Source: Egibacter sp.
GTDB lineage: Bacteria; Actinomycetota; Nitriliruptoria; Euzebyales; Egibacteraceae
Reading direction: 5' to 3'
DNA: 64,000 nt
NCBI GenBank assembly: GCA_003553795.1
Contig: PWFH01000053.1
Location: 1-64,000 of the forward strand
Shown: positions 1 to 64,000 of the stretch, piece by piece
Position numbering within the stretch: position 1 is the first letter of the stretch
Layout of the letters: each line of letters begins with the position of its first letter
Notes under the pieces: model-generated
Told to the model about the DNA's origin: nothing
Seen by the model: only the letters and a program-made list of their open reading frames with translations
Databases searched by the model: none
Translations under genes and position numbers: made by a program

Positions 1-28
1 CAGCCCCGACGACGACGGCTCCGACTGA
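1..28 (+). CDS. 3' end of upstream gene (probably pstP phosphatase), partial
   Basis: A reading frame enters from the left edge and ends at a TGA (26-28) that shares its last base with the rodA start codon. Only eight residues, Asp-rich, are visible, so the sequence itself cannot identify it. In actinobacteria the gene directly before rodA in this cluster is usually the PP2C phosphatase pstP, which would fit; that is inference from gene order alone. Confidence 0.4.
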
Positions 29-1458
29 TGGCCAAGGCCTCGGCTGCCACGCGACGGCGCGCGACGACCGAGCTCGGGCTGCTCGTCATCGCCCTGCTCG
101 CCGTGCTCGTCGCCGCGGCACTCGTCGAGCTCTCCCAGGCGCCGGAGATCCCCGAGGCGGTGCTGACCTACGGGGCGGCGTTCCTCGTCACCGCGCTCGT
201 CGCCCACATCGGCCTGCGCCGCCTCGCACCCGGCGCCGACCCGCTGCTGCTGCCCGTCGCGGTGCTGCTCACCGGCCTCGGGCTCATCATGGTGCGGCGC
301 ATCGACTTCGCCGGCGGCGAGCAGGCGAACTTCGCGGCGAACCAGGTGACGTGGGCGGCGGCGGCCGTGCTCGCGTTCCTGCTCACCCTCTACTTCCTGC
401 GCGACCACGCGAGCCTCGACAGCTACCGCTACCTCATCGGGCTCGGCTCGCTGCTGCTGCTGCTCACCCCGCTGCTGCCGGTCATCGGCCGGGAGGTCAA
501 CGGCGCGCGGATCTGGCTGTCGATCGGCGGCCTGTCGTTCCAACCGGTCGAGGCCGCCAAGCTCGGCTTCGTGATCTTCTTCGCGAGCTACCTCTCGGAG
601 AAGCGCGACCTCCTGTCGGTGGCCACGACCCGCCTCGGGCCGCTCATGCTCCCGCCGCTGCGGGCGTTCGGGCCGCTGCTCGGCATCTGGGTCGTCGGCC
701 TCGCCGTGCTCGGCCTGCAGAACGACCTCGGCCCGACGCTCCTGCTCTTCGGCGTCTTCATCGTCATGCTCTACATCGCGACCGGGCGGCTGGCCTACCC
801 CGTCATCGGGGTGCTGCTCGCCGGCGCCGGCGCGGTCTTCGCCTACCAGAGCTTCGGGCACGTCCAGGACCGCGTCGCGATCTGGCTCGACGTGTGGTCG
901 CGCTACGACAGCGACGGCTTCCAGCTCGCGCAGTCGCTCTTCGCGATCGGCACCGGGGGGATCACCGGCGTCGGCCTCGGGCAGGGCCAGCCCGACTTCG
1001 TGCCGTTCGTGCGCACCGACTTCATCTTCTCGGCCTTCGCCGAGGAGACCGGGCTGCTCGGCACGACGGCGATCCTGCTGTGCTTCGTCGTGCTCATCGG
1101 CCGCGGCTTCCGCATCGCGCTGCAGGCCCGCGACGACTTCGGGGCGCTGCTCGCCGCCGGGCTCACCTCCATCCTCGCGCTGCAGGTCTTCGTCATCGTC
1201 GGCGGGGTGACCCGCCTCATCCCGCTCACCGGGATCACCTTGCCGTTCGTCTCCTACGGTGGCTCGTCGCTGCTCGCGAACTTCGTGCTCGTCGCCCTGC
1301 TCGCGCGCATCAGCGCGCCCGGGCGGCCGCGCCGGCGTCGACGCCGGGCCGCGGCGGAGGACGAGCCCGCCGCGGCCGAGACCGGCGAGCAGGCGGGCGC
1401 AGGGCCGGCGTCGGGCGATCCCAGCGCGGCCGCGCCGCCGAGGGCGGGTGAGGCCTGA
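28..1458 (+). CDS. rodA: RodA/FtsW-family peptidoglycan glycosyltransferase (SEDS)
   Basis: A 476-residue SEDS protein, the integral-membrane transglycosylase that polymerises lipid II during cell elongation together with a class B PBP. The sequence shows about ten hydrophobic segments, the family stretch TDFIFSAFAEETG near residue 330 with its conserved Asp, and the terminal LPFVSYGGSSL signature near 408. After the last helix comes an Arg-rich then Ala/Glu-rich cytoplasmic tail of about 45 residues. The start ATG overlaps the stop of the preceding gene by one base, and the stop overlaps the pbpA start by one base, so translation of the elongation pair is coupled. Being beside pbpA and pknB argues for RodA rather than FtsW; FtsW normally lies in the dcw cluster. 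Confidence 0.93.
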   Translation: MAKASAATRRRATTELGLLVIALLAVLVAAALVELSQAPEIPEAVLTYGAAFLVTALVAHIGLRRLAPGADPLLLPVAVLLTGLGLIMVRRIDFAGGEQANFAANQVTWAAAAVLAFLLTLYFLRDHASLDSYRYLIGLGSLLLLLTPLLPVIGREVNGARIWLSIGGLSFQPVEAAKLGFVIFFASYLSEKRDLLSVATTRLGPLMLPPLRAFGPLLGIWVVGLAVLGLQNDLGPTLLLFGVFIVMLYIATGRLAYPVIGVLLAGAGAVFAYQSFGHVQDRVAIWLDVWSRYDSDGFQLAQSLFAIGTGGITGVGLGQGQPDFVPFVRTDFIFSAFAEETGLLGTTAILLCFVVLIGRGFRIALQARDDFGALLAAGLTSILALQVFVIVGGVTRLIPLTGITLPFVSYGGSSLLANFVLVALLARISAPGRPRRRRRRAAAEDEPAAAETGEQAGAGPASGDPSAAAPPRAGEA

Positions 1459-2939
1459 TGCGCAAGCAGATCCGCCGCATCACCCTCGGCGTCGTCGGGC
1501 TCTTCGCCCTGCTCTTCGTCAACCTCAACGTCATCGCCGTGCTGCAGGCCGACGAGCTGCGCACCGACCAGCGCAACGCCCGCGGGCTGCTCGCCGAGTA
1601 CGAGACCCCGCGCGGGGCGATGATCGCCGGGCAGGGCGCGGCCTCCGAGGAGATCGCCGGGTCGACGGCGACCGGCGGGCGCCTCGACTACCTCCGCGAG
1701 TACCCCGAAGGGCCGACGTACGCGCACGTCACCGGCTACCACTCCTTCGTCTACGGGCGCAGCGAGCTCGAGGCCTCGTTCAACGAGTTCCTCATCGGCT
1801 CGGCCCCCGAGGCCTTCGCGCGCAACATCGCCGACCTCCTCGCCGGACGCCAGCGCGCCGGCGACACCCTCCAGCTCACCATCGACCCGCAGGTGCAGCG
1901 CGCCGCGGTCGACGCGCTCGACGGTCGGGTCGGCGCGATCGTCGCCGTCGCGCCAGCCACCGGGGAGATCCTCGCGCTCGCCTCCGCGCCGACCTACGAC
2001 CCCAACCCACTGGCGAGCCACGACGGCGACGTCGTGCGCGAGGCCTGGAGCGACCTGGCCGGGCGCGACGTCGACCCGCGGCTCAACCGCGCGCTACGCG
2101 AGACCTATCCCCCCGGCTCGACGTTCAAGCTCGTCAGCGGCGCCGCCGCGCTCGAGAGCGGGGTGCGCCCCTCCACCGCCTACCCCGATCCGCCCGCGCT
2201 CGAGCTGCCGCTCACCGAGGCGACGATCCGCAACTTCGGCTCCGGGGTCTGTGCCGATGGCAGCTCGATCACCCTCGAGCGCGCGATGGCGGTGAGCTGC
2301 AACACGACGTTCGGCCAGATCGGCCTCGACCTCGGCAACGACCGCCTCGTGCGCCAGGCCGAGCGCTTCGGGCTCAACCACGACTGGGACCTCCAGATGG
2401 ACCGGATCGCCGGGAGCGTCATCCCCGACGACCTCGACGAGCCCTCGACCGCGCAGTCGGCGATCGGCCAGCGCGACGTGCGCACGACGCCGCTGCAGAT
2501 GGCGATGGTCTCCGCGGCGATCGCCAACGACGGCGAGCTCGTCGAGCCACGGCTCGTGCGCCACGTGGAGGACATCAGCGGGCGGGTCGTCACGCGCTTC
2601 GACGCCGAGCCGCTGACCTTCGCCGGCAGCGCGCAGGCGGTCAGCGGCGGGACCGCCGCGGCCCTGCGCGACATGATGGTCGACGTCGTCGAGGACGGGA
2701 CGGGCACCGGCGCGGCGATCAGCGGCGTGAACGTCGGGGGCAAGACCGGCACCGCGCAGCGCGGTGAGGGCGAACCCCCTACGGTGTGGTTCACCGGCTT
2801 CGCGCCGGCGGAGCTGCCCGAGGTGGCCGTCGCCGTCGTCATCACCGACACTGGCGCCGGCGACACCGGAGGCGGCGTGGCCGCGCCGAAGGCCCGCGCG
2901 GTGATCGAGGCGGCGCTCGCCGGCAACGAGCAGGACTGA
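1458..2939 (+). CDS. pbpA: Class B penicillin-binding protein (transpeptidase), PbpA type
   Basis: A 493-residue monofunctional D,D-transpeptidase that cross-links peptidoglycan outside the membrane and is expected to partner RodA. It has one N-terminal membrane anchor (residues about 8-30), a short dimerisation region and a transpeptidase domain. All three active-site motifs are present: STFK with the acylating Ser221, SCN at 280-282 and KTG at 429-431. The length matches the mycobacterial PbpA/PBPA of the same operon. Its ATG overlaps the rodA stop, and pknB follows after 4 bases, so rodA-pbpA-pknB is one transcription unit. In mycobacteria PBPA is a substrate of PknB; whether that holds here is inference. 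Confidence 0.94.
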   Translation: MRKQIRRITLGVVGLFALLFVNLNVIAVLQADELRTDQRNARGLLAEYETPRGAMIAGQGAASEEIAGSTATGGRLDYLREYPEGPTYAHVTGYHSFVYGRSELEASFNEFLIGSAPEAFARNIADLLAGRQRAGDTLQLTIDPQVQRAAVDALDGRVGAIVAVAPATGEILALASAPTYDPNPLASHDGDVVREAWSDLAGRDVDPRLNRALRETYPPGSTFKLVSGAAALESGVRPSTAYPDPPALELPLTEATIRNFGSGVCADGSSITLERAMAVSCNTTFGQIGLDLGNDRLVRQAERFGLNHDWDLQMDRIAGSVIPDDLDEPSTAQSAIGQRDVRTTPLQMAMVSAAIANDGELVEPRLVRHVEDISGRVVTRFDAEPLTFAGSAQAVSGGTAAALRDMMVDVVEDGTGTGAAISGVNVGGKTGTAQRGEGEPPTVWFTGFAPAELPEVAVAVVITDTGAGDTGGGVAAPKARAVIEAALAGNEQD

Positions 2940-2943
2940 GGGG

Positions 2944-5046
2944 ATGGACGAGACGCAGCCGATCGGCGGTGCGGGCGGCCAAGGGCGCCGCGCTGACGAC
3001 GCGGCCTTCGACGACACCGCTCCGGGCGGCTCGGGCCGCGACCCGCGCGGCACCGATGCGGGCCCTCCGGGTGGCGGCGCCGGCGCGCGAACCCGGCTCA
3101 GCGGGCGCTACGAGCTGCGTGGCCTGCTCGGCCAGGGGGGCATGGCCGACGTCGTCCTCGCCTACGACGACCAGCTCGACCGCGAGGTCGCCGTCAAGAT
3201 CCTCCACGCGCGCTACGCCGACGACGCGACCTTCCTCGCGCGCTTCCGTCGCGAGGCGCAGTCGGTGGCGGGGCTCAGCCACCCCAACATCGTCAGCGTC
3301 TACGACGCCGGCGAGCAGGCCGGGCGGCCGTTCATCATCATGGAGTACGTCCGCGGCAGGAGCCTCGCCGACACCCTCGCCCACGAGCGACTGACCGTCG
3401 ACCGTGCCCTCGAGGTCATCGGCGACGCCGCCCTCGGGCTGCACTACGCCCACGAGCGCGGCCTCGTCCACCGCGACATGAAGCCCGGCAACATCCTCCT
3501 CGGCGACGAGGGGCAGGTGAAGGTCGCCGACTTCGGCATCGCCCGCGCCATGGGCGCCGAGCACGTCACCCAGACCGCGACGGTCTTCGGCACCGCCGCC
3601 TACGTCGCGCCCGAGCAGGCGCGCGGCGACGAGGTCGACCGCCGCACCGACGTCTACGCCCTCGGGTGCGTGCTCTACGAGACGCTGACCGGGCAGACGC
3701 CGTTCACCGGCGACACCCCCGTCACCCTCGCCTACAAGCACGTCTCCGAGGTGCCGGTGCCGCCGAGCGCGATCGAGCCCTCCCTCGCGCCCGAGCTCGA
3801 CGACGTCGTGCTCAAGGCCATGGCCAAGGACCCCGCCGATCGCTACCAGACCGCCCGGGAGCTCAACGCCGACCTCCAGCGCGTGCTCGCCGGGATGCCC
3901 GTGGCCGCGCCGGCCGCTGGGGCGTGGGCGGCGCAGACCGAGGCGCTGGACACCGAGGCGCTCGAGCCGGAGGCCGAGCCGGAGCCACGCACGCGCCGCG
4001 GGCTCGGCATCGCCCTGCTCGCCATCGTCGTCCTCGCCCTCTTCGTGCTCGCCGGGGTGCTGCTCGCCGCGGTGCTCGGCGGGGAGGCCGTCGAGGTGCC
4101 CGTGCCCGACCTCACCGGCCTCGACGTCGCCGAGGCCCAGGAGCTCCTGCGCGACGACGGCTTCGTGCCGGTCATCGCCGAGGAGCGCGAGGCCGCCGAG
4201 GGCGTCGCCGAGAACGAGGTCGTGCGCTCCGAGCCCGCCGCCGGCGAGCTCGCCGAGGAGGGCAGCGAGGTCCTCCTCGTGCTCTCCGAGGGCCCCGACC
4301 TCGTCGAGATCCCCGACCTCGAGGGCCTCGACGTCGACGAGGCCCAGCGCGCGCTCGTCGAGCTCGGGCTCGGCATCGGCGTGCAGGAGACCGAGCCCTC
4401 CGACGACCTCGACGAAGGCCTCGTCCTGCGCAGCGACCCTCCCGCCGGCGAGGAGGTCGAGGAGGGCACCGAGGTCGCCCTCGTCGTCTCCAGCGGGGCC
4501 GAGACCGTGGCCGTGCCCAACGTCCTCAACCGCACCGAGAGCGAGGCCACCGACGCCCTCGCCGGCGCCTGCGACCCCAGGCCGTGCTTCGAGGTCGAGG
4601 TCGAGACCGAGGCCTCCGACACCGTCCCCGAGGGCCGGGTCATCTCCCAGGACCCCGACCCCGGCACCGAGGAGGAGCGCGGGGCCACCGTGACGATCGT
4701 CGTGAGCGAGGGAGCCGACACGTTCACGATGCTCGACGTCGTCAACCAGCCCGAGCAGACCGCGATCGACCGTCTCGAGGGCGCCTGCGAGCCCGAGCCG
4801 TGCGTCACCGTGCGGGTCGACCGCGAGGAGTCCACGACGGTCTCCGAGGGCCGGGTCATCCGCCAGGAGCCTCAGCCCAACACCACCGTCGACCGCGGCG
4901 CGACCGTCCGCATCGTCGTGAGCGAGGGCGCACCGCCCGCTCCCGAGCCCACCCCGGAGCCCGAGCCGGAACCCGAGCCGGAGCCCGAGCCGGAGCCCGA
5001 GCCCGAGCCCGAGCCGGAGAACGGCAACGGCAACGGGGAGGACTGA
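2944..5046 (+). CDS. pknB: Ser/Thr protein kinase PknB with four PASTA domains
   Basis: A 700-residue transmembrane kinase that senses muropeptides or lipid II through extracellular PASTA repeats and phosphorylates growth and division proteins. Residues 1-52 are Gly/Asp-rich; the kinase domain (about 56-315) has the GQGGMADV glycine loop, Lys85, HRDMKPGN with Asp178, and DFG Asp197. One membrane helix spans about 353-377. Four PASTA repeats follow (383-449, 452-517, 520-589, 592-661), then a Pro-Glu repeat tail. PASTA 3 and 4 each carry a Cys pair (GACxxxxC) that could form a disulfide outside the cell. No separate pknA lies between pbpA and pknB, unlike mycobacteria. The gene ends before a tandem hairpin repeat that may terminate the operon. 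Confidence 0.95.
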   Translation: MDETQPIGGAGGQGRRADDAAFDDTAPGGSGRDPRGTDAGPPGGGAGARTRLSGRYELRGLLGQGGMADVVLAYDDQLDREVAVKILHARYADDATFLARFRREAQSVAGLSHPNIVSVYDAGEQAGRPFIIMEYVRGRSLADTLAHERLTVDRALEVIGDAALGLHYAHERGLVHRDMKPGNILLGDEGQVKVADFGIARAMGAEHVTQTATVFGTAAYVAPEQARGDEVDRRTDVYALGCVLYETLTGQTPFTGDTPVTLAYKHVSEVPVPPSAIEPSLAPELDDVVLKAMAKDPADRYQTARELNADLQRVLAGMPVAAPAAGAWAAQTEALDTEALEPEAEPEPRTRRGLGIALLAIVVLALFVLAGVLLAAVLGGEAVEVPVPDLTGLDVAEAQELLRDDGFVPVIAEEREAAEGVAENEVVRSEPAAGELAEEGSEVLLVLSEGPDLVEIPDLEGLDVDEAQRALVELGLGIGVQETEPSDDLDEGLVLRSDPPAGEEVEEGTEVALVVSSGAETVAVPNVLNRTESEATDALAGACDPRPCFEVEVETEASDTVPEGRVISQDPDPGTEEERGATVTIVVSEGADTFTMLDVVNQPEQTAIDRLEGACEPEPCVTVRVDREESTTVSEGRVIRQEPQPNTTVDRGATVRIVVSEGAPPAPEPTPEPEPEPEPEPEPEPEPEPEPENGNGNGED

Positions 5047-5066
5047 GCCGCTCCGCCGAGGCCGCG

Positions 5067-5195
5067 GCGCCGCCGCTCGCTGGAGCGTTCACCCGCTCCC
5101 ACGGCCCAACGCTCCAACCCACTGCGCCGCCGCTCGATGGAGCGTTCACCCACCCCCACGGCCCAACGCTCCAACCCACTGCGCCGCCGCTCGCT
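5067..5195. repeat. 57-bp tandem repeat, each unit containing a perfect hairpin
   Basis: Two nearly identical 57-bp units (5067-5123 and 5124-5180) are followed by the first 15 bases of a third. Each unit contains the perfect inverted repeat TGGAGCGTT ... AACGCTCCA (for example 5081-5089 with 5109-5117), giving a 9-bp stem with a 19-nt loop. The repeat sits between the convergent genes pknB and the flavoprotein, so a bidirectional terminator is the simplest reading. There is no T-tract. Confidence 0.8.
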
Positions 5196-5220
5196 CGGAC
5201 GGTCGAGCGCGCCCCGCGGG

Positions 5221-6240
5221 TCAGGCGAGCCGCTGCGCGGCGGCGAGCCCCGAGCGGGCCGCGCCCTCGACGCGGGCCTCGCCGAAGGCGTCGCCGGCGA
5301 AGACGAGCGGCGCGCCGTCGATGTCGGTGGTCACGGCGCGCTCGGGGTGGGGGGCGAGCGGCCGGGCGTAGCGCCAGCGCTTGAGCTGCACCGCGACCGG
5401 CCGCCCCTCGCCGAGCCAGGGCGCGACGTGGGAGCCCAGGCGCGCCGCCGCGGTCGCATCGTCGAGATCGGCGAGCGCCGCGCTCTCGGCGTCGGTGGCA
5501 TGCGCGGTGAGGGCTGGCCGCACCGAGACGCCCTTGCGCTGGTTGTCGGCGAGCCAGCTGATCGGCCCGTCGGTGACCTGCACCCCGCCGGGCCAGGGCA
5601 GGGCCGGCGGGGCGCTGAGCACCGCGAGCAGCGAGACGCACGGCGCGTAGGCGAGGTCGGTGAGCTCCTCGGCGCGTGGCGCGTCGGGTGGCAACAGGGC
5701 GAGCGACTGCGGGACCGGCGGGGTGAGCAGGAGTCGGCGCCCCTCGACGACCTCGCGGGCGCGCATCCCCTCAACGCTGAGCCTCCACCGTCCGTCGACG
5801 GTGTCGGCGCGGGACACCCGCCGGCGCTCCCGGACCTCGAGCCGGTCGGCGAGATGGTGGGCGAGGGCGTTCATGCCTCCGTCGACGACGTAGCGCGGAT
5901 GGCCGTCGGTGGGGATCTCGACGGCCTCGGGCCCGGCCAGCGCGGACGGCGCTCGGGGCAGGCCGTGGGACCAGGCGCGCAGCGGCAGGCCGGCGACGCG
6001 CCAGCCCTCGACGAGGCGCGCGAAGGGGTCGGAGCGCACCGTGAAGAACTGCGCGCCGTGGTCGATCGTCGCGCCCTCGACCCGGCGGGTGGCGAGACGG
6101 CCACCGGCGCTGCGGCTCTTGTCGAGCAGGACGACGTCGGCGCCGTCGGCCGCGAGCACGGTTGCCGCGACGAGGCCGGCGAGACCGGCTCCGACGATGA
6201 CGACGTCGTGGATCTTGGGATCCCGGTCGACGGCGCTCAC
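5221..6240 (-). CDS. Renalase-like FAD-dependent amine oxidase/oxidoreductase
   Basis: A 339-residue flavoprotein. The N-terminus holds the dinucleotide-binding fingerprint [14 protein letters not shown] followed by an acidic strand end and GGRLATRR, and then [10 protein letters not shown], a signature of the renalase/COG3380 group of NAD(P)/FAD oxidoreductases. The substrate cannot be predicted. The GTG start overlaps the trpG stop as GTGA, making this the last gene of the DUF881-srtE-trpG operon. The stop faces the pknB terminator repeat. The family assignment is firm; a role in cell envelope biology is suggested only by its neighbours. Confidence 0.82.
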
Positions 6241-6848
6241 TGCGGCGTGGCCACCGGCACGGGCAGGGAGCGCAGGAAGTTGCCGAGGAGGTCCATGCCG
6301 GTGGAGGTGAGGATCGACTCCGGGTGGAACTGCACGCCCTCGACGGCGTGCTCACGGTGGCGCAGCCCCATGATGAGCTCACCGCCGTCCTCGGCGGGCG
6401 TCGACGCGGTGACCTCGAGCTCGTCGGGCACCGAGGTGGGGGCGACGACGAGGGAGTGGTAGCGGGTCGCCTCGAAGGGGCGGGGCAGGCCGGCGAAGAC
6501 CCCCGCTCCCTCGTGGGCGATCGGAGAGGTCTTGCCGTGGTAGAGCTCCGGGGCGCGTACGACCTCGCCGCCGTAGACCTGGCCGATGCACTGATGCCCG
6601 AGGCACACGCCGAGGATCGGCACGTCGCCGGCGAAGGTCTCGATGACCGCGCAGGACAGCCCCGCGTCGTCGGGGGTGCCGGGGCCCGGGGAGATGACGA
6701 TGCCGTCGGGACGCCAGGCGTCGAGCTCGTCGAGGGTGAAGGCGTCGTGGCGCTCCACCGTGACGTCCGCGCCGAGCTCGCCGAGCTCCTGGGCGAGGTT
6801 GTAGGTGAAGCTGTCGTAGTTGTCGACGAGGAAGATCCGCGCGGCCAT
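6237..6848 (-). CDS. trpG: Class I glutamine amidotransferase, TrpG/PabA (anthranilate / aminodeoxychorismate synthase component II)
   Basis: A 203-residue amidotransferase that hydrolyses glutamine and delivers ammonia to chorismate for anthranilate or 4-amino-4-deoxychorismate. The catalytic triad is visible: Cys82 in GVCLGHQ, and His175 and Glu177 in FHPES; the oxyanion loop GPGTPDDAG is at 55-63. No component I (trpE/pabB) is nearby, so which pathway it serves is open. The same orphan trpG precedes pknB in mycobacteria. I chose ATG 6848 because [14 protein letters not shown] matches the usual family N-terminus; an in-frame ATG at 6857, one base after the upstream stop, would add three residues. 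Confidence 0.93.
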
Positions 6849-6858
6849 GGGCTCCATG

Positions 6859-8208
6859 CTACCGACGGTCGGGCTCACGGGGACCGGACCTGCGGCGGTC
6901 GGGCTCGTCAGCATGCGACGCCGACCCGTCAGCATGCGACGCGGACTCAGCGGCATGCGACGCCGAGCCGGCGGGCCAGGCGTAGCCGTCGGCGTCGACG
7001 TGACCCCGGACGCCGAGCGGCCACCAGCCCGCACCCGGCACCGACGGCCCGCGGGCGGCGAGCCGGCCGACGGTGCCCGCGGGCCGGGCGGCCCCCTCGG
7101 CGTCGAGCGCGGCGAGGGTGACGTCGGTGAGGGCGTGCCCCAAGGAGCCGAGGCGCGCGTCACCGTAGACGGGGTGGGCGGCCACCGGCCCCGCGGGGCC
7201 GGCGAGGACGCCCCGCAGCCGCGCGCCGGAGGTCTCGTGCAGCCGCGCGCCCTCGTCCTCGTCGACCGGTCCCTCGACGAGGGCCACGCGGACGTCGGTG
7301 AGGCTGCCGCCGACCTCGGCGAGCACCGCACCGAGCCCCGCGCAGCCCACGAGCAGGGTCGGGCGCCGGCGGCGGGCGCCCCGCAGCACCGCGCCGGGCT
7401 CCTCGCTGGAGGGCAGCGCGAGGGTCGCCGCCGCGAGGACGCCGAGCCCGAGGGCCGCAGCCAGACCGAGGGGCCGTGACAGCGGGGCGGCGAGCAGGAG
7501 GGTCTCCCCGCCCGCGCGGACGTCGGGCACCCACAGCCGCAGCGCGAAGGCCGCGGAGACGAGGACGTCGTGGGACAGCGCGACGTCGCCGACGATCGCG
7601 GCGGTGGCCTCACCCGGCAGGGGGGCCTGACCGACCTCCGGCGCGGTGCGGCGGATCGCCTCCTTGAACCGGCCCGCCCGCTCGCGGCGGGCCCGCAGGG
7701 GCGACCAGCGCCCGGCCGGACGGAGGTTGCGCGGGAAGGGCTGGAACTCCGCCGCGGCCGCGACGAGGACCCGCTCGACCGACGGCAGCGCGGCGCGGTG
7801 GGCGGCGAGGTCGTCGTAGGCCGCGGGGTCGGCGACGACGACGCGGCCGCGATGGCGCTCGACCGCCTCGGCGATGGCCTGCCCCTCGAGCCCGCGCTCG
7901 AGGACGACGCAGACCGCGGCGAGTCGCCAGGTCGCGAAGGCGGTGATGAGCAGCGCCGGCCCGGTCGGCAGCAGGGCGGCCACCCGGTCGCCTGGTGCGA
8001 CACCGGCGTCGGCGAGCACCGTCGCGAGGCGGTCGACGTGCTCGAGCACCTCCCGGTAGGTGAGACGGTGACCGGCGACGTCGATGGCATCGGTGTCGGG
8101 GAAGTCCTGCGCGGCGTCGTCGAGGAGCCGCGTCACCGGCACCGAGGGCGCGGGGTAGCGGCCGGGAACCCCCGGTGGGTAGGAGGCGCTCGGGTCGCCC
8201 CCGCTCAC
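6859..8208 (-). CDS. Degenerate AMP-binding (acyl-CoA synthetase-like) protein lacking adenylation motifs
   Basis: A 449-residue protein whose N-terminal half clearly resembles ANL-superfamily acyl-CoA synthetases: [17 protein letters not shown] and [16 protein letters not shown] are typical segments. The P-loop that binds ATP phosphate (normally S/TSGTTGxPK) is absent; the corresponding region reads [14 protein letters not shown]. The C-terminal catalytic subdomain with its Lys is also missing, and the protein ends in Ala/Ser/His repeats. It is therefore unlikely to adenylate substrates. The GTG start overlaps the small upstream gene (GTGA) and trpG follows almost immediately, so it is translated within the operon. 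It could be a decaying enzyme or a repurposed binding protein. Confidence 0.7.
6907..6969. repeat. Three 21-bp tandem units inside the 3' end of the AMP-binding-like gene
   Basis: Three imperfect 21-bp units (6907-6927, 6928-6948, 6949-6969) share the core GCATGCGACGC. They encode seven-residue SASHA(A/D)x repeats in the C-terminal tail of the degenerate acyl-CoA-synthetase-like protein. In-frame repeat growth fits relaxed constraint on that tail. Confidence 0.75.
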
Positions 8209-8348
8209 GTCGTGAGGATCCCGGCGACCCCGAGCACCGGGTCGGACACGAAGGTCTGGTCGACCCAGGGGAAGATGACGGTGAAGAGCAGGTAGACGAT
8301 CGCCGCGATCGCGACGAGCCCGAGCACGAGCAGGAGCGCGCGCCTCAC
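8205..8348 (-). CDS. 47-residue single-span membrane peptide in the sortase operon
   Basis: A small open frame that overlaps both neighbours by four bases: its GTG start (8346-8348) overlaps the sortase stop as GTGA, and its TGA (8205-8207) overlaps the GTG of the next gene. The peptide starts with Arg-Arg, has one hydrophobic helix of about 22 residues (ALLLVLGLVAIAAIVYLLFTVI), then FPWVDQTF and an uncharged end. I do not recognise a family. The double translational coupling and an intact membrane segment make it very likely to be a real gene, possibly a sortase accessory. Confidence 0.75.
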   Translation of the reverse strand: MRRALLLVLGLVAIAAIVYLLFTVIFPWVDQTFVSDPVLGVAGILTT

Positions 8349-9106
8349 GGCCGGAGCTCCGCGAAGGTCACGAGCCGCTCCGCGGCGCTGAAGCGCGGAT
8401 GGCAGGTCGTCAGCGTCAGCGTCGGCTCACCGGTCTCGAGCGGGTCCTCGTCGAGCACCCAGCCGTCGTAGGGGCCGACGACCTCGCTGGAGGCGACCTC
8501 GTAGACGAAGCGCTCGCCGTCACGGTCGACGACATGGATCTCGTCGCCTGGCTCGATCTCGTCGAGGCGGAAGAACGGCCGCCCGTAGGTCACCCGGTGG
8601 CCGGCCACGGCGAAGTTGCCGTCCTCGCCGGGCATCGCGGTGTCGGGGTAGTGCCCCGGTCCGCGCTGGAGGTCGGCGACGGTGACCCCGCCGATGACGA
8701 CGAGGGTGGAGGAGACGACCGGGCGCTCGTCGCTGCCGGGGCGGTGGAACTCGAGGAGCGCGACGGCCTCGGCCCCGCCGACCTCGCCGGCGGGGGCTTG
8801 CGCCTCCCCCTCCTCGCCGAGGGTGGGATCCTCCGGCTCGAGGCCCTCGGCGTCCGCCGAGCCAGCGCCGGCCGCCCCGTCGACGGCGTCGAGCTCGCCG
8901 GCCTCCCATGCCTCGAGGAGCGCCCGCTGCTCGCGTTCGGTGGCGAGATCGGTGAAGAACATCGCGTAGACGACGTAGAGCGCGACGACGCTGCCGGCGG
9001 CGATGAGCGTCCAACCGGCGATGGCGAGCAGCCGCGCGCTCAAGGGGCGGCCGGCCGGCCCGGGGGGCTGTGCGGTGTCGCTGCGGGGCGGGGCCTCGGT
9101 CGTCAT
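8345..9106 (-). CDS. srtE: Class E sortase
   Basis: A 253-residue membrane-anchored cysteine transpeptidase that attaches LAxTG-type surface proteins to peptidoglycan. After a Pro-rich cytoplasmic N-terminus there is one membrane helix (about 24-50), an acidic Ala/Glu-rich linker (60-115) and the sortase fold with catalytic His170 in VAGHRVT, Cys235 in TLTTCHP and Arg244. Start ATG overlaps the DUF881 stop (ATGA). The position between DUF881 and trpG is the usual actinobacterial one for sortase E. No LAxTG substrate is encoded in this window as far as I can see. Confidence 0.93.
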   Translation of the reverse strand: MTTEAPPRSDTAQPPGPAGRPLSARLLAIAGWTLIAAGSVVALYVVYAMFFTDLATEREQRALLEAWEAGELDAVDGAAGAGSADAEGLEPEDPTLGEEGEAQAPAGEVGGAEAVALLEFHRPGSDERPVVSSTLVVIGGVTVADLQRGPGHYPDTAMPGEDGNFAVAGHRVTYGRPFFRLDEIEPGDEIHVVDRDGERFVYEVASSEVVGPYDGWVLDEDPLETGEPTLTLTTCHPRFSAAERLVTFAELRP

Positions 9107-9846
9107 CGGGTCCCCCCCATCGCCGCCTCGCGGCCTCCTGCCGGACGGTGGCCCGGCACGAGCAGCCTGCCGTTGCTCTCGACCTCGAAGCCCAGGCCGA
9201 ACTCGTCGACGGCGTCGACGAACCCCTGCACCGCGCGGTCGTCGTCGAGCGCGGAGGTGAGGTCGACGGGATGGCCGATCGCGGTGACCTCGAAGGGTGG
9301 GGTGAAGAACCGGCCGTTGAGGCGCAGCGTCGTGCCGACGCAGCGGATCGCCGAGGTCGCGAGCACCCGCTCGCCGTTGATCGCCATCGCCTCGGCGCCG
9401 CCGGCGAAGAGGGCGTTGGCGACGGCCTGGAGGTCCTCCTCGTGGATGATGTAGTCGTTGGGGTCGCCGCTGCCGTCCCAGCTGCCGATCGCGTCGTCGA
9501 GCCGCACGAGCACACCGGGGCCGGCGACGTCGACGGTACCGGCGGCGAGCCCGAGCTCGTCGACGTGGTCCTGCAGGCCCTCGAGCTCGAGGGCGCCGAC
9601 CGCCACGCGGTCCTCCTGCGCGGCGATCTGCGTGCTGAGCTCCTCGACCTGGGCCTCGAGCTCGGCGGTCCGTCGCTGCTCGGCGGCGATGAGCTCGGCG
9701 AGCTCGACGCGGCGACCCACCCGCTCGCCCTCACTGCCCCGGTCGGTCTGCGCGCTCACGACGAGGATGAACGCCAGCAGGACGAGGCTCCCGGCGAACG
9801 CGAGGCGCGTGCGCCCAGCTCCGGCCGGAGCGTCAGGCGTGGCCAT
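9103..9846 (-). CDS. DUF881 family membrane protein
   Basis: A 247-residue protein with one N-terminal membrane helix (LAFAGSLVLLAFILVVSAQ), a coiled-coil stretch of about 50 residues (AELIAAEQRR ... LSTQIAAQED) and an extracellular DUF881 domain. This family is conserved next to the division regulator crgA, sortase E and trpG in actinobacteria; its function is unknown, and a cell-envelope or divisome role is inferred. I selected ATG 9846, preceded by GAAAGG, because it puts the helix near the start; upstream in-frame starts (9894, 10041) would add an Arg/Pro-rich leader. It is the first gene of the six-gene operon, with a striking palindrome upstream at 10011-10040. Confidence 0.85.
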   Translation of the reverse strand: MATPDAPAGAGRTRLAFAGSLVLLAFILVVSAQTDRGSEGERVGRRVELAELIAAEQRRTAELEAQVEELSTQIAAQEDRVAVGALELEGLQDHVDELGLAAGTVDVAGPGVLVRLDDAIGSWDGSGDPNDYIIHEEDLQAVANALFAGGAEAMAINGERVLATSAIRCVGTTLRLNGRFFTPPFEVTAIGHPVDLTSALDDDRAVQGFVDAVDEFGLGFEVESNGRLLVPGHRPAGGREAAMGGTR

Positions 9847-10010
9847 GCGCGGTGACGACCTTTCGGCAGACGCGGTGGTCGGGTCGCCGTCCATCGTCGC
9901 GCGCCCCCGGGGCGCGGGCAACTGGCCGGTGCCCGCGCGAGCGGGGCCGCTGCCCCGACGCCGTGGCGGCCCCGGTCCCGTCCGGGGCCCGCAAGGGTGA
10001 ACCACAGCGT

Positions 10011-10040
10011 TGTCCCCAGACTTCTCCACACCTGGGGACA
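10011..10040. promoter_or_regulatory. Perfect 9-bp inverted repeat upstream of the DUF881 operon
   Basis: TGTCCCCAG (10011-10019) and its exact complement CTGGGGACA (10032-10040) are separated by 12 bases. The site lies in the gap between DUF881 and the zinc-ribbon gene, about 165 bp upstream of the DUF881 start, and could be a dimeric operator. A third copy of TGTCCCCAG occurs at 24610-24618. The rest of the 9847-10125 gap shows nothing else I can name. Confidence 0.55.
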
Positions 10041-10125
10041 CTGCTCTCGAGTCTCGACCTCGTCGGTGTGAGTCGTGCGTGAGACCGGCGATGTCGCAGG
10101 TCAGCGGCTCGACACCTCGACGACA

Positions 10126-10494
10126 TCAGTGTCGTTCGTGGTCATCGGGCCGCGGGTGGCTGCCACGAACCTCCGCGCGGACGGCCATGCGCTCGCCGCA
10201 GTGCCGGGGGGGCATGGGGGTACCGCGCACGAGCAGGAGGAGCTCGGCACCGCAGCCGTCGCACCAGTACGTCGTGCGCTCCTCACGCACATCGAGCGGG
10301 GTGGGCTCGCCCGAGGGGATGTGGGCGGCGCCCTCCTGGAAGGAACGCAGTGAGGCGTAGCCGACCCGCAGGATCGCGAGGCCGAGCAGCGGCGCGAGGC
10401 CGTAGACGGCGGGGTAGGACCCCGTGACCCAGCCGGCGACGGCGACGACGAGGGCGAGGACGACGAGGATGCGCAGCACGCCGCGGGCGTTCAT
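10126..10494 (-). CDS. Small two-helix membrane protein with C-terminal zinc ribbon
   Basis: A 122-residue protein: two hydrophobic helices (about residues 6-22 and 27-45) followed by a cytoplasmic segment with WCDGCG ... RHCGE, the spacing of a small zinc ribbon. I do not recognise a named family. It lies between the DUF881 operon and tRNA-Ala, roughly where crgA is found in mycobacteria, but the Cys pattern and sequence are not those of CrgA. It has its own ATG start at 10494 just downstream of the tRNA gene on the same strand. Confidence 0.7.
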   Translation of the reverse strand: MNARGVLRILVVLALVVAVAGWVTGSYPAVYGLAPLLGLAILRVGYASLRSFQEGAAHIPSGEPTPLDVREERTTYWCDGCGAELLLLVRGTPMPPRHCGERMAVRAEVRGSHPRPDDHERH

Positions 10495-10548
10495 CGGGCC
10501 GGCTTCCTGCTCGACGCCTCGACCATGCGCTCGCTCTCGTGGCTGCGG

Positions 10549-10621
10549 TGGACCCTGCCGGGATCGAACCGGCGACCTCCGCCTTGCAAAGGCGGCGCTC
10601 TTCCAACTGAGCTAAGGGCCC
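10549..10621 (-). tRNA. tRNA-Ala (anticodon TGC)
   Basis: A complete cloverleaf can be folded on the minus strand: acceptor GGGCCCT/AGGGTCC with one G-T pair, D-arm GCTCAGTTGGAAGAGC, anticodon stem CCGCC/GGCGG with loop TTTGCAA, and T-arm GCCGG TTCGATC CCGGC. The discriminator base is A and CCA is not encoded (the next bases are CCG), so it needs the CCA-adding enzyme found at 39416. Confidence 0.97.
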
Positions 10622-10641
10622 GCGACGGCCCTGCGGCGGGC

Positions 10642-10758
10642 TCAGAGGTCGCGGGGCTCTTCCCACACCGCGTCGCTGAGCTCGCGCTCCCGTTGCTTGC
10701 GCAGCGCCACCGCCGCGACCCCCACGGCCGCGCCGGCGAGGACGATGAGCTTGCGCAT
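10642..10758 (-). CDS. DLW-39-type micropeptide
   Basis: A 38-residue peptide between tRNA-Ala and tRNA-Ile: a Met-Arg-Lys start, a hydrophobic Ala/Val helix of about 16 residues, a basic RKQRER stretch and an acidic end with AVWEEPRDL. Actinobacteria encode a family of about 39 residues (DLW-39) in this position downstream of gyrA. A strong ribosome-binding site GGAGG lies 5 bases before the ATG. The function is unknown; the hydrophobic segment suggests membrane association. Confidence 0.8.
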   Translation of the reverse strand: MRKLIVLAGAAVGVAAVALRKQRERELSDAVWEEPRDL

Positions 10759-10785
10759 GGGCGCCTCCAGGATCGCGGGTCGACG

Positions 10786-10859
<74 letters not shown>

Positions 10860-10871
10860 TCGCGCTCGCGG

Positions 10872-10877
10872 AGTCTA
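10872..10877 (-). promoter_or_regulatory. Candidate -10 box for tRNA-Ile
   Basis: TAGACT on the minus strand lies 12 bases before the first base of tRNA-Ile, the right distance for transcription to start in the short leader. No clear -35 element is visible. The same TAnnnT form recurs before several genes in the window. Confidence 0.5.
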
Positions 10878-10911
10878 CCGGCTCGCCCGCGAGGCTGCAG
10901 CCGCCCGTGGC

Positions 10912-11454
10912 TCACTCGTCCTCGGCGAGGGTCAGGCGCAGGCCGCCCATGACGTCGGCCACGAGGTTGTAGAGCAGCGCGCCGAAGACGTTGATGCCGC
11001 TCCACAGCACGACGTTGAGGAGGCCGACGAGGAACGCCGCGCGGAAGAGGTTGCCGGTGTTGATCTGCACGTCGAACTGCAGCTCGGCGAGGAAGGCGAG
11101 GAGCGTCTCGATGACGCCGAGCCGCTCGATGGTGACCCAGAACACCCCGAGGCCGAGCATCACGACGACGAGGATCGAGAAGTAGAAGACGAGGCTGAGC
11201 TTGAGCACCGACCAGGGGTCGACCTTGCGGACCATGACCCGGCGGCGCACCGGACGGCGCTGCGCCCGCGCGGCCGCGCGCCCGCCCTGGGGGCTGCGGG
11301 CCTCCTGGGTGGTGTCCTGGGAGGGCCGCGGGCCCTGGGTGGGCGCCTGACCCCGGGTGCGGTCCTGGGCCTGGGCCCTGCCGGCGGCGCGCCCGCCCGC
11401 CGGTGCGCCGCCGCGGCCGGCGGCGGCCTGCTGCGCTGTGCGTTCGTCGGTCAT
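10912..11454 (-). CDS. DUF3566 membrane protein
   Basis: A 180-residue protein whose first 70 residues are a disordered Gln/Ala/Arg/Gly-rich cytoplasmic tail, followed by a basic patch and the DUF3566 domain: VRKVDPWSVLKLS leading into a first membrane helix (about 85-107), a loop region with predicted helix, and a second helix (about 137-160). The mycobacterial counterpart is Rv0007, directly after gyrA. The function is unknown; a divisome or chromosome-membrane link is speculation. It starts 21 bases after the gyrA stop and is probably co-transcribed. Confidence 0.87.
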   Translation of the reverse strand: MTDERTAQQAAAGRGGAPAGGRAAGRAQAQDRTRGQAPTQGPRPSQDTTQEARSPQGGRAAARAQRRPVRRRVMVRKVDPWSVLKLSLVFYFSILVVVMLGLGVFWVTIERLGVIETLLAFLAELQFDVQINTGNLFRAAFLVGLLNVVLWSGINVFGALLYNLVADVMGGLRLTLAEDE

Positions 11455-11475
11455 GGGTGATCCCGTCGGCTCGCG

Positions 11476-14013
<2,538 letters not shown>

Positions 14014-14020
14014 CGACGCC

Positions 14021-15012
14021 TCACTTCCTCACATCGAGCACGAGGCGACTCGGGCTCGTCGCGGTGTGGAGGTAGATCGCGCGGGGGTCCCCCGACGCCT
14101 CGCCGGCCAGGGTCACCCGCAGGCGGTCGGGCTCGCCCTCGTCGTCGACGTCGACCTCGGCGAAGACCGCGGCGAGGGTCTCGGCGAGGTCGTCGGGCAC
14201 CGCTGCGTCGTCGAGCCCCTCGACGCCGTGGACCTCGAGGACGACGTCGCCCTGCCCGGTGCGCGCGAAGCCCCGCGGGAACTCCGCCGCGGAGCGCTCG
14301 GGGTCGGAGGCGTCGGCGACCTCGACGACGAGGCGGACGTAGGTGATGCGGTCGCGGGCGCGGATGCTGCGCACGACGACGGGGTCGGCGGCGTCGCTGC
14401 CGACGACCTGGGAGCGCTCGACGAAGAGCTCGAGCTCGGGACCGTTGTCCTCCTCCTCGTCGACGATGAGCGTCACGTCGCGGGTCAGGGAGGATGGCAC
14501 GCCCCAGCCACCCCAGAAGGTCCGGAGCGCCTCGGCCTCGGCGTCCTCGCCCTCGACGGTCAGCGCCACCTCCTCGATCGCCTGGAACTCCGTGAGGGTG
14601 TTCGCCAGCGCGGCGAGCGCGAGGCGCTCGAGGTGGGCGGCCCGGTCGGGGTCGGGCGGGTCCTCGAGCGCCTCGCGTGAGAGGTCGACGTGGGCGCGCC
14701 CGTTCTCGATGACGACCTCGTTGACCTCCGTGCCCTCCGGCCAGGCCGACTGGAGGTCGTCGTCGTCGGGCCCGGCCAGGAGGAGCTCGACGGCACGATG
14801 CGGGAGGTCCTCGCCGATCTCGACGAGCTCGGTCACCGGCTGCAGGAGGGCGTCGCTCGACGAGCCCGTGCGGTGGTAGACCGTGAGCGCGACGGTGTCG
14901 TCGAGCGCGGCGACGTCGGGCTCGCCGTCGTCGGGCAGCGCGGCGTCGTCGTCCTCGCAGGACGCCAGGAGCAGCACGAGGACGAGCAGCGGCAGAACGG
15001 TGAGGCGGCGCA

Positions 15013-15013
<1 letters not shown>
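14021..15013 (-). CDS. GerMN-domain lipoprotein between gyrB and gyrA
   Basis: A 330-residue exported lipoprotein: a signal peptide of hydrophobic Leu/Val residues ends in the lipobox LLASC with the lipidated Cys19, followed by an acidic Asp-rich linker. The middle part ([23 protein letters not shown] ... [11 protein letters not shown]) has the pattern of a GerMN domain, a fold found in spore germination proteins and in actinobacterial envelope lipoproteins such as LpqB. The C-terminal ~90 residues form a second beta-rich region of unknown type. Its ATG overlaps the gyrB stop and gyrA begins 7 bases after it. An insertion here is unusual because gyrB and gyrA are normally adjacent. Confidence 0.78.
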
Positions 15014-17037
<2,024 letters not shown>

Positions 17038-17096
17038 TCACCAGTTCACCATGCGTCGTCATGGAGGGCAGCAGAGACGAGGCGACGACCTCGTGA

Positions 17097-17114
17097 GGTA
17101 GCCCTGAGGCTACC
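17097..17114. terminator. Hairpin between dciA and gyrB
   Basis: GGTAGCC (17097-17103), loop CTGA, GGCTACC (17108-17114): a perfect 7-bp stem. It lies after dciA and before gyrB on the transcribed minus strand and lacks a T-tract. It may end the dnaA-dciA transcript or act in the gyrB leader. Confidence 0.5.
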
Positions 17115-17161
17115 ACACCGGCCCCCTGTGACCCCGGTCCTCCACAGGCCCTGAGCCCGCC

Positions 17162-17545
17162 TCAGCGGCGGCGTCGCGAGCCCTCGCCCGAGGCGGTCTG
17201 CACGGTGACGCGCTCGACCATGCCCTCACCGAGTGCGGCGTTGATCCCGGCGATGAGCTGTGGCGCGAGGTAGCGCACCTGCGTGGCCCAGGCCGCCGAG
17301 GTGGCCTCGACGACGAGGACCCCGCCGTGCAGGCGCACCGGACGCACCCGCGCGGCGACCTCGGCACCGACGGCCCGGTCCCAGACCTCGTGGACGCGCG
17401 CCCCGTCGAGGCGGCGCGTCCAGCCGCGCGCGTCGCGCAGCCCCGCGAGGGCAGCGCCGACCGGTGCGGGCGCCCCGACCCGACGCGGAAGGTCGGGATG
17501 GCGGTCGGCCCCGAGTGGATCGGAGCCCTTGCGCTCACGGCTCAC
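17162..17545 (-). CDS. dciA: DciA-like (DUF721) putative helicase loader
   Basis: A 127-residue protein with the DUF721 core WDRAVGAEVAARVRPVRLHGGVLVVEATSAAWATQVRYL. In bacteria without DnaC or DnaI, DciA loads the replicative helicase DnaB at the origin. The N-terminal 35 residues and the C-terminal 10 are basic and probably disordered. Its GTG start overlaps the recF stop as GTGA. The position between recF and gyrB matches mycobacterial Rv0004. The symbol rests on family and synteny. Confidence 0.88.
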   Translation of the reverse strand: MSRERKGSDPLGADRHPDLPRRVGAPAPVGAALAGLRDARGWTRRLDGARVHEVWDRAVGAEVAARVRPVRLHGGVLVVEATSAAWATQVRYLAPQLIAGINAALGEGMVERVTVQTASGEGSRRRR

Positions 17546-18705
17546 GCGACCTCCTCAGCGAGGGGGATGACCGTACCGCCGCGCACACGGTAGCGGACCC
17601 CGTCGAGGGGGACGTCCTCGTCGACCGCAGCGCTGATGAGGACCTGCTCGAAGCCGCGGCAGCGCTCGGCGAGACGGGCGCGGCGCGTCACGTCGAGCTC
17701 GGCGAAGACGTCGTCGAGGACGACGATCGGCTCGTCACCGACCTCGCGCAGGACCTCACGGCTCGCGAGGCGCAGCGCGAGCGCGAGCGACCAGCACTCC
17801 CCGTGGCTGGCGTAGCCCCGGGCCGGGAGCTCACCGATGGCGAGCGCGAGCTCGTCGCGATGGGGCCCGACGAGGGTGATGCCCCGCTCGATCTCCTCGT
17901 CGCCGCGCTCGACGAGGGCCGTGCGCAGCTCCTCGACGAGCTCGGCGGGATCGGGCACGCCGGCCTCGGGCTCGGCGGCGATCCTCCGGCCCGTGGAGCT
18001 CTCGTAGGCCAGGCCCACGCGGTCGGCGGCCTCCGGGCCGGTCGGACCGGCGAGCAGCTCGCGGTAGGCCGCAGCGGTCGGCCCCGCGAGGGCGTGGACG
18101 ACGGCGATGCGCGCGGCGAGCAGGGTCGCTCCGGCCCGGGCCAGCGCGTCGGTCCAGTCGGCGAGGGTCGCGTCGACGCGTCCCGCACGGCGACGGGCGT
18201 CCTTGAGCAGCTGGTTGCGCTGGCGGAGCACGCGCTCGTACTCCCCCCTGGCCGCGGCGTAGGCGGGACGACGCTGGGCGAGCAGACCGTCGAGGAAACG
18301 ACGGCGGTCGGAGGGATCGCCACGGACGAGCGCGAGGTCCTCGGGGGCGAAGAGCACAGCGCGCACGACACCGACGGCGTCGGCGACGCGCCGCTGCGGC
18401 TGGCCGTTGAGCTGCGCCCGGCTGCGCCCGCCCGGGCGGACCTCGATCTCGACCGTCGCCCTGCGGGCGTCCTCGCCGACGCGGGCCTGCGCGCGCAGCA
18501 CCGCCGCCGAGGCCCCCGCGCGCACGAGGGGGGCGTCGCTGGCGACCCGGTGACTCGCCCCCGTCGCGAGGTAGTGGACCGCCTCGAGCAGGTTGGTCTT
18601 GCCCTGGGCGTTGGGCCCCACGAGCACGCGCACCCCGGGACCGAGCGCGACGTCGGTGCTGGCGTAGCTGCGCCAGTCGACGACCGAGAGCGACTCGAGG
18701 TGCAC
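17542..18705 (-). CDS. recF: RecF recombination mediator
   Basis: A 387-residue SMC-like ATPase that helps load RecA on gapped DNA. The Walker A motif is GPNAQGKT with Lys36, the ABC signature region is SHGECWSLALALRLAS, and Walker B is PIVVLDDVFAELD. The GTG start (18703-18705) follows the dnaN stop by 4 bases, and the stop overlaps dciA. Length and order are standard for actinobacteria. Confidence 0.97.
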   Translation of the reverse strand: MHLESLSVVDWRSYASTDVALGPGVRVLVGPNAQGKTNLLEAVHYLATGASHRVASDAPLVRAGASAAVLRAQARVGEDARRATVEIEVRPGGRSRAQLNGQPQRRVADAVGVVRAVLFAPEDLALVRGDPSDRRRFLDGLLAQRRPAYAAARGEYERVLRQRNQLLKDARRRAGRVDATLADWTDALARAGATLLAARIAVVHALAGPTAAAYRELLAGPTGPEAADRVGLAYESSTGRRIAAEPEAGVPDPAELVEELRTALVERGDEEIERGITLVGPHRDELALAIGELPARGYASHGECWSLALALRLASREVLREVGDEPIVVLDDVFAELDVTRRARLAERCRGFEQVLISAAVDEDVPLDGVRYRVRGGTVIPLAEEVA

Positions 18706-18709
18706 CGAG

Positions 18710-19831
18710 CTAGACGCGGACGGGCATGAGGAGGTAGAGGAAGTCGCCGTCGAGATCCTCCTCGCCCTCGACCGGTGCGGGCCGCACGACCGCGGGCTTG
18801 AGCTCGTCGCGGAACTCGAGGTGGACCTCGTCGCTGGCCACGGCGTCGAGCCCGTCGCTGAGGTAGCGCGGGTTGAAGGAGATCTGCAGCGGCTCGCCCT
18901 CGAGCACGCCCGGCAGCGTCTCGTCGGCCTCGCCGACCTCCCCGCTGCCGGCGGTCACCCGTACCGCGTCCTCGGTGAGCTCGAGGGTCACCGGCGTCGA
19001 GGCGGTGTTCGCCTCGCCGACGACGGCCACGCGGCGCACGACCTCGGCAAGGGCCACCCGCTCCACGTTGAGGCGCCGGTCCCAGCCGGTCGGCACGAGC
19101 TGGCGGAAGTCGGGGAAGCGGCCCTCGATGAGCCGCGTCGTGAGCCGGCGGTCACCGACGAACAGGGTGACCTGGTGGTCCTCGAGGACGAGGCGCACCT
19201 CCCCACCGAGGCTGTCGGCCACCCGCCGTGCCTCATCGAGGGCGCGCCGCGGCAGGAGCACCGTGCCCTCGATCTCCTCCTCCCACGACAGGCTGCGCAC
19301 CGCGAGACGGTAGGAGTCGGTCGCCGCGGCGATGAGCCCCGCGGGCGAGGCCTCGAGGTGCACCCCGGTCAGCACCGGGCGGGCGTCGTCGCCACTGGCC
19401 GCGCGGGCGACCTGGGCGACGAGCGAGGAGAACGTGGGCGCCTTCATCACCGCCGCGCCGGCCTCGGGATCGGGCTCGGGCAGCGGTGGGTAGTCCTCCG
19501 TCGGCATCGTGCGCAGGTCGAACTTCGCGCGCCCGCACTCGAGGTGGAGCCGGTCGTCGATGATCTCGGCGTGGACGGCTGCCGGGGGCAGGCTCCGCAC
19601 GACGTCACCGAGGAGCCTGCCGGGCACGAGCGCCTTGCCGTCCCGCTCGGCCTGCACGGGGATCGACAGCTCGCTGGAGACCTCGAGGTCGGTGGAGGCC
19701 AGCGTGAGTCGGTCCTCGGCCACCTCGAGGTGGACCCCGGAGAGCGCGGGCAGCGTCGCGCGTGCTCCGACGGTACGCAGCGACCAGCTCGCGGCGTCGG
19801 CGAACTCGCCTCGCTCGGCTCTGAACTTCAT
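18710..19831 (-). CDS. dnaN: DNA polymerase III beta sliding clamp
   Basis: A 373-residue ring-forming clamp that tethers polymerase III to DNA. Three clamp subdomains can be traced (from MKFRAERGEFADAASW, from MKAPTFSSLVAQVARA and from GWDRRLNVER), and the typical C-terminal YLLMPVRV closes the protein. The start ATG has a strong ribosome-binding site, GGGGAGGG, 4 bases upstream. A stem with arms GCCCC/GGGGC (19869-19886) lies in its leader, within the dnaA-dnaN gap that probably forms part of oriC. Confidence 0.98.
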   Translation of the reverse strand: MKFRAERGEFADAASWSLRTVGARATLPALSGVHLEVAEDRLTLASTDLEVSSELSIPVQAERDGKALVPGRLLGDVVRSLPPAAVHAEIIDDRLHLECGRAKFDLRTMPTEDYPPLPEPDPEAGAAVMKAPTFSSLVAQVARAASGDDARPVLTGVHLEASPAGLIAAATDSYRLAVRSLSWEEEIEGTVLLPRRALDEARRVADSLGGEVRLVLEDHQVTLFVGDRRLTTRLIEGRFPDFRQLVPTGWDRRLNVERVALAEVVRRVAVVGEANTASTPVTLELTEDAVRVTAGSGEVGEADETLPGVLEGEPLQISFNPRYLSDGLDAVASDEVHLEFRDELKPAVVRPAPVEGEEDLDGDFLYLLMPVRV

Positions 19832-20122
19832 CGGGCCCTCCCCAGTGGTCTGTCCACCGATCGTGAGCGCCCCGTCTTGAAGGGGCTCTTGTCTCTGTCA
19901 AACCCGCAGTCGTCGTAGAGGGAGGCTACCCCTGTGGACGATGGGTGTTGTCGCTGGTCAACCGCCGGCGGGCCTGTGGGGTGTCGGTGGACCCGCGTGT
20001 GTGGCCGCTGTTGACGATGGGGGGTGGAGTTCCCATGACACCGACGTGATCCATCGTGGAGGTGCACAAGCCAGCGCTCATCCACCGCGTGTCCACGCGC
20101 CGCCCACCGCTCGTCCACAGGC
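19832..20122. other. dnaA-dnaN intergenic region, probable oriC segment
   Basis: This 291-bp gap has two DnaA-box-like nonamers TCGTCCACA (one mismatch to TTGTCCACA), at 20111-20119 on the plus strand and 19933-19941 on the minus strand, plus weaker forms TCATCCACC (20078-20086) and GTGTCCACG (20089-20097). The dnaA-dnaN gap is the classical position of oriC in actinobacteria. No obvious AT-rich unwinding element stands out by eye. Confidence 0.65.
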
Positions 20123-21529
20123 TCAGCCCGGCTGCCGGGCCGCGTGCTTGACCCGGCTCGTGAGCTCCTGGATCTGCTCGTAGATCGCGGGGCGCTCCTT
20201 CATGAGGTCGGAGATCTTGTTGTTCGCGTGGATGACCGTGGTGTGGTCCCGTCCGCCGAAGGCCTGGCCGATCTTCGGCAGTGAGAGCTCGGTGAGCTCG
20301 CGGGTGAGGTACATCGCGATCTGCCGTGCGGTGACGAGCTGGCGCGTGCGGCTCGTCGAGCACAGGTCGTCGATCGTGATGTCGAAGTACGTCGCGGTCT
20401 CGCTCATGATGTGGCTCACCGAGATCTGTGAGCTCCCGGCGTCGGGGAAGAGGTCCTTGAGGACCATCTGCGCGAGCTGCAGGCTCGCGTCGCTGCCCTG
20501 GATGCTCGCGAAGGCCGTCACCCGGATGAGTGCGCCCTCGAGCTCTCGGATGTTCGAGGAGATCCGGCTCGCGATGAGCTCGAGGACGTTGTCGGGGACG
20601 TTGAGCCGCTCGTGGGCGGACTTCTTGCGGAGGATCGCCAGGCGCGTCTCGAGGTCCGGTGGCTGGACGTCGACGATGAGCCCCCACTCGAAGCGTGTGC
20701 GCAGGCGCTCCTCGAGCTGGGCCATCTGCTTGGGCGGACGGTCGGAGGAGATGACGATCTGCTTCTCGGCGTTGTGCAGCGCGTTGAAGGTGTGGAAGAA
20801 CTCCTCCTGCGTGCGCTCCTTCGTCGCGAGGAACTGGATGTCGTCGATGAGCAGGACGTCGACGTCGCGGTAGCGCCGCTGGAACGGCATCTGCCGACCG
20901 TTGGAGATCGCGTCGATGAACTCGTTGGTGAACTGCTCGGACGTGACGTAGCGCACCCGCAGCTGGGGGTAGAGGCTCGAGGTGTAGTGCCCGACCGCCT
21001 GCAGGAGGTGGGTCTTGCCGAGCCCCGCACCGCCGTAGACGAACAGCGGGTTGTAGGCCTTGGCCGGTGCCTCGGCGACGGCGAAGGCCGCCGCGTGGGC
21101 GAAGCGGTTGCTCGCGCCGATGACGAAGTGGTCGAACGTGTACTTGTCGTTGAGGACGCTGCCCTGGTCGGTGTGACTGGGGAACGACTCGGGGGCGTAC
21201 TCGCGGCGCGCCGTCACCTCGGCGGGTGGCTCCTCCGCAGCGGCGCCCGCCGGGTTCGCAGCGGCCTCCGGCCGCACGGTGATGACGACGCTGAGCTGGC
21301 GCCCGGCGGCCCGGCTCAGGGCCTCGCGCAGCGCGCCGTGGTAGCGGGTGTCGAGCTGCTCGCGGGCGAAGGTGTGTGGGGTCGCGAGCACGATGGTGTC
21401 CTCGCTGAAGCCGACCGCCTCGGTCTCGTCGAGCCATGCGCGCTGGGCGGCGCCGGTGAGCTGGGTCTGGAGCTCGACGAGTGCCTCGCGCCAGATGTCC
21501 TCGAGGTCGAGTGCCCCGGTGTCGTACAC
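20123..21529 (-). CDS. dnaA: Chromosomal replication initiator DnaA
   Basis: A 468-residue AAA+ initiator. Domain I (1-75) is followed by a short Ala/Pro linker (about 88-115), shorter than in streptomycetes. Domain III has Walker A GGAGLGKT (166-173) and Walker [10 protein letters not shown], and domain IV has the DNA-binding signature [15 protein letters not shown]. The start is a GTG at 21527-21529, with GAGAGGA 7 bases upstream. A TTGTCCACA box in the leader and CTATCCACA near the promoter suggest autoregulation. Confidence 0.98.
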
Positions 21530-21764
21530 GGAACCGTCCTCTCGTCACGACGGTGGTGGCACCGCCCATGGCGTCCACAGAGTTGTCCACACACTGTGGA
21601 TCCCCTTGTGCGATGCTGCGCTGTCGCTCCGGCGGACCGGGGTGCAGGTGGCCGCCGGTGTTGACGTCCGTTGGCACCAGGGAAGCGGCTCGACCCGGGG
21701 CTGTCGCCTACGAGCGCTCGGACCCCCTGAGCAGGGCCTTCCGTGCGAACGCGGCAGGAGCGCG

Positions 21765-21794
21765 AGTATAGGGAGCCGCAGGCCAGGGGTGCAA
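21765..21794 (-). promoter_or_regulatory. Candidate dnaA promoter
   Basis: On the minus strand TTGCAC (21789-21794) and TATACT (21765-21770) are separated by 18 bases. A CTATCCACA DnaA box (21798-21806) touches the -35 side. The predicted leader to the dnaA GTG is about 230 nt and contains the perfect DnaA box. Confidence 0.55.
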
Positions 21795-21840
21795 GCGCTA
21801 TCCACAGGTTCCGGGACGGCGCGGAGCGGCGCCAGGCCCC

Positions 21841-21869
21841 TTGCGGCGGCGTCCCGGGGCGGGTACCCT
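21841..21869 (+). promoter_or_regulatory. Candidate rpmH operon promoter
   Basis: TTGCGG (21841-21846) and TACCCT (21864-21869) with an exact 17-base spacer, about 200 bp before rpmH. It would drive rpmH-rnpA-yidD-yidC-khpB. Confidence 0.45.
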
Positions 21870-22068
21870 CCAGCGCGAAGCGGGCGAGCCCCGCCGACCA
21901 ACGGTGCGTACCGGGCGCGCTGCTGCCTCTCGATCGCCCCACCGTGGATCCCGATCACCCCGAGACGGATGAGGAAGCGCGGTGTGCTGAAGGCACGCCG
22001 GGTCCCGGTGCCCCCACGATCCCCGACCGGTGCGGCAGGTCCCTGCCGCCGTGATTGCGAGCGTCACG

Positions 22069-22203
22069 ATGAAGCGCACCTACCAGCCCAAGAACCGTCG
22101 CCGCCACCGTCGGCACGGGTTTCGCGCACGCATGCGCACGCGCGGCGGCAAGGCGACGATCGCCCGGCGGCGCGCCAAGGGCCGCAAGCGCCTCACCGTC
22201 TGA
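22069..22203 (+). CDS. rpmH: 50S ribosomal protein L34
   Basis: A 44-residue, very basic ribosomal protein with the family sequence [22 protein letters not shown] followed by [20 protein letters not shown]. The start ATG follows GAGCG. It is divergent from dnaA and precedes rnpA by 16 bases, the usual arrangement. Confidence 0.97.
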
Positions 22204-22219
22204 TCGGCGAGCGGGCACG

Positions 22220-22576
22220 GTGACGTCGCAAGCCCAGGTCGTGCAACGACTGCGGCGCAGCAGCGAGATCCGACACGTGCTCGGTCAGCGACGGCGCTGG
22301 CATGGTGAGCACGTCGATGTCCATCTCGGTGACCGCGGTGAGGGCGAGCCCCGCGTCGCCGTCGTCGCGGGAAAGCGTGTCGGGTCCGCGGTGGAACGCA
22401 ATCGCGCGAAGCGGCGCCTACGGGCGGCGGCTGCGACGACCGACCCTCCGGCCGGCCGCGACGCCGTGCTCATCGCCCGGCCCAGCTCCGTCACCGCCCC
22501 ATTCAGCGCCCTCTGCCGCGAGGTCGAGCGGATCGAGGGAGCACTGCCAACGCGGGGGGTACGACGTCATGGCTGA
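22220..22576 (+). CDS. rnpA: Ribonuclease P protein component
   Basis: A 118-residue basic protein that binds the RNase P RNA and helps mature tRNA 5' ends. The signature [18 protein letters not shown] at 53-70 matches the RNR motif of the family, and the N-terminal [11 protein letters not shown] is typical. The GTG start at 22220 lies 16 bases after rpmH. Its 3' end overlaps yidD by 8 bases. Confidence 0.93.
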
Positions 22577-22844
22577 GCGCGGGGAGGCGGCCGGCCCTGT
22601 GGCGCGCCTGCTGCAGGCGCTCGTGTGGGGCTACCAGGCGATTCCGCGGCCCGGTCCGCCGCGTTGCCGGTTCGCGCCGACGTGCTCCTCCTATGCCCAC
22701 GTGGCGCTCGGCCGACATGGCGCCCTGCGCGGCGGGTGGCTCGCCGTGAGGCGCCTCGCGCGCTGCCACCCCTTCAACCCCGGGGGCGTCGACCACGTCC
22801 CGCCCGCGCGGGCGTCATCACCTGAGAAGGAGCCGCAATCGTGA
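22569..22844 (+). CDS. yidD: YidD membrane-protein insertion efficiency factor
   Basis: A 91-residue protein with the whole family signature: [19 protein letters not shown] and [15 protein letters not shown], containing the three conserved cysteines. A short amphipathic N-terminus ([15 protein letters not shown]) probably rests on the inner membrane. It is thought to assist insertion by YidC. The start lies inside the end of rnpA, and its stop overlaps the GTG of yidC. Confidence 0.95.
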
Positions 22845-23590
22845 GCACGCTCGTCGAACTCGGTGGCAGCTTCATCGATGCCCTCGGTGTCGTCCTTCGG
22901 TTCTTCCACGACTCGGTGGCGGGCTTCGCAGGTGCGTACGCGTGGGCGCTCGCGATCATCATGCTCACCGTGGTCGTGCGCATCATCCTGCTGCCGCTGA
23001 CCATCAAGCAGGTCAACTCGATGCGCGGGATGCAGAAGATCCAGCCCGAGATCAAGAAGCTCCAGAACAAGTACAAGGTCGACAAGGGCCTGATGAAGAC
23101 CGACCCGGAGAAGTACCGGGCGCAGCGCCAGCGGCAGCAAGAGGCGATGATGGGCCTCTACAAGGAGCACAACGTCAACCCCATGGGGGGTTGCCTGCCG
23201 CTGCTCGCCCAGGCGCCGATCTTCCTCGCGCTCTTCCGGCTGCTGTTCACCGACCGCATCCCTGAGCTCGACACCGCGCGCTTCTTCTTCATCGACAGCC
23301 TCGCGGCCCTGCCGATGCAGGCCGGCTGGGGGGCGTTCATCCTCATCGTGCTCATGGCCGCCACGACGTACTACCAACAGCGGCAGATGATGGCCAAGAA
23401 CCCCGCATCGGCCCAGATGCCCCAGCAGAAGGTCCTGCTCTACGTGCTGCCGATCATGCTGTTCGTGGTCTCCTTCAACATCCCGGTCGGGGTGCTGATC
23501 TACTGGGTGACGACGAACGGCTGGACGATCGGGCAGCAGTTCGTGATGTTCCGCAATGTCGAGGTCGAGACGGAGAAGCCGAAGGCGTGA
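22841..23590 (+). CDS. yidC: YidC/Oxa1 membrane protein insertase
   Basis: A 249-residue insertase that inserts and folds membrane proteins with or without SecYEG. Five hydrophobic segments are visible; the conserved groove arginine is in [13 protein letters not shown] (about residue 46), and the charged coiled hairpin [15 protein letters not shown] precedes [18 protein letters not shown]. The GTG start has an excellent ribosome-binding site (AGAAGGAG, 8 bases upstream) and overlaps yidD. The stop overlaps khpB as GTGA. Confidence 0.96.
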
Positions 23591-24531
23591 GCGAGAACAA
23601 GCGCGGCACCGTGGCCCGGAGCGTGGAGGCTCGTGGCACCACCGTCGTGCAGGCCATCGCGACGGGGGCTGCGACGCTCGGTGTGAAGCCATCGCAGGTG
23701 CGCGCGGAGGTGGTCGAGCCCCCCAAGCGCAGTCTGCTCACGGGAACGCGGCCAGCGCGCGTTCGCGTGTGGATCGAGGAGGTCCACCCACCGTCCGCCC
23801 CGCCCTCCGCGGGCGAGCGCCCACCGGCGACGCCGGGCGCTACCGGTGAGGCCGACACCGCCGGGGGGCCGGAGCATCCGGTGGTGGGCGAGGCGGAGCC
23901 TTCGCGCGACGCGTCGGCCGGGGCACGAGCGAGCACCGGCGCTACCACGCCAGACGATCATTCCGATTCCACTCCGATGGAGGAGGCACCCGTGACGGAG
24001 ACCAATGCCGAGGCGACCCAGCCCGTGGAGGGCGAGGAGGAGCGCGAGCTCACACCCCAGGAGCGACTCGACCAACTCGATGAGGAGGCCGAGATCGCTG
24101 CGGACTTCGTGGAGGGGATGCTCGACCTGCTCTCCCTTCCCGGCGACATCGAGATTGTCGTCCGGGAGGAGCAGGCGCTCGTCAACATCAACGAGGTCGG
24201 CAGCGGGCTGCTCATCGGACGGCGTGGGGCCACGCTCGACGCCCTCCAGGAGCTCGTCCGTTGCGCCACGCAGCGCAAGACCGAACGGCGGTCGCACGTC
24301 CGGGTGGACGTCGAGGGCTACCGCGAGCGGCAGCTCGAGAAGCTCCGGGAGAAGTGCCGCGACGCGATCGCCGAGGTTCGCGAGCACGGGGAGCCGGTGC
24401 GCCTCGAGCCGATGGACCCGTACGAGCGCAAGATGATGCATGACGTCGTCGCGAAGGCCGGCGGGGTGACGTCGACGAGTGAGGGCAACGAGCCGCGTCG
24501 GCGGGTCGTCATCCATCCCGCTGAGGACTGA
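23587..24531 (+). CDS. khpB: KhpB/Jag RNA-binding protein
   Basis: A 314-residue protein with three parts: a Jag_N domain (1-60, with PPKRSLLTG), a Pro/Ala/Glu-rich linker of about 90 residues that is longer than in most relatives, and KH plus R3H RNA-binding domains (GSGLLIGRRGATLDALQELV; DVEGYRERQ ... RVVIHPAED). The family binds many transcripts and affects elongation and division; in pneumococcus it acts with the elongasome. The GTG start overlaps yidC. Confidence 0.92.
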   Translation: MSENKRGTVARSVEARGTTVVQAIATGAATLGVKPSQVRAEVVEPPKRSLLTGTRPARVRVWIEEVHPPSAPPSAGERPPATPGATGEADTAGGPEHPVVGEAEPSRDASAGARASTGATTPDDHSDSTPMEEAPVTETNAEATQPVEGEEERELTPQERLDQLDEEAEIAADFVEGMLDLLSLPGDIEIVVREEQALVNINEVGSGLLIGRRGATLDALQELVRCATQRKTERRSHVRVDVEGYRERQLEKLREKCRDAIAEVREHGEPVRLEPMDPYERKMMHDVVAKAGGVTSTSEGNEPRRRVVIHPAED

Positions 24532-24768
24532 TGTCCGCAGGACGCGGGTCGCCGTGACGCGGCCCGCGAAGGGGCGCGCCCGGGGCGGGGACCGTGGGCG
24601 GGGTGATCCTGTCCCCAGAGCCGGCTCGCCGGCGCGAGGTCGGCGCCTGGCGCCCGCCGCCGATCAGGCCCCGTGGCACCGAGCGCTGCCCCCTGGCTCG
24701 GGGGCGGGCGCGCGCAGACCGGGGGTCAGCGCAGCGGCGGCGGGGCCGGCGCAGGGAAGGCGCTCGTG
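24532..24768. other. Gap between khpB and rsmG
   Basis: A 237-bp, extremely GC-rich stretch with several short inverted repeats and one copy of TGTCCCCAG (24610-24618), the arm of the palindrome at 10011-10040. I see no gene here. The rsmG frame stays open back to 24673, so a longer rsmG start is possible but not supported by homology. Confidence 0.5.
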
Positions 24769-25428
24769 ATGGACCCCGCGCAGCGATCACTGCTGGGGCG
24801 CTACGCACGTCTCCTTGCCGACGCCCCGCATAACCTCCTCTCCCCTGCCGACCGCGAACGGGTGTGGGAGCGGCACATCGCGGAGGCAGCGCATGTCGCC
24901 GGACGGCTGGGGAGCCTCGGCCAGGAGCGGTGGATCGACGTCGGCACCGGTGGGGGGCTCCCGGGGCTCGTCGTGGCGGTCATGCGACCTCGCGCCGAGG
25001 TCGTGCTCCTCGACGCCACGAGGAAGAAGACCGATGCCGTCGCCCGCTTCATCGAGGCCTTGGACGTCCCGAACGCCTCGACGGTGACCGGTCGTGCCGA
25101 GGAGCTCGCGCGGCAGGCGAGCCACCGCGGGGCCTTCGACGGAGCCCTCGCACGCGCCGTGGGGTCCATCACCGTGAGCGTCGAGCTCACTCGGGGGTTC
25201 GTCCGCGACGGAGGGGCGATCGTCGTCGTGCGAGGTGAGGACGGTCCGCGCTGCGTCGACATCGTGGAGCGGTTCGCCGGCAGCCTCGGTGTCCGTGACG
25301 TCCACGCCGAGGCCGTGCCTCACGCCGCCCGGACGACCTGGCTTGTTAGGATGCGGGCCGAGGGATCCGTCCCACGGTGGCTCCCAAGGGCCAATGGCAT
25401 CCCCCGCAGCCGTCCGCTCGAGGGCTGA
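24769..25428 (+). CDS. rsmG: 16S rRNA (guanine527-N7)-methyltransferase
   Basis: A 219-residue SAM-dependent methyltransferase that modifies G527 of 16S rRNA. The family features are present: NLLSPADRERVWERHIAEA, the SAM loop DVGTGGGLPG (57-66), and LLDATRKKTDAVARF. The ATG at 24769 directly follows an in-frame GTG (24766); GGAAGG lies 8 bases before the ATG. The position between khpB and parA is standard. Confidence 0.95.
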   Translation: MDPAQRSLLGRYARLLADAPHNLLSPADRERVWERHIAEAAHVAGRLGSLGQERWIDVGTGGGLPGLVVAVMRPRAEVVLLDATRKKTDAVARFIEALDVPNASTVTGRAEELARQASHRGAFDGALARAVGSITVSVELTRGFVRDGGAIVVVRGEDGPRCVDIVERFAGSLGVRDVHAEAVPHAARTTWLVRMRAEGSVPRWLPRANGIPRSRPLEG

Positions 25429-25476
25429 GGCGCGGCGATAGGGGGCGGGCGCTGAGGCTCGGGTGCTGCGCAGCAG

Positions 25477-25492
25477 TGTTTCACGTGGAACA
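25477..25492. promoter_or_regulatory. parS centromere site 1
   Basis: TGTTTCACGTGGAACA differs at one position from the consensus TGTTTCACGTGAAACA. It is 70 bp before parA. ParB loads here as a clamp. Confidence 0.93.
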
Positions 25493-25511
25493 CCGGCCGA
25501 GATGCGGGGCG

Positions 25512-25527
25512 TGTTTCACGTGAAACC
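25512..25527. promoter_or_regulatory. parS centromere site 2
   Basis: TGTTTCACGTGAAACC matches the parS consensus except for its last base. It starts 35 bp after site 1, so two ParB clamps could load side by side, next to the parA start region. Confidence 0.93.
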
Positions 25528-25561
25528 CCGTCCACATCCGTGACGGAGGAATGAGGGCTGC

Positions 25562-26416
25562 ATGGAGAGCGATGGCTTCGTCGACTCGGGTGACACCCCT
25601 GTCGCCGGCGCGGAGGCCAAGGTCATCACGATCGCGAACCAGAAGGGCGGGGTTGGCAAGACGACGACGGCGGTGAGCCTGGCTGCTGCGCTGGCCCAAC
25701 TGCCGCGGCGGGTACTGCTCATCGACCTCGATCCTCAGGGCAATGCGAGCTCCGGGGTGGGGATCCGCGCCCATGACGCGGCCCTCACCGTGTACGACAT
25801 CCTGCTCGATGACGTGCCGATGGAGGATGTCGTCGAGCCGACGGCCCTGCGCAATCTCTTCCTCGTGCCCTCGAACATCGACCTCGCCGGCGCGGAGATC
25901 GAGCTCGTGAGCGCCTTCAACCGCGAGCAGAAGCTCCGTCACGCCGTGGCCTCGGTGCGCGAGGACTTCGATCTCATCATCGTCGACTGCCCACCAAGCC
26001 TTGGCCTGCTCACCGTCAATGCCCTGACTGCTGCCGATGGCGTCCTCGTCCCGATCCAGTGCGAGTACTACGCCCTCGAGGGCCTCGGAGCCCTGCACCA
26101 GAACGCGGAGCTCATCCGGAGCAACCTCAACCCCAACCTCGACCTCACGGGGTACGTGCTCACGATGTACGACGGCAGGACGAGGCTCAGTGACCAGGTG
26201 GTGCACGAGGTGATCGAGTACTTCGGCGATCGGGTCTTCCACACGCGGATCCCCAGGTCGGTGCGCCTTGCCGAGGCGCCCTCGTACGGTCAGCCGATCA
26301 CGGTGTTCGATCCCGGGAGCCGGGGGTCGGTGGCCTACCACCGACTCGCCCGGGAGCTCGTCGATCGACTCGACCGAGCCGAGCACGTCACGCGAGCAGG
26401 AGGGGACCCGTCATGA
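25562..26416 (+). CDS. parA: Chromosome partitioning ATPase ParA/Soj
   Basis: A 284-residue deviant Walker ATPase that forms DNA-bound gradients to pull ParB-parS complexes apart. The Walker A is KGGVGKT (28-34) with both the signature Lys28 and the P-loop Lys33, followed by LLIDLDPQGNASSG and the later IIVDCPPSLGLLT. ATG 25562 is used; the first 18 residues before VITIANQKGG are an acidic extension. Two parS sites lie upstream, and the stop overlaps parB as ATGA. Confidence 0.97.
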   Translation: MESDGFVDSGDTPVAGAEAKVITIANQKGGVGKTTTAVSLAAALAQLPRRVLLIDLDPQGNASSGVGIRAHDAALTVYDILLDDVPMEDVVEPTALRNLFLVPSNIDLAGAEIELVSAFNREQKLRHAVASVREDFDLIIVDCPPSLGLLTVNALTAADGVLVPIQCEYYALEGLGALHQNAELIRSNLNPNLDLTGYVLTMYDGRTRLSDQVVHEVIEYFGDRVFHTRIPRSVRLAEAPSYGQPITVFDPGSRGSVAYHRLARELVDRLDRAEHVTRAGGDPS

Positions 26417-27309
26417 CGCGTCACGCCGGACTCGGCCGGGGCCTCGATGCCCTCATTCCGGCCGCCGCCCAAGGTCAGTCCGGACTCAAGCGGATCCGCC
26501 TGAGTCAGATCTCGAGCAATCCCCGCCAGCCGCGGGGGGACTTCGATGACGCTGCGATGGAAGAGCTCGCGAACAGCCTGCGCCAGGTCGGCATGCTCCA
26601 GCCGGTGCTCGTGCGTGCTGCGGGCGAGCACCGCTTCGAGCTCATCGCGGGAGAGCGACGGACGCGGGCTGCCCGGCTCGCGGGCCTCGACGAGATCCCT
26701 GCGATCGTCCGCGAGACCGACGACGCCTCGCTGCTGACCGAAGCGCTGGTGGAGAACATCCACCGCACGGACCTCAACCCGCTCGAGGAGGCCGCCGCCT
26801 ACCAGCAGCTGCTCGACGACTTCGGCCTGACGCACGACCAGCTCGCAGAACGTCTCGGTCGGTCGCGACCGGCGATCACGAACGCCCTGCGGCTGCTCGC
26901 GCTGCCGCCGGAGCTGCAGCAGCGCGTGGCGACGGGCGCCTTGCGCTCCGGCCACGCGCGCGCACTGCTCGCGCTTGGGGATCCCAAGGAGCAGGAGCGC
27001 CTCGCGCAGCGCGTCGTCTCGGAGGGTCTGAGCGTGCGGGCGACCGAGGAGCTCGTCCGCACGTTCCTCGCGGAGGATGAGGAGGAAGACGACGGGGACG
27101 GGGTCCCCGCCCCCGCGCCGCCCAAGCCCCGACCGCTCGCCCACGTCGAGCGTCGGCTGAGCGACGTGCTCGCGACGAAGGTCGCGGTACAGGGCGACGC
27201 CGACCGCGGCCGGCTGCTCATCGAGTTCTCCGGCGCGGAGGATCTCGAGCGACTCCTCGGGATCCTCAGTCGCGGCACCGGGGCATCGCTCATTGACGAA
27301 GGCCTCTGA
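26413..27309 (+). CDS. parB: Chromosome partitioning protein ParB
   Basis: A 298-residue parS-binding CTPase clamp. The CTP-binding motif GERRTRAARLAG starts at residue 80, and ENIHRTDLNPLEEA starts at 114. The HTH reads LTHDQLAERLGRSRPAITNALRLL. An acidic linker with EEEDDGDG separates these from a C-terminal dimerisation domain ending in GASLIDEGL. The ATG overlaps the parA stop, giving a classic two-gene operon next to its parS sites. Confidence 0.97.
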   Translation: MTRHAGLGRGLDALIPAAAQGQSGLKRIRLSQISSNPRQPRGDFDDAAMEELANSLRQVGMLQPVLVRAAGEHRFELIAGERRTRAARLAGLDEIPAIVRETDDASLLTEALVENIHRTDLNPLEEAAAYQQLLDDFGLTHDQLAERLGRSRPAITNALRLLALPPELQQRVATGALRSGHARALLALGDPKEQERLAQRVVSEGLSVRATEELVRTFLAEDEEEDDGDGVPAPAPPKPRPLAHVERRLSDVLATKVAVQGDADRGRLLIEFSGAEDLERLLGILSRGTGASLIDEGL

Positions 27310-27372
27310 CCTGCGACGACGCGATGAGCGGCGTTCTCCCGGCCGTTCTGCCCGGTCCTGAGGGTCCGGCTA

Positions 27373-27386
27373 CCCCCGTTCGGGGG
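27373..27386. terminator. Hairpin between convergent parB and ddl
   Basis: CCCCCG TT CGGGGG (27373-27386) is a perfect 6-bp GC stem with a minimal loop, located 64 bp after parB and 3 bp from the ddl stop. It could serve as a bidirectional terminator; no T-tract follows. Confidence 0.5.
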
Positions 27387-27389
27387 CGC

Positions 27390-28355
27390 TCAAGCGTCGA
27401 GGCCCGGTGAGGCGGCTCCGCCCCGGCGCTGCGTGAAGCCGACGAGGCGTTCGCAGAGCTCGCCGAAGGGGATGCCGGCCGCACTCGCGGCCATCGGCAC
27501 GAGGGAGGTCTCCGTCATCCCCGGGCACGTGTCGAGCTCGAGGATCGAGGGGGTGCCATCGTTGCCGACGATGAGGTCGGCCCGGGCGATGTCCCGACAT
27601 CCGGTGAGCTCCCACGCGGCCAAGGCGGCCTCCTCAGCCCGGGCGAGCGTTGCGTCGTCGAGCCTCGCGGGCGCGTAGAAGTCCGTAGCGCCGTAGGTGT
27701 AGCGCGCCGAGAAGTCGTAGCGCCCCACCTTCGGATGGATCTCCACGGCGGGGAGCGGCTCGCCGTCGAGGATCGTGATCGCGATCTCCGTGCCGCTCAC
27801 GAACTGCTCGACGACGACGACGTCGTGGTAGCTGAAGGCGGCGACGAGGGCCTCGTGGAGGCCGCCGGGCGAGTCGACGAAGCGCACGCCCATGCAGGCT
27901 CCGCCCTGGGACGGCTTGACGACCAGCGGTCCTGCGAGTCGCTGCCCGAAGGCCTCGAGCGCGGCGGCGCCGCCGAGATCGCGGATCGCGTCCGAGGCGA
28001 TCGTGACCCATGCCGGCGTGGGCACGTCCGCGCGGGCGCACATGCCCTTGAAGATCGCCTTGTCCCACGCGAGCGCGGAGGCGGTCGCACCAGGCCCGGT
28101 GTAGGGCACGTCGAGCAGCTCGAGGAGCGCCTGGACGGTGCCGTCCTCGCCGGCGCGTCCGTGCAGCGCGAGCACGACGGCGTCGAGGTCGCCCTGCCGC
28201 AGCCGTGGGACGAGCCCGCTGTCGAGATCGAGCTCGGCGACGTCGTAGCCCCGCGAGGACAGCGCCTCGGCGACTCGCCGACCCGACCTCAAGCTCACCT
28301 CACGCTCGAGGCTGAGGCCACCGGCCAGCACCGCGACATGGTGGGAACCCATCAT
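27390..28355 (-). CDS. ddl: D-alanine--D-alanine ligase (variant active-site motifs)
   Basis: A 321-residue ATP-grasp ligase that makes the terminal dipeptide of the peptidoglycan stem. ALHGRAGEDG (63-72), KPSQGGACMG (147-156) and LELDTCPGMTETSLVP (272-287) align with the family blocks. Two family residues differ: the usual GSS of the ATP-grasp loop reads GAC (Ala153, Cys154), and the Mg-binding Asn of ExNTxPGMT is Asp275. The overall fold is intact, so it is probably active with some change in metal or substrate handling. The start overlaps the aminotransferase stop by one base (alternative ATG 28352). It may instead be a related carboxylate-amine ligase. Confidence 0.85.
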   Translation of the reverse strand: MMGSHHVAVLAGGLSLEREVSLRSGRRVAEALSSRGYDVAELDLDSGLVPRLRQGDLDAVVLALHGRAGEDGTVQALLELLDVPYTGPGATASALAWDKAIFKGMCARADVPTPAWVTIASDAIRDLGGAAALEAFGQRLAGPLVVKPSQGGACMGVRFVDSPGGLHEALVAAFSYHDVVVVEQFVSGTEIAITILDGEPLPAVEIHPKVGRYDFSARYTYGATDFYAPARLDDATLARAEEAALAAWELTGCRDIARADLIVGNDGTPSILELDTCPGMTETSLVPMAASAAGIPFGELCERLVGFTQRRGGAASPGLDA

Positions 28356-29596
28356 CAGCCTCCGTAGATCGCGGATCGCAGCTCGAGCTCGGTGCGCAGG
28401 ACCTCGCCGAGGCGTCGCACGCCCTCCCTGATCCGGTCGGGAGGTGGGTAGCAGAAGGAGAGTCGCGCATGGTGTTGGCCGCCGCCGTCGGCGTAGAAGG
28501 CGCCCCCGGGGACGTAGGCCACGCGCGCGTTGAGGGCCTTGGCGAGCAGCTCACGTGCGTCGACGCCGTCGGGGAGTGCGAGCCAGACGAAGAACCCCCC
28601 GGTGGGGACCGTCCACGTCGCCTCGGCAGGCATCTCCGCGCTGAGCTCGGCGAGCATCGCGTCGCACCGCTCGCGGTAGAGCTCGCGGAAGGTCGCGATC
28701 TGCTCCTGCCAGGCCTGCGTGCGCAACCAGCGCTCGGCGACGAGCTGCGTGAGGTTGGACTGGCAGAGGTCGGCACCCTCCTTGAGCAGGACGAGCTTGT
28801 CACGGATCGGCCCTGCGGCGGCGACCCACCCCACCCGGATGCCCGAGGAGAAGACCTTCGAGAGCGTCCCGATGTAGATCGTCCGCTCCGGCGCGAGCTC
28901 GCGGAACGACGTCCGGAGCTCGGCCTTGAAGTCGAGGAGGCCGTAGGGGTTGTCCTCGATGATGAGGAGGTCCTCGGACTCGCAGAGCGCGGCGATCTCC
29001 TCGCGGCGCGCCACCGACAGGGAGCAGCCCGCAGGGTTCTGGTGATTGGGCACGGTGTAGAGGAACTTCGCCCGCCGACCCTCGCTGCGCAGCCGCTCGA
29101 GGTGCTCACCGAGTCGCGCGGGGATGAGGCCGTCCTCGTCCATGTCGACGTGGCGGATCTCGGCCTCGTAGGCGGAGAACGCTCCGATGGCGCCGACGTA
29201 GGAGGGGCCCTCGGCGAGCACGACGTCGCCAGGGTCGAGGAAGAGCTTGCCGAGGAGGTCGAGGCCCTGCTGTCCCCCCGTTGTCACGACGAGGTCGTCG
29301 GCGTGGCCGCTGATCCCCTCCGCCGCCATGACCTCGACGAGCTGCTCGCGCAGCCCGTCGTGGCCCTGTCCGCCGCCGTACTGCAGCGCGACGTTGCCAT
29401 CCTCGGCGATGACCCGCCGGGTGACCTCGGCGACGGCGTCATGGTCGAGTGCTCCGACGTAGGGCATCCCTCCTGCGAGGGAGACGACCTCGGGACGGTT
29501 GGCGACGGCGAAGAGGGCGCGGATCTCCGAGGCCGTCATGCCCTGAGTGCGGGTGGCGTACCGCGAGATGTACGGGTCGAGGCGGATCTCGCTCAA
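28355..29596 (-). CDS. PLP-dependent aminotransferase, class I/II (2-aminoadipate/MocR-like)
   Basis: A 413-residue fold-type I aminotransferase of the group that includes LysN and the catalytic domain of MocR regulators, without a GntR domain. Motifs include VSLAGGMPYV near the N-terminus, GGQQGLDLLGKLFLDPGD, NHQNPAG, and the PLP-lysine segment YIGTLSKVFSSGIRVGW. I chose the TTG at 29594-29596 because the conserved SEIRLDPYISRYATRTQ begins there and GGGAG lies 6 bases upstream; the frame continues upstream without homology. It is co-transcribed with ddl, which hints at an amino-acid supply role, but the substrate cannot be told. Confidence 0.87.
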   Translation of the reverse strand: MSEIRLDPYISRYATRTQGMTASEIRALFAVANRPEVVSLAGGMPYVGALDHDAVAEVTRRVIAEDGNVALQYGGGQGHDGLREQLVEVMAAEGISGHADDLVVTTGGQQGLDLLGKLFLDPGDVVLAEGPSYVGAIGAFSAYEAEIRHVDMDEDGLIPARLGEHLERLRSEGRRAKFLYTVPNHQNPAGCSLSVARREEIAALCESEDLLIIEDNPYGLLDFKAELRTSFRELAPERTIYIGTLSKVFSSGIRVGWVAAAGPIRDKLVLLKEGADLCQSNLTQLVAERWLRTQAWQEQIATFRELYRERCDAMLAELSAEMPAEATWTVPTGGFFVWLALPDGVDARELLAKALNARVAYVPGGAFYADGGGQHHARLSFCYPPPDRIREGVRRLGEVLRTELELRSAIYGG

Positions 29597-29732
29597 CGGT
29601 GACTCCCAGGTCGGTCGCGATCGCCCGAGGGTACACGCGCTGAGGGCTCGTGCCCCGCCCGACGGGGCAGCCACCTCCTACACTGGCCCGACACGCCCCG
29701 CCGACCCGTGCGGCCACACCAGGAGGTCACCG

Positions 29733-29900
29733 ATGGTCACGGCATCGACGGCCACCGACGCCTCGACGCTCGGCCCCCATCCCGTGCGGCGCGCGCTCCT
29801 CGCGCTGCTCCTCGGGGCGGCCCTCGGCCTCCTCGCCGCGCTCCTGCGGCCGCGGCCCGCCCCCGACCTCCGCCCCGCCGAGGAGCCCGGTCCGGTGTGA
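29733..29900 (+). CDS. 55-residue single-span membrane protein
   Basis: A short protein with one Leu/Ala-rich helix (about residues 19-38, RRALLALLLGAALGLLAALL) and a Pro-rich tail. The ribosome-binding site AGGAGG lies an ideal 6 bases before ATG, and a TACACT box (29679-29684) could be its -10 element. I recognise no family. It is divergent from the aminotransferase and 40 bp before the GNAT gene. Confidence 0.65.
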   Translation: MVTASTATDASTLGPHPVRRALLALLLGAALGLLAALLRPRPAPDLRPAEEPGPV

Positions 29901-29940
29901 CGCCCGGCTCGAGCATCGCGCCCCCGATCTGCGAGCGTCG

Positions 29941-30621
29941 ATGAGCCCGATGGTCCCCCGTCCGCGCCCCCTCACCCCCGAGGAGCTGCCCGAGCCTTGT
30001 CGCTCGTGCACCTACTGGGAGCTCGCAGACGGCACCCGCGGACCGGACGTGGCCGCGGTCGATGCCGAGGCGGCGCGTCGCGCGAAGGCCGACTGGTGGC
30101 AGGCCGCCTCCCGGCGGTGGCATCCCATCGCCCTCGGCGTCGGGGAGGAGCGGCTCGTCGCCTGGGCGCTCCTCGGCCCCCCGGGCGCCTTCCCCCGGGC
30201 GCTGGCGTTCGGCGTCAGCGCATCCGATGCCGCCGTGCTCGCCCAGCTCTGGCTCGCCGACGACGATGACGTCGAGGCCGCCGGAGCACTCGTCCGAGCC
30301 GCGGCCCTGCGCGCGGCCACCTGGCACCTGCGAGCCCTCGAGGCGGTCGTGGCGCACGGCCGCGCCGAGTCCTGCCATCCCCGCCTGGCCCTGCTCGCCT
30401 CGCTCGGCTTCCGTCCCGTCCGCCTCGGCGTGCGTCGCACGGTCCTGCGCCTCGACCTCCGACAGATGCCGGGAGTGCGCGAGCGGGTGCTCGGTGCGCT
30501 GCGGGAGACCGCACGGAGGGTCGCCCGCCCCGGTGAGGCGCCCACGTGGCCTACGTCGCCGACGGCGCCGCCTGCGGACCCTTGGCCTCGGCGCGGAGGA
30601 ACTGCTGGAGCGCGCGGGTGA
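29941..30621 (+). CDS. GNAT-family acetyltransferase-like protein (Rv3916c-type)
   Basis: A 226-residue protein beginning with a family-typical LPEPCRSCTYWE segment, a Cys pair followed by Trp-Glu. The remainder has a GNAT-like pattern (ERLVAWALLGPPGAFPRALAFGV; LLASLGFRPVRLGVRRTVLRLDL). Mycobacteria carry a similar gene between cwlM and parB, also convergent with cwlM. Substrate unknown. Its last 71 bases overlap the end of the cwlM-like gene on the other strand; the overlapping Pro/Arg-rich tail is probably not essential. Confidence 0.72.
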   Translation: MSPMVPRPRPLTPEELPEPCRSCTYWELADGTRGPDVAAVDAEAARRAKADWWQAASRRWHPIALGVGEERLVAWALLGPPGAFPRALAFGVSASDAAVLAQLWLADDDDVEAAGALVRAAALRAATWHLRALEAVVAHGRAESCHPRLALLASLGFRPVRLGVRRTVLRLDLRQMPGVRERVLGALRETARRVARPGEAPTWPTSPTAPPADPWPRRGGTAGARG

Positions 30622-31675
30622 GCGCTCCAGCGATGCGGTCCTGCTCGGCCGTGTCGACGAGGCGGGCGGCGTCCTCGGGGGCGGTGACGAATCCCGGTTC
30701 GATGACGACGAAGGGCATCCGCGTCTCCCGCAGGATCGTCCACGTGCGGGGATGACTGCGACAGTCCGGACCGAAGCCCTCCTCGAGCAGCGCGCGCTGG
30801 GCGAGGCGGGCGATCTGGAGCCCCGCGTCGGACACCATTCGTTCGGACCCGAAGTAGTAGCTCGCCGCGCCGCGGGCGACGGGGTTGTCGTGGGCGTTGA
30901 CGCTGATGGAGAGCCCGACGTCGACCGCGAGCTCGTTGGCGAGTCGTGCGCGCTGGCGAGGCGTCGGCGTCGTCCGCGGTCCGCGGGTGAGCGTGACCTG
31001 CGCGCCGAGCGCGGAGAGCTGCGCGCCGGTGCGGTGGGCGATCGCCCAGGTGAGCTCGTGCGCTGGCGCGCTGCGGCTGTGCGGGGCCTCAGCGTCGGGA
31101 CCGAGCGCGGGATCGACCGCGATCCGCGCGCCGGAGAGGCCACGGGCGGCGAGCCGGCGCAGTGCCTCGCGCTGGCGCAGCTGCGCGGCGAGCCCGGGGG
31201 CATGGTGGTCGCGATGGAGCCGGCGCAGCGCCTGGACGGTCACCGGGCCGGCGAGCCCGTCGACGGCGATGCCGATGTTGCGCTGGAGCTCCTCGACCGC
31301 GCCTCGCGTCAGTGGGCCGAAGAGGCCGTCCTCGGGACCGGCGTCGAAGCCGAGCTGGTTGAGTCGCTGCTGGAGGTCGAGGACGTCGTCGCCGCGCATG
31401 AGCACCGCCGAGTGCCACAGGAGACGGTCGCCGAGGCTGAATCCGGCCTCGACGAGCGCGCGCCAGGTCTCGGGCCCGACGATGCCGTCGGCGGGGAGAC
31501 CGCGACGCCGCTGGAAGTCGCGGACCGCGGTGTCGGTCTCGGGCCCGAAGGTGCCGTCGACGGTGAGCTCGGCGTGCCCGGCATGGGCCAGCCGGCGCTG
31601 GATGTCGCGCACGGCGGCACCACGCGCGCCCTGGGCGAGCAGCGGAGCGTTCGGGTTCGAGGGTGGGGGTGTCAC
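30551..31675 (-). CDS. cwlM: CwlM-like protein: two peptidoglycan-binding domains plus degenerate amidase_3 domain
   Basis: A 374-residue protein with two PG_binding_1 domains (about 14-75 and 92-152) and an amidase_3 fold (about 183-362). The zinc ligands of active amidases are missing: DPGHG reads DPALG (Leu191 for His), and SLHAN reads SISVN (Ser258 for His); the catalytic Glu326 remains. In mycobacteria CwlM, encoded next to trxC/trxB, is a PknB substrate that activates MurA and lacks a signal peptide; this protein also has none. A regulatory role is inferred from that. A TAGACT box 7 nt before the GTG suggests a leaderless transcript. Confidence 0.83.
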   Translation of the reverse strand: MTPPPSNPNAPLLAQGARGAAVRDIQRRLAHAGHAELTVDGTFGPETDTAVRDFQRRRGLPADGIVGPETWRALVEAGFSLGDRLLWHSAVLMRGDDVLDLQQRLNQLGFDAGPEDGLFGPLTRGAVEELQRNIGIAVDGLAGPVTVQALRRLHRDHHAPGLAAQLRQREALRRLAARGLSGARIAVDPALGPDAEAPHSRSAPAHELTWAIAHRTGAQLSALGAQVTLTRGPRTTPTPRQRARLANELAVDVGLSISVNAHDNPVARGAASYYFGSERMVSDAGLQIARLAQRALLEEGFGPDCRSHPRTWTILRETRMPFVVIEPGFVTAPEDAARLVDTAEQDRIAGALTRALQQFLRAEAKGPQAAPSAT

Positions 31676-31729
31676 GCGCGGGAGTCTACCGGGGCTCCCG
31701 CCACGCCAACCTGCTCGATGGGCCCGGCC

Positions 31730-32056
31730 TCAGCCGACGACGCGCTCCACCTCGGAGAGGATCTGGCCCTTGCCGCGGGCGCCGACGATGCGCTTGGCCT
31801 CCCCGCCGTCCTTGAAGAGCATGAGCGTCGGGATCGACATGACCTGGTACTTGCGGGCCACGTTGGGGTTCTCGTCGACGTTGAGCTTCATGACCTTGAG
31901 CTCGCCGGCCTTCTCCCCCGCGATCTCGTCGACGATCGGGCTCACCATGCGGCACGGACCGCACCACTCCGCCCAGAAGTCGATGAGGACGGGCTTGTCA
32001 GCTCCGAGGACCTCACGGTCCCAGTCGCGGTCGGTCACGGGCGTGGCCTTGCTCAT
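31730..32056 (-). CDS. trxA: Thioredoxin
   Basis: A 108-residue cytoplasmic thioredoxin with the WCGPC active site (Cys32, Cys35), the preceding VLIDFWAE strand and the cis-Pro segment SIPTLMLF. It reduces protein disulfides and is itself reduced by the trxB product encoded upstream. GGAGG lies 6 bases before the ATG. A sigma-R-type promoter ends 33 bases upstream of the start. The mycobacterial equivalent is trxC at the same locus. Confidence 0.98.
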   Translation of the reverse strand: MSKATPVTDRDWDREVLGADKPVLIDFWAEWCGPCRMVSPIVDEIAGEKAGELKVMKLNVDENPNVARKYQVMSIPTLMLFKDGGEAKRIVGARGKGQILSEVERVVG

Positions 32057-32088
32057 CTCGAACCTCCATCGTCGGCGACGCTGCGGCC

Positions 32089-32114
32089 AACAGCCCCGTG
32101 CTCCGGGGTATTCC
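32089..32114 (-). promoter_or_regulatory. Sigma-R/SigH-type promoter of trxA
   Basis: On the minus strand GGAAT (32110-32114, within GGGAAT) is followed after exactly 18 bases by GTT (32089-32091). This is the disulfide-stress ECF sigma consensus known from Streptomyces SigR and mycobacterial SigH. The start codon is 33 bases downstream. Confidence 0.85.
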
Positions 32115-32166
32115 CCCTGGAGCGCGGCCCGGGGTGCCGTCCCACCCCGACCGGCCCCCGAGACGC

Positions 32167-32194
32167 GGTGAGGGGCGCCTGAGCGCCCCTCACC
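32167..32194. terminator. 12-bp GC hairpin between trxB and trxA
   Basis: GGTGAGGGGCGC (32167-32178), loop CTGA, GCGCCCCTCACC (32183-32194): a perfect stem. It lies about 190 bp after the trxB stop and upstream of the trxA promoter, so it probably ends the trxB transcript and insulates trxA. Confidence 0.65.
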
Positions 32195-32383
32195 GGGTGG
32201 TCCACATGACGGGGGGACATGCGCACCACAGCGTGCCGCGCGTTCCCCGCGCGGCGTTGCCACTACTGTACGACGGATATCTCGACCGGCCAAACGACTT
32301 GGCCAGCGTGCGCGCGCACCGCCCGGTGCGGTGCCGCGCCGTGCGGTCCCGGCGGGTCGGCCGCGAGCCGAGCCCCTGGGGAC

Positions 32384-33319
32384 CTAGGCGACGAGGCCCT
32401 CGCTGGCGAGCCAGCGCTCGGCGTCCATCGCTGCGCGGCAGCCGGTGCCCGCCGCGGTGACCGCCTGGCGGTAGGTGTGGTCGACGACGTCGCCGGCGGC
32501 GAAGGCGCCCGGCACGCTCGTCTGCGTGCTCGGCTCGTCGACGATGATGTAGCCCTCGTCGTCGAGTTCGACCTGGCCCCGGAAGAGCCCCGTCGTCGGG
32601 TCGTGGCCGATGGCGAGGAAGAGCCCGTCGGTGCGGTGCTCCCAGGTCTCCCCGGTCGACGTGTCGCGCAGCTGCACGCCCTCGACGACGCTGTCGCCGA
32701 GCACGTCCTCGACGACGGCGTTCCAGACGAAGTCGATCTTGTCGTTCTTGAAGGCCCGCTCCTGCATGATCTTCGAGGCGCGCAGCTCGTCGCGCCGGTG
32801 GATGATCGTCACCTTCGAGGCGAACTTCGTGAGGAACGTCGCCTCCTCCATCGCCGAGTCCCCGCCGCCGACGACGACGAGCTCGCGGTCCCGGAAGAAG
32901 AAGCCGTCGCAGGTCGCGCAGCTCGAGACGCCCTTGCCGATGAGGCGCTGCTCGTTGGGCAGGCCGAGCCAGCGCGCGGTCGCACCGGTGGAGATGATGA
33001 CGCTGTGGGCACGGTGGACGTCGCTGCCGACGGTCACGGTGAATGGCCGCGCGCTGAGGTCGACGGCGTCGGCGTCGGCGGTGAGCAGCTCGGTCCCGAA
33101 GCGCTCGGCCTGCTTGCGCATGTCGGCCATGAGGGCCGGGCCCATGATCCCGTCGGGGAAGCCCGGGAAGTTCTCGACCTCGGTGGTGAGCATGAGCTGC
33201 CCGCCGGCCTCGCGGCCCTCGATCTGGAGGGGCTCGAGGTCGGCGCGCGCGGCGTAGAGCGCGGCGGTCAGCCCCGCTGGGCCCGAGCCCACGATGATGA
33301 CGTTGCGGATGTCGTCCAT
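32384..33319 (-). CDS. trxB: Thioredoxin reductase
   Basis: A 311-residue FAD/NADPH flavoenzyme that reduces thioredoxin. FAD-binding GSGPAGLTAALYAAR (11-25), the redox pair CATC (Cys134, Cys137), and the NADPH-binding VVVGGGDSAMEEA are all present. ATG 33319 gives the family N-terminus MDDIRNVIIVG; a further upstream frame (33376) has no homology. A sigma-R-type promoter lies 75 bases upstream. Confidence 0.98.
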   Translation of the reverse strand: MDDIRNVIIVGSGPAGLTAALYAARADLEPLQIEGREAGGQLMLTTEVENFPGFPDGIMGPALMADMRKQAERFGTELLTADADAVDLSARPFTVTVGSDVHRAHSVIISTGATARWLGLPNEQRLIGKGVSSCATCDGFFFRDRELVVVGGGDSAMEEATFLTKFASKVTIIHRRDELRASKIMQERAFKNDKIDFVWNAVVEDVLGDSVVEGVQLRDTSTGETWEHRTDGLFLAIGHDPTTGLFRGQVELDDEGYIIVDEPSTQTSVPGAFAAGDVVDHTYRQAVTAAGTGCRAAMDAERWLASEGLVA

Positions 33320-33393
33320 GGTCGGATGTCCTGTTGGTCGCGGTGTCACGCGCGGGTCGCGGCGTGCACGGTCCAAGGCCGTTCGTGCCGTCC

Positions 33394-33419
33394 AACGGCG
33401 CGGCGGCGAAGGCTATTCC
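33394..33419 (-). promoter_or_regulatory. Sigma-R/SigH-type promoter of trxB
   Basis: On the minus strand GGAAT (33415-33419) and GTT (33394-33396) are separated by exactly 18 bases. It precedes trxB with a predicted leader of about 70 nt and overlaps the start region of the divergent B-box gene. Confidence 0.83.
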
Positions 33420-33440
33420 GCACCGTAGACTGCGGTGCCC

Positions 33441-33920
33441 ATGGCCCGCGACCCGGTCCCCTGCGTCAACCACCCCGACACGCCCACACGGCTGTCCTGC
33501 GCGGTGTGCGACGACCCGATCTGTCCCCGCTGCGTCCGCTCGAGCGCGGTCGGGCAGCGCTGCCCGACCTGCGCCAAGCCCGCGCGCGCGGTGGCCGCCC
33601 GCGGCAAGCCGGCGCACTACGCCCGGGCGGTCGCCGCCGGTCTCGCCGTGGCCGTCGGCGGCGGGCTCGTCGCGGGCGTGATCGGCTTCGGCAGCCTCAT
33701 CCTGTCGGGCGTCACCGGCTTCGGGGTCGGCCGGGCGGTGCGCTGGGGCACCCGCGGGCAGTCCCAGCCGCCCTTCCCCAACCTCGCCGTCGGCGTCGCC
33801 GTCGCCGGTCTCGCCGTCGCCTTCGTCGCGCTCTTCGGCACGCCGGTGCCCCAGCGCGGCCTCCTGCCCCTCGGCTACCTCGTCGCGGGGTTCCTCGCCT
33901 ACCGCGGCGTCGTGTCCTGA
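33441..33920 (+). CDS. B-box-type zinc-finger membrane protein
   Basis: A 159-residue protein. Residues 5-45 have the zinc-binding pattern CVNHPDT ... CAVCDDPICPRC ... QRCPTC, the B-box-like module often fused to rhomboid proteases in actinobacteria. Here it is followed only by about three hydrophobic helices (from residue 55) and no rhomboid catalytic Ser/His. Start ATG 33441 or GTG 33435; a TAGACT box lies 9 or 3 bases upstream. Function unknown. It is divergent from trxB and converges on the kinase gene with only 7 bases between. Confidence 0.72.
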   Translation: MARDPVPCVNHPDTPTRLSCAVCDDPICPRCVRSSAVGQRCPTCAKPARAVAARGKPAHYARAVAAGLAVAVGGGLVAGVIGFGSLILSGVTGFGVGRAVRWGTRGQSQPPFPNLAVGVAVAGLAVAFVALFGTPVPQRGLLPLGYLVAGFLAYRGVVS

Positions 33921-33927
33921 GACCGCC

Positions 33928-35484
33928 TCAGCGTGGCTGGCCCCGCAGCTCGATGGAGGAGACCGCGGCGACGGCTCCGCCGTCCTCGACGACGAGGTCG
34001 GGCACGACGTAGAGCAGGACGTAGCGCGCATCGACCCCGCCGAGGTCGAGCTCCTCGCGCGCCTCGGCGTCGTCGACCCGCGCGGCGACCTCCCACGCCT
34101 CGGCATCGTCGTGCGGCTCGTCGGCCACGCGCAGCTCGAAGCGCATGCCCTCGGTCGGCGTGGTCACCCGCGCGCTCGCGAGCGCGTAGGGGCCCCCGAG
34201 GTCGACGACGACCCCGACGCCGGGCTTGAGGTTGCCGAAGTCCGGTTCGTCGTAGCGCTCGGTGCGCCAGGCGGTGTCGGGGTCGCCATCGACGAGGTTG
34301 GGCAGCAGCTCGTCGTTCTCCACGCCGTCCCCTCCGACGAAGCCCTCGACGTCCTCGGGGTCGAAGGCCGCGAGCCCCTCGGCCTCGAGCGGCACCGGTG
34401 GCGCCTGCCCCCCCTCGTCGACGGCCGTGGCCGTGAGCGCCGGCACGCTCGTCGACTCGAGCACCCCCGTGGCGAGCCCGACGGCGGTGAGGGCGATCGC
34501 GACGACGAGCAGCGCGGTGACCGGGGCGAGCCAGGTGCGCTCCGAGCGCAGGAAGCCCCGGGACAGCCCGCCGACGGGCGCGGCCTCCTGGTCGGCCTCG
34601 TCGGCCTCGGCCGCGCCGGGCTCGCGGTCGATCGCCGGCCCGGCGCCGACCCACGGCTCCAGGGCGCGGGCGAAGGCGGCGAGGTCGGGGTAGCGCTCGG
34701 CGGGGTCGCGCGCGAGGGCGGTCATGACGACGTGGTCGAGGCCCCGGGGGACGTCGGGCCGCACCGCCCGCAGCGGCAGGGGGTCCTCGTTGAGGCGCTG
34801 CGCGGCCATGGTCATCGCCGACTCCGCCTCGAAGGGGCGCCGCCCGCTCACGGCCTCGTAGAGCACGCATGCGAGGGCGTACTCGTCGGCCCGACCGTCG
34901 ACCGGATCGCCGCGCACCTGCTCGGGGGCGACGTAGGCCGCGGTGCCGAGCACCGTGCCGGTCTGGGTGAGGTCGCGCGCGGACTCGGCGACCTTCGCGA
35001 TGCCGAAGTCGGCGACCTTCGCGCCGCCGTCGACCTCGAGGAGGATGTTCGCCGGCTTGACGTCGCGGTGCACGAGGCCGCGCGTGTGGGCGTAGGCCAG
35101 CGCCTCGGCGACCTGGGCCGTCACCGCGGCGGCCTCCCCCACCTCGAGTCGTCCGCGCTCGGCGAGGAGCTCGCGCAGGGTCGGCCCCTCGATGTAGGCC
35201 ATGACGAGGTACGTCGCCTCGGGGTGCTCGCCGGTGTCGTAGAGCCCGACGATGCCGGGGTGACCGAGCTTGGCCGCGGCGACGGCCTCGCGGCGGAAGC
35301 GCTCGCGGAGGTCCTCGTCGGCGGCGAGATGGTCGTGGAGGAGCTTGACCGCGACGGTGCGCTGCAGGGTCTCGTCGTGCGCCCGCCAGACGCTGGCCAT
35401 GCCCCCGAGCGCGATGCGCTCCTCGAGGAGGTAGCGCCCCCCGAGCACGCGACGGAACGGCAGGGCCTCGGGGGGCGCCTGCAT
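33928..35484 (-). CDS. Transmembrane Ser/Thr kinase with extracellular discoidin-like domain (MurJ-associated)
   Basis: A 518-residue protein. The cytoplasmic kinase domain has the loop ALGGMASVW, Lys47 in VAVK, HRDVKPAN with Asp141, and DFG Asp159, so it looks active. One membrane helix (about 318-340) leads to an extracellular domain with LVDGDPDTAWRT and GVGVVVDLGG, the pattern of the discoidin-like domain found at the C-terminus of mycobacterial MviN. There MurJ, a pseudokinase and this domain form one protein; here kinase and flippase are separate genes. ATG 35484 was chosen because GAGGAC lies 9 bases upstream; ATG 35505 and GTG 35514 are alternatives. A TACACT box is at 35569-35574. 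Confidence 0.85.
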   Translation of the reverse strand: MQAPPEALPFRRVLGGRYLLEERIALGGMASVWRAHDETLQRTVAVKLLHDHLAADEDLRERFRREAVAAAKLGHPGIVGLYDTGEHPEATYLVMAYIEGPTLRELLAERGRLEVGEAAAVTAQVAEALAYAHTRGLVHRDVKPANILLEVDGGAKVADFGIAKVAESARDLTQTGTVLGTAAYVAPEQVRGDPVDGRADEYALACVLYEAVSGRRPFEAESAMTMAAQRLNEDPLPLRAVRPDVPRGLDHVVMTALARDPAERYPDLAAFARALEPWVGAGPAIDREPGAAEADEADQEAAPVGGLSRGFLRSERTWLAPVTALLVVAIALTAVGLATGVLESTSVPALTATAVDEGGQAPPVPLEAEGLAAFDPEDVEGFVGGDGVENDELLPNLVDGDPDTAWRTERYDEPDFGNLKPGVGVVVDLGGPYALASARVTTPTEGMRFELRVADEPHDDAEAWEVAARVDDAEAREELDLGGVDARYVLLYVVPDLVVEDGGAVAAVSSIELRGQPR

Positions 35485-35587
35485 CACGCGGTCGTCCTCG
35501 AGCATGTCCTCCACCGGAGGCGTCGGGTCGGCGAGGCGGCGCCGGCTGGCGGTGCTCCGCCCGCTGCGAGTGTAGTCGGGTGCGGTC

Positions 35588-35962
35588 TCAGAGGTCCGAC
35601 GGCGCCCGGGCGGTCGCGCTGCCGACGGTGCGCTCGGCGATCGGGCCGATACGCCCGGCGACGAGCAGCGGCGCGGGCCGGGTCAGCGTCACCGCCACCC
35701 CACCCTCCTCGAGGGCGACCTCGGCGACGTGGCAGCCGTCGAGCTCGGCGGCGACGTCGTCGGCGGCCACCTCGGCCGCGGCGAGGGTGCCCCGGGCCTC
35801 GAGGGCGGCCGCGGCCTCCTGTGCCGCGCGCCGCGCGGCGTCGTCGAGCTGGACGCTGTTGACGACGACGGCACCGACCTCGAAGGCGACCAGCGCGAGC
35901 AGGAGCAGCCCGCCCACCGTGCGGGCGAGCCCCTCGAGGATGATGTCGCCACGCTCTGCCAT
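35588..35962 (-). CDS. TadE-like single-span protein
   Basis: A 124-residue protein with an N-terminal helix (about 13-35, EGLARTVGGLLLLALVAFEVGAVVV) followed by the Ala-rich amphipathic DDAARRAAQEAAAAL and a short beta-rich region. This is the general plan of TadE-like pseudopilins, in which the segment before the helix would face the cytoplasm. It lies between murJ and the kinase on the same strand. Why a pilin-like protein sits here is unclear; the window's Tad operon is 20 kb away. Confidence 0.6.
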   Translation of the reverse strand: MAERGDIILEGLARTVGGLLLLALVAFEVGAVVVNSVQLDDAARRAAQEAAAALEARGTLAAAEVAADDVAAELDGCHVAEVALEEGGVAVTLTRPAPLLVAGRIGPIAERTVGSATARAPSDL

Positions 35963-36012
35963 GGGTCGGCCCGTCGCCGGGCGCGGCCTGCACCGCGCCA
36001 CTCTTACGGGGG

Positions 36013-37746
36013 TCATCGGCGCGTCGGCGGCTCTCCTGAAGGGCCGTCTCCCGGCCCGTCGCCCTCGGGCGGGCCCTGCGGGCCTCCGGGCTCCGGCGGG
36101 CCGCCCCGGCCGCCGTCGCGGCGCCGGCGCAGCAGCGCGCGCAGCGGCGGCAGCTCCTCGAGGCCGAGCGCCCGGGCGAGGCCGAGGTAGGCCAGGCCGG
36201 CGGGGCCGAGCACGAGGGGTGCGCGCAGGAGCGGGTGCAGCCCCACGGTGGCCACGGCGAGGACGACCCCGAGGGCGACCGCGGCGGCGGCGGCCGCGGC
36301 GACCCGGGCGAGCGTGCCGCCCCCGAGGTCGACGGTCACGCCGATGCGTCGGCGCACGGCCCGTCGCAGCAGGCCGTACTCCACCCACGACGCGACCGCC
36401 GCGGCGAGGGCGAGGCCGACCGCGCCGAGGCGGTAGAGGCCCTCCTGCTCACGCACCTCGACGGGCAGCGGCGCGGTCGCCGGCAGCTCGCCGACGAGCT
36501 CGACGCTGCCGCCGGGCCCGAGGGCGAACTGGTCGAGCTGGAGCATGAGCACGGCGCCGAGGCCCGCGGAGATCACGAGCCGGCCGGCGGAGACGAGCGC
36601 CGGCACCCGCGTCTGCCCGATCGCGTAGAGCGAGGACTGCAGCAGCCTCGAGGAGGTCGTCGACAGGAGCCCGAGGCTGAAGCCGGCGAGGGTCAGCCAC
36701 ACGAGCCGCGCCTCGAGCCCGCCGAAGGCGCCGCTCTCGTAGACCGCGGCGACGACGACCTCGCCGAGCAGGACGAAGACGAGGGCGGTCGGCACGACGA
36801 AGAAGGCGATGCGCGCCAGCCCCGCGCGCAGCCGCTCGCGCACCCGCTCGGCCTCCTCGGTGCCGAGGTCGGAGAGCTCGGGCAGCTCCGAGGCCGCCAC
36901 GGCCATCCCGAAGAGGCTCACGGGCAGGATGTAGAGGGGCTGGGCGAAGCCGAGCACCGCGACGGCGCCGAGCGCGAGCAGGCTCGCGAGCGCGAGCTCG
37001 ACGTAGGTCATGAGCTGGACGATCCCGCGCCCGGCGATGACCGGGCCGAGGGCGCGCAGCGTGCGACGCACGCCCTCGAGGCCGAGGTCGAGGCTCGGGC
37101 GCAGTCCGCCGAGCAGCCGCAGCACCGCGGGCAGCTGCAGGCCGAGCTGCAGGGCGCTGCCCGCGAGCGCGCCCCAGGCCAGGGCGACGGCGATCGAGGC
37201 GGGCGCGAGGCCGGCGACGGCGGCGCCGACGAGCGCGGCGACCTGCGCGCCGTTCCACAGCACCGGGGCGACGTAGGAGAGGAAGAAGCGGCGGTGGCTG
37301 TTGAGCACCCCGAGGCACCAGGCGCTGAGGACGAGCAGGCCGATGCCGGGGAAGAGGATGCGCATGAGCGTGACGGTGAGCTCGAAGCGCTCACCGGTGA
37401 ACCCCGGGGCGATGATCCGCGTGAGCGGCTCGGCGGCGAGCACGCCGAGTAGGACGAGCAGCGAGGCGACGACGGCGAGCAGCCCCGCGATCGCCCCGGC
37501 CACGCGCCCGGCCTCCTCCTCGCGGCCCTCGGCGAGCAGGCGGCTGTAGACCGGGATGAACGACGCCGAGAGCACCCCCTCGCCCAGGAGGTTCTGGAGG
37601 ATGTTGGGGATGCGGAACGCGGCGTTGAAGGACTCGATGACCCCGCCGGTGGCGAAGAGGTGGCCCATCGCCCGCAGCCGCACGAAGCCGGCGACCCGGG
37701 ACAGCAGGATCCCCGCGGCGACGAGGGTGGAGCCCCGTCGGCTCAC
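36013..37746 (-). CDS. murJ: MurJ lipid II flippase
   Basis: A 577-residue polytopic protein of the MOP exporter superfamily that flips lipid II across the membrane. About 14 hydrophobic helices are present; the N-terminus has LLSRVAGFVRLRAMGHLF ... FNAAFRIPNILQNLLGEGVLSASFIPVYS, the strongest family signature. The C-terminus is a Gly/Pro-rich tail of about 45 residues, not a kinase. The GTG start overlaps the nudix stop as GTGA. The kinase two genes downstream probably corresponds to the C-terminal part of mycobacterial MviN. Confidence 0.96.
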   Translation of the reverse strand: MSRRGSTLVAAGILLSRVAGFVRLRAMGHLFATGGVIESFNAAFRIPNILQNLLGEGVLSASFIPVYSRLLAEGREEEAGRVAGAIAGLLAVVASLLVLLGVLAAEPLTRIIAPGFTGERFELTVTLMRILFPGIGLLVLSAWCLGVLNSHRRFFLSYVAPVLWNGAQVAALVGAAVAGLAPASIAVALAWGALAGSALQLGLQLPAVLRLLGGLRPSLDLGLEGVRRTLRALGPVIAGRGIVQLMTYVELALASLLALGAVAVLGFAQPLYILPVSLFGMAVAASELPELSDLGTEEAERVRERLRAGLARIAFFVVPTALVFVLLGEVVVAAVYESGAFGGLEARLVWLTLAGFSLGLLSTTSSRLLQSSLYAIGQTRVPALVSAGRLVISAGLGAVLMLQLDQFALGPGGSVELVGELPATAPLPVEVREQEGLYRLGAVGLALAAAVASWVEYGLLRRAVRRRIGVTVDLGGGTLARVAAAAAAAVALGVVLAVATVGLHPLLRAPLVLGPAGLAYLGLARALGLEELPPLRALLRRRRDGGRGGPPEPGGPQGPPEGDGPGDGPSGEPPTRR

Positions 37747-38189
37747 GCCGGCGGCACGATCGAGGGCGTCTGCTGCACGAGGGCGCGCTCGTTGTCGTGG
37801 CTCAGGCGCTCGACGGCCGCGTCGAAGGGCAGCCAGACGACCTCGTCGGCCTCCTCGTCGCGCTCGTCGAGGTCGCCGCTCTCGGGGCGCATCGTGAAGT
37901 AGTGCACCCACTTGTGGTAGCGCACCGCGTCCTCGCGCCAGACGAACCAGTAGTCGACGACGCCGAGCGAGCCGGTGATGCGGCAGGCCAGCCCGGTCTC
38001 CTCGCGCACCTCGCGCAGGGCGGCGGCGGCGTGGTCCTCGCCGTCCTCGAGCCCGCCCTTGGGCAGGCTCCACAGGAGCCTGCCGGCCTGGTTGCGCCGC
38101 GCGATGAGCACGACCCAGCGCCCGTCGGCCCGGTCGTCGATGACGAGGCCGCCGGCGGAGACCGCGTGGCGCGTCGGGTAGCGCGACAT
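37743..38189 (-). CDS. Nudix hydrolase
   Basis: A 148-residue pyrophosphohydrolase. The Nudix box GGLEDGEDHAAAALREVREETGL matches GX5EX7REUXEEXGU exactly. Substrate unknown; the mycobacterial neighbour of cca and murJ is MutT4, which is similar in size and context. ATG 38189 is the first start with homology. It begins a nudix-murJ-TadE-like-kinase unit, divergent from pilT; the 105-bp gap holds both promoters. Confidence 0.92.
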   Translation of the reverse strand: MSRYPTRHAVSAGGLVIDDRADGRWVVLIARRNQAGRLLWSLPKGGLEDGEDHAAAALREVREETGLACRITGSLGVVDYWFVWREDAVRYHKWVHYFTMRPESGDLDERDEEADEVVWLPFDAAVERLSHDNERALVQQTPSIVPPA

Positions 38190-38294
38190 GCCCGGCAGGA
38201 TAGACCCGCAAGCGGTCAAGTCCCGGGTGCTCGCGGCCGATGGAGACCACAGAGCGCCACGCAGCGGCGCGCTGCCCGCACCGAGGAGCCAGCG

Positions 38295-39368
38295 GTGACC
38301 GACGTCCACGACTACCTCCAGCACCTCGTCGACCAGGAGGGCTCGGACCTGCACCTCAAGGCCGGCGGCCCCGCCTACGTGCGTGTCGACGGCGAGCTCT
38401 CCGAGATCGGCGACCTGCCGGCGCTCAACCCCGAGGAGACCGCGCGGTTCGCCGAGCAGCTCATGGCCAGCGGCGCCGAGCGCTTCGCCGGCTCGGCCGA
38501 GGCCGACTTCGCCTACTCTCTGCCCGGCGTGGGGCGCTTCCGCGTCGCGGTGTTCCGCCAGCGCGGGTCGGTGGGCGTCGTCGTGCGCCGCGTCCTGCCC
38601 GGCAGCCAGGGCTTCGACGAGCTCGGGCTGCCCCCCGCGGTGCGCCGGCTCTCCGAGGAGCACCGCGGCCTCGTGCTCGTGACCGGGCCGACGGGCTCGG
38701 GCAAGACGACGACGACCGCGGCGATGATCAGCCACATGAACGCGACGCGTCGCTGCCACATCGTCACCGTCGAGGACCCCATCGAGATCCTCCACCGCGA
38801 CCACCTCGCGATCATCGACCAGCGCGAGGTCGGCATCGACACCGACACCTTCGCGAGCGCGCTGCGGTCGGTCTCGCGCCAGGACCCCGACGTGATCTTC
38901 ATCGGGGAGATGCGCGACCTCGAGACCGTCCAGGCGGCGCTGCAGGCCGCCGAGACCGGCCACTTCGTCATCTCGACGCTGCACACCACCGACGCCACCG
39001 ACACCGTCAACCGGATCATCGACCTCTACCCGCCCCACCAGCAGCACCAGGCGCGGCTGTCGCTCGCGACCGCGCTCAAGGGGGTCGTGAGCCAGCGGCT
39101 GCTGCCGCGCACCCGCGGCGGGCGGATCGCGGTCATCGAGGCGCTCGTCATGACGACACGCCTGCACGAGTACATCGTCGACCCCGACCAGACCGATGCG
39201 CTGGGCGAGGCCATCGCCGAGGGCGGCTACTACGGCATGCAGACCTTCGACCAGCATCTCCTCGAGCTCTACCGCAGCGGCGAGGTCACCCTGCGCGACG
39301 CGCTCTCCGGCGCGACGAGCCCCCACGATCTGCGCGTCGCGATCCGCGCGGCGGGCATCGCCTCCTGA
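38295..39368 (+). CDS. pilT: PilT-like twitching ATPase
   Basis: A 357-residue hexameric ATPase of the retraction type. Starting from a GTG with GAGGAG 6 bases upstream, it has the N-terminal PAS-like domain DLHLKAGGPAYVRVDGEL, Walker A GPTGSGKT (131-138), the Asp box around VEDPIEILH, Walker B DPDVIFIGEMRD and the His box GHFVISTLHTTDA. PilT normally depolymerises type IVa pili. No pilB, pilC or type IVa pilin is in the window; the Tad system encoded at 56-63 kb uses its own ATPase. The role is therefore uncertain. Confidence 0.88.
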   Translation: MTDVHDYLQHLVDQEGSDLHLKAGGPAYVRVDGELSEIGDLPALNPEETARFAEQLMASGAERFAGSAEADFAYSLPGVGRFRVAVFRQRGSVGVVVRRVLPGSQGFDELGLPPAVRRLSEEHRGLVLVTGPTGSGKTTTTAAMISHMNATRRCHIVTVEDPIEILHRDHLAIIDQREVGIDTDTFASALRSVSRQDPDVIFIGEMRDLETVQAALQAAETGHFVISTLHTTDATDTVNRIIDLYPPHQQHQARLSLATALKGVVSQRLLPRTRGGRIAVIEALVMTTRLHEYIVDPDQTDALGEAIAEGGYYGMQTFDQHLLELYRSGEVTLRDALSGATSPHDLRVAIRAAGIAS

Positions 39369-39415
39369 GCCCGGGTCATGGGGGGCGCGGGCCCCGCGTC
39401 TAGCATGGGGCCGCC

Positions 39416-40840
39416 ATGACCCATGACGTGATGGCCTCCCAGGAGGCCCAGCTCGCCGCGCTGGTCGCGGTCTACCCGCTCGCCGACGAGCTCGGCGCGC
39501 GCCTGGCCGAGCGCGGCCACGAGCTCTACCTCGTCGGCGGCACGGTGCGCGACACGCTCCTGCGGGGCCCCGGCGCCCAGGACCTCGACTTCGCGACGTC
39601 GGCGCCACCGGAGGAGACCGAGGCGGTCCTCGCGGGCCTCGCCGACGCGGTGTGGCTCACCGGCGCGCGCTTCGGCACCGTCAGCGCGCGCAAGGGCGAC
39701 GCCTTCCTCGAGGTCACGACGTTCCGCTCCGACGAGTACGCCCCGGGATCGCGCCACCCGCAGGTGCGCTTCGGGCGCTCGATCGAGGAGGACCTCGCGC
39801 GGCGCGACTTCACGATGAACGCCATGGCCGTCAAGACGCCGGGGCATCGCTTCGTCGACCCCTTCGGCGGCCTCGCCGACCTGCGCGACCGCATCCTGCG
39901 CACCCCGATCGACCCGCGCACGAGCTTCGGCGACGACCCGCTGCGGATGGTGCGCCTCGCGCGCTTCGTCTCGGCCCTCGACGCCCACCTCGACGAGGCC
40001 ACCGCCCGGGCGGCGCAGCAGATGGCCGGCCTCGTCGAGGAGGTCTCCGCGGAGCGGGTCCGCGACGAGCTCGACAAGCTCCTCGTCGGGCCCTCGGTGG
40101 CCCGCGGCATCGACGTCCTCGTCGACACCGGCCTCGCCGACCACGTCCTGCCCGAGGTGCCCGCGATGCGCATGGAGCGCGACCCGGCGCACCACCACAA
40201 GGACGTCTACGCCCACACGCTCGCCGTGGTCGAGGGCTGCCCCGCCGACGACCGGATCCTGCGGCTCGCCGCGCTGCTCCACGACATCGGCAAGCCGGCG
40301 ACCCGACGGTTCCACCCGGGCGGCAAGGTGACCTTCTACCACCACGACGTCGTCGGCGCGCGCATGGCCCGCGAGCGCCTCGGCGCGCTGCGCTACCCCA
40401 AGGCCGACATCGACAAGGTCTGCCAGCTCGTCGAGCTCCACCTGCGCTTCCACGGCTACGCCGACGCGCCATGGACCGATGCCGGCGTGCGCCGCTACGT
40501 GCGCGACGCCGGCGACGACGAGCAGCTCCGCCGCCTCAACGCCCTCACCCGGGCCGACGTCACCACGGCGAACCGTCGCAAGGCCCAGCGCCTGCAGTCG
40601 GCGATGGACGACCTCGAGGAGCGCATCGAGCGGCTCCGCGAGCGCGAGGAGCTCGAGGCGATCCGCCCTCCGCTCGACGGCAACGAGATCATGGAGCACC
40701 TCGGCCTCGCCCCGGGGCCGAAGGTGGGCGAGGCCCGCGCGATGCTGCTCGAGGCCCGCCTCGAGCAGGGGCCCATCGCGCCCGAGGAGGCGCGGCGCCT
40801 GCTCGATGACTGGGCAGCGGAGAACCTCGACTTCCAGTAG
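39416..40840 (+). CDS. cca: CCA tRNA nucleotidyltransferase
   Basis: A 474-residue enzyme that adds or repairs the 3' CCA of tRNAs. The catalytic head has GGTVRD (41-46) and DLD (57-59), then RRDFTMNAMA, followed by an HD domain with LLHDIGKP and HHDVVGA. This matches mycobacterial PcnA/Rv3907c. It is needed here because neither tRNA in the window encodes CCA. A TAGCAT box lies 9 bases before the ATG (39401-39406), with no Shine-Dalgarno sequence. Confidence 0.95.
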   Translation: MTHDVMASQEAQLAALVAVYPLADELGARLAERGHELYLVGGTVRDTLLRGPGAQDLDFATSAPPEETEAVLAGLADAVWLTGARFGTVSARKGDAFLEVTTFRSDEYAPGSRHPQVRFGRSIEEDLARRDFTMNAMAVKTPGHRFVDPFGGLADLRDRILRTPIDPRTSFGDDPLRMVRLARFVSALDAHLDEATARAAQQMAGLVEEVSAERVRDELDKLLVGPSVARGIDVLVDTGLADHVLPEVPAMRMERDPAHHHKDVYAHTLAVVEGCPADDRILRLAALLHDIGKPATRRFHPGGKVTFYHHDVVGARMARERLGALRYPKADIDKVCQLVELHLRFHGYADAPWTDAGVRRYVRDAGDDEQLRRLNALTRADVTTANRRKAQRLQSAMDDLEERIERLREREELEAIRPPLDGNEIMEHLGLAPGPKVGEARAMLLEARLEQGPIAPEEARRLLDDWAAENLDFQ

Positions 40841-40964
40841 TTCCCAGATCCGGGATTGCCCTTGCCTTGGGGGAATGCTTGCCTGCGCTGCCATCCCGAC
40901 GTCACGCGCGGAGGCCATCACCTCGACGATGAACCTCATCGGTGTGGTCAAGCCTGAGCGTTGC

Positions 40965-42638
40965 TCACCCAAAAATGGAAGGACGTTCCAGTACCGGGTG
41001 GGGGCTGGGGTGATCGAGGAGGAAGCCCTGCCCGAGCTCGACACCCAGGCTGCGCAGGACGCCGAGCTCCGCGGCGGTCTCGATGCCCTCGGCGACGAGT
41101 GCGGTGCCGGTCTCGCGGGCGAAGTGCACGAGCCCCGCGACGAGCGCCTGCCGCGCCGGGTCGGCGTCGATGCCCTGGACCCAGAGGCGGTCGAGCTTGA
41201 CCCAGTCCGGCGCGAGGGTGAGGACGTGGATGAGCGAGGCGTAGCCCGCGCCGGCGTCGTCGACGGCGACCTGCACCGAGGGGCCGAACGAGGCCATCGC
41301 CTGCTTGACCGCGTCGTAGTCGTCGATGTGGTCGTGCTCGGTGAGCTCGAGGACGATCGCCCGCGACTGGGCGTCGAGCAGGGCCGGCAGGCCCGGGTCG
41401 CCGACGACGAGCCGCGGGGAGAGGTTGAGGCCGAGGAGGAGCTCGCCGGGCAGGTCTCGGGCGCGGTCGAGGGCGCGGCGCATCGTCGCGGCCTCGAGCT
41501 CGATGCCGCAGCCGGTGCGGGCCGCCTCGAGGAAGCGCTCCTGCGGGCTCGCGCCGTCGTGGAAGCGCGTGAGGGCCTCGGCGCCCAGTGCGACGCCGTC
41601 GGCGAGGCGGCGGATGGGCTGGAAGACCGTCGTGAAGGCCCCGGCCTCGATGATGCGGAGCAGCGCCTCGCGGGAGGCGGCGTGCTGCCCCCACGCGTCA
41701 CGCTGGTCGTGCAGGAGCGTGACGATGACCTCGCCGAGGTCGATGGCGAGGGCGAGGCGCCGGCCGGCGACGTCGCGTGCGGTGTGCTCGTCGACGATGC
41801 CGAGGACGCCGAGGAGCTCGTCACCGGCGACGAGCGGGGTGTAGGCCACGCTGTGCTCGCCGCCGGGCAGCTCGATGCGGCGCTTGGGTCGCTCCCGGGG
41901 GCTGGCGTCGGCGGCGCCGGGCGCGTCGACCCAGGGACCTCGCAGGGCCCGCTCGTGCAGGCCACGGGTGAGGCGCTGTGACAGCGCCCGGCCCGTCCGC
42001 AGGGCCTCGGCGAAGGGCCCGGTGGCCGCCGCGGTCACGGCGACGTCGTGGGAGAACATCACGATCGCCGCACCGGCGATCCCGTCCTCCTCGGCGAGGC
42101 GGTGGGCCAGCGCCGTCGCGGTCTCCTCGAGGGAGGAGCCCGAGCGCTGGCGGGTGAGGTCGGCGAGCAGCTCGGTGCGCTCGCGCATGCGCTCCTCGAG
42201 CACCCGGGTCCACGCGGCCTGGCCGCGCAGCTGCGCCCGGACCCGCGCGACGAGCTCGGCGGTGGACACCGGCTTGGCGAGGTAGTCGTCGGCGCCGGCC
42301 TCGAGCGCGCGGACGCGGCGGTCGACCTCACCCTCCCCGGTGACGAAGATCACCGGGAGGGTGCGGGTGCGCTCCTTGGCGCGGAGCTCGCGCAGGACCT
42401 CGACGCCGTCCATCTCCGGCATGCGGCTGTCGAGCAGCACCGCGGCGACGCGGTGCTCGGCGATCGTGGCGAGCGCCGCGGGGCCGCTGGCGGCCTCGAT
42501 CGCCTCGAAGCCGCTGCGGCGCAGCACCGTGGCGAAGAGCGACCGCACGGCGCGCTCGTCGTCGACGACGAGGATGGTGTGCCCGTCACTGTCGGCCTCA
42601 CCCGGCGCGGGCGGCGCCCCCTCGCGCGTGCGCTCCAT
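40965..42638 (-). CDS. REC-GAF-EAL cyclic-di-GMP phosphodiesterase
   Basis: A 557-residue signalling protein. A receiver domain (about 20-135) has TILVVDDE, phosphoacceptor Asp in LLDSRMPEMDG and the Lys of LAKPVS. A middle GAF-like region follows, then a C-terminal EAL domain with EALTRF, LNLSPR, ELTEHD, VDDAGAGYAS, WVKLDR and AEGIET, so all metal and c-di-GMP ligands look intact. It should hydrolyse c-di-GMP under control of phosphorylation. No partner histidine kinase is nearby. ATG 42638 (GGGAG upstream) is preferred over TTG 42683. Upstream, 42703-42721 forms a 6-bp hairpin. Confidence 0.9.
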   Translation of the reverse strand: MERTREGAPPAPGEADSDGHTILVVDDERAVRSLFATVLRRSGFEAIEAASGPAALATIAEHRVAAVLLDSRMPEMDGVEVLRELRAKERTRTLPVIFVTGEGEVDRRVRALEAGADDYLAKPVSTAELVARVRAQLRGQAAWTRVLEERMRERTELLADLTRQRSGSSLEETATALAHRLAEEDGIAGAAIVMFSHDVAVTAAATGPFAEALRTGRALSQRLTRGLHERALRGPWVDAPGAADASPRERPKRRIELPGGEHSVAYTPLVAGDELLGVLGIVDEHTARDVAGRRLALAIDLGEVIVTLLHDQRDAWGQHAASREALLRIIEAGAFTTVFQPIRRLADGVALGAEALTRFHDGASPQERFLEAARTGCGIELEAATMRRALDRARDLPGELLLGLNLSPRLVVGDPGLPALLDAQSRAIVLELTEHDHIDDYDAVKQAMASFGPSVQVAVDDAGAGYASLIHVLTLAPDWVKLDRLWVQGIDADPARQALVAGLVHFARETGTALVAEGIETAAELGVLRSLGVELGQGFLLDHPSPHPVLERPSIFG

Positions 42639-42783
42639 GGTCTCCCGCGTCTCCCGGTCCCCTCGGCGACCTTGCCTCGGCAAGGCTAGAGGACGCCCGC
42701 CACGACCGTATGGCGCGGTCGCCCCCAGAGCCTACGCAACGGGAGATACCGGAGGCGGCCCGTCCGCCCCCGCGCCGATGACG

Positions 42784-44943
42784 TCACGTCCGCCCCGGGC
42801 GCCGCGTCTCGAGGGCGGCGACGACCCGCTCGAGCAACGGGTGGGCGAGGGCCTCCTCGAGCGCGAGCTCGCGGTGCCCCTCCTCCGCGTGCTCGTCGGG
42901 CACCGCGAGCGGCAGCCGCCAGTTCGGGTAGATCGTGACCGTGCCGGGCAGGTTGGGCTGGCGCCGGTCGCCGACCGCGTCGTGCAGGCTCGCGGCGACG
43001 AGGCGGGAGGGCGTCTCGGCGAGGAAGGCGTGCATCGCGACGATGAGCTCCTCGAGGGTGGGCTCCTCGCCGACGAGGCCGGCCTCGCGCAGGTGCCGGT
43101 GCATGAGCCCGCGCTCAGCGTCCTTGTGCGCCCATTCGGCGGCCGGGTCGGCGTCCTCGCCGAGCAGGCCGAGCTCGGTGCGCAGGCGGACGTCCTCGCC
43201 GGTCCACCACCCCGCCGCGGTCGGCAGGTCGTGGGTGCTCACCGAGGCCAGCGCGGTCTCCCGGTAGGCCGACGCCGGCCGCAGCCGGGAGTCGTCGGCG
43301 TCGTCGCGCTCGAAGTAGAGCACCTGCGAGCCGAGGACCTGCTGGGCGCTGAGCGTCTCGCGGACCCCGGGCTCGACGGTGCCGAGGTCCTCGCCGACGA
43401 CGACGGCGTCGGCGCGGTGCGCCTCGAGCGCGAGGATGCCGAGCATGTCCTCGGAGGGGTAGCGCACGTACGTGCCCTCCGCCGGGGTCGCCCCCTCGGG
43501 GATCCAGAAGAGGCGGAATAGCCCCATGACGTGATCGATGCGGATGCCGCCGGCGTGGCGCAGCACCGCGGCGAGCATGTCGCGGAACGGCGCGAAGCCG
43601 GTCTCGGGCAGGCGGTTGGGCAGCAGCGGCGGTTGCGCCCAGTCCTGGCCCTGCTGGTTGAAGTAGTCCGGTGGCGCCCCGACGGTGACCCCGAGGGCGA
43701 TCTCGTCCTGCAGCGCCCAGGCGTCGGCGCCGCCGGCGTCGACCCCGACGGCGAGGTCGTGGACGACCCCGAGGCGCATGCCCGCGTCCCTGGCGGCGCC
43801 CTGCGCAGCCTCGAGCTGCTCGTTGCAGAGCATCTGCAGCCACATGTGGAAGGACACGCGCTCGGCGTGACGCTCGCGGAACGCGGCGACGGCCGGGGCG
43901 TCGGGGTGCCGGAGCTCTGCGGGCCAGGTGCCGAACGGCACGCCGTGGATCTCGCCGATCGCGCAGAACGTCGCGAAGTCGCGCAGGGCGGGGCCCTGCG
44001 CGGCCGCGAAGGCCTCGAGCGCGGCGTGGCGCTCGGGCGGCAGCGCCGCGAAGGCCTCGCCGAGCGCGGCCATCTTCGCGGCCTGCACCGCGTCGCGGTC
44101 GATGCGGTGGGGGTTGGGCCGGGCCTGGGCGGCCAGCCCGGCGACCCGGTCGCGGGCCTCACCCTCGAGGGCGGCCACCTCGGGCACCTCCTCGACGCGC
44201 AGCATGAGCGGGTCGTGGAAGCGCCGACTCGAGGGGAAGTAGGGCGAGGGCTCGACCGGTGGGACCGGGGCCTGGGCGTGCAGGGGGTTGGCCACGGCGA
44301 AGTGCGCCCCCCGCTCGGCGCTCCACGTGAGCACCGTGCGGAGGTCGGCGAGGTCGCCGATGCCCCAGCTGCCCTCCCCGAGCAGCGCGTAGACCTGGAG
44401 CATCCAGCCCCAGGCGCGCGGCAGGTCCTCGGGCAGCGGCGCCGCGGGCGGGGCGACGGCGAGCAGCCCCTCGGCGGTGCCGTCGACCGCACCGTCGACC
44501 TCGAGGGTGTGGTAGCCCAGCGGCAGGTCGGTCGGCAGGTCGAGCTCGACGGCGGTGCGTGGGCCTCCGTGGACGTCGGCCGTGCCGAGGCCGGCGTCGC
44601 GGGTGGTGGCCTCGACGTCGCGCACGCCGCCGTCCTCGCGCCGCACGCGGACGGTGAGGTCGGCCCCGGGGGGCACCCGGAGGGTGACCGTGGCGGGCCG
44701 CCCGGCCCGCACCACGGTGCTCGGGGGCACGACGCGCAGCCATGGCGCGCGCCGCGCCGCGGCGAGGGCGTCGGCGGCCTCGCCGTCATCGGCGACCTCG
44801 ACACCGAGCGCGGCCAGCGCCGCGCGGATCGTCCGGCGCGAGGTCGCGTGCCAGCGGCCGTCGATGCGGTGGTAGCCCGTGGCGATGCCGTAGGCCTCGG
44901 CGAGCTCCGCGAGCGGACCTACGGCGGGGTCGTTGTCAGCGAT
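42784..44943 (-). CDS. malQ: 4-alpha-glucanotransferase (amylomaltase), apparently starting at an AUC codon
   Basis: A GH77 enzyme that transfers maltooligosaccharides in glycogen and maltose metabolism. Catalytic segments are GGIRIDHVMGLFRLFWIP (nucleophile Asp), VVGEDLGTVEP (acid/base Glu) and STHDLPTAAGWW. The first canonical start, GTG at 44730, would give 648 residues and remove a conserved N-terminal block (LAELAEAYGIATGYHR ... LAALGV) that remains in frame upstream. The frame is closed by a TGA at 44947-44949, and between that and the block no ATG, GTG or TTG exists. An ATC at 44941-44943 has AAGAAGGG 7 bases upstream and would give 719 residues, the normal length. The start is therefore tentative; the family is certain. 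Confidence 0.88.
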   Translation of the reverse strand: MADNDPAVGPLAELAEAYGIATGYHRIDGRWHATSRRTIRAALAALGVEVADDGEAADALAAARRAPWLRVVPPSTVVRAGRPATVTLRVPPGADLTVRVRREDGGVRDVEATTRDAGLGTADVHGGPRTAVELDLPTDLPLGYHTLEVDGAVDGTAEGLLAVAPPAAPLPEDLPRAWGWMLQVYALLGEGSWGIGDLADLRTVLTWSAERGAHFAVANPLHAQAPVPPVEPSPYFPSSRRFHDPLMLRVEEVPEVAALEGEARDRVAGLAAQARPNPHRIDRDAVQAAKMAALGEAFAALPPERHAALEAFAAAQGPALRDFATFCAIGEIHGVPFGTWPAELRHPDAPAVAAFRERHAERVSFHMWLQMLCNEQLEAAQGAARDAGMRLGVVHDLAVGVDAGGADAWALQDEIALGVTVGAPPDYFNQQGQDWAQPPLLPNRLPETGFAPFRDMLAAVLRHAGGIRIDHVMGLFRLFWIPEGATPAEGTYVRYPSEDMLGILALEAHRADAVVVGEDLGTVEPGVRETLSAQQVLGSQVLYFERDDADDSRLRPASAYRETALASVSTHDLPTAAGWWTGEDVRLRTELGLLGEDADPAAEWAHKDAERGLMHRHLREAGLVGEEPTLEELIVAMHAFLAETPSRLVAASLHDAVGDRRQPNLPGTVTIYPNWRLPLAVPDEHAEEGHRELALEEALAHPLLERVVAALETRRPGRT

Positions 44944-44946
44944 CGC

Positions 44947-45366
44947 TCAGCCCTTCTTCGTCGCCCAGAAGATCTCGCTGATCTCCTCGATGAGGGACAG
45001 CAACTCACGGCCCACCTCGGGGTCCATCGACTTCTTCGCGTCGCCGGCCTGCTTGATCGCGCGCCAGAAGAGGTCGTGGAGCTGGGGGTAGGACTCGACG
45101 TGCGGGGGCTTGAAGTAGTCGGTCCACAGCACCGAGAGGTGGTGCTTGACGAGCTCGGCGCGCTGCTCCTTGATGAAGATCGCGCGGTCGCGGAAGACCG
45201 CGTCGTCGGAGGCGTGGTACTTCTCGGCGCACGCCACGACCGACTCCGCCTCGATGCGCGCCTGCGCGGGGTCGTAGACGCCGCACATGAGGTCGCAGTG
45301 GGCGGAGACCTCGCGGGGGGCGGCGAGGCGGTCGGCGAGCGTGAGCAGCTTCGCGGGGATGGACAT
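44947..45366 (-). CDS. sodN: Nickel superoxide dismutase precursor
   Basis: A 139-residue precursor. A 22-residue leader is followed by the nickel hook HCDLMCGVYDP (His23, Cys24, Cys28, Tyr31), which becomes the N-terminus after cleavage, and by ARIEAESV and the four-helix bundle typical of NiSOD. The usual Pro at hook position 5 is Met27. It detoxifies superoxide as a hexamer. The ribosome-binding site GAAGGAG lies 5 bases before the ATG. The divergent neighbour is the probable maturation protease. Confidence 0.95.
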   Translation of the reverse strand: MSIPAKLLTLADRLAAPREVSAHCDLMCGVYDPAQARIEAESVVACAEKYHASDDAVFRDRAIFIKEQRAELVKHHLSVLWTDYFKPPHVESYPQLHDLFWRAIKQAGDAKKSMDPEVGRELLSLIEEISEIFWATKKG

Positions 45367-45427
45367 CGTGACTCCTTCTTGCAAGACGGTCGCAGGGAGA
45401 GGCCCCTTGCGGCCGTATGCTATCCGC

Positions 45428-45910
45428 ATGCACCTCGGCCTATGCCGCGTCCCGGGAGGTCCCCGGCGCACGGGCTCCTCCCGCTGGCGCGGCCGTGGCG
45501 TCCTCGCCGTGCTGCTCGCCGCCGTGCTCCTGCCCGCCGCGGCCTGCCGTCCCTCCCGCGTGCGCGTGCGCGGCCCGAGCATGGCACCGGCGCTCGTCGA
45601 CGGCGACCGACTGCTCGTCTGCCGTGGGTGCCACGCCTCCCGCGCGCGCCCCGGCGAGGTCGTCGTCGTCGCCCGCCCCGGCGGCGGGGAGGCGGTCAAG
45701 CGCCTCGTCGGCGGGCCGGGTGACGTCGTCGACGCCGCCGGCGGGCCGCTGCGCCTCGTGGCGGGCGAGATCGCCGTCGCCGGCGACGACCCTGCGCGGA
45801 GCACCGACAGCCGGCGCTGGGGCCCGCTGCCCGTCGGGGCACTGCGCGGACGGGCGCTCGGCGTCTACCACCCGCCCGAGCGGGTGCGCTGGGGCGCGTC
45901 GCTGCGCTGA
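45428..45910 (+). CDS. sodX: S26 signal peptidase-like protease, probable NiSOD maturation enzyme
   Basis: A 160-residue membrane protease with the Ser-Lys dyad of family S26: Ser51 in RGPSMAPAL and Lys91 in GGEAVKRLVG, after one hydrophobic helix (about 24-40) that ends in a lipobox-like LPAAAC. NiSOD needs removal of its leader to expose His1, and a small S26 protease is the usual partner gene. The ATG at 45428 lies 6 bases after a TATGCT box, so the mRNA is probably leaderless. A palindrome ATGC-TATCC-GCAT (45417-45429) covers this start. Confidence 0.86.
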   Translation: MHLGLCRVPGGPRRTGSSRWRGRGVLAVLLAAVLLPAAACRPSRVRVRGPSMAPALVDGDRLLVCRGCHASRARPGEVVVVARPGGGEAVKRLVGGPGDVVDAAGGPLRLVAGEIAVAGDDPARSTDSRRWGPLPVGALRGRALGVYHPPERVRWGASLR

Positions 45911-46000
45911 CCGCCCGGACCCGCCCGCCGCCCGGACCCGCCGCCCCCCGCACGGCCGCGCGGACGCGCCGCCGAAGGGCCCGTCACCTCGGGGCGGTGC

Positions 46001-47155
46001 TCAGGCGCGGCGCCCGGCGGTGGACGAGAACGCCTCGTCGGCTGGCGCCTCGCCGATCGGCGCGGCGATGAACTCCTCGACCATCTGGCGGCAGACGTCG
46101 TCGTGGAACTGCACGGGCGGGGACTTCATGAAGTAGCTCGAGGGGCCGAGCAGGGGGCCGCCGGCCCCGCGGTCGAGGCCGAGCTTGGCGCAGCGGATCG
46201 CGTCGATGACGACGCCCGCGGAGTTCGGGGAGTCCCACACCTCGAGCTTGAGGTCGATCGACAGCGGCGCGTCGCCGAAGTTGCGGCCCTCGAGGCGGAT
46301 GTGGGCCCACTTGCGGTCCTCGAGCCAGGGCACGTGGTCGCTGGGGCCGACGTGGACGTCGTCGTCGCCGAGCGGCTGGTCCATCTGGCTCGTCACCGAC
46401 TGGGTCTTGGAGACCTTCTTCGACGACAGCCGCTCGCGCTCGAGCATGTTCTTGAAGTCCATGTTGCCGCCGAAGTTCAGCTGGTAGGTGTGGTCCATGT
46501 GCAGCCCGCGGTCCTCGAAGAGCCGGGTGAGGACCCGGTGGACGATCGTCGCGCCGACCTGGGACTTGATGTCGTCGCCGACGATCGGCACGCCGGCGTC
46601 GGCGAAGCGCTGCGCCCACGTCGGGTCGCTGGCGATGAAGACCGGCAGGCAGTTGACGAAGGCCACGCCGGCGTCGATGGCGGCCTGTGCGTAGAACCGG
46701 GCGGCCTGCTCCGAGCCGACCGGCAGGTAGCTCACGAGCACCTCGGCGCCGCTGCGTCGCAGCTCCGCGGCCACGTCGACGGGCTCGAGGCCGGACTCGG
46801 CGATCTCCTCACGGTAGTACTGCCCGAGACCGTCGAGGGTCGGACCGCGCTGGACCTCGACGCCGGTCGGTGCGACGTCGGCGAACTGCAGGGTGTTGTT
46901 CGGCGGGGCGACGATCGCCTCGGCGAGGTCGCGACCGACCTTCTTCGCGTCGACGTCGAAGGCCGCGACGAACTCGAGGTCGCGGACGTGCATCCCGGCG
47001 AGCTCGACGTGCATGAGCCCCGGGACGTCGTCGCCGGGGTCGGCGTCGGCGTAGTACGTCACGCCCTGCACGAGCGAGCTCGCGCAGTTGCCGACGCCGA
47101 CGATCGCGACCCGGACGCGGTCGGTGCGCGGCTCCGGCGTGGCGTGGCTGCTCAT
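46001..47155 (-). CDS. ino1: Inositol-3-phosphate synthase
   Basis: A 384-residue NAD-dependent enzyme that converts glucose 6-phosphate to myo-inositol 3-phosphate, the precursor of phosphatidylinositol and mycothiol. The NAD fingerprint is [13 protein letters not shown]; family blocks include [33 protein letters not shown] and the Lys-rich [13 protein letters not shown]. It is followed upstream on the same strand by padR, the same pair as in mycobacteria (Rv0046c-Rv0047c). Mycothiol supply would fit the sigma-R-type redox system in this window. Confidence 0.97.
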
Positions 47156-47231
47156 CGTTCAGCTCCTTGTCCTGCGGCCCTGGGGCCGCGGCGGTGGGTC
47201 GTGGCGGTGGTGGGTGGCAACGGTCCCTCGC

Positions 47232-47819
47232 TCAGGGCCCGTGCGGGTGCTCGGTGGCGGGATCGGGCTCGTTGCTCGGTGCCTCGGCGTCGGCGAGCTC
47301 CTCGAGCGTCGCGCGCTCGGCGGCGATGAGCTCGTCGAGCCAGGCGATGTCGTGCTCGGTGACCGACACGCCGTGGCGCATGAGCGAGAGGGTGTAGCCG
47401 TCGACGCGCGCGGGCGCCGAGCGCAGCGAGCGCCGGCCCTCGGCGAGGCGTCCCTCGAGGGTCTGCTTGCGGCGCTCGAGCAGGCGGATGCGCGACTCGG
47501 GCCGCAGGTAGCCGAAGAAGGCGAGGCGCAGGGGGAACTTCTCGTCCTCCCAGGCCGACTGCGGGCCCTCCTCGAGGAGCGCGAGGAACTCCTCCTCACC
47601 GGTCTCGGTGATGCGGTAGACGTGCTTGCGCCGGGAGGTGGCGTCGGCGTGGGGCAGCCGCTCGACCACCCCGCGGCGCTCGAGTCGCTTGAGGGTGGGG
47701 TACAGCGAGCCGAAGGACACCGTCCAGAAGAAGCCGAGGCGCTGTCCCAGCTGCTTCTTCAGCTCGTAGCCGTGCATGGACCGCTCCTTGAGCAGCCCGA
47801 GGATGGCAAGCTCCAGCAT
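47232..47819 (-). CDS. PadR-family transcriptional regulator
   Basis: A 195-residue regulator: a winged-helix N-terminus (LELAILGLLKERSMHGYELKKQL ... FGSLYPTLKRLERRGVVERL) and a C-terminal helical dimerisation domain with ERRKQTLEGRLAEGRRSL. It precedes ino1 by 76 bp on the same strand and may regulate it. A perfect AT-centred palindrome GCGATATATCGC lies 28 bp upstream of its own start, which suggests autoregulation. The effector is unknown. Confidence 0.92.
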   Translation of the reverse strand: MLELAILGLLKERSMHGYELKKQLGQRLGFFWTVSFGSLYPTLKRLERRGVVERLPHADATSRRKHVYRITETGEEEFLALLEEGPQSAWEDEKFPLRLAFFGYLRPESRIRLLERRKQTLEGRLAEGRRSLRSAPARVDGYTLSLMRHGVSVTEHDIAWLDELIAAERATLEELADAEAPSNEPDPATEHPHGP

Positions 47820-47847
47820 CGTGTCCCGACCTCGGCGATGTAGCGCA

Positions 47848-47859
47848 GCGATATATCGC
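47848..47859. promoter_or_regulatory. Palindrome upstream of padR, probable operator
   Basis: GCGATATATCGC is a perfect 12-bp palindrome and stands out as AT-rich in very GC-rich surroundings. It lies between padR and the divergent DUF5318 gene. Confidence 0.6.
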
Positions 47860-47979
47860 GGCGAGACAAGCCTAGCGCCCTCCCGTCCGGAGGCAACGTG
47901 GCCGCACCCCGGGGTCGGCGCGCCCGGTGGCGGCGACCGGCCCGACCGCGGCGGGCGTGGGGACCCCTACACTCGACGC

Positions 47980-48381
47980 ATGCAGGGACGCACCGACTAT
48001 CGCATGGCCAAGCGCGCGCTCGTGCGCGAGGTCACCCACGGGGTCGTCCCGCGCGAGGACGTCTGCGACGCCCACCCCGAGCTGTTGCGGGCCGCGCGCA
48101 GCGTCGGCGCCATCGTCGAGCGCGGCTGCCCGATCTGCGCGCTCGCCGACGAGCGCGCCGCGGTGCCCGCCGACGCCACGCCGTCGATGCGCCTCGTGAC
48201 CTACGTCTTCGGCGACGACCTGCGCCGCAGCGAGGGCAAGATCGTCTGGAGCGAGGCCGAGCTCGCCGAGCTCGCCGGGCGCTACCGGTCCCTGCAGGCC
48301 TACACCGTCGAGTGCTGCCTCGTGTGTGGCTGGAACCACCTCATGGAGAGCTACCCCGTGGGACAGGCCGACGTCGGCTAG
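47980..48381 (+). CDS. DUF5318 zinc-ribbon-like protein
   Basis: A 133-residue soluble protein with two Cys clusters, CPIC (50-53) and CCLVCGWNH (112-120), expected to bind zinc. The family is conserved directly before ponA in actinobacteria (mycobacterial Rv0049) and has no known function. A TACACT box (47968-47973) lies 6 bases before the ATG and no Shine-Dalgarno sequence is present, so the transcript is probably leaderless. Confidence 0.87.
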   Translation: MQGRTDYRMAKRALVREVTHGVVPREDVCDAHPELLRAARSVGAIVERGCPICALADERAAVPADATPSMRLVTYVFGDDLRRSEGKIVWSEAELAELAGRYRSLQAYTVECCLVCGWNHLMESYPVGQADVG

Positions 48382-48449
48382 CCCACGCCCGTCCCGTCGG
48401 CCATCGGCGGCCACGACCGTCCCCGCGGGGGGATGGCACACTTGCCCCC

Positions 48450-50930
48450 ATGGCCCCCCCGCCCCCCCGGCGCAAGCGCCGCCCTCGCGGCACGCCCTCG
48501 TCGCCGCCCCGGCGGTCGGCAAGGGCTTCGTCGCCGTCCCGGCGGTCGGCCACGGCCTCGTCGCCGCCCCGGCGGTCGGCCACGGCCTCGTCGGGTCGGC
48601 GCCGCTCGGGTCCGCCGCCGCGTCATCGGTCCGGCACCCGCCGTCGGCCGCCGCGGCGCCGCTGGATGCGCCGGGCGCTCGGCCTCGTCCTCGTCCTGCC
48701 CGCGCTCCTGCTCGCCGGCGCGGGGGTGCTCGTCTTCAGCTACGCCTTCGCCTCGGTGCCGCTGCCCGAGGACCTCGACACCGGGCCGACCGTGGTCTAC
48801 GACCGCGACGGCGGTGAGCTCGCCGAGCTCCAGCAGCAGGCCACCCGCAGCGACATCGTGCTCGGCGAGCTGCCTGACCACGTCGTCGACGCGGTGCTCG
48901 CCGCCGAGGACGCCGACTTCTACGAGCACCGGGGCGTGAGCGCGCTCAGCATCGTGCGGGCGGCCTACACCAACGTCACCCGCGGGGAGATCGCCCAGGG
49001 CGGCTCGACGATCAGCCAGCAGTACATCAAGAACCTCACCGGCGAGGCCGACGACACGATCCTGCGCAAGATCGACGAGGCCGCCCTCGCGGTGAAGCTC
49101 GAGCGCGAGTACGACAAGGACCGCATCCTCGAGCTCTACCTCAACTCCATCTACTTCGGCCGCGGCGCCTACGGCATCCAGGCCGCCGCCCAGGCGTACT
49201 TCGACGTCGACGCCGTCGACCTCGCCCCCGACGAGGCGGCGCTGCTCGCCGGGATCATCCCGGCCCCGAGCGTGCTCGACCCCCTCGACAACCCCGAGGG
49301 CGCCGAGCGCCGCTACCGCTACGCGGTCAACCGGCTCTTCGACGAGGGCTGGGTCTCGCCCGCCGAGGCCGGGGAGATGCGCGCGGCGATGCCCGATGTC
49401 GTGACCCCGAGCCGCCTCGTCAACCGCGACGCCCCGTTCTTCCTCGGGATGGTCGAGCGCGACCTCGAGCGGCTGCTCGGCGCCGAGCAGGTCTACCGCG
49501 GCCTCGAGGTCCACACGACCCTCGACCCGGGGATGCAGGAGGCCGCCGAGCGGCACTACGCCGAGGCCTTCGACGCCATCGACGTCCCCGAGGGCGCGAC
49601 GCGGCCGACCGGGGCGATGGTCACCCTCGACCCCGAGACCGGCGCCGTGCGCGCGGTCATCGGCGGTCGCGACTACGCCGACGACCAGCTCAACCTCGCC
49701 ACCGGGGGGCCCGAGGGCGTCGGCCGCAGTCCCGGGTCGACCTTCAAGGCCTTCGCCCTCGGCGCCTGGATCGAGCGCGGCTGGTCGCCGGAGAGCATCA
49801 TCGACTCCCCCGCCGAGATCCTCTTCGCCGCCGACGAGACGGGGGCGTCGGAGGACTGGGAGCCGGCGAACTTCGGTCTCGCCGACCACGGGCCCTTGAG
49901 CCTGCGCGAGGCGACGTGGCGCTCCTCGAACACCGTCTACGCGCAGGTGGCGATGGAGGTCGGCTCGTCGGAGGTCCTCGACCTCGCGCGTCGCGCGGGC
50001 ATCGACGCCGCGGGCAAGCTCGAGGCCAACCCCTCGCTCGTCCTCGGCACCGGCGACGTCACGCCCCTGGAGCTCGCGACGGCGTACAACACCTTCGCCG
50101 CCGGCGGCGTGCAGCGCCGGCCACGCACGGTCCTCGAGGTCAGCCGGGGCGAGGACGTCCTCTACACCGCGAGCATCCAGGGCCGGGAGGCCTTCAGCGA
50201 GCAGGTCGCCCACGGGGTCAGCGACGTCCTGCGCGGGGTCATCCAGGGTGGCACCGGCAGCGCCGCGGCGATCGGGCGGCCCGCCGCCGGCAAGACCGGC
50301 ACCTCGCAGGGCTTCGGTGACGCGTGGTTCGCCGGCTACACCCCCGACCTCACGACGGTCGTGTGGATGGGCAACCGCGACGACAACGAGACGATCGTCG
50401 GCGAGCCCACCGGCGGGGACCTGCCCGCGCGGCTCTGGGGCGCCTACATGCGCGAGGCGCTCGAGGACGTGCCGCCGAGCGACTTCCCCGCCCCGCCCGG
50501 CGACCTCCTCGCCCACGACCTCGGCGAGATCGAGGTCGCCGAGGAGCCCCCGGAGTGCGCCGAGGGCGAGGAGCTCACCCACGCCGACCCCGAGGACCCC
50601 GACAGCGAGCTCATCTGCGTCGTCGTCGAGCCCACCGAGGAGCCCGTGCCCGAGTGCGCCGAGGGCGAGGAGCTCGCCCACGCCGATCCCGAGGACCCCG
50701 ACAGCCCCCTCGTCTGCGTCGTCGTCGAGCCCACCGAGGAGGCGGAGCCCGAGCCCGAGCCGGAACCGGAGCCCGAGCCGGAACCGGAGCCTGAGCCGAC
50801 ACGGAGCCCGAGCCCCAGCCCGAGTCCCTCGCCCTCCGAGCCCGATCCTCCGTCGGAGGGCGGCGGTGACGGCGGTGGCGACGACGGCGGGGAGGAGTCC
50901 GGCGCGAGCGAGGCCTCCGCGGAGGGCTAG
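48450..50930 (+). CDS. ponA: Bifunctional class A penicillin-binding protein
   Basis: An 826-residue peptidoglycan synthase. A very basic Arg/Ser/Pro tail (1-72, with 10-residue repeats) precedes one membrane helix (about 76-98). The glycosyltransferase GT51 domain has EDADFYEHRG (Glu153) and GGSTISQQYIKNL; the transpeptidase has STFK (Ser430), SSN (492-494) and KTG (615-617). The extracellular C-terminus carries two copies of a ~32-residue PECAEGEEL ... VVVEPTEE repeat with paired cysteines, then Pro-Glu and Pro-Ser repeats. The order DUF5318-ponA matches mycobacterial ponA1. No Shine-Dalgarno sequence; CACACT lies 7 bases before the ATG. Confidence 0.95.
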   Translation: MAPPPPRRKRRPRGTPSSPPRRSARASSPSRRSATASSPPRRSATASSGRRRSGPPPRHRSGTRRRPPRRRWMRRALGLVLVLPALLLAGAGVLVFSYAFASVPLPEDLDTGPTVVYDRDGGELAELQQQATRSDIVLGELPDHVVDAVLAAEDADFYEHRGVSALSIVRAAYTNVTRGEIAQGGSTISQQYIKNLTGEADDTILRKIDEAALAVKLEREYDKDRILELYLNSIYFGRGAYGIQAAAQAYFDVDAVDLAPDEAALLAGIIPAPSVLDPLDNPEGAERRYRYAVNRLFDEGWVSPAEAGEMRAAMPDVVTPSRLVNRDAPFFLGMVERDLERLLGAEQVYRGLEVHTTLDPGMQEAAERHYAEAFDAIDVPEGATRPTGAMVTLDPETGAVRAVIGGRDYADDQLNLATGGPEGVGRSPGSTFKAFALGAWIERGWSPESIIDSPAEILFAADETGASEDWEPANFGLADHGPLSLREATWRSSNTVYAQVAMEVGSSEVLDLARRAGIDAAGKLEANPSLVLGTGDVTPLELATAYNTFAAGGVQRRPRTVLEVSRGEDVLYTASIQGREAFSEQVAHGVSDVLRGVIQGGTGSAAAIGRPAAGKTGTSQGFGDAWFAGYTPDLTTVVWMGNRDDNETIVGEPTGGDLPARLWGAYMREALEDVPPSDFPAPPGDLLAHDLGEIEVAEEPPECAEGEELTHADPEDPDSELICVVVEPTEEPVPECAEGEELAHADPEDPDSPLVCVVVEPTEEAEPEPEPEPEPEPEPEPEPTRSPSPSPSPSPSEPDPPSEGGGDGGGDDGGEESGASEASAEG
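48491..48600. repeat. 30-bp tandem repeat at the 5' end of ponA
   Basis: About 3.5 copies of a 30-bp unit (full units near 48511-48540 and 48541-48570, partial ones on both sides) encode RRSA(R/T)ASSP(S/P) in the cytoplasmic tail. The unit length is a multiple of three, so copy changes keep the frame and alter the tail charge. Confidence 0.8.
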
Positions 50931-50972
50931 CCGCGGCCGCCGGCGCCACGACGGACCCGCTGAGCGCGGGGT

Positions 50973-51716
50973 TCAGGACTCCGCGGGCGGCTCGTCGAGC
51001 TCGAGGCGCACGCGCTTGTTCGCCTTGCCCTTCGACTCGGTCTTCGTCACGCGCACGCGGCCGACCTCGGCGGTCGAGGCGACGTGGGTGCCGCCGTCGG
51101 CCTGCTTGTCGAGCCCGACGATGTCGATGACCCGCAGCGGGTCGATGCTCGCGGGGATGAGGTTGGCCTTCGTGCGGATGAGCGCGGGGTCGGCGTCGGC
51201 GTCCTCGCGCCCGACGAAGGCCACGAGCACGTCGCGGGCGCGGGCGATCTCCTCATTGATGCGCCGCTCGACGCGCGCGCCGAGCTCGGTCGACATCGCG
51301 TCGAGCTCGAAGTCCAGCCGGCCCGACCCCGGTGCCATGTTCCCGCCGGTCACCGCGACGCCGAAGTCCGCCCAGATCACCCCGCAGAGCACATGCAGCG
51401 CGGTGTGGGTGCGCATGAGGGCGAAGCGGCGCTGCCAGTCGAGCTCGCCGGCGACCTCCGCCCCCGGCTCGGGCAGCCCGTCGGGGGCCTCGAGGACGTG
51501 CCAGACCAGCGGGCCCTTCGCACGGACCTCGCGCACCGCGGCGCGGCCACCGTGCCAGGCCAGCGTCCCCTCGTCGGGCGGCTGCCCGCCGCCTCCGGGG
51601 TAGAAGACGCTGCGGTCGAGCGCGACGGCGCCGGCGTCCTCGTCGAGGTCGACGACGCGGCCCTCGAAGGCGCGCAGGTAGGCGTCGGTGGCGTAGAGGC
51701 GGTCGGTGGGCTCCAT
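50973..51716 (-). CDS. AlaX-type alanyl-tRNA editing protein
   Basis: A 247-residue free-standing relative of the AlaRS editing domain that removes Ser or Gly from mischarged tRNA-Ala. Zinc-site motifs are HTALH in LMRTHTALHVL and the second block GGTHVAST; the Cys that often precedes that block is not seen (QADGGTHV). FYPGGGGQPPDEG is the typical N-terminal block. It converges on ponA and shares the minus strand with the polyketide synthase gene 44 bp upstream. Confidence 0.9.
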   Translation of the reverse strand: MEPTDRLYATDAYLRAFEGRVVDLDEDAGAVALDRSVFYPGGGGQPPDEGTLAWHGGRAAVREVRAKGPLVWHVLEAPDGLPEPGAEVAGELDWQRRFALMRTHTALHVLCGVIWADFGVAVTGGNMAPGSGRLDFELDAMSTELGARVERRINEEIARARDVLVAFVGREDADADPALIRTKANLIPASIDPLRVIDIVGLDKQADGGTHVASTAEVGRVRVTKTESKGKANKRVRLELDEPPAES

Positions 51717-51760
51717 GGTCAGCGCAGCGTAGCGGGACTCCGGGGCCGGGACGACGGCGC

Positions 51761-52804
51761 TCAGCGGGCGCGCAGCAGCGCGGCGTAGAGCGTGAGCCCC
51801 GGGCCGAAGGCCAGGGCGACGACGTGCTCGCCGGGCTCGACGCGCTGCTCGGCGCGCAGCCGCTCGAGGATGAGCAGGACCGTGGCCGAGGAGCAGTTGC
51901 CGTGCGCGGCGAGCACCGCCCGGCTGTCGGCGAGGGCCTCGTCGGGCAGGCCGAGGCGCTCGGCGACGACGTCGACGATGCGCGGCCCGCCGGGGTGCAC
52001 CGCCCACGCGCCGACGTCCTCGCGCCGCAGCCCGTGGCGGGCGAGGAGCTCGACGACGGTGTCGGCGACGTGCTCGCGCAGCACGAGGGGCACCCGGGGC
52101 GAGAGCCGCATGCGGAAGCCGAGGTCGGTGACGTCCCAGCTCATGAGGTCGGCGCGGCTCGTGTCGGTGCGCGCGGCGAGGTCGACGACCTCGAAGCCCG
52201 CGGCGGCCTCGCCCGGGTCGACGACCACCGCCGCGGCGGCGTCGGCGAAGAGCGAGTGGGCGACCATCTGCTCGACGTCGTCGGTCGGCGGCTGGATGTG
52301 CAGGCTCGTGAGCTCGACCGACAGCAGCGCGACGCGGTGGTCGCGGGCGGTCGCGGCGTCGGCGGCGGTCGCGAGCGCCGGCAGCGCGGCGTAGCAGCCC
52401 ATGTGGCCGATGTGCAGGCGCTGGGCGTCGGGGCGGAACCCGAGGTCGCGGGCGAGGAGCACGTCGAGGCCGGGGGTGGCGTAGCCGGTGCAGCTCACGA
52501 CGACGAGCTCGTCGACCTCGGAGGGGTCGGTGCCGGCGTCGGCGAGCGCCGAGGACAGCGCGTCCTTGCCCAGCGGCATCGCCTCGGCGAGGAAGCGGCG
52601 CATGCGCTCGCCCGTCGACCAGGCCGAGAGGTCCTCGACGCGCGGGTCGACGACGCCGTGGCGCGTGGTCACCCCCGAGCGCTCCCACGCCCGACGCGCG
52701 AGGCGGCTGTCGCCGTAGAAGTCGGCGAAGAAGTCGCGGTAGAGCGCGTCCTGGTCCATCTGCGGCGGCAGGGCGGAGCCTGCGCCTGACAGCGTCGCGG
52801 TCAC
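51761..52804 (-). CDS. Type III polyketide synthase (chalcone synthase-like)
   Basis: A 347-residue homodimeric ketosynthase that extends an acyl-CoA starter with malonyl-CoA units. The catalytic triad is complete: Cys137 in GHMGCYAA, His270 in WAVHPGGPR and Asn303 in HGNCSSATVL. The GTG start overlaps the stop of the methyltransferase gene as GTGA, so the two are co-translated; the methyltransferase may modify the product. In actinobacteria similar pairs make alkylresorcinols, alkylpyrones or quinones; the product here cannot be told. Confidence 0.93.
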   Translation of the reverse strand: MTATLSGAGSALPPQMDQDALYRDFFADFYGDSRLARRAWERSGVTTRHGVVDPRVEDLSAWSTGERMRRFLAEAMPLGKDALSSALADAGTDPSEVDELVVVSCTGYATPGLDVLLARDLGFRPDAQRLHIGHMGCYAALPALATAADAATARDHRVALLSVELTSLHIQPPTDDVEQMVAHSLFADAAAAVVVDPGEAAAGFEVVDLAARTDTSRADLMSWDVTDLGFRMRLSPRVPLVLREHVADTVVELLARHGLRREDVGAWAVHPGGPRIVDVVAERLGLPDEALADSRAVLAAHGNCSSATVLLILERLRAEQRVEPGEHVVALAFGPGLTLYAALLRAR

Positions 52805-53544
52805 GGGTCCCCCGATGCGTCGTCGGAGTCGGCTGACCCCTCCCGCCGAAACCCTATCCCCTGGTAGAGGGTGAGCGCCGTCATCGCCGGCAGCAGCCGC
52901 ACGAGCCGGCGACGGTCGAGCAGGAAGCGCAGGTAGTCGCCGGGGTGCACCCGCAGCCCGCGGGTGCGCAGGCTCACCCCGCAGGCGTCGAAGCGCGCGC
53001 GCAGGCGCTCGGGGGCCACGAACAGCGCGGGGTCGTGGATGCGCGGCGGCGGGCCGCCGGGCAGGCGCTCCTGGAGGTAGCCGACGACGAGCCGCGACAG
53101 CGGGTTGTCGGCGATCGTGTCGACGAGCAGGGTGCCGTAGGGCTTGAGGATCCGCGCGGTCTCGGCCACCGCGGCGTCGAGGTCGCCGACGTGCTCGAAG
53201 ATCTCCCCGGCGACGACGACGTCGGCGACGGCGTCGGGCAGGGGAAGGGCGGTGACGTCGCCCCGCACGACGGTGAGCCCCGCGGCGCGCGCATGGTGCA
53301 GGGCGCTCTCGGAGAGGTCGACGCCGACGTGGCGGTAGCCGCCGGTGTAGGGCGCGAGCAGCCCTCCGCCGCAGGCGAGGTCGACGAGCAGCGCGTCGGG
53401 GCCGTCCGGCCTTGGGATGAGCTGCCCGCGCGCCCAGGCCAGCCAGTGCAGCGCCGCGAAGGCGCCCTCGGCGCGCCACCACTCGGCGGCGAGGTCGTCG
53501 TACTGGGCGAGGTCGTTGCGCGGCCGGCGCGGTGCGGTGCTCAC
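52801..53544 (-). CDS. SAM-dependent methyltransferase (UbiG/UbiE-like)
   Basis: A 247-residue class I methyltransferase. The N-terminal NDLAQYDDLAAEWWR resembles UbiG-type O-methyltransferases; the SAM loop is LLVDLACGGGLLAPY, followed by VVRGDVTALPLPDAVADVVVAGEIFEHV. The C-terminus has a hydrophobic ending (LLPAMTALTLYQG) that may touch the membrane. It is coupled to the type III polyketide synthase and probably methylates a phenolic or quinone product. The GTG start at 53544 is preferred; the upstream frame lacks homology. Confidence 0.87.
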   Translation of the reverse strand: MSTAPRRPRNDLAQYDDLAAEWWRAEGAFAALHWLAWARGQLIPRPDGPDALLVDLACGGGLLAPYTGGYRHVGVDLSESALHHARAAGLTVVRGDVTALPLPDAVADVVVAGEIFEHVGDLDAAVAETARILKPYGTLLVDTIADNPLSRLVVGYLQERLPGGPPPRIHDPALFVAPERLRARFDACGVSLRTRGLRVHPGDYLRFLLDRRRLVRLLPAMTALTLYQGIGFRREGSADSDDASGDP

Positions 53545-53628
53545 GGGCGCGAGCCTAGAGCCCCCGCGGCCTCTCGGCGTATGCTCACCGCCACACCGGT
53601 GGTCGACGGGAGTCGAGGGGAGCCGACC

Positions 53629-54414
53629 GTGGAGGACGCGGTGCTGCGCTGGCAGCGCCTGCTCGGGGCCTGGGCCCTGCCCGCCGGGCTGCGCGAGGCC
53701 GCGCCCGAGGACCCCTACCGCCTGCCCGCCGGGCTGCTCGCCGAGCAGCCCCGCAGCGTCGGCGACCCCACGGGGCGTCCCGTCGAGGCGCACCTGCCCG
53801 ACGGCGGCACGCTCCTCGACGTCGGCTGCGGCCCCGGCGCGCGTGCGGCGCTGCACGCCCCCCGAGCGCGCGTCATCGGCGTGGAGCCGCGCGCCGAGCT
53901 CGCCGCCGCCGCGCGGCAGGCCGGCCTCGAGGTCATCGAGGAGCCCTGGCCCGACGCCGGAGCCCGGGCGCCGGTCGCCGACGTCGTGCTCTGCACCCAC
54001 GTCCTCTACGACGTCGCCGACCTCGTGCCGTTCGTCGCCGCGCTCACCACCCACGCCCGCGAGGCCGTCGTCGTCGAGCTCGGCGCGGTGCATCCCTGGG
54101 CGCGGCTCGCCCCGCTCTTCGCGCGCTTCCACGACCTTGCGCTGCCCGAGGGGCCGACCTCCGACGATGCCGTCGAGGCGATCGTCGACGGGCTCGGCGT
54201 CGCGGTGGCCCAGGAGCGCTGGCAGCACCCGGGCAACCGCTACCCCGACCTCGCCACGCTCGTCGCCCACCGCCGCCGCCAGCTCTGCCTGCCCGCCTCC
54301 CGCGACGACGAGGTCGCCGAGGCCCTCGAGGGCAGCTACGAGGTCGCCGCCGACGGGACGGTCACCCTCGAGCCCCGCGAGGTCGTCACGCTGCGCTGGC
54401 CGGGGGCGGCGTGA
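53629..54414 (+). CDS. SAM-dependent methyltransferase, function unknown
   Basis: A 261-residue class I methyltransferase with the SAM loop TLLDVGCGPGARAALHAP and the following IGVEPRAELAAAARQAGLEV and VVLCTHVLYDVADLVPFV. No specific family is recognised. GTG 53629 has GAGGGGAG 6 bases upstream, and a TATGCT box (53580-53585) could be the -10 element; ATG 53581 is an alternative in the same frame. It is divergent from the polyketide-linked methyltransferase and overlaps the next gene (GTGA). Confidence 0.8.
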   Translation: MEDAVLRWQRLLGAWALPAGLREAAPEDPYRLPAGLLAEQPRSVGDPTGRPVEAHLPDGGTLLDVGCGPGARAALHAPRARVIGVEPRAELAAAARQAGLEVIEEPWPDAGARAPVADVVLCTHVLYDVADLVPFVAALTTHAREAVVVELGAVHPWARLAPLFARFHDLALPEGPTSDDAVEAIVDGLGVAVAQERWQHPGNRYPDLATLVAHRRRQLCLPASRDDEVAEALEGSYEVAADGTVTLEPREVVTLRWPGAA

Positions 54415-54968
54415 GCGAGGAGGAGCTGCGACGCCTCCTCGACGAGGAGCGCGCCGGGCAGGCCGCCCGCGACCGCGCCCGATCCCGCCGGCTGCGCGAG
54501 CAGGCCGCCGAGGAGGGCACCCTCGCCGGTGCGCTGCGCCGCCTCGCCGACCGGCGCCTGCCCGTCGGGGTCCACACCGCCGCGGGCGCGCTGCACCAGG
54601 GCGTGCTCGTCGGCGTCGGAGCGGACTACTGCGCCCTGCGCGCCGCCGGGGGCCGGCCGCGCTACCTCGCGCTCGCCGCGATCGCCTCGGTGCGCCCGGC
54701 CGTGGAGGCCGCCGCGGTGACCGCCGAGGGCGCCGGCGACCCCGACGGTGGGGACCGCCTGGCGCCCACGCTCGCCGAGATGCTCGGCCGCCTCGCCCCG
54801 GAGCGCCCCGAGGTCACCCTGCGCACCGGCACCGACCCCGACGCGCTGCACGGGGTGCTGCGCAGCGTCGGCGTCGACGTCTGCGAGGTCGACCTCGTCG
54901 GGCTGCCGGGCCGCGCGCTCGTGAGCCTCGCGGCGGTCAGCGAGATCATCGTCGATGCGCGCGCCTGA
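54411..54968 (+). CDS. Conserved actinobacterial protein of unknown function
   Basis: A 185-residue protein. The first 35 residues form a charged helix likely to be a coiled coil (EEELRRLLDEERAGQAARDRARS). Then comes a beta-rich region with alternating hydrophobics (PVGVHTAAGALHQGVLVGVGADYCALRA), reminiscent of a small barrel such as an Sm-like fold. I do not recognise a named family. The start overlaps the methyltransferase stop, and the GNAT gene follows after 27 bases, so the three are probably one operon. Confidence 0.68.
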   Translation: MSEEELRRLLDEERAGQAARDRARSRRLREQAAEEGTLAGALRRLADRRLPVGVHTAAGALHQGVLVGVGADYCALRAAGGRPRYLALAAIASVRPAVEAAAVTAEGAGDPDGGDRLAPTLAEMLGRLAPERPEVTLRTGTDPDALHGVLRSVGVDVCEVDLVGLPGRALVSLAAVSEIIVDARA

Positions 54969-54995
54969 GCGCGCCCCTACCGGGAGGTCCGAGGC

Positions 54996-55700
54996 ATGAC
55001 CGGGGAGCCGAGCACCGAGCGCGAGCGGAGCGCCGAGCGCCGTCCCGTGCTGCTCGAGGAGGGCGACGTCGACGCGGCGGCGGGGGTCATCGCCCGCGCC
55101 TTCCGCGACGACGCGCTCACGAAGGCCATCATCCCCGACACCGAGCGTCGCCTCGCCTACGCCGAGGTCATCGGACGTCGCTACGTCCGCGAGGCCCTGC
55201 CCTACGGCCACGCCTTCGGGGTGCGCGAGCGCGGCGCGCTCGTGGGGATCGCGCTGTGGCACCCGCCCGGCGTCGAGCCCACCTCGGTCACCGCGCTGCT
55301 CGGCATGCTGCCGTCGCTGGCGCGCATGGCGCCGACGGTCGCGGGCATGGGCCCGCGGCTCGCCGCGCGGCTGCTGCGCTCGCCCTCGGTCCCCCTCGAG
55401 CTCGGGCTGCGCCGGCGCAAGGCCGTCGCCGAGGCCAGCGCCGGGGCGGCCTGGTACCTCGCCTACCTCGCCACCGACCCGGCCGCGCAGGGGCGCGGCG
55501 TGGGCCGCGCGCTGCTCACCGCGATGCTCGACCGCTGCGACGCCGCCGGGCAGGCGGCATGGCTCGAGACCACCGACCCGGTCAATCCCCCGCTCTACGA
55601 GCGCTTCGGCTTCGCCACCGTCGCGCGACTCGACGGCGGGGCGCTCCTGCCGGGATTCTGGGTCATGCGGCGCGAGCCACAGGACCCGTCGACGCGGTGA
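54996..55700 (+). CDS. GNAT N-acetyltransferase
   Basis: A 234-residue acetyltransferase with the acetyl-CoA loop AQGRGVGRALLTAML (about residues 166-180), preceded by AWYLAYLATDP and followed by ETTDPVNPPLYERFGF. The Arg-rich middle part is typical of small-molecule acetylating members in actinobacteria. Substrate unknown. GGGAGG lies 8 bases before the ATG. Confidence 0.88.
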   Translation: MTGEPSTERERSAERRPVLLEEGDVDAAAGVIARAFRDDALTKAIIPDTERRLAYAEVIGRRYVREALPYGHAFGVRERGALVGIALWHPPGVEPTSVTALLGMLPSLARMAPTVAGMGPRLAARLLRSPSVPLELGLRRRKAVAEASAGAAWYLAYLATDPAAQGRGVGRALLTAMLDRCDAAGQAAWLETTDPVNPPLYERFGFATVARLDGGALLPGFWVMRREPQDPSTR

Positions 55701-55775
55701 TGCCGCGCCGTCGGGCCTCCGGGCCGTGCTGCCCGACGCCGGCGACAACCGGCGTGCGGGCGCGCTCGGGGCCGC

Positions 55776-56012
55776 TCAGCCCTCGTCGCTGCGCTGGGCC
55801 GGCTCCGGGTAGAGGTGCCCGAGGGAGCCGGGCTCGACGCGGCTGGCCTCGATGAAGGCCTCGACGTCGCCCTCCCTGAGCCGGATGACGCGGCCGAACT
55901 TGTAGGCCGGCAGCTGCCCCTCGTCGATGAGGCGGTACAGCGTGCGGGAGGTGATGCCGAGCCGACGCGCGGCCTCTGCGGTGCTGAGCCAGATGATCTC
56001 TTGCTCTGCCAT
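55776..56012 (-). CDS. Excisionase-type HTH DNA-binding protein
   Basis: A 78-residue protein with a MerR/excisionase helix-turn-helix: WLSTAEAARRLGITSRTLYRLIDEGQLPAYKFGRVIRLREGDVEAFIEA. Actinobacteria use such small proteins (BldC relatives) as chromosomal regulators, and no phage genes are nearby, so it is probably not a true excisionase. It is divergent from the Tad operon and may regulate it. A TATGCT box lies 8 bases before its ATG, so the transcript may be leaderless. Confidence 0.82.
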   Translation of the reverse strand: MAEQEIIWLSTAEAARRLGITSRTLYRLIDEGQLPAYKFGRVIRLREGDVEAFIEASRVEPGSLGHLYPEPAQRSDEG

Positions 56013-56059
56013 AGGACATCAGCATACATCGTGTCGTCCACAGTGCCGAGGATTCCCGC

Positions 56060-56072
56060 TTGTCGTGGACAA
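56060..56072. promoter_or_regulatory. Inverted repeat TTGTC-GTG-GACAA between the HTH gene and the Tad operon
   Basis: Perfect 5-bp arms around GTG lie about 50 bp upstream of the HTH gene and in front of the pilus operon. It may be an operator for either. One strand reads TTGTCCACG, so similarity to a DnaA box is an alternative. Confidence 0.4.
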
Positions 56073-56126
56073 CCGTCCCGGCTACCGTCAGCGCCTCGCA
56101 GGTGACGGGGGACGCGGGGGCGGACG

Positions 56127-56972
56127 CTGGCGACGATCGATCGCACGACGGGCGCCGCTGCGGGCGGCGAGACGACCGCGCGCGGCGGTGATGCGGCACG
56201 GCCGCTGCGGCGGCGACGGAGGCTGCCCGGCAGCCGCGCGGTCGTCGGCGGCTTCCTCGTCGCCGCGGCCGCGGTGGCCGTCTTCGCCGCCTATCTCGAC
56301 GCCGCCGGCGGGCCCGACCGCGCGTGGGTCGTGGCCTCCGGCGAGATCGCCGTCGGCGAGCCCCTCGAGCTCTCCGACCTCGCCGTCGCGGCGGTCGACC
56401 TGCCGCCCGAGCTCGCCGGCCGCGCCTTCGACGACCCCGAGGCGCTCGTCGGCGCCGTCGCGCTCGCCCCGCTGTCGCGCTACGACCTCGTGCTCGCGAG
56501 CCACGTCGCCGAGGGGCGCGGGGCGGTCGACCACGAGGAGCTCTCCTTCGCCATCGACGCCTCCCGCGCGGTCGGCGGGACGCTGCGCCGCGGCGACCGC
56601 GTCGACGTCGTCGCCGCCTACCGCGACGGCGACGGGCTCGCCGAGGTCATCGCCACCGACGTCGAGGTGCTCGACGCCGGCGAGGCCGACACGACGATCG
56701 GCACCGCCGGCGACCTCACGCTCACCGTCGGCGTCGCCGACCGCGCGGCGGTGCTCGCGGTCGCCCACGCGGTGAGCAACGCCGAGCTCCTCCTGGTGCG
56801 CACGACCGGGCGCGAGCCCGACGAGGCCGCGCCGACGCGCTTCCGTCCCGACCTCGACGAGGATCCGGCGGGCGCCGCCGGTCAGGACGGCACCGCCCCC
56901 GGGGCCGGGGAGGACGGCGCCGCCGACGAGGACGACGCCGAGGCGTCCGACCCCGGGGAGCCGGCCGGCTGA
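56127..56972 (+). CDS. cpaB: CpaB/RcpC-like Flp pilus assembly protein (start uncertain)
   Basis: A membrane-anchored protein with a basic segment, one helix (RAVVGGFLVAAAAVAVFAAYL) and a SAF domain (VVASGEIAVGEPLELSDLAVAAVDLP), the RcpC/CpaB plan, then an acidic tail. The first canonical start in frame is GTG 56274, which falls inside the membrane helix and would remove the anchor. The frame is open upstream to a TGA at 56103 but contains no ATG, GTG or TTG before 56274; CTG at 56127, with GGGGG 6 bases upstream, is my tentative start. Alternatively a GTG at 56102 in another frame plus a frameshift gives a natural N-terminus. It begins the Tad operon and overlaps cpaE by one base. Confidence 0.68.
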   Translation: MATIDRTTGAAAGGETTARGGDAARPLRRRRRLPGSRAVVGGFLVAAAAVAVFAAYLDAAGGPDRAWVVASGEIAVGEPLELSDLAVAAVDLPPELAGRAFDDPEALVGAVALAPLSRYDLVLASHVAEGRGAVDHEELSFAIDASRAVGGTLRRGDRVDVVAAYRDGDGLAEVIATDVEVLDAGEADTTIGTAGDLTLTVGVADRAAVLAVAHAVSNAELLLVRTTGREPDEAAPTRFRPDLDEDPAGAAGQDGTAPGAGEDGAADEDDAEASDPGEPAG

Positions 56973-58261
56973 TGGCCCGCGACCGCTTCGTCCTCGCCGG
57001 CCTCGCCCGGGCGCGCGCGCCGTGGTTCCGCGACGTCGCCGCCTGGAGCATGCAGGCCTCGCTGCCCGCGGAGTTCTCGAAGTGCGTCTCCGCCGAGGAG
57101 CTGCGCGCGCTGCTCGCGAGCGGCCGCCCGTTCAGCGCGGTGCTCCTCGACGCCGGCTTGCCGGCCACCGACCGCGACCTCCTCGCCGCGGTGCGCGATG
57201 CCGGGGTGGTGCCGATCGTCGTCGACGCCGCGGGGGTGACGCGCGGCTGGCACGAGCTCGGCGCCGTGGCGGTCCTGCCGGCCACCTTCGAGCGCGCCGA
57301 GCTCCTCGACGTCCTCGGCGCCTACGCGGCCCTCGTGCCCGCCGAGGACGCCACGCCCACCGAGACCGACGCCGCGGCCCCCGTCGAGGCGGCCGAGGCG
57401 CCGCTGGCCCTGGTCTGCGGGCCCGGCGGCACCGGCGCGTCGGTCAGCGCGATCGCCCTGGCCCAGGGGCTGGCCGCCGATGAGGCCACCGCCGGGCCGG
57501 TGCTGCTCGCCGACCTCTGCCGCCACGCCGAGCAGGCGATGCTCCACGACGCGCGCGACGTCGCCCCCGGGGTGCAGGAGCTCGTCGAGCTCCACCGCGG
57601 CGCACGCCCCGGCCGCCGGGAGGTGCACGCCCAGACCTTCCGGGTGCTCGAGCGGGGCTACCACCTGCTGCTCGGCCTGCGCCGCGCGCGCTACTGGCCC
57701 TCGATCCGCCCGCGGGCCTTCGCCGCGGCGCTGGCCTCGCTACGGCGCGACTTCGGGGTCGTCGTCTGCGACGTCGACGCCGACTTCGAGGGCGAGGCCG
57801 AGGGCGGCTCGCTCGACGTCGAGGAGCGCAACACCATGGCCCGGGCCGCCGCGGCGCACGCCGCCGTGGCCTTCGCGGTGGGCCGCGGCGACCTCAAGGG
57901 CCTGCACGCCCTCGGCCGCGTCGTCGGCGACCTGCGCGGGGTCGGCGTGCCCTCCTCGCGGATCGTCCCGGTGCTGTCGGTCGCGCCGCGCAGCCCCAAG
58001 GCGCGCGCCGGGCTCGCCCGCGCGCTCGGCGATCTCACCGACGGAGCCTGCGCGACCTCCCCGGTGTTCCTGCCGCGCCGCAGGGTCGAGGAGGCCCTCG
58101 TCGACGGCACCCCCCTGCCCGCGCCGCTGCCGGCCACCCTCGCCGGCGCCTTCACCGCGGCGCTCGCCGCTGCCCCCGCCGAGCCCGCCCCCACCGCCGA
58201 CGTGCCCGAGCGCGTCGAGCCCGGCTCGCTCGGAGCGTGGTCGGGCTCGCTCGAGGCGTAG
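56972..58261 (+). CDS. cpaE: CpaE/TadZ-like pilus localisation ATPase with altered P-loop
   Basis: A 429-residue protein of the MinD/ParA superfamily. An N-terminal receiver-like domain (about 1-120) precedes an ATPase domain whose P-loop reads GPGGTGAS (150-157) with Ala156 where the catalytic Lys would be, as in atypical TadZ proteins. LLADLCRHAEQAML and VVVCDVDADFEGE stand in the usual positions of the ATPase strands. It probably positions the Tad apparatus rather than hydrolysing ATP efficiently. The start overlaps the cpaB stop (TGATG). Confidence 0.82.
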   Translation: MARDRFVLAGLARARAPWFRDVAAWSMQASLPAEFSKCVSAEELRALLASGRPFSAVLLDAGLPATDRDLLAAVRDAGVVPIVVDAAGVTRGWHELGAVAVLPATFERAELLDVLGAYAALVPAEDATPTETDAAAPVEAAEAPLALVCGPGGTGASVSAIALAQGLAADEATAGPVLLADLCRHAEQAMLHDARDVAPGVQELVELHRGARPGRREVHAQTFRVLERGYHLLLGLRRARYWPSIRPRAFAAALASLRRDFGVVVCDVDADFEGEAEGGSLDVEERNTMARAAAAHAAVAFAVGRGDLKGLHALGRVVGDLRGVGVPSSRIVPVLSVAPRSPKARAGLARALGDLTDGACATSPVFLPRRRVEEALVDGTPLPAPLPATLAGAFTAALAAAPAEPAPTADVPERVEPGSLGAWSGSLEA

Positions 58262-58285
58262 GCCCCTCCGAGGAAGGAGCGCTGC

Positions 58286-59596
58286 GTGGTTGCCGAGGAG
58301 CTCTCCCCGCTGGCCGAGATCGAGCAGGAGGTGCAGGAGCGCGCCAAGCGCCTCGAGCTCGACCTCGCCGCCGATGGCGCGCAAGGCCAGCTGCGCCGCC
58401 TCGTCGACGAGGCCGTCGAGCGCTGGAGCGAGGACTACAAGCGCGGCCTGCGGGCCTTCGACCTCGCCGACCCCGAGGTCGTCGCGAGCCGCGCGCTGCG
58501 CAACCTCGCCGGCTACGGCCCGCTCGAGCCGCTGCTCGCCGACGACGACGTCTGGGAGGTGATGATCAACGCCCCCGACCAGATCTTCGTCAAGCGCCAC
58601 CGCGGGCAGAGCGGCTACCACGACGAGGTCTTCCACGACGACGAGCACGTCGTGCGCACGCTCACGAAGATCCTCGACGACGCCTCGACGGCGCACCGCA
58701 AGCTCGACCCCGCCGACGGGCTGCAGGACGCCCAGCTCGACAGCGGCGCCCGCCTGCACATCGTCCACCGCGACGTCGGCCGGGACGGCCACCTCGTCGT
58801 GAACATCCGCAAGTTCACCGGTGTGGCGTTCCGCACGCTGCCCGAGCTCGTCGACCGCGAGATGCTCAGCCCCGACGCCGCGGCGTTCCTGCGGGCCTGC
58901 GTGCAGGCGCGGCTGTCGATGGTCTTCGCCGGCGCGCCCGGCAGCGGCAAGACCACCCTGCTGTCGTGCTGCGCCGCCGAGCTCGACCCGACCCTGCGCG
59001 TCGTCATCGCCGAGGAGGTCTTCGAGGCCGACATCCCGCTGCCCAACGTCGCGTCGATGCAGACCCGCGCGGCGCGGCCCGACCGCCCCGAGGTCGACCT
59101 GCGCCGCCTCGTCGCGGGGTTCCTCCGCATGGCGCCGGACGTGGCGATCGTCGGGGAGGTGCGCGACCGGGAGGCGTTGCCGCTGCTTCTCACCCTGTCG
59201 TCGGGGGTGAAGGGCTTCACGACGATCCACGCCGGCTCGGCGCGCCAGGCGCTGACCCGGCTGCGCTTCATCTGCCAGCTCGCCGACACCTCCTCGGAGC
59301 TGCCGATGAGCGCGCTCAACACCCTCGTCTCCGAGGCCGTCGACGTCGTCGTCCACGCGCAGCGCCGCCGCGGCATCGTCGAGGTCGACGAGATCGTCTG
59401 CGTCGAGGACCTCCAGACCGGTGGGTCCTCCCCGGCGTTCACCGTGACCCCGGTGTTCGCGCGGGCGCGTCCCGGCGGCCCGCTGGCCTGGACCGGGCAG
59501 CTGCCGGTCCGCGCCGCCCGGGCCTTCGAGGAGGCGGCCCTCGACGTCCGCGCGCTGCTCGAGCGCGCCGGGTCGAGGGCCGAGGGCGTCGCGTGA
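58286..59596 (+). CDS. cpaF: Tad pilus assembly ATPase CpaF/TadA
   Basis: A 436-residue secretion ATPase that powers Flp pilus assembly. A helical N-terminus leads to the CpaF core: GYGPLEPLLADDDVWEVMIN, Walker A GAPGSGKT (216-223), Walker B DVAIVGEVRDRE and the His box GFTTIHAGSA. The GTG start has an excellent ribosome-binding site (GGAAGGAG, 6 bases upstream). It is followed by the two membrane platform genes tadB and tadC. Confidence 0.95.
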   Translation: MVAEELSPLAEIEQEVQERAKRLELDLAADGAQGQLRRLVDEAVERWSEDYKRGLRAFDLADPEVVASRALRNLAGYGPLEPLLADDDVWEVMINAPDQIFVKRHRGQSGYHDEVFHDDEHVVRTLTKILDDASTAHRKLDPADGLQDAQLDSGARLHIVHRDVGRDGHLVVNIRKFTGVAFRTLPELVDREMLSPDAAAFLRACVQARLSMVFAGAPGSGKTTLLSCCAAELDPTLRVVIAEEVFEADIPLPNVASMQTRAARPDRPEVDLRRLVAGFLRMAPDVAIVGEVRDREALPLLLTLSSGVKGFTTIHAGSARQALTRLRFICQLADTSSELPMSALNTLVSEAVDVVVHAQRRRGIVEVDEIVCVEDLQTGGSSPAFTVTPVFARARPGGPLAWTGQLPVRAARAFEEAALDVRALLERAGSRAEGVA

Positions 59597-59606
59597 GGAC
59601 GCGACG

Positions 59607-60491
59607 ATGATCGGCCTCGCCCTCGCGCTCGTCGCCGCCTACGGGGTCTTCCTCGTCTACACCCACGTGGCGCTCGGCTGGCGGGGCCTCGGGGTCGGTC
59701 CCGGGCTCGAGGCGCCCCGTCCGCGCCGGCACCGCGCGCGGGAGTTCCTCGTCCACGCCGGCCTCGAGCAGGTGCGCCTGCGCGAGCTGCTCGCCGTCGT
59801 CGCCGTCCTCGGCCTCGTCGGCGCAGCGGCTGGGGCGGCGCTCTTCGGTGGGATCGCGGCGCCGCTGCTCACCGGCCTCGCCGCGGCGGCGGTCCCGGTC
59901 GGCGCGGCGCGGGAGCGGCGGGCCCGCCGGCGGGCACAGGCCGCCGAGGCCTGGCCCCGCATGCTCGAGGAGATCCGCCTGGAGGCGACGACGCTCGGCC
60001 GCTCGGTGCCCCAGGCGCTGCTCACCGTCGGGTTGCGCGGCCCCGAGGAGCTGCGCCCGGCCTTCGCCGCCGCGCAGCGCGAGTGGCTCATCTCCACCGA
60101 CTTCGCCCGCACCGTCGTGGTGCTCAAGGACCGTCTCGCCGATCCGACCGCCGACGCGGTCTGCGAGACCCTCCTCGTCGCCCACGAGGTCGGCGGCAGC
60201 GACCTCGACCGCCGCCTCGCCGCCCTCGCCGAGGACCGCGTCGCCGACCTCGCCGGCCGCAAGGACGCCCGGGCCAAGCAGGCCGGCGCGCGCTTCGCCC
60301 GCGTCTTCGTCCTCGTCGTGCCCCTCGGCATGGCGCTGGCCGGCTGGAGCATCGGCGAGGGCCGGGCCGCCTACGCCACCCCGGCAGGCCAGGCCGGGGT
60401 GCTCGTCGGACTCGTCATCATGCTCGGGTGCTGGGTGTGGGCCGGGCGGATCATGCGCCTGCCCACCGAGCAGCGGGTCTTCCTGCGGTGA
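59607..60491 (+). CDS. tadB: Tad platform protein TadB (type II secretion F domain)
   Basis: A 294-residue inner-membrane protein with a first helix at the N-terminus, two helices around residues 56-95, the T2SSF cytoplasmic domain (LEEIRLEATTLGRSVPQALLTVGLRGPEELRPAF ... VVLKDRLADP) and two C-terminal helices (FVLVVPLGMALAGW; VLVGLVIMLGCWVW). It forms the platform with TadC. ATG 59607 lies 10 bases after cpaF; the stop overlaps tadC. Confidence 0.9.
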   Translation: MIGLALALVAAYGVFLVYTHVALGWRGLGVGPGLEAPRPRRHRAREFLVHAGLEQVRLRELLAVVAVLGLVGAAAGAALFGGIAAPLLTGLAAAAVPVGAARERRARRRAQAAEAWPRMLEEIRLEATTLGRSVPQALLTVGLRGPEELRPAFAAAQREWLISTDFARTVVVLKDRLADPTADAVCETLLVAHEVGGSDLDRRLAALAEDRVADLAGRKDARAKQAGARFARVFVLVVPLGMALAGWSIGEGRAAYATPAGQAGVLVGLVIMLGCWVWAGRIMRLPTEQRVFLR

Positions 60492-61393
60492 TCCGCCTCC
60501 TGCTGCCCGCCGGCCTCGCCCTCTGGGCGGGGGTGACGCTCCTGCTCTCGCAGCTGCGGTGGTTCGCCCGACCGAGCGTCGCCGAGCGCCTGCGCCCCTA
60601 CGCCCCCGGCGGCATGGCGCGGCCGGTGGGCCCAGGCGTGCTCAGCGTCGAGTCCTTCGCCGAGACGATCGCCCCGCTGTCGCGCACCGTCGGCGAACGC
60701 CTCGCGCGCCTGCTCGGCGTCGGTGAGGACCTCGAGCTGCGGCTGTGGCGCGTGCACTCCCCCCTCGACGTCACCGCCTTCCGGGTCCGCCAGATCGGCT
60801 GGAGCATCGCCGCGCTCGGGGCCGCCGGCCTGCTCGTCCTCGCGCTGCGCCCGACGGCGCCGCTGGCGGTGCTCCTGCTGCTCGGTGCGCCGCTGCTCGC
60901 GTTCCTGCTTGCCGAGCAGCGCGCCGCGCAGGCCTCCGAGCGCTGGCAGCGCCGGGTCTTCCTCGAGCTGCCGGTCGTCGCCGAGCAGATCGCGATGCTG
61001 CTGTCGGCGGGCTACTCGCTGTCGGGGGCGATCAACCGGGTCGCCGCGCGCGGGCAGGGCGCCTGCGCGGCCGACCTCGCGCGGGTCGCCGCGCAGGTCC
61101 GCCACGGACGGTCGGAGTCCGAGGCGCTGCGGGAGTGGGCGGCGGTAGCCCGCGTCGACGCGCTCGACCGCCTCGTCGCGGTCATGGCGCTCAACCGCGA
61201 GACGAGCGACCTCGGACGGCTGCTCAGCGAGGAGGCGCGCGCAGTGCGCGCGGATGTCCAGCGCGAGCTCGTCGCGACGATGGAGCGGCGCAGCCAGCAG
61301 GTCTGGATCCCCGTGACCGTCGCAACCCTGCTCCCTGGCGTGATCTTCATGCTCATCCCCTTCGTCGAGGCGGTCCGCTTCTTCGCCGAGTGA
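60488..61393 (+). CDS. tadC: Tad platform protein TadC (type II secretion F domain)
   Basis: A 301-residue membrane protein of the same superfamily as TadB: first helix at 1-20, paired helices around 106-145, the domain ELPVVAEQIAMLLSAGYSLSGAINRVAARG ... LSEEARAVRADVQRELVATMERRSQQVWIPV, and a last helix TVATLLPGVIFMLIPFVEAV. The GTG start (60488) overlaps the tadB stop as GTGA. Confidence 0.9.
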   Translation: MIRLLLPAGLALWAGVTLLLSQLRWFARPSVAERLRPYAPGGMARPVGPGVLSVESFAETIAPLSRTVGERLARLLGVGEDLELRLWRVHSPLDVTAFRVRQIGWSIAALGAAGLLVLALRPTAPLAVLLLLGAPLLAFLLAEQRAAQASERWQRRVFLELPVVAEQIAMLLSAGYSLSGAINRVAARGQGACAADLARVAAQVRHGRSESEALREWAAVARVDALDRLVAVMALNRETSDLGRLLSEEARAVRADVQRELVATMERRSQQVWIPVTVATLLPGVIFMLIPFVEAVRFFAE

Positions 61394-61503
61394 CGCCCCT
61401 GGATGGGGACGGGGGACTTGCCATCCTCTGACGCCTGCGTACCTTCTTCCTGGCCGTGCAGGGGGCACGGCCCGGCTGATGCCGAGGAGCACGGGGGAAG
61501 CAC

Positions 61504-61719
61504 GTGAACGCCTTAATGATCGTCATCGTCCTCATGCTGCGGGCCCGGGGGCTCGCGCTGCGCGACCGCCTCGCCGCCGAGCACGGGGAGGGCGTGATCT
61601 CCGCGGCGATCGCCGTGCTCATCATCGCGCTGCTCGGCGCGGCGATGTGGGCGGTCTTCAGCGGGATGATGACCGGGGCGACGACCCGCATCAACGACTC
61701 GGTCGAGTCGATCGGGTGA
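61504..61719 (+). CDS. Small pilin-like protein (probable Flp pilin)
   Basis: A 71-residue protein with a charged leader followed by one hydrophobic helix beginning after HGEGVISAAIAVLIIALLG, the arrangement of Flp prepilins: cleavage would follow a Gly just before the helix. The C-terminus is short and polar (TTRINDSVESIG). It is the only short pilin candidate in the operon. The start GTG is weakly supported by GGGGGAAG upstream. An alternative is a TadE-like minor component. Confidence 0.7.
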   Translation: MNALMIVIVLMLRARGLALRDRLAAEHGEGVISAAIAVLIIALLGAAMWAVFSGMMTGATTRINDSVESIG

Positions 61720-62099
61720 GCGCGCGCCTCGCCGCTGAGCGAGGCAGCGGGGTCCTCTCGGTCACGCTCGGCGTGGGCGTGGTGCTCACGCTGCTGCTCG
61801 TCGCCGCCCACCTCCTCACCCACCTCTACGCCACCTCGGTCGTCGAGGCGGCGGCCTATGACGCCGCCGTCGAGGCCGCCGGGGCCGCCGGCGACGTCGC
61901 CGCCGCCGAGGCCAGGGCGCGGGAGACGATGGGGCCCTTCGCCGCCTCGGCGACGTTTCACTGGTCGGCCGGTGAGGACGTCGTGGCCCTGCGCGTCGAG
62001 GCCGCCCGGCCCGGGCTCGTGCCGGCGCGCTTCGCCTCCTCGCTCGGCCTGGCCTCGATCGAGCGGGAGTTCCGCGTGCGCACGGAGCGGCTGCGGTGA
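61716..62099 (+). CDS. TadE-like pilus protein 1
   Basis: A 127-residue protein with a helix (about 10-35, RGSGVLSVTLGVGVVLTLLLVAAHLL) after a short N-terminus, then YATSVVEAAAYDAAVEAA, the characteristic TadE spacing, and a beta-rich domain. The GTG start (61716) overlaps the pilin stop, and the stop overlaps the next gene. It is probably a pseudopilin of the Tad pilus. Confidence 0.78.
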   Translation: MSARLAAERGSGVLSVTLGVGVVLTLLLVAAHLLTHLYATSVVEAAAYDAAVEAAGAAGDVAAAEARARETMGPFAASATFHWSAGEDVVALRVEAARPGLVPARFASSLGLASIEREFRVRTERLR

Positions 62100-62626
62100 G
62101 CGCGCGGTCGCTCGGGGCGCCGCCCCTGCGTGGTGGCGTGCGGCGTCTGCGTGTTGGCGTGCGGCGCCTGCGCGAGGACGACGCCGGCGCGGTCGCCGGC
62201 TGGGAGGCCCTGCCGTTCGGCTTCCTCGTCTTCATCGTCGGCGCCCTCGTCGCGGCCAACGCCTGGGCGGTCGTCGACGCGAAGATGGCGGTGACCGCGG
62301 CGGCGCGGGAGGGCGCGCGGGCCTTCGTCGAGGCCGGCGATGCCGCCTCGGCCCGTCCCGCGGCGGTCGCCGCGGCCGGTGCGGCGCTCGCCGCGCACGG
62401 TCGTGAGCCCGCAGGCGAGGTCGAGGTCGCCGGCTCCTTCACACGGTGCGCGACGGTGACGGTGACCGTCGGGCACACCGTCCCGGCGATCGCCCTGCCG
62501 TGGGTCGGTGGCTTCGGCGCGGGGGTGACCACCCGCGCCTCGCACGCGGAGGTCGTCGACCCCCTGCGCTCCGGCGTCGAGGGGGAGGCCGGAAGCGGTG
62601 GGGAGGTGATCTGCGATGGGCGCTGA
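62096..62626 (+). CDS. TadE-like pilus protein 2
   Basis: A 176-residue protein. An Arg-rich N-terminus contains a duplicated (R)GVRRLRx segment encoded by two 21-bp tandem repeats (62134-62175). A helix GWEALPFGFLVFIVGALVAANAWAVVDAKMAVTAAAREGARAFVEAGD follows the TadE consensus. A C-terminal region contains a Cys pair 2. The start overlaps the previous gene as GTGA and the end overlaps the next by 11 bases. Confidence 0.8.
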   Translation: MSARSLGAPPLRGGVRRLRVGVRRLREDDAGAVAGWEALPFGFLVFIVGALVAANAWAVVDAKMAVTAAAREGARAFVEAGDAASARPAAVAAAGAALAAHGREPAGEVEVAGSFTRCATVTVTVGHTVPAIALPWVGGFGAGVTTRASHAEVVDPLRSGVEGEAGSGGEVICDGR

Positions 62627-63083
62627 GGAGCGCGGGAGCGCGCTCATGCTCATGCCGGCGGCGGTCCTCGTCGTCATCGTGCTCTCGGCGATCGCCGTCG
62701 ACGGGGCGCTCGCGTTCATGGGGCGCCGGGAGCTCTCCGCGGCAGCGGCCGCGGCGGCCAACGACGCCGTCGTCGCCGCGCTCTCCGAGCGCGGCTTCTA
62801 CGAGGCGTGCGGCGACCTCAGCCTCGATCCCGCCGCAGCCCAGCGCGTCGCCGAGCGGACCTTCGCCCTGCGCGCCTCCGACGCCTACGCCCTCGAGTCC
62901 GTCGATGCTGCGGTCGGTGTCGCGCCCGGCGGAGGCGAGGTGCAGGTGCGGGTGGAGGCGACCGGCACCGTCGAGCGCGTCTTCACCCCGGCGTTGCTCG
63001 GCGGCGGCGCCCAGCGGGTGCGCGCCGCCGGCGAGGCCGTCGCCGAGCGCGCTGTCGACGCCACGGTGGAATGCCGGCGGTGA
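62616..63083 (+). CDS. TadG/TadE-like pilus-associated protein
   Basis: A 155-residue protein with ERGSALMLMPAAVLVVIVLSAIAVDGALAFMGRRELSAAAAAAANDAV near the start, the pattern of Flp-pilus TadG N-termini, and an extracytoplasmic Ala/Val-rich domain with two cysteines (ACGD, VECRR). GGGGAGG precedes the ATG by 10 bases. The last 199 bases overlap, on the other strand, the long 3' tail of the kinase frame. It is the last gene of the operon. Confidence 0.78.
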   Translation: MGAEERGSALMLMPAAVLVVIVLSAIAVDGALAFMGRRELSAAAAAAANDAVVAALSERGFYEACGDLSLDPAAAQRVAERTFALRASDAYALESVDAAVGVAPGGGEVQVRVEATGTVERVFTPALLGGGAQRVRAAGEAVAERAVDATVECRR

Positions 63084-64000
63084 CCGTCGCGGAGGTCGGT
63101 GCGGTGGAGGGCAGGCCCGGGGGCCCCGACCGCGGCGTGCTGCGCGGGTGCGGCCTCGACCGCCACGGCAGGCGCGGTCGCCTGCACGCCCGACGGCGGC
63201 CCCTCCCACGCCTGCCGCAGTCCCCACGCGAGCAGGGGCGGCACGAGCAGCAGCCCGAGCGCGGCGACGACGACCCAGCGCCATGGCACCGCGACCGACG
63301 CCTCCGGCTCCGGCGGGGTCGGCGCCGCGGTGAAGTCGACGGTCGCCGCCGGCGCCGCGGCCTCCGAGCCCCCGCTCCTCGCGCGCCGGACGAGTGGCGG
63401 CGCGCTCGGCGCCTCGCCGGCGCCGCCGTCCCCGCCGGGACCGTGGTGGGTTGGCCCCGGCGTGGCGCTGACCCCGCCGGCGGTGGAGGCGGCACTCGTC
63501 GTCGCCCGCGTGCCCGCCTGCGACGGCGTGGCGTCGGTCCGGCGGCGGCCACGCCCCTCGGCCGGTCGGCAGGCGCGCAGCGCCTCGGCGAAGGCCGTCG
63601 CATCGAGCGGACGCTCGGCGGTCTCCACGGCGGTGGCGGCGGCGAGCGCCGCTGCGAGGGTCGCGGGAGCGCCGGAGGTCTCGAGCGCGGTCGCCTGCGC
63701 CGCGGAGCCGTCGCGGCCGCCGCTCGCGGCGTCCTGCCCGTGCGGGGCCGGCGGCTGGCCGGTGAGAGCGTGCTCGAGCAGGCGGGCAAGGCCGTAGACG
63801 TCGCTGCGGGCGTCGGGGGCGGCGCCGCGCAGGACCGCCGGGTCGACGTAGCCGGGGGTGCCGTGTACCCCCGCGGCGCGGGCGACCCCGAAGTCGGCGA
63901 GCAGCGGCTCACCGTCGGCGGTGAGCAGGACGTTGCCGGGGGTGACGTCGCGGTGCAGCACCCCGTGACGGTGCGCCGAGGCGAGGGCGTCGGCGAGGCT
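62885..64000 (-). CDS. Ser/Thr protein kinase-like protein, N-terminus beyond the window
   Basis: At least 372 residues of a kinase whose 5' end lies outside. The visible part starts in the catalytic lobe (ALASAHRHGVLHRDVTPGNVLL) and shows DFGVARA and GTPGYVDPAVL. The catalytic-loop Lys of HRDxKPxN is Thr. After a Ser/Pro/Gly-rich linker comes one membrane helix (VPWRWVVVAALGLLLVPPLLAWGL) and an extracellular tail. The last 66 codons run antisense through the TadG-like gene; that tail is low-complexity and may not be real, e.g. after a lost stop or frameshift. Confidence 0.75.
   Translation of the reverse strand, partial: SLADALASAHRHGVLHRDVTPGNVLLTADGEPLLADFGVARAAGVHGTPGYVDPAVLRGAAPDARSDVYGLARLLEHALTGQPPAPHGQDAASGGRDGSAAQATALETSGAPATLAAALAAATAVETAERPLDATAFAEALRACRPAEGRGRRRTDATPSQAGTRATTSAASTAGGVSATPGPTHHGPGGDGGAGEAPSAPPLVRRARSGGSEAAAPAATVDFTAAPTPPEPEASVAVPWRWVVVAALGLLLVPPLLAWGLRQAWEGPPSGVQATAPAVAVEAAPAQHAAVGAPGPALHRTDLRDGHRRHSTVASTARSATASPAARTRWAPPPSNAGVKTRSTVPVASTRTCTSPPPGATPTAASTDSRA

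Follow-up and report, generated by a model that had tools for sequence, protein, structure and literature searches.

The malQ gene of an Egibacter draft genome, which encodes a 4-alpha-glucanotransferase of family GH77, has no canonical start codon, a conclusion that we consider well established as far as bioinformatic evidence goes. Judging from the sequence, its translation probably begins at an AUC codon and is coupled to that of sodN, the gene just upstream. The two genes lie on the minus strand of the window, by which we mean the whole 64,000 nt stretch of DNA that was analysed, and the features of their junction are as follows.

44947-45366, minus strand: sodN (Ni superoxide dismutase), 139 aa (TIGR02753, E 2.6e-45; PF09055, E 3.6e-43)
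44951-44958, minus strand: AAGAAGGG, a possible weak Shine-Dalgarno sequence within the end of sodN, 7 nt from the ATC
44949-44947, minus strand: sodN stop codon (TGA), in the same frame as malQ
44941-44943, minus strand: ATC, candidate AUC start of malQ (shared near-cognate codon, start position of relatives, +3 nt spacing)
42784-44943, minus strand: malQ (4-alpha-glucanotransferase, GH77), 719 aa if the ATC is the start (PF02446, E 1.7e-112; PF21226, E 3.4e-18)
44731-44940, minus strand: malQ coding stretch without a canonical start, codons 3-72 from the sodN stop (substitution pattern, composition)
44728-44730, minus strand: GTG, codon 73, where the malQ frame first offers a canonical start; not accepted as the main start

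Codons are numbered from the sodN stop, such that GCG is codon 1, ATC is codon 2 and the GTG at 44730 is codon 73. After the sodN TGA, the malQ frame of this genome (G000; 231 contigs, 96.5% complete) reads GCG ATC GCT GAC AAC GAC CCC GCC GTA GGT CCG CTC GCG GAG CTC GCC..., and neither ATG, GTG nor TTG occurs in it from the TGA at 44949-44947 down to GTG 44730. The sequence-only reading had described 44731-44949 as free of canonical starts, and all of its coordinates check. When all start codons of NCBI table 11 are allowed, ATC among them, an ORF of 719 aa is obtained from ATC 44943.

The identity of the product is clear from its profile scores (PF02446, 377 bits against a cut-off of 25; TIGR00217, 337.6 bits against 205.65), and the translation contains GGIRIDHVMG, VVGEDLGTVEP and STHDLPT, which carry the motifs RIDH, GEDLG and THDLP that we take to be the catalytic motifs of GH77. 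There is one malQ copy per genome, G000 included, and in a distant relative (G028:C45:122009-124164) the match to the gene is split into two overlapping pieces, pointing to a frameshift or a break in the gene. The nickel-hook of SodN is HCDLMCGVY, with Met replacing the usual Pro, in five genomes (G000, G001, G010, G015 and G004; window 44947-45366, minus strand, and L002, L003, L005 and L015), and HCD[LI]PCG[VI]Y in other relatives. Divergent from sodN is a signal peptidase I-like ORF (window 45287-45910, plus strand) that passes TIGR02227 and falls below the TIGR02754 cut-off, and it is probably a SodX-type maturation protease.

One other genome from the same genus (G001) was available for comparison, and its locus is 89% identical to that of G000 across 967 bases. 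The junction in this genome is AAGAGGGGC TGA GCG ATC TCC GAC ACC GAC..., so that TGA-GCG-ATC is the same in both, and the malQ frame again reaches its first canonical start at the GTG of codon 73. The conservation of the ATC rests on these two species, in which the flanking sequence is also conserved. Between them, the substitutions in codons 3-72 fall 5/2/21 at codon positions 1/2/3, and in codons 3-20 alone they fall 1/1/7, seven of nine being at the third position. The dN/dS ratio (NG86) is 0.12 over codons 3-72, compared with 0.16 over codons 73-720 and 0.15 for sodN (dN 0.032, dS 0.205). GC content by codon position in the start-free stretch is 0.82/0.60/0.92, a coding composition that sets it apart from the openings without canonical starts in the window's other ORFs. 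When 426 kb of G000 were scanned (the window and 19 further stretches), malQ had the highest codon log-odds among the 197 long ORFs that open with 20 or more codons free of canonical starts. The runners-up in this ranking resemble antisense shadow frames, as judged by eye, and a general tolerance of near-cognate starts in G000 was set aside on these grounds. By its pattern of substitution, the stretch from codon 3 to codon 72 is under purifying selection and so appears to be translated; the claim that a conserved MalQ N-terminus is encoded before the first ATG, GTG or TTG is upheld both by the dN/dS ratio and by alignment of the family N-terminus.

Of the 104 malQ loci that match at the N-terminus, only those recorded for G000 and G001 offer no canonical start after the preceding in-frame stop and ahead of the conserved LAxLA motif, and in four others the canonical start is found only more than 40 codons upstream. 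Many family members, and the next family as well, keep the order sodN-malQ; malQ there begins with ATG, GTG or TTG, and its distance and frame vary (offsets of 0, 1 and 2 relative to sodN across the family and order). MalQ placed at the ATC begins where relatives with ATG or GTG starts begin and has the same N-terminal length. The family length attributed to an ATC start agrees with the N-termini of relatives and with the solved MalQ structure 5b68 (presumably the C. glutamicum enzyme), which matches query residues 12-683, with query residue 12 aligned to its residue 7. G010, the closest relative beyond the genus, has about 33 additional bases, GTG GTG among them, between the sodN stop and the body of malQ, and since these are missing from the genus of G000 and G001, the old start appears to have been deleted. 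The sequences suggest that a deletion of about 33 nt probably removed the original malQ start in the ancestor of this genus, the alternative being an insertion in G010. In several relatives (L009, L011, L013, L017 and L020-L023), a GC-rich inverted repeat resembling a terminator, noted by eye, separates sodN from malQ; the genus of G000 and G001 lacks it. At the junction in another genome, G008 (L004 / L033), the sequence is GGGGAACTGATCACC, with CTG or ATC overlapping the sodN TGA, and the sole canonical start close by in the upstream direction is a GTG within sodN, at a distance of 58 nt; this is a possible second case of a near-cognate malQ start.

Within codons 1-20, ATC is the only near-cognate of ATG common to G000 and G001, and in both genomes it lies +3 nt from the sodN stop. 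It is preceded, at a suitable distance, by a candidate Shine-Dalgarno sequence, AAGAAGGG in G000 and AAGAGGGG in G001, with duplex energies of -6.4 and -10.2 kcal/mol, respectively. About 19% of internal malQ codons score equally well in G000 and 4.6% in G001; the energy lends weak support to the ATC in G001 only, and in G000 it is not statistically striking. The proposed pairing of ATC 44943-44941 with AAGAAGGG 7 nt before it was correct in position, but its Shine-Dalgarno part is weak. Folding of the junction RNA gave nothing beyond shuffled sequences (z 1.13 and 0.35). On the evidence of the sequences, AUC at 44943-44941 is likely to be the malQ start. The earlier proposal of an AUC start stands insofar as ATC is the best candidate codon and is kept in G001; its use is deduced, and readthrough of the sodN TGA retains a share of the probability.

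Four other explanations may be considered. An error of sequencing or assembly (C for G, or an indel) might account for the missing start, and both assemblies are drafts, but the same codon and the same gap in canonical starts recur in a genome with 89% DNA identity, a value that marks G000 and G001 as separate species and makes a shared random error not credible. Unless both assemblies share one error, this reading is already refuted, and it deserves almost no credence; G001 carries ATC at the position where ATG or GTG in relatives had been named as a refutation, and base error is excluded for practical purposes. Alternatively, MalQ could start at GTG 44730 with the preceding stretch untranslated. 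This GTG is conserved in G001, and the PF21226 (Pfam MalQ_N) match begins at residue 73, exactly at the GTG, so a shorter enzyme could fold. Nevertheless, the low dN/dS and third-position bias extend across the 70 codons ahead of it, the start would remove a conserved N-terminal region that aligns with relatives and 5b68, and its Shine-Dalgarno score is weak (-1.5 kcal/mol). A GTG start is very unlikely, and as a possible refutation of the AUC it is contradicted by the purifying selection on those codons.

A start elsewhere in the interval (at the GCG of codon 1, within codons 3-11, or at the CTG/CTC of codon 12), or an out-of-frame start followed by a frameshift, is also quite unlikely. No further near-cognate is shared within codons 1-20, codon 12 being CTG in G001 only and CTC in G000, and the canonical starts that lie out of frame close to the junction differ between the two genomes (GTG at -59 in G000 and at -113 in G001). 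The main rival is readthrough, in which a few ribosomes would decode the sodN TGA and continue in frame to give a SodN-MalQ fusion with no separate malQ start. It requires no start codon, sodN may be highly expressed, and in both G000 and G001 the two genes share one frame with only the TGA between them. However, sodN and malQ are in different frames in most relatives, so that frame continuity across the stop is not conserved, which argues against a conserved fusion and not against a recent one. SodN is already complete at its usual C-terminus (the TIGR02753 match reaches 144/145), and the variable linker lies only GCG-ATC past the sodN stop, leaving no conserved linker to compare. TGA followed by G is not known to be a leaky context. 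Overall, readthrough seems unlikely, if less so than the other alternatives.

Under the preferred reading, an AUC start coupled to sodN, the ancestral malQ leader and its own start would have disappeared when the ancestor of the genus lost about 33 nt, after which AUC would have been the one near-cognate codon suitably placed, with malQ kept in use since. Ribosomes or 30S subunits that end sodN at the TGA (44949-44947) would re-initiate 3 nt downstream, probably aided by the purine-rich end of sodN, and the normal initiator tRNA would decode AUC 44943-44941 as formyl-Met, giving a predicted N-terminus of (M)ADNDPAVGPLAELAEAYGIATGYHR. The initiator tRNA is ordinary, with a CAU anticodon; a special initiator tRNA was looked for with a free-anticodon pattern (exact stem and arm), and only CAU copies were found in G000 and G001. 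Reinitiation requires overlaps or very short gaps and falls steeply with distance (PMC10666635), and the gap at this junction is very short, +3 nt in both genomes. The same stop-to-start spacing is present in the coupled pairs galT-galK and rplK-rplA (PMC12548453). In E. coli, AUU, a codon comparable to AUC, is put at about 0.3% of AUG (PMC10666635), and IF3 still acts in reinitiation, where it disfavours codons such as AUU and AUC (PMC2268962), so strong MalQ expression is not expected. The output of MalQ would presumably be low and proportional to sodN translation.

Starts at AUN codons and translational coupling are each already known, and malQ is unusual as an enzyme gene at a probably coupled junction. 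Well-supported bacterial AUC starts are few and are best known from infC regulation. A literature search found no reports of AUC/ATC starts for malQ, and one source (PMC4648390) was set aside because it concerns eukaryotic (oocyte) expression. We lean slightly towards a history in which an enzyme gene, its start and leader deleted, has been maintained, at a minimum since two species diverged, by AUC reinitiation directly after the upstream stop. If true, ribosomes that have just terminated would use near-cognate codons in nature efficiently enough to let such genes survive, and gene finders limited to ATG, GTG and TTG would misplace their starts. Standard annotation would trim about 70 conserved residues from MalQ. 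In malQ, a metabolic gene, both the comparison with a second species and the selection test rule out a canonical start, and the stop lies at coupling-type spacing. The sodN-malQ pair offers a defined junction for asking whether reinitiating ribosomes relax start-codon stringency.

Among known systems, the infC (IF3) genes with AUU or AUC starts are, as malQ would be, native bacterial genes with an AUN start other than AUG, but infC uses its start codon for IF3 feedback, whereas malQ is an enzyme gene with a weak Shine-Dalgarno sequence. A link to infC-type autoregulation, raised by the sequence-only reading, is not supported, since the infC gene of G000 has an ATG start preceded by an AGGGAGG-like Shine-Dalgarno sequence and MalQ is a metabolic enzyme; together with the ordinary CAU initiator tRNA, the ATG start of infC indicates neither a special tRNA nor infC-like autoregulation. 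A family member (G002) carries an infC paralogue (L123; G002:C487:6185-6394 and upstream) in which no ATG, GTG or TTG separates the preceding stop from the IF3_N domain; ATC there follows a strong Shine-Dalgarno sequence (AAGGAGG) at normal distance, and by its sequence the paralogue looks like an AUC-start infC. The solved MalQ 5b68 belongs to the same enzyme family and has the same N-terminal architecture, and is compared as a protein alone. The pairs galT-galK and rplK-rplA have canonical starts, unlike the proposed AUC of malQ. They are co-directed with a gap of exactly 3 nt, as are sodN and malQ (PMC12548453). Comparable, too, are rare short-distance gene pairs with ATT starts (ATTGA, ATTAG and ATTAA; PMC10666635), where, as in malQ, rare non-canonical starts have been proposed at stop/start junctions; those pairs may be annotation errors, whereas for malQ a second species and a test of selection both back the absence of a canonical start.
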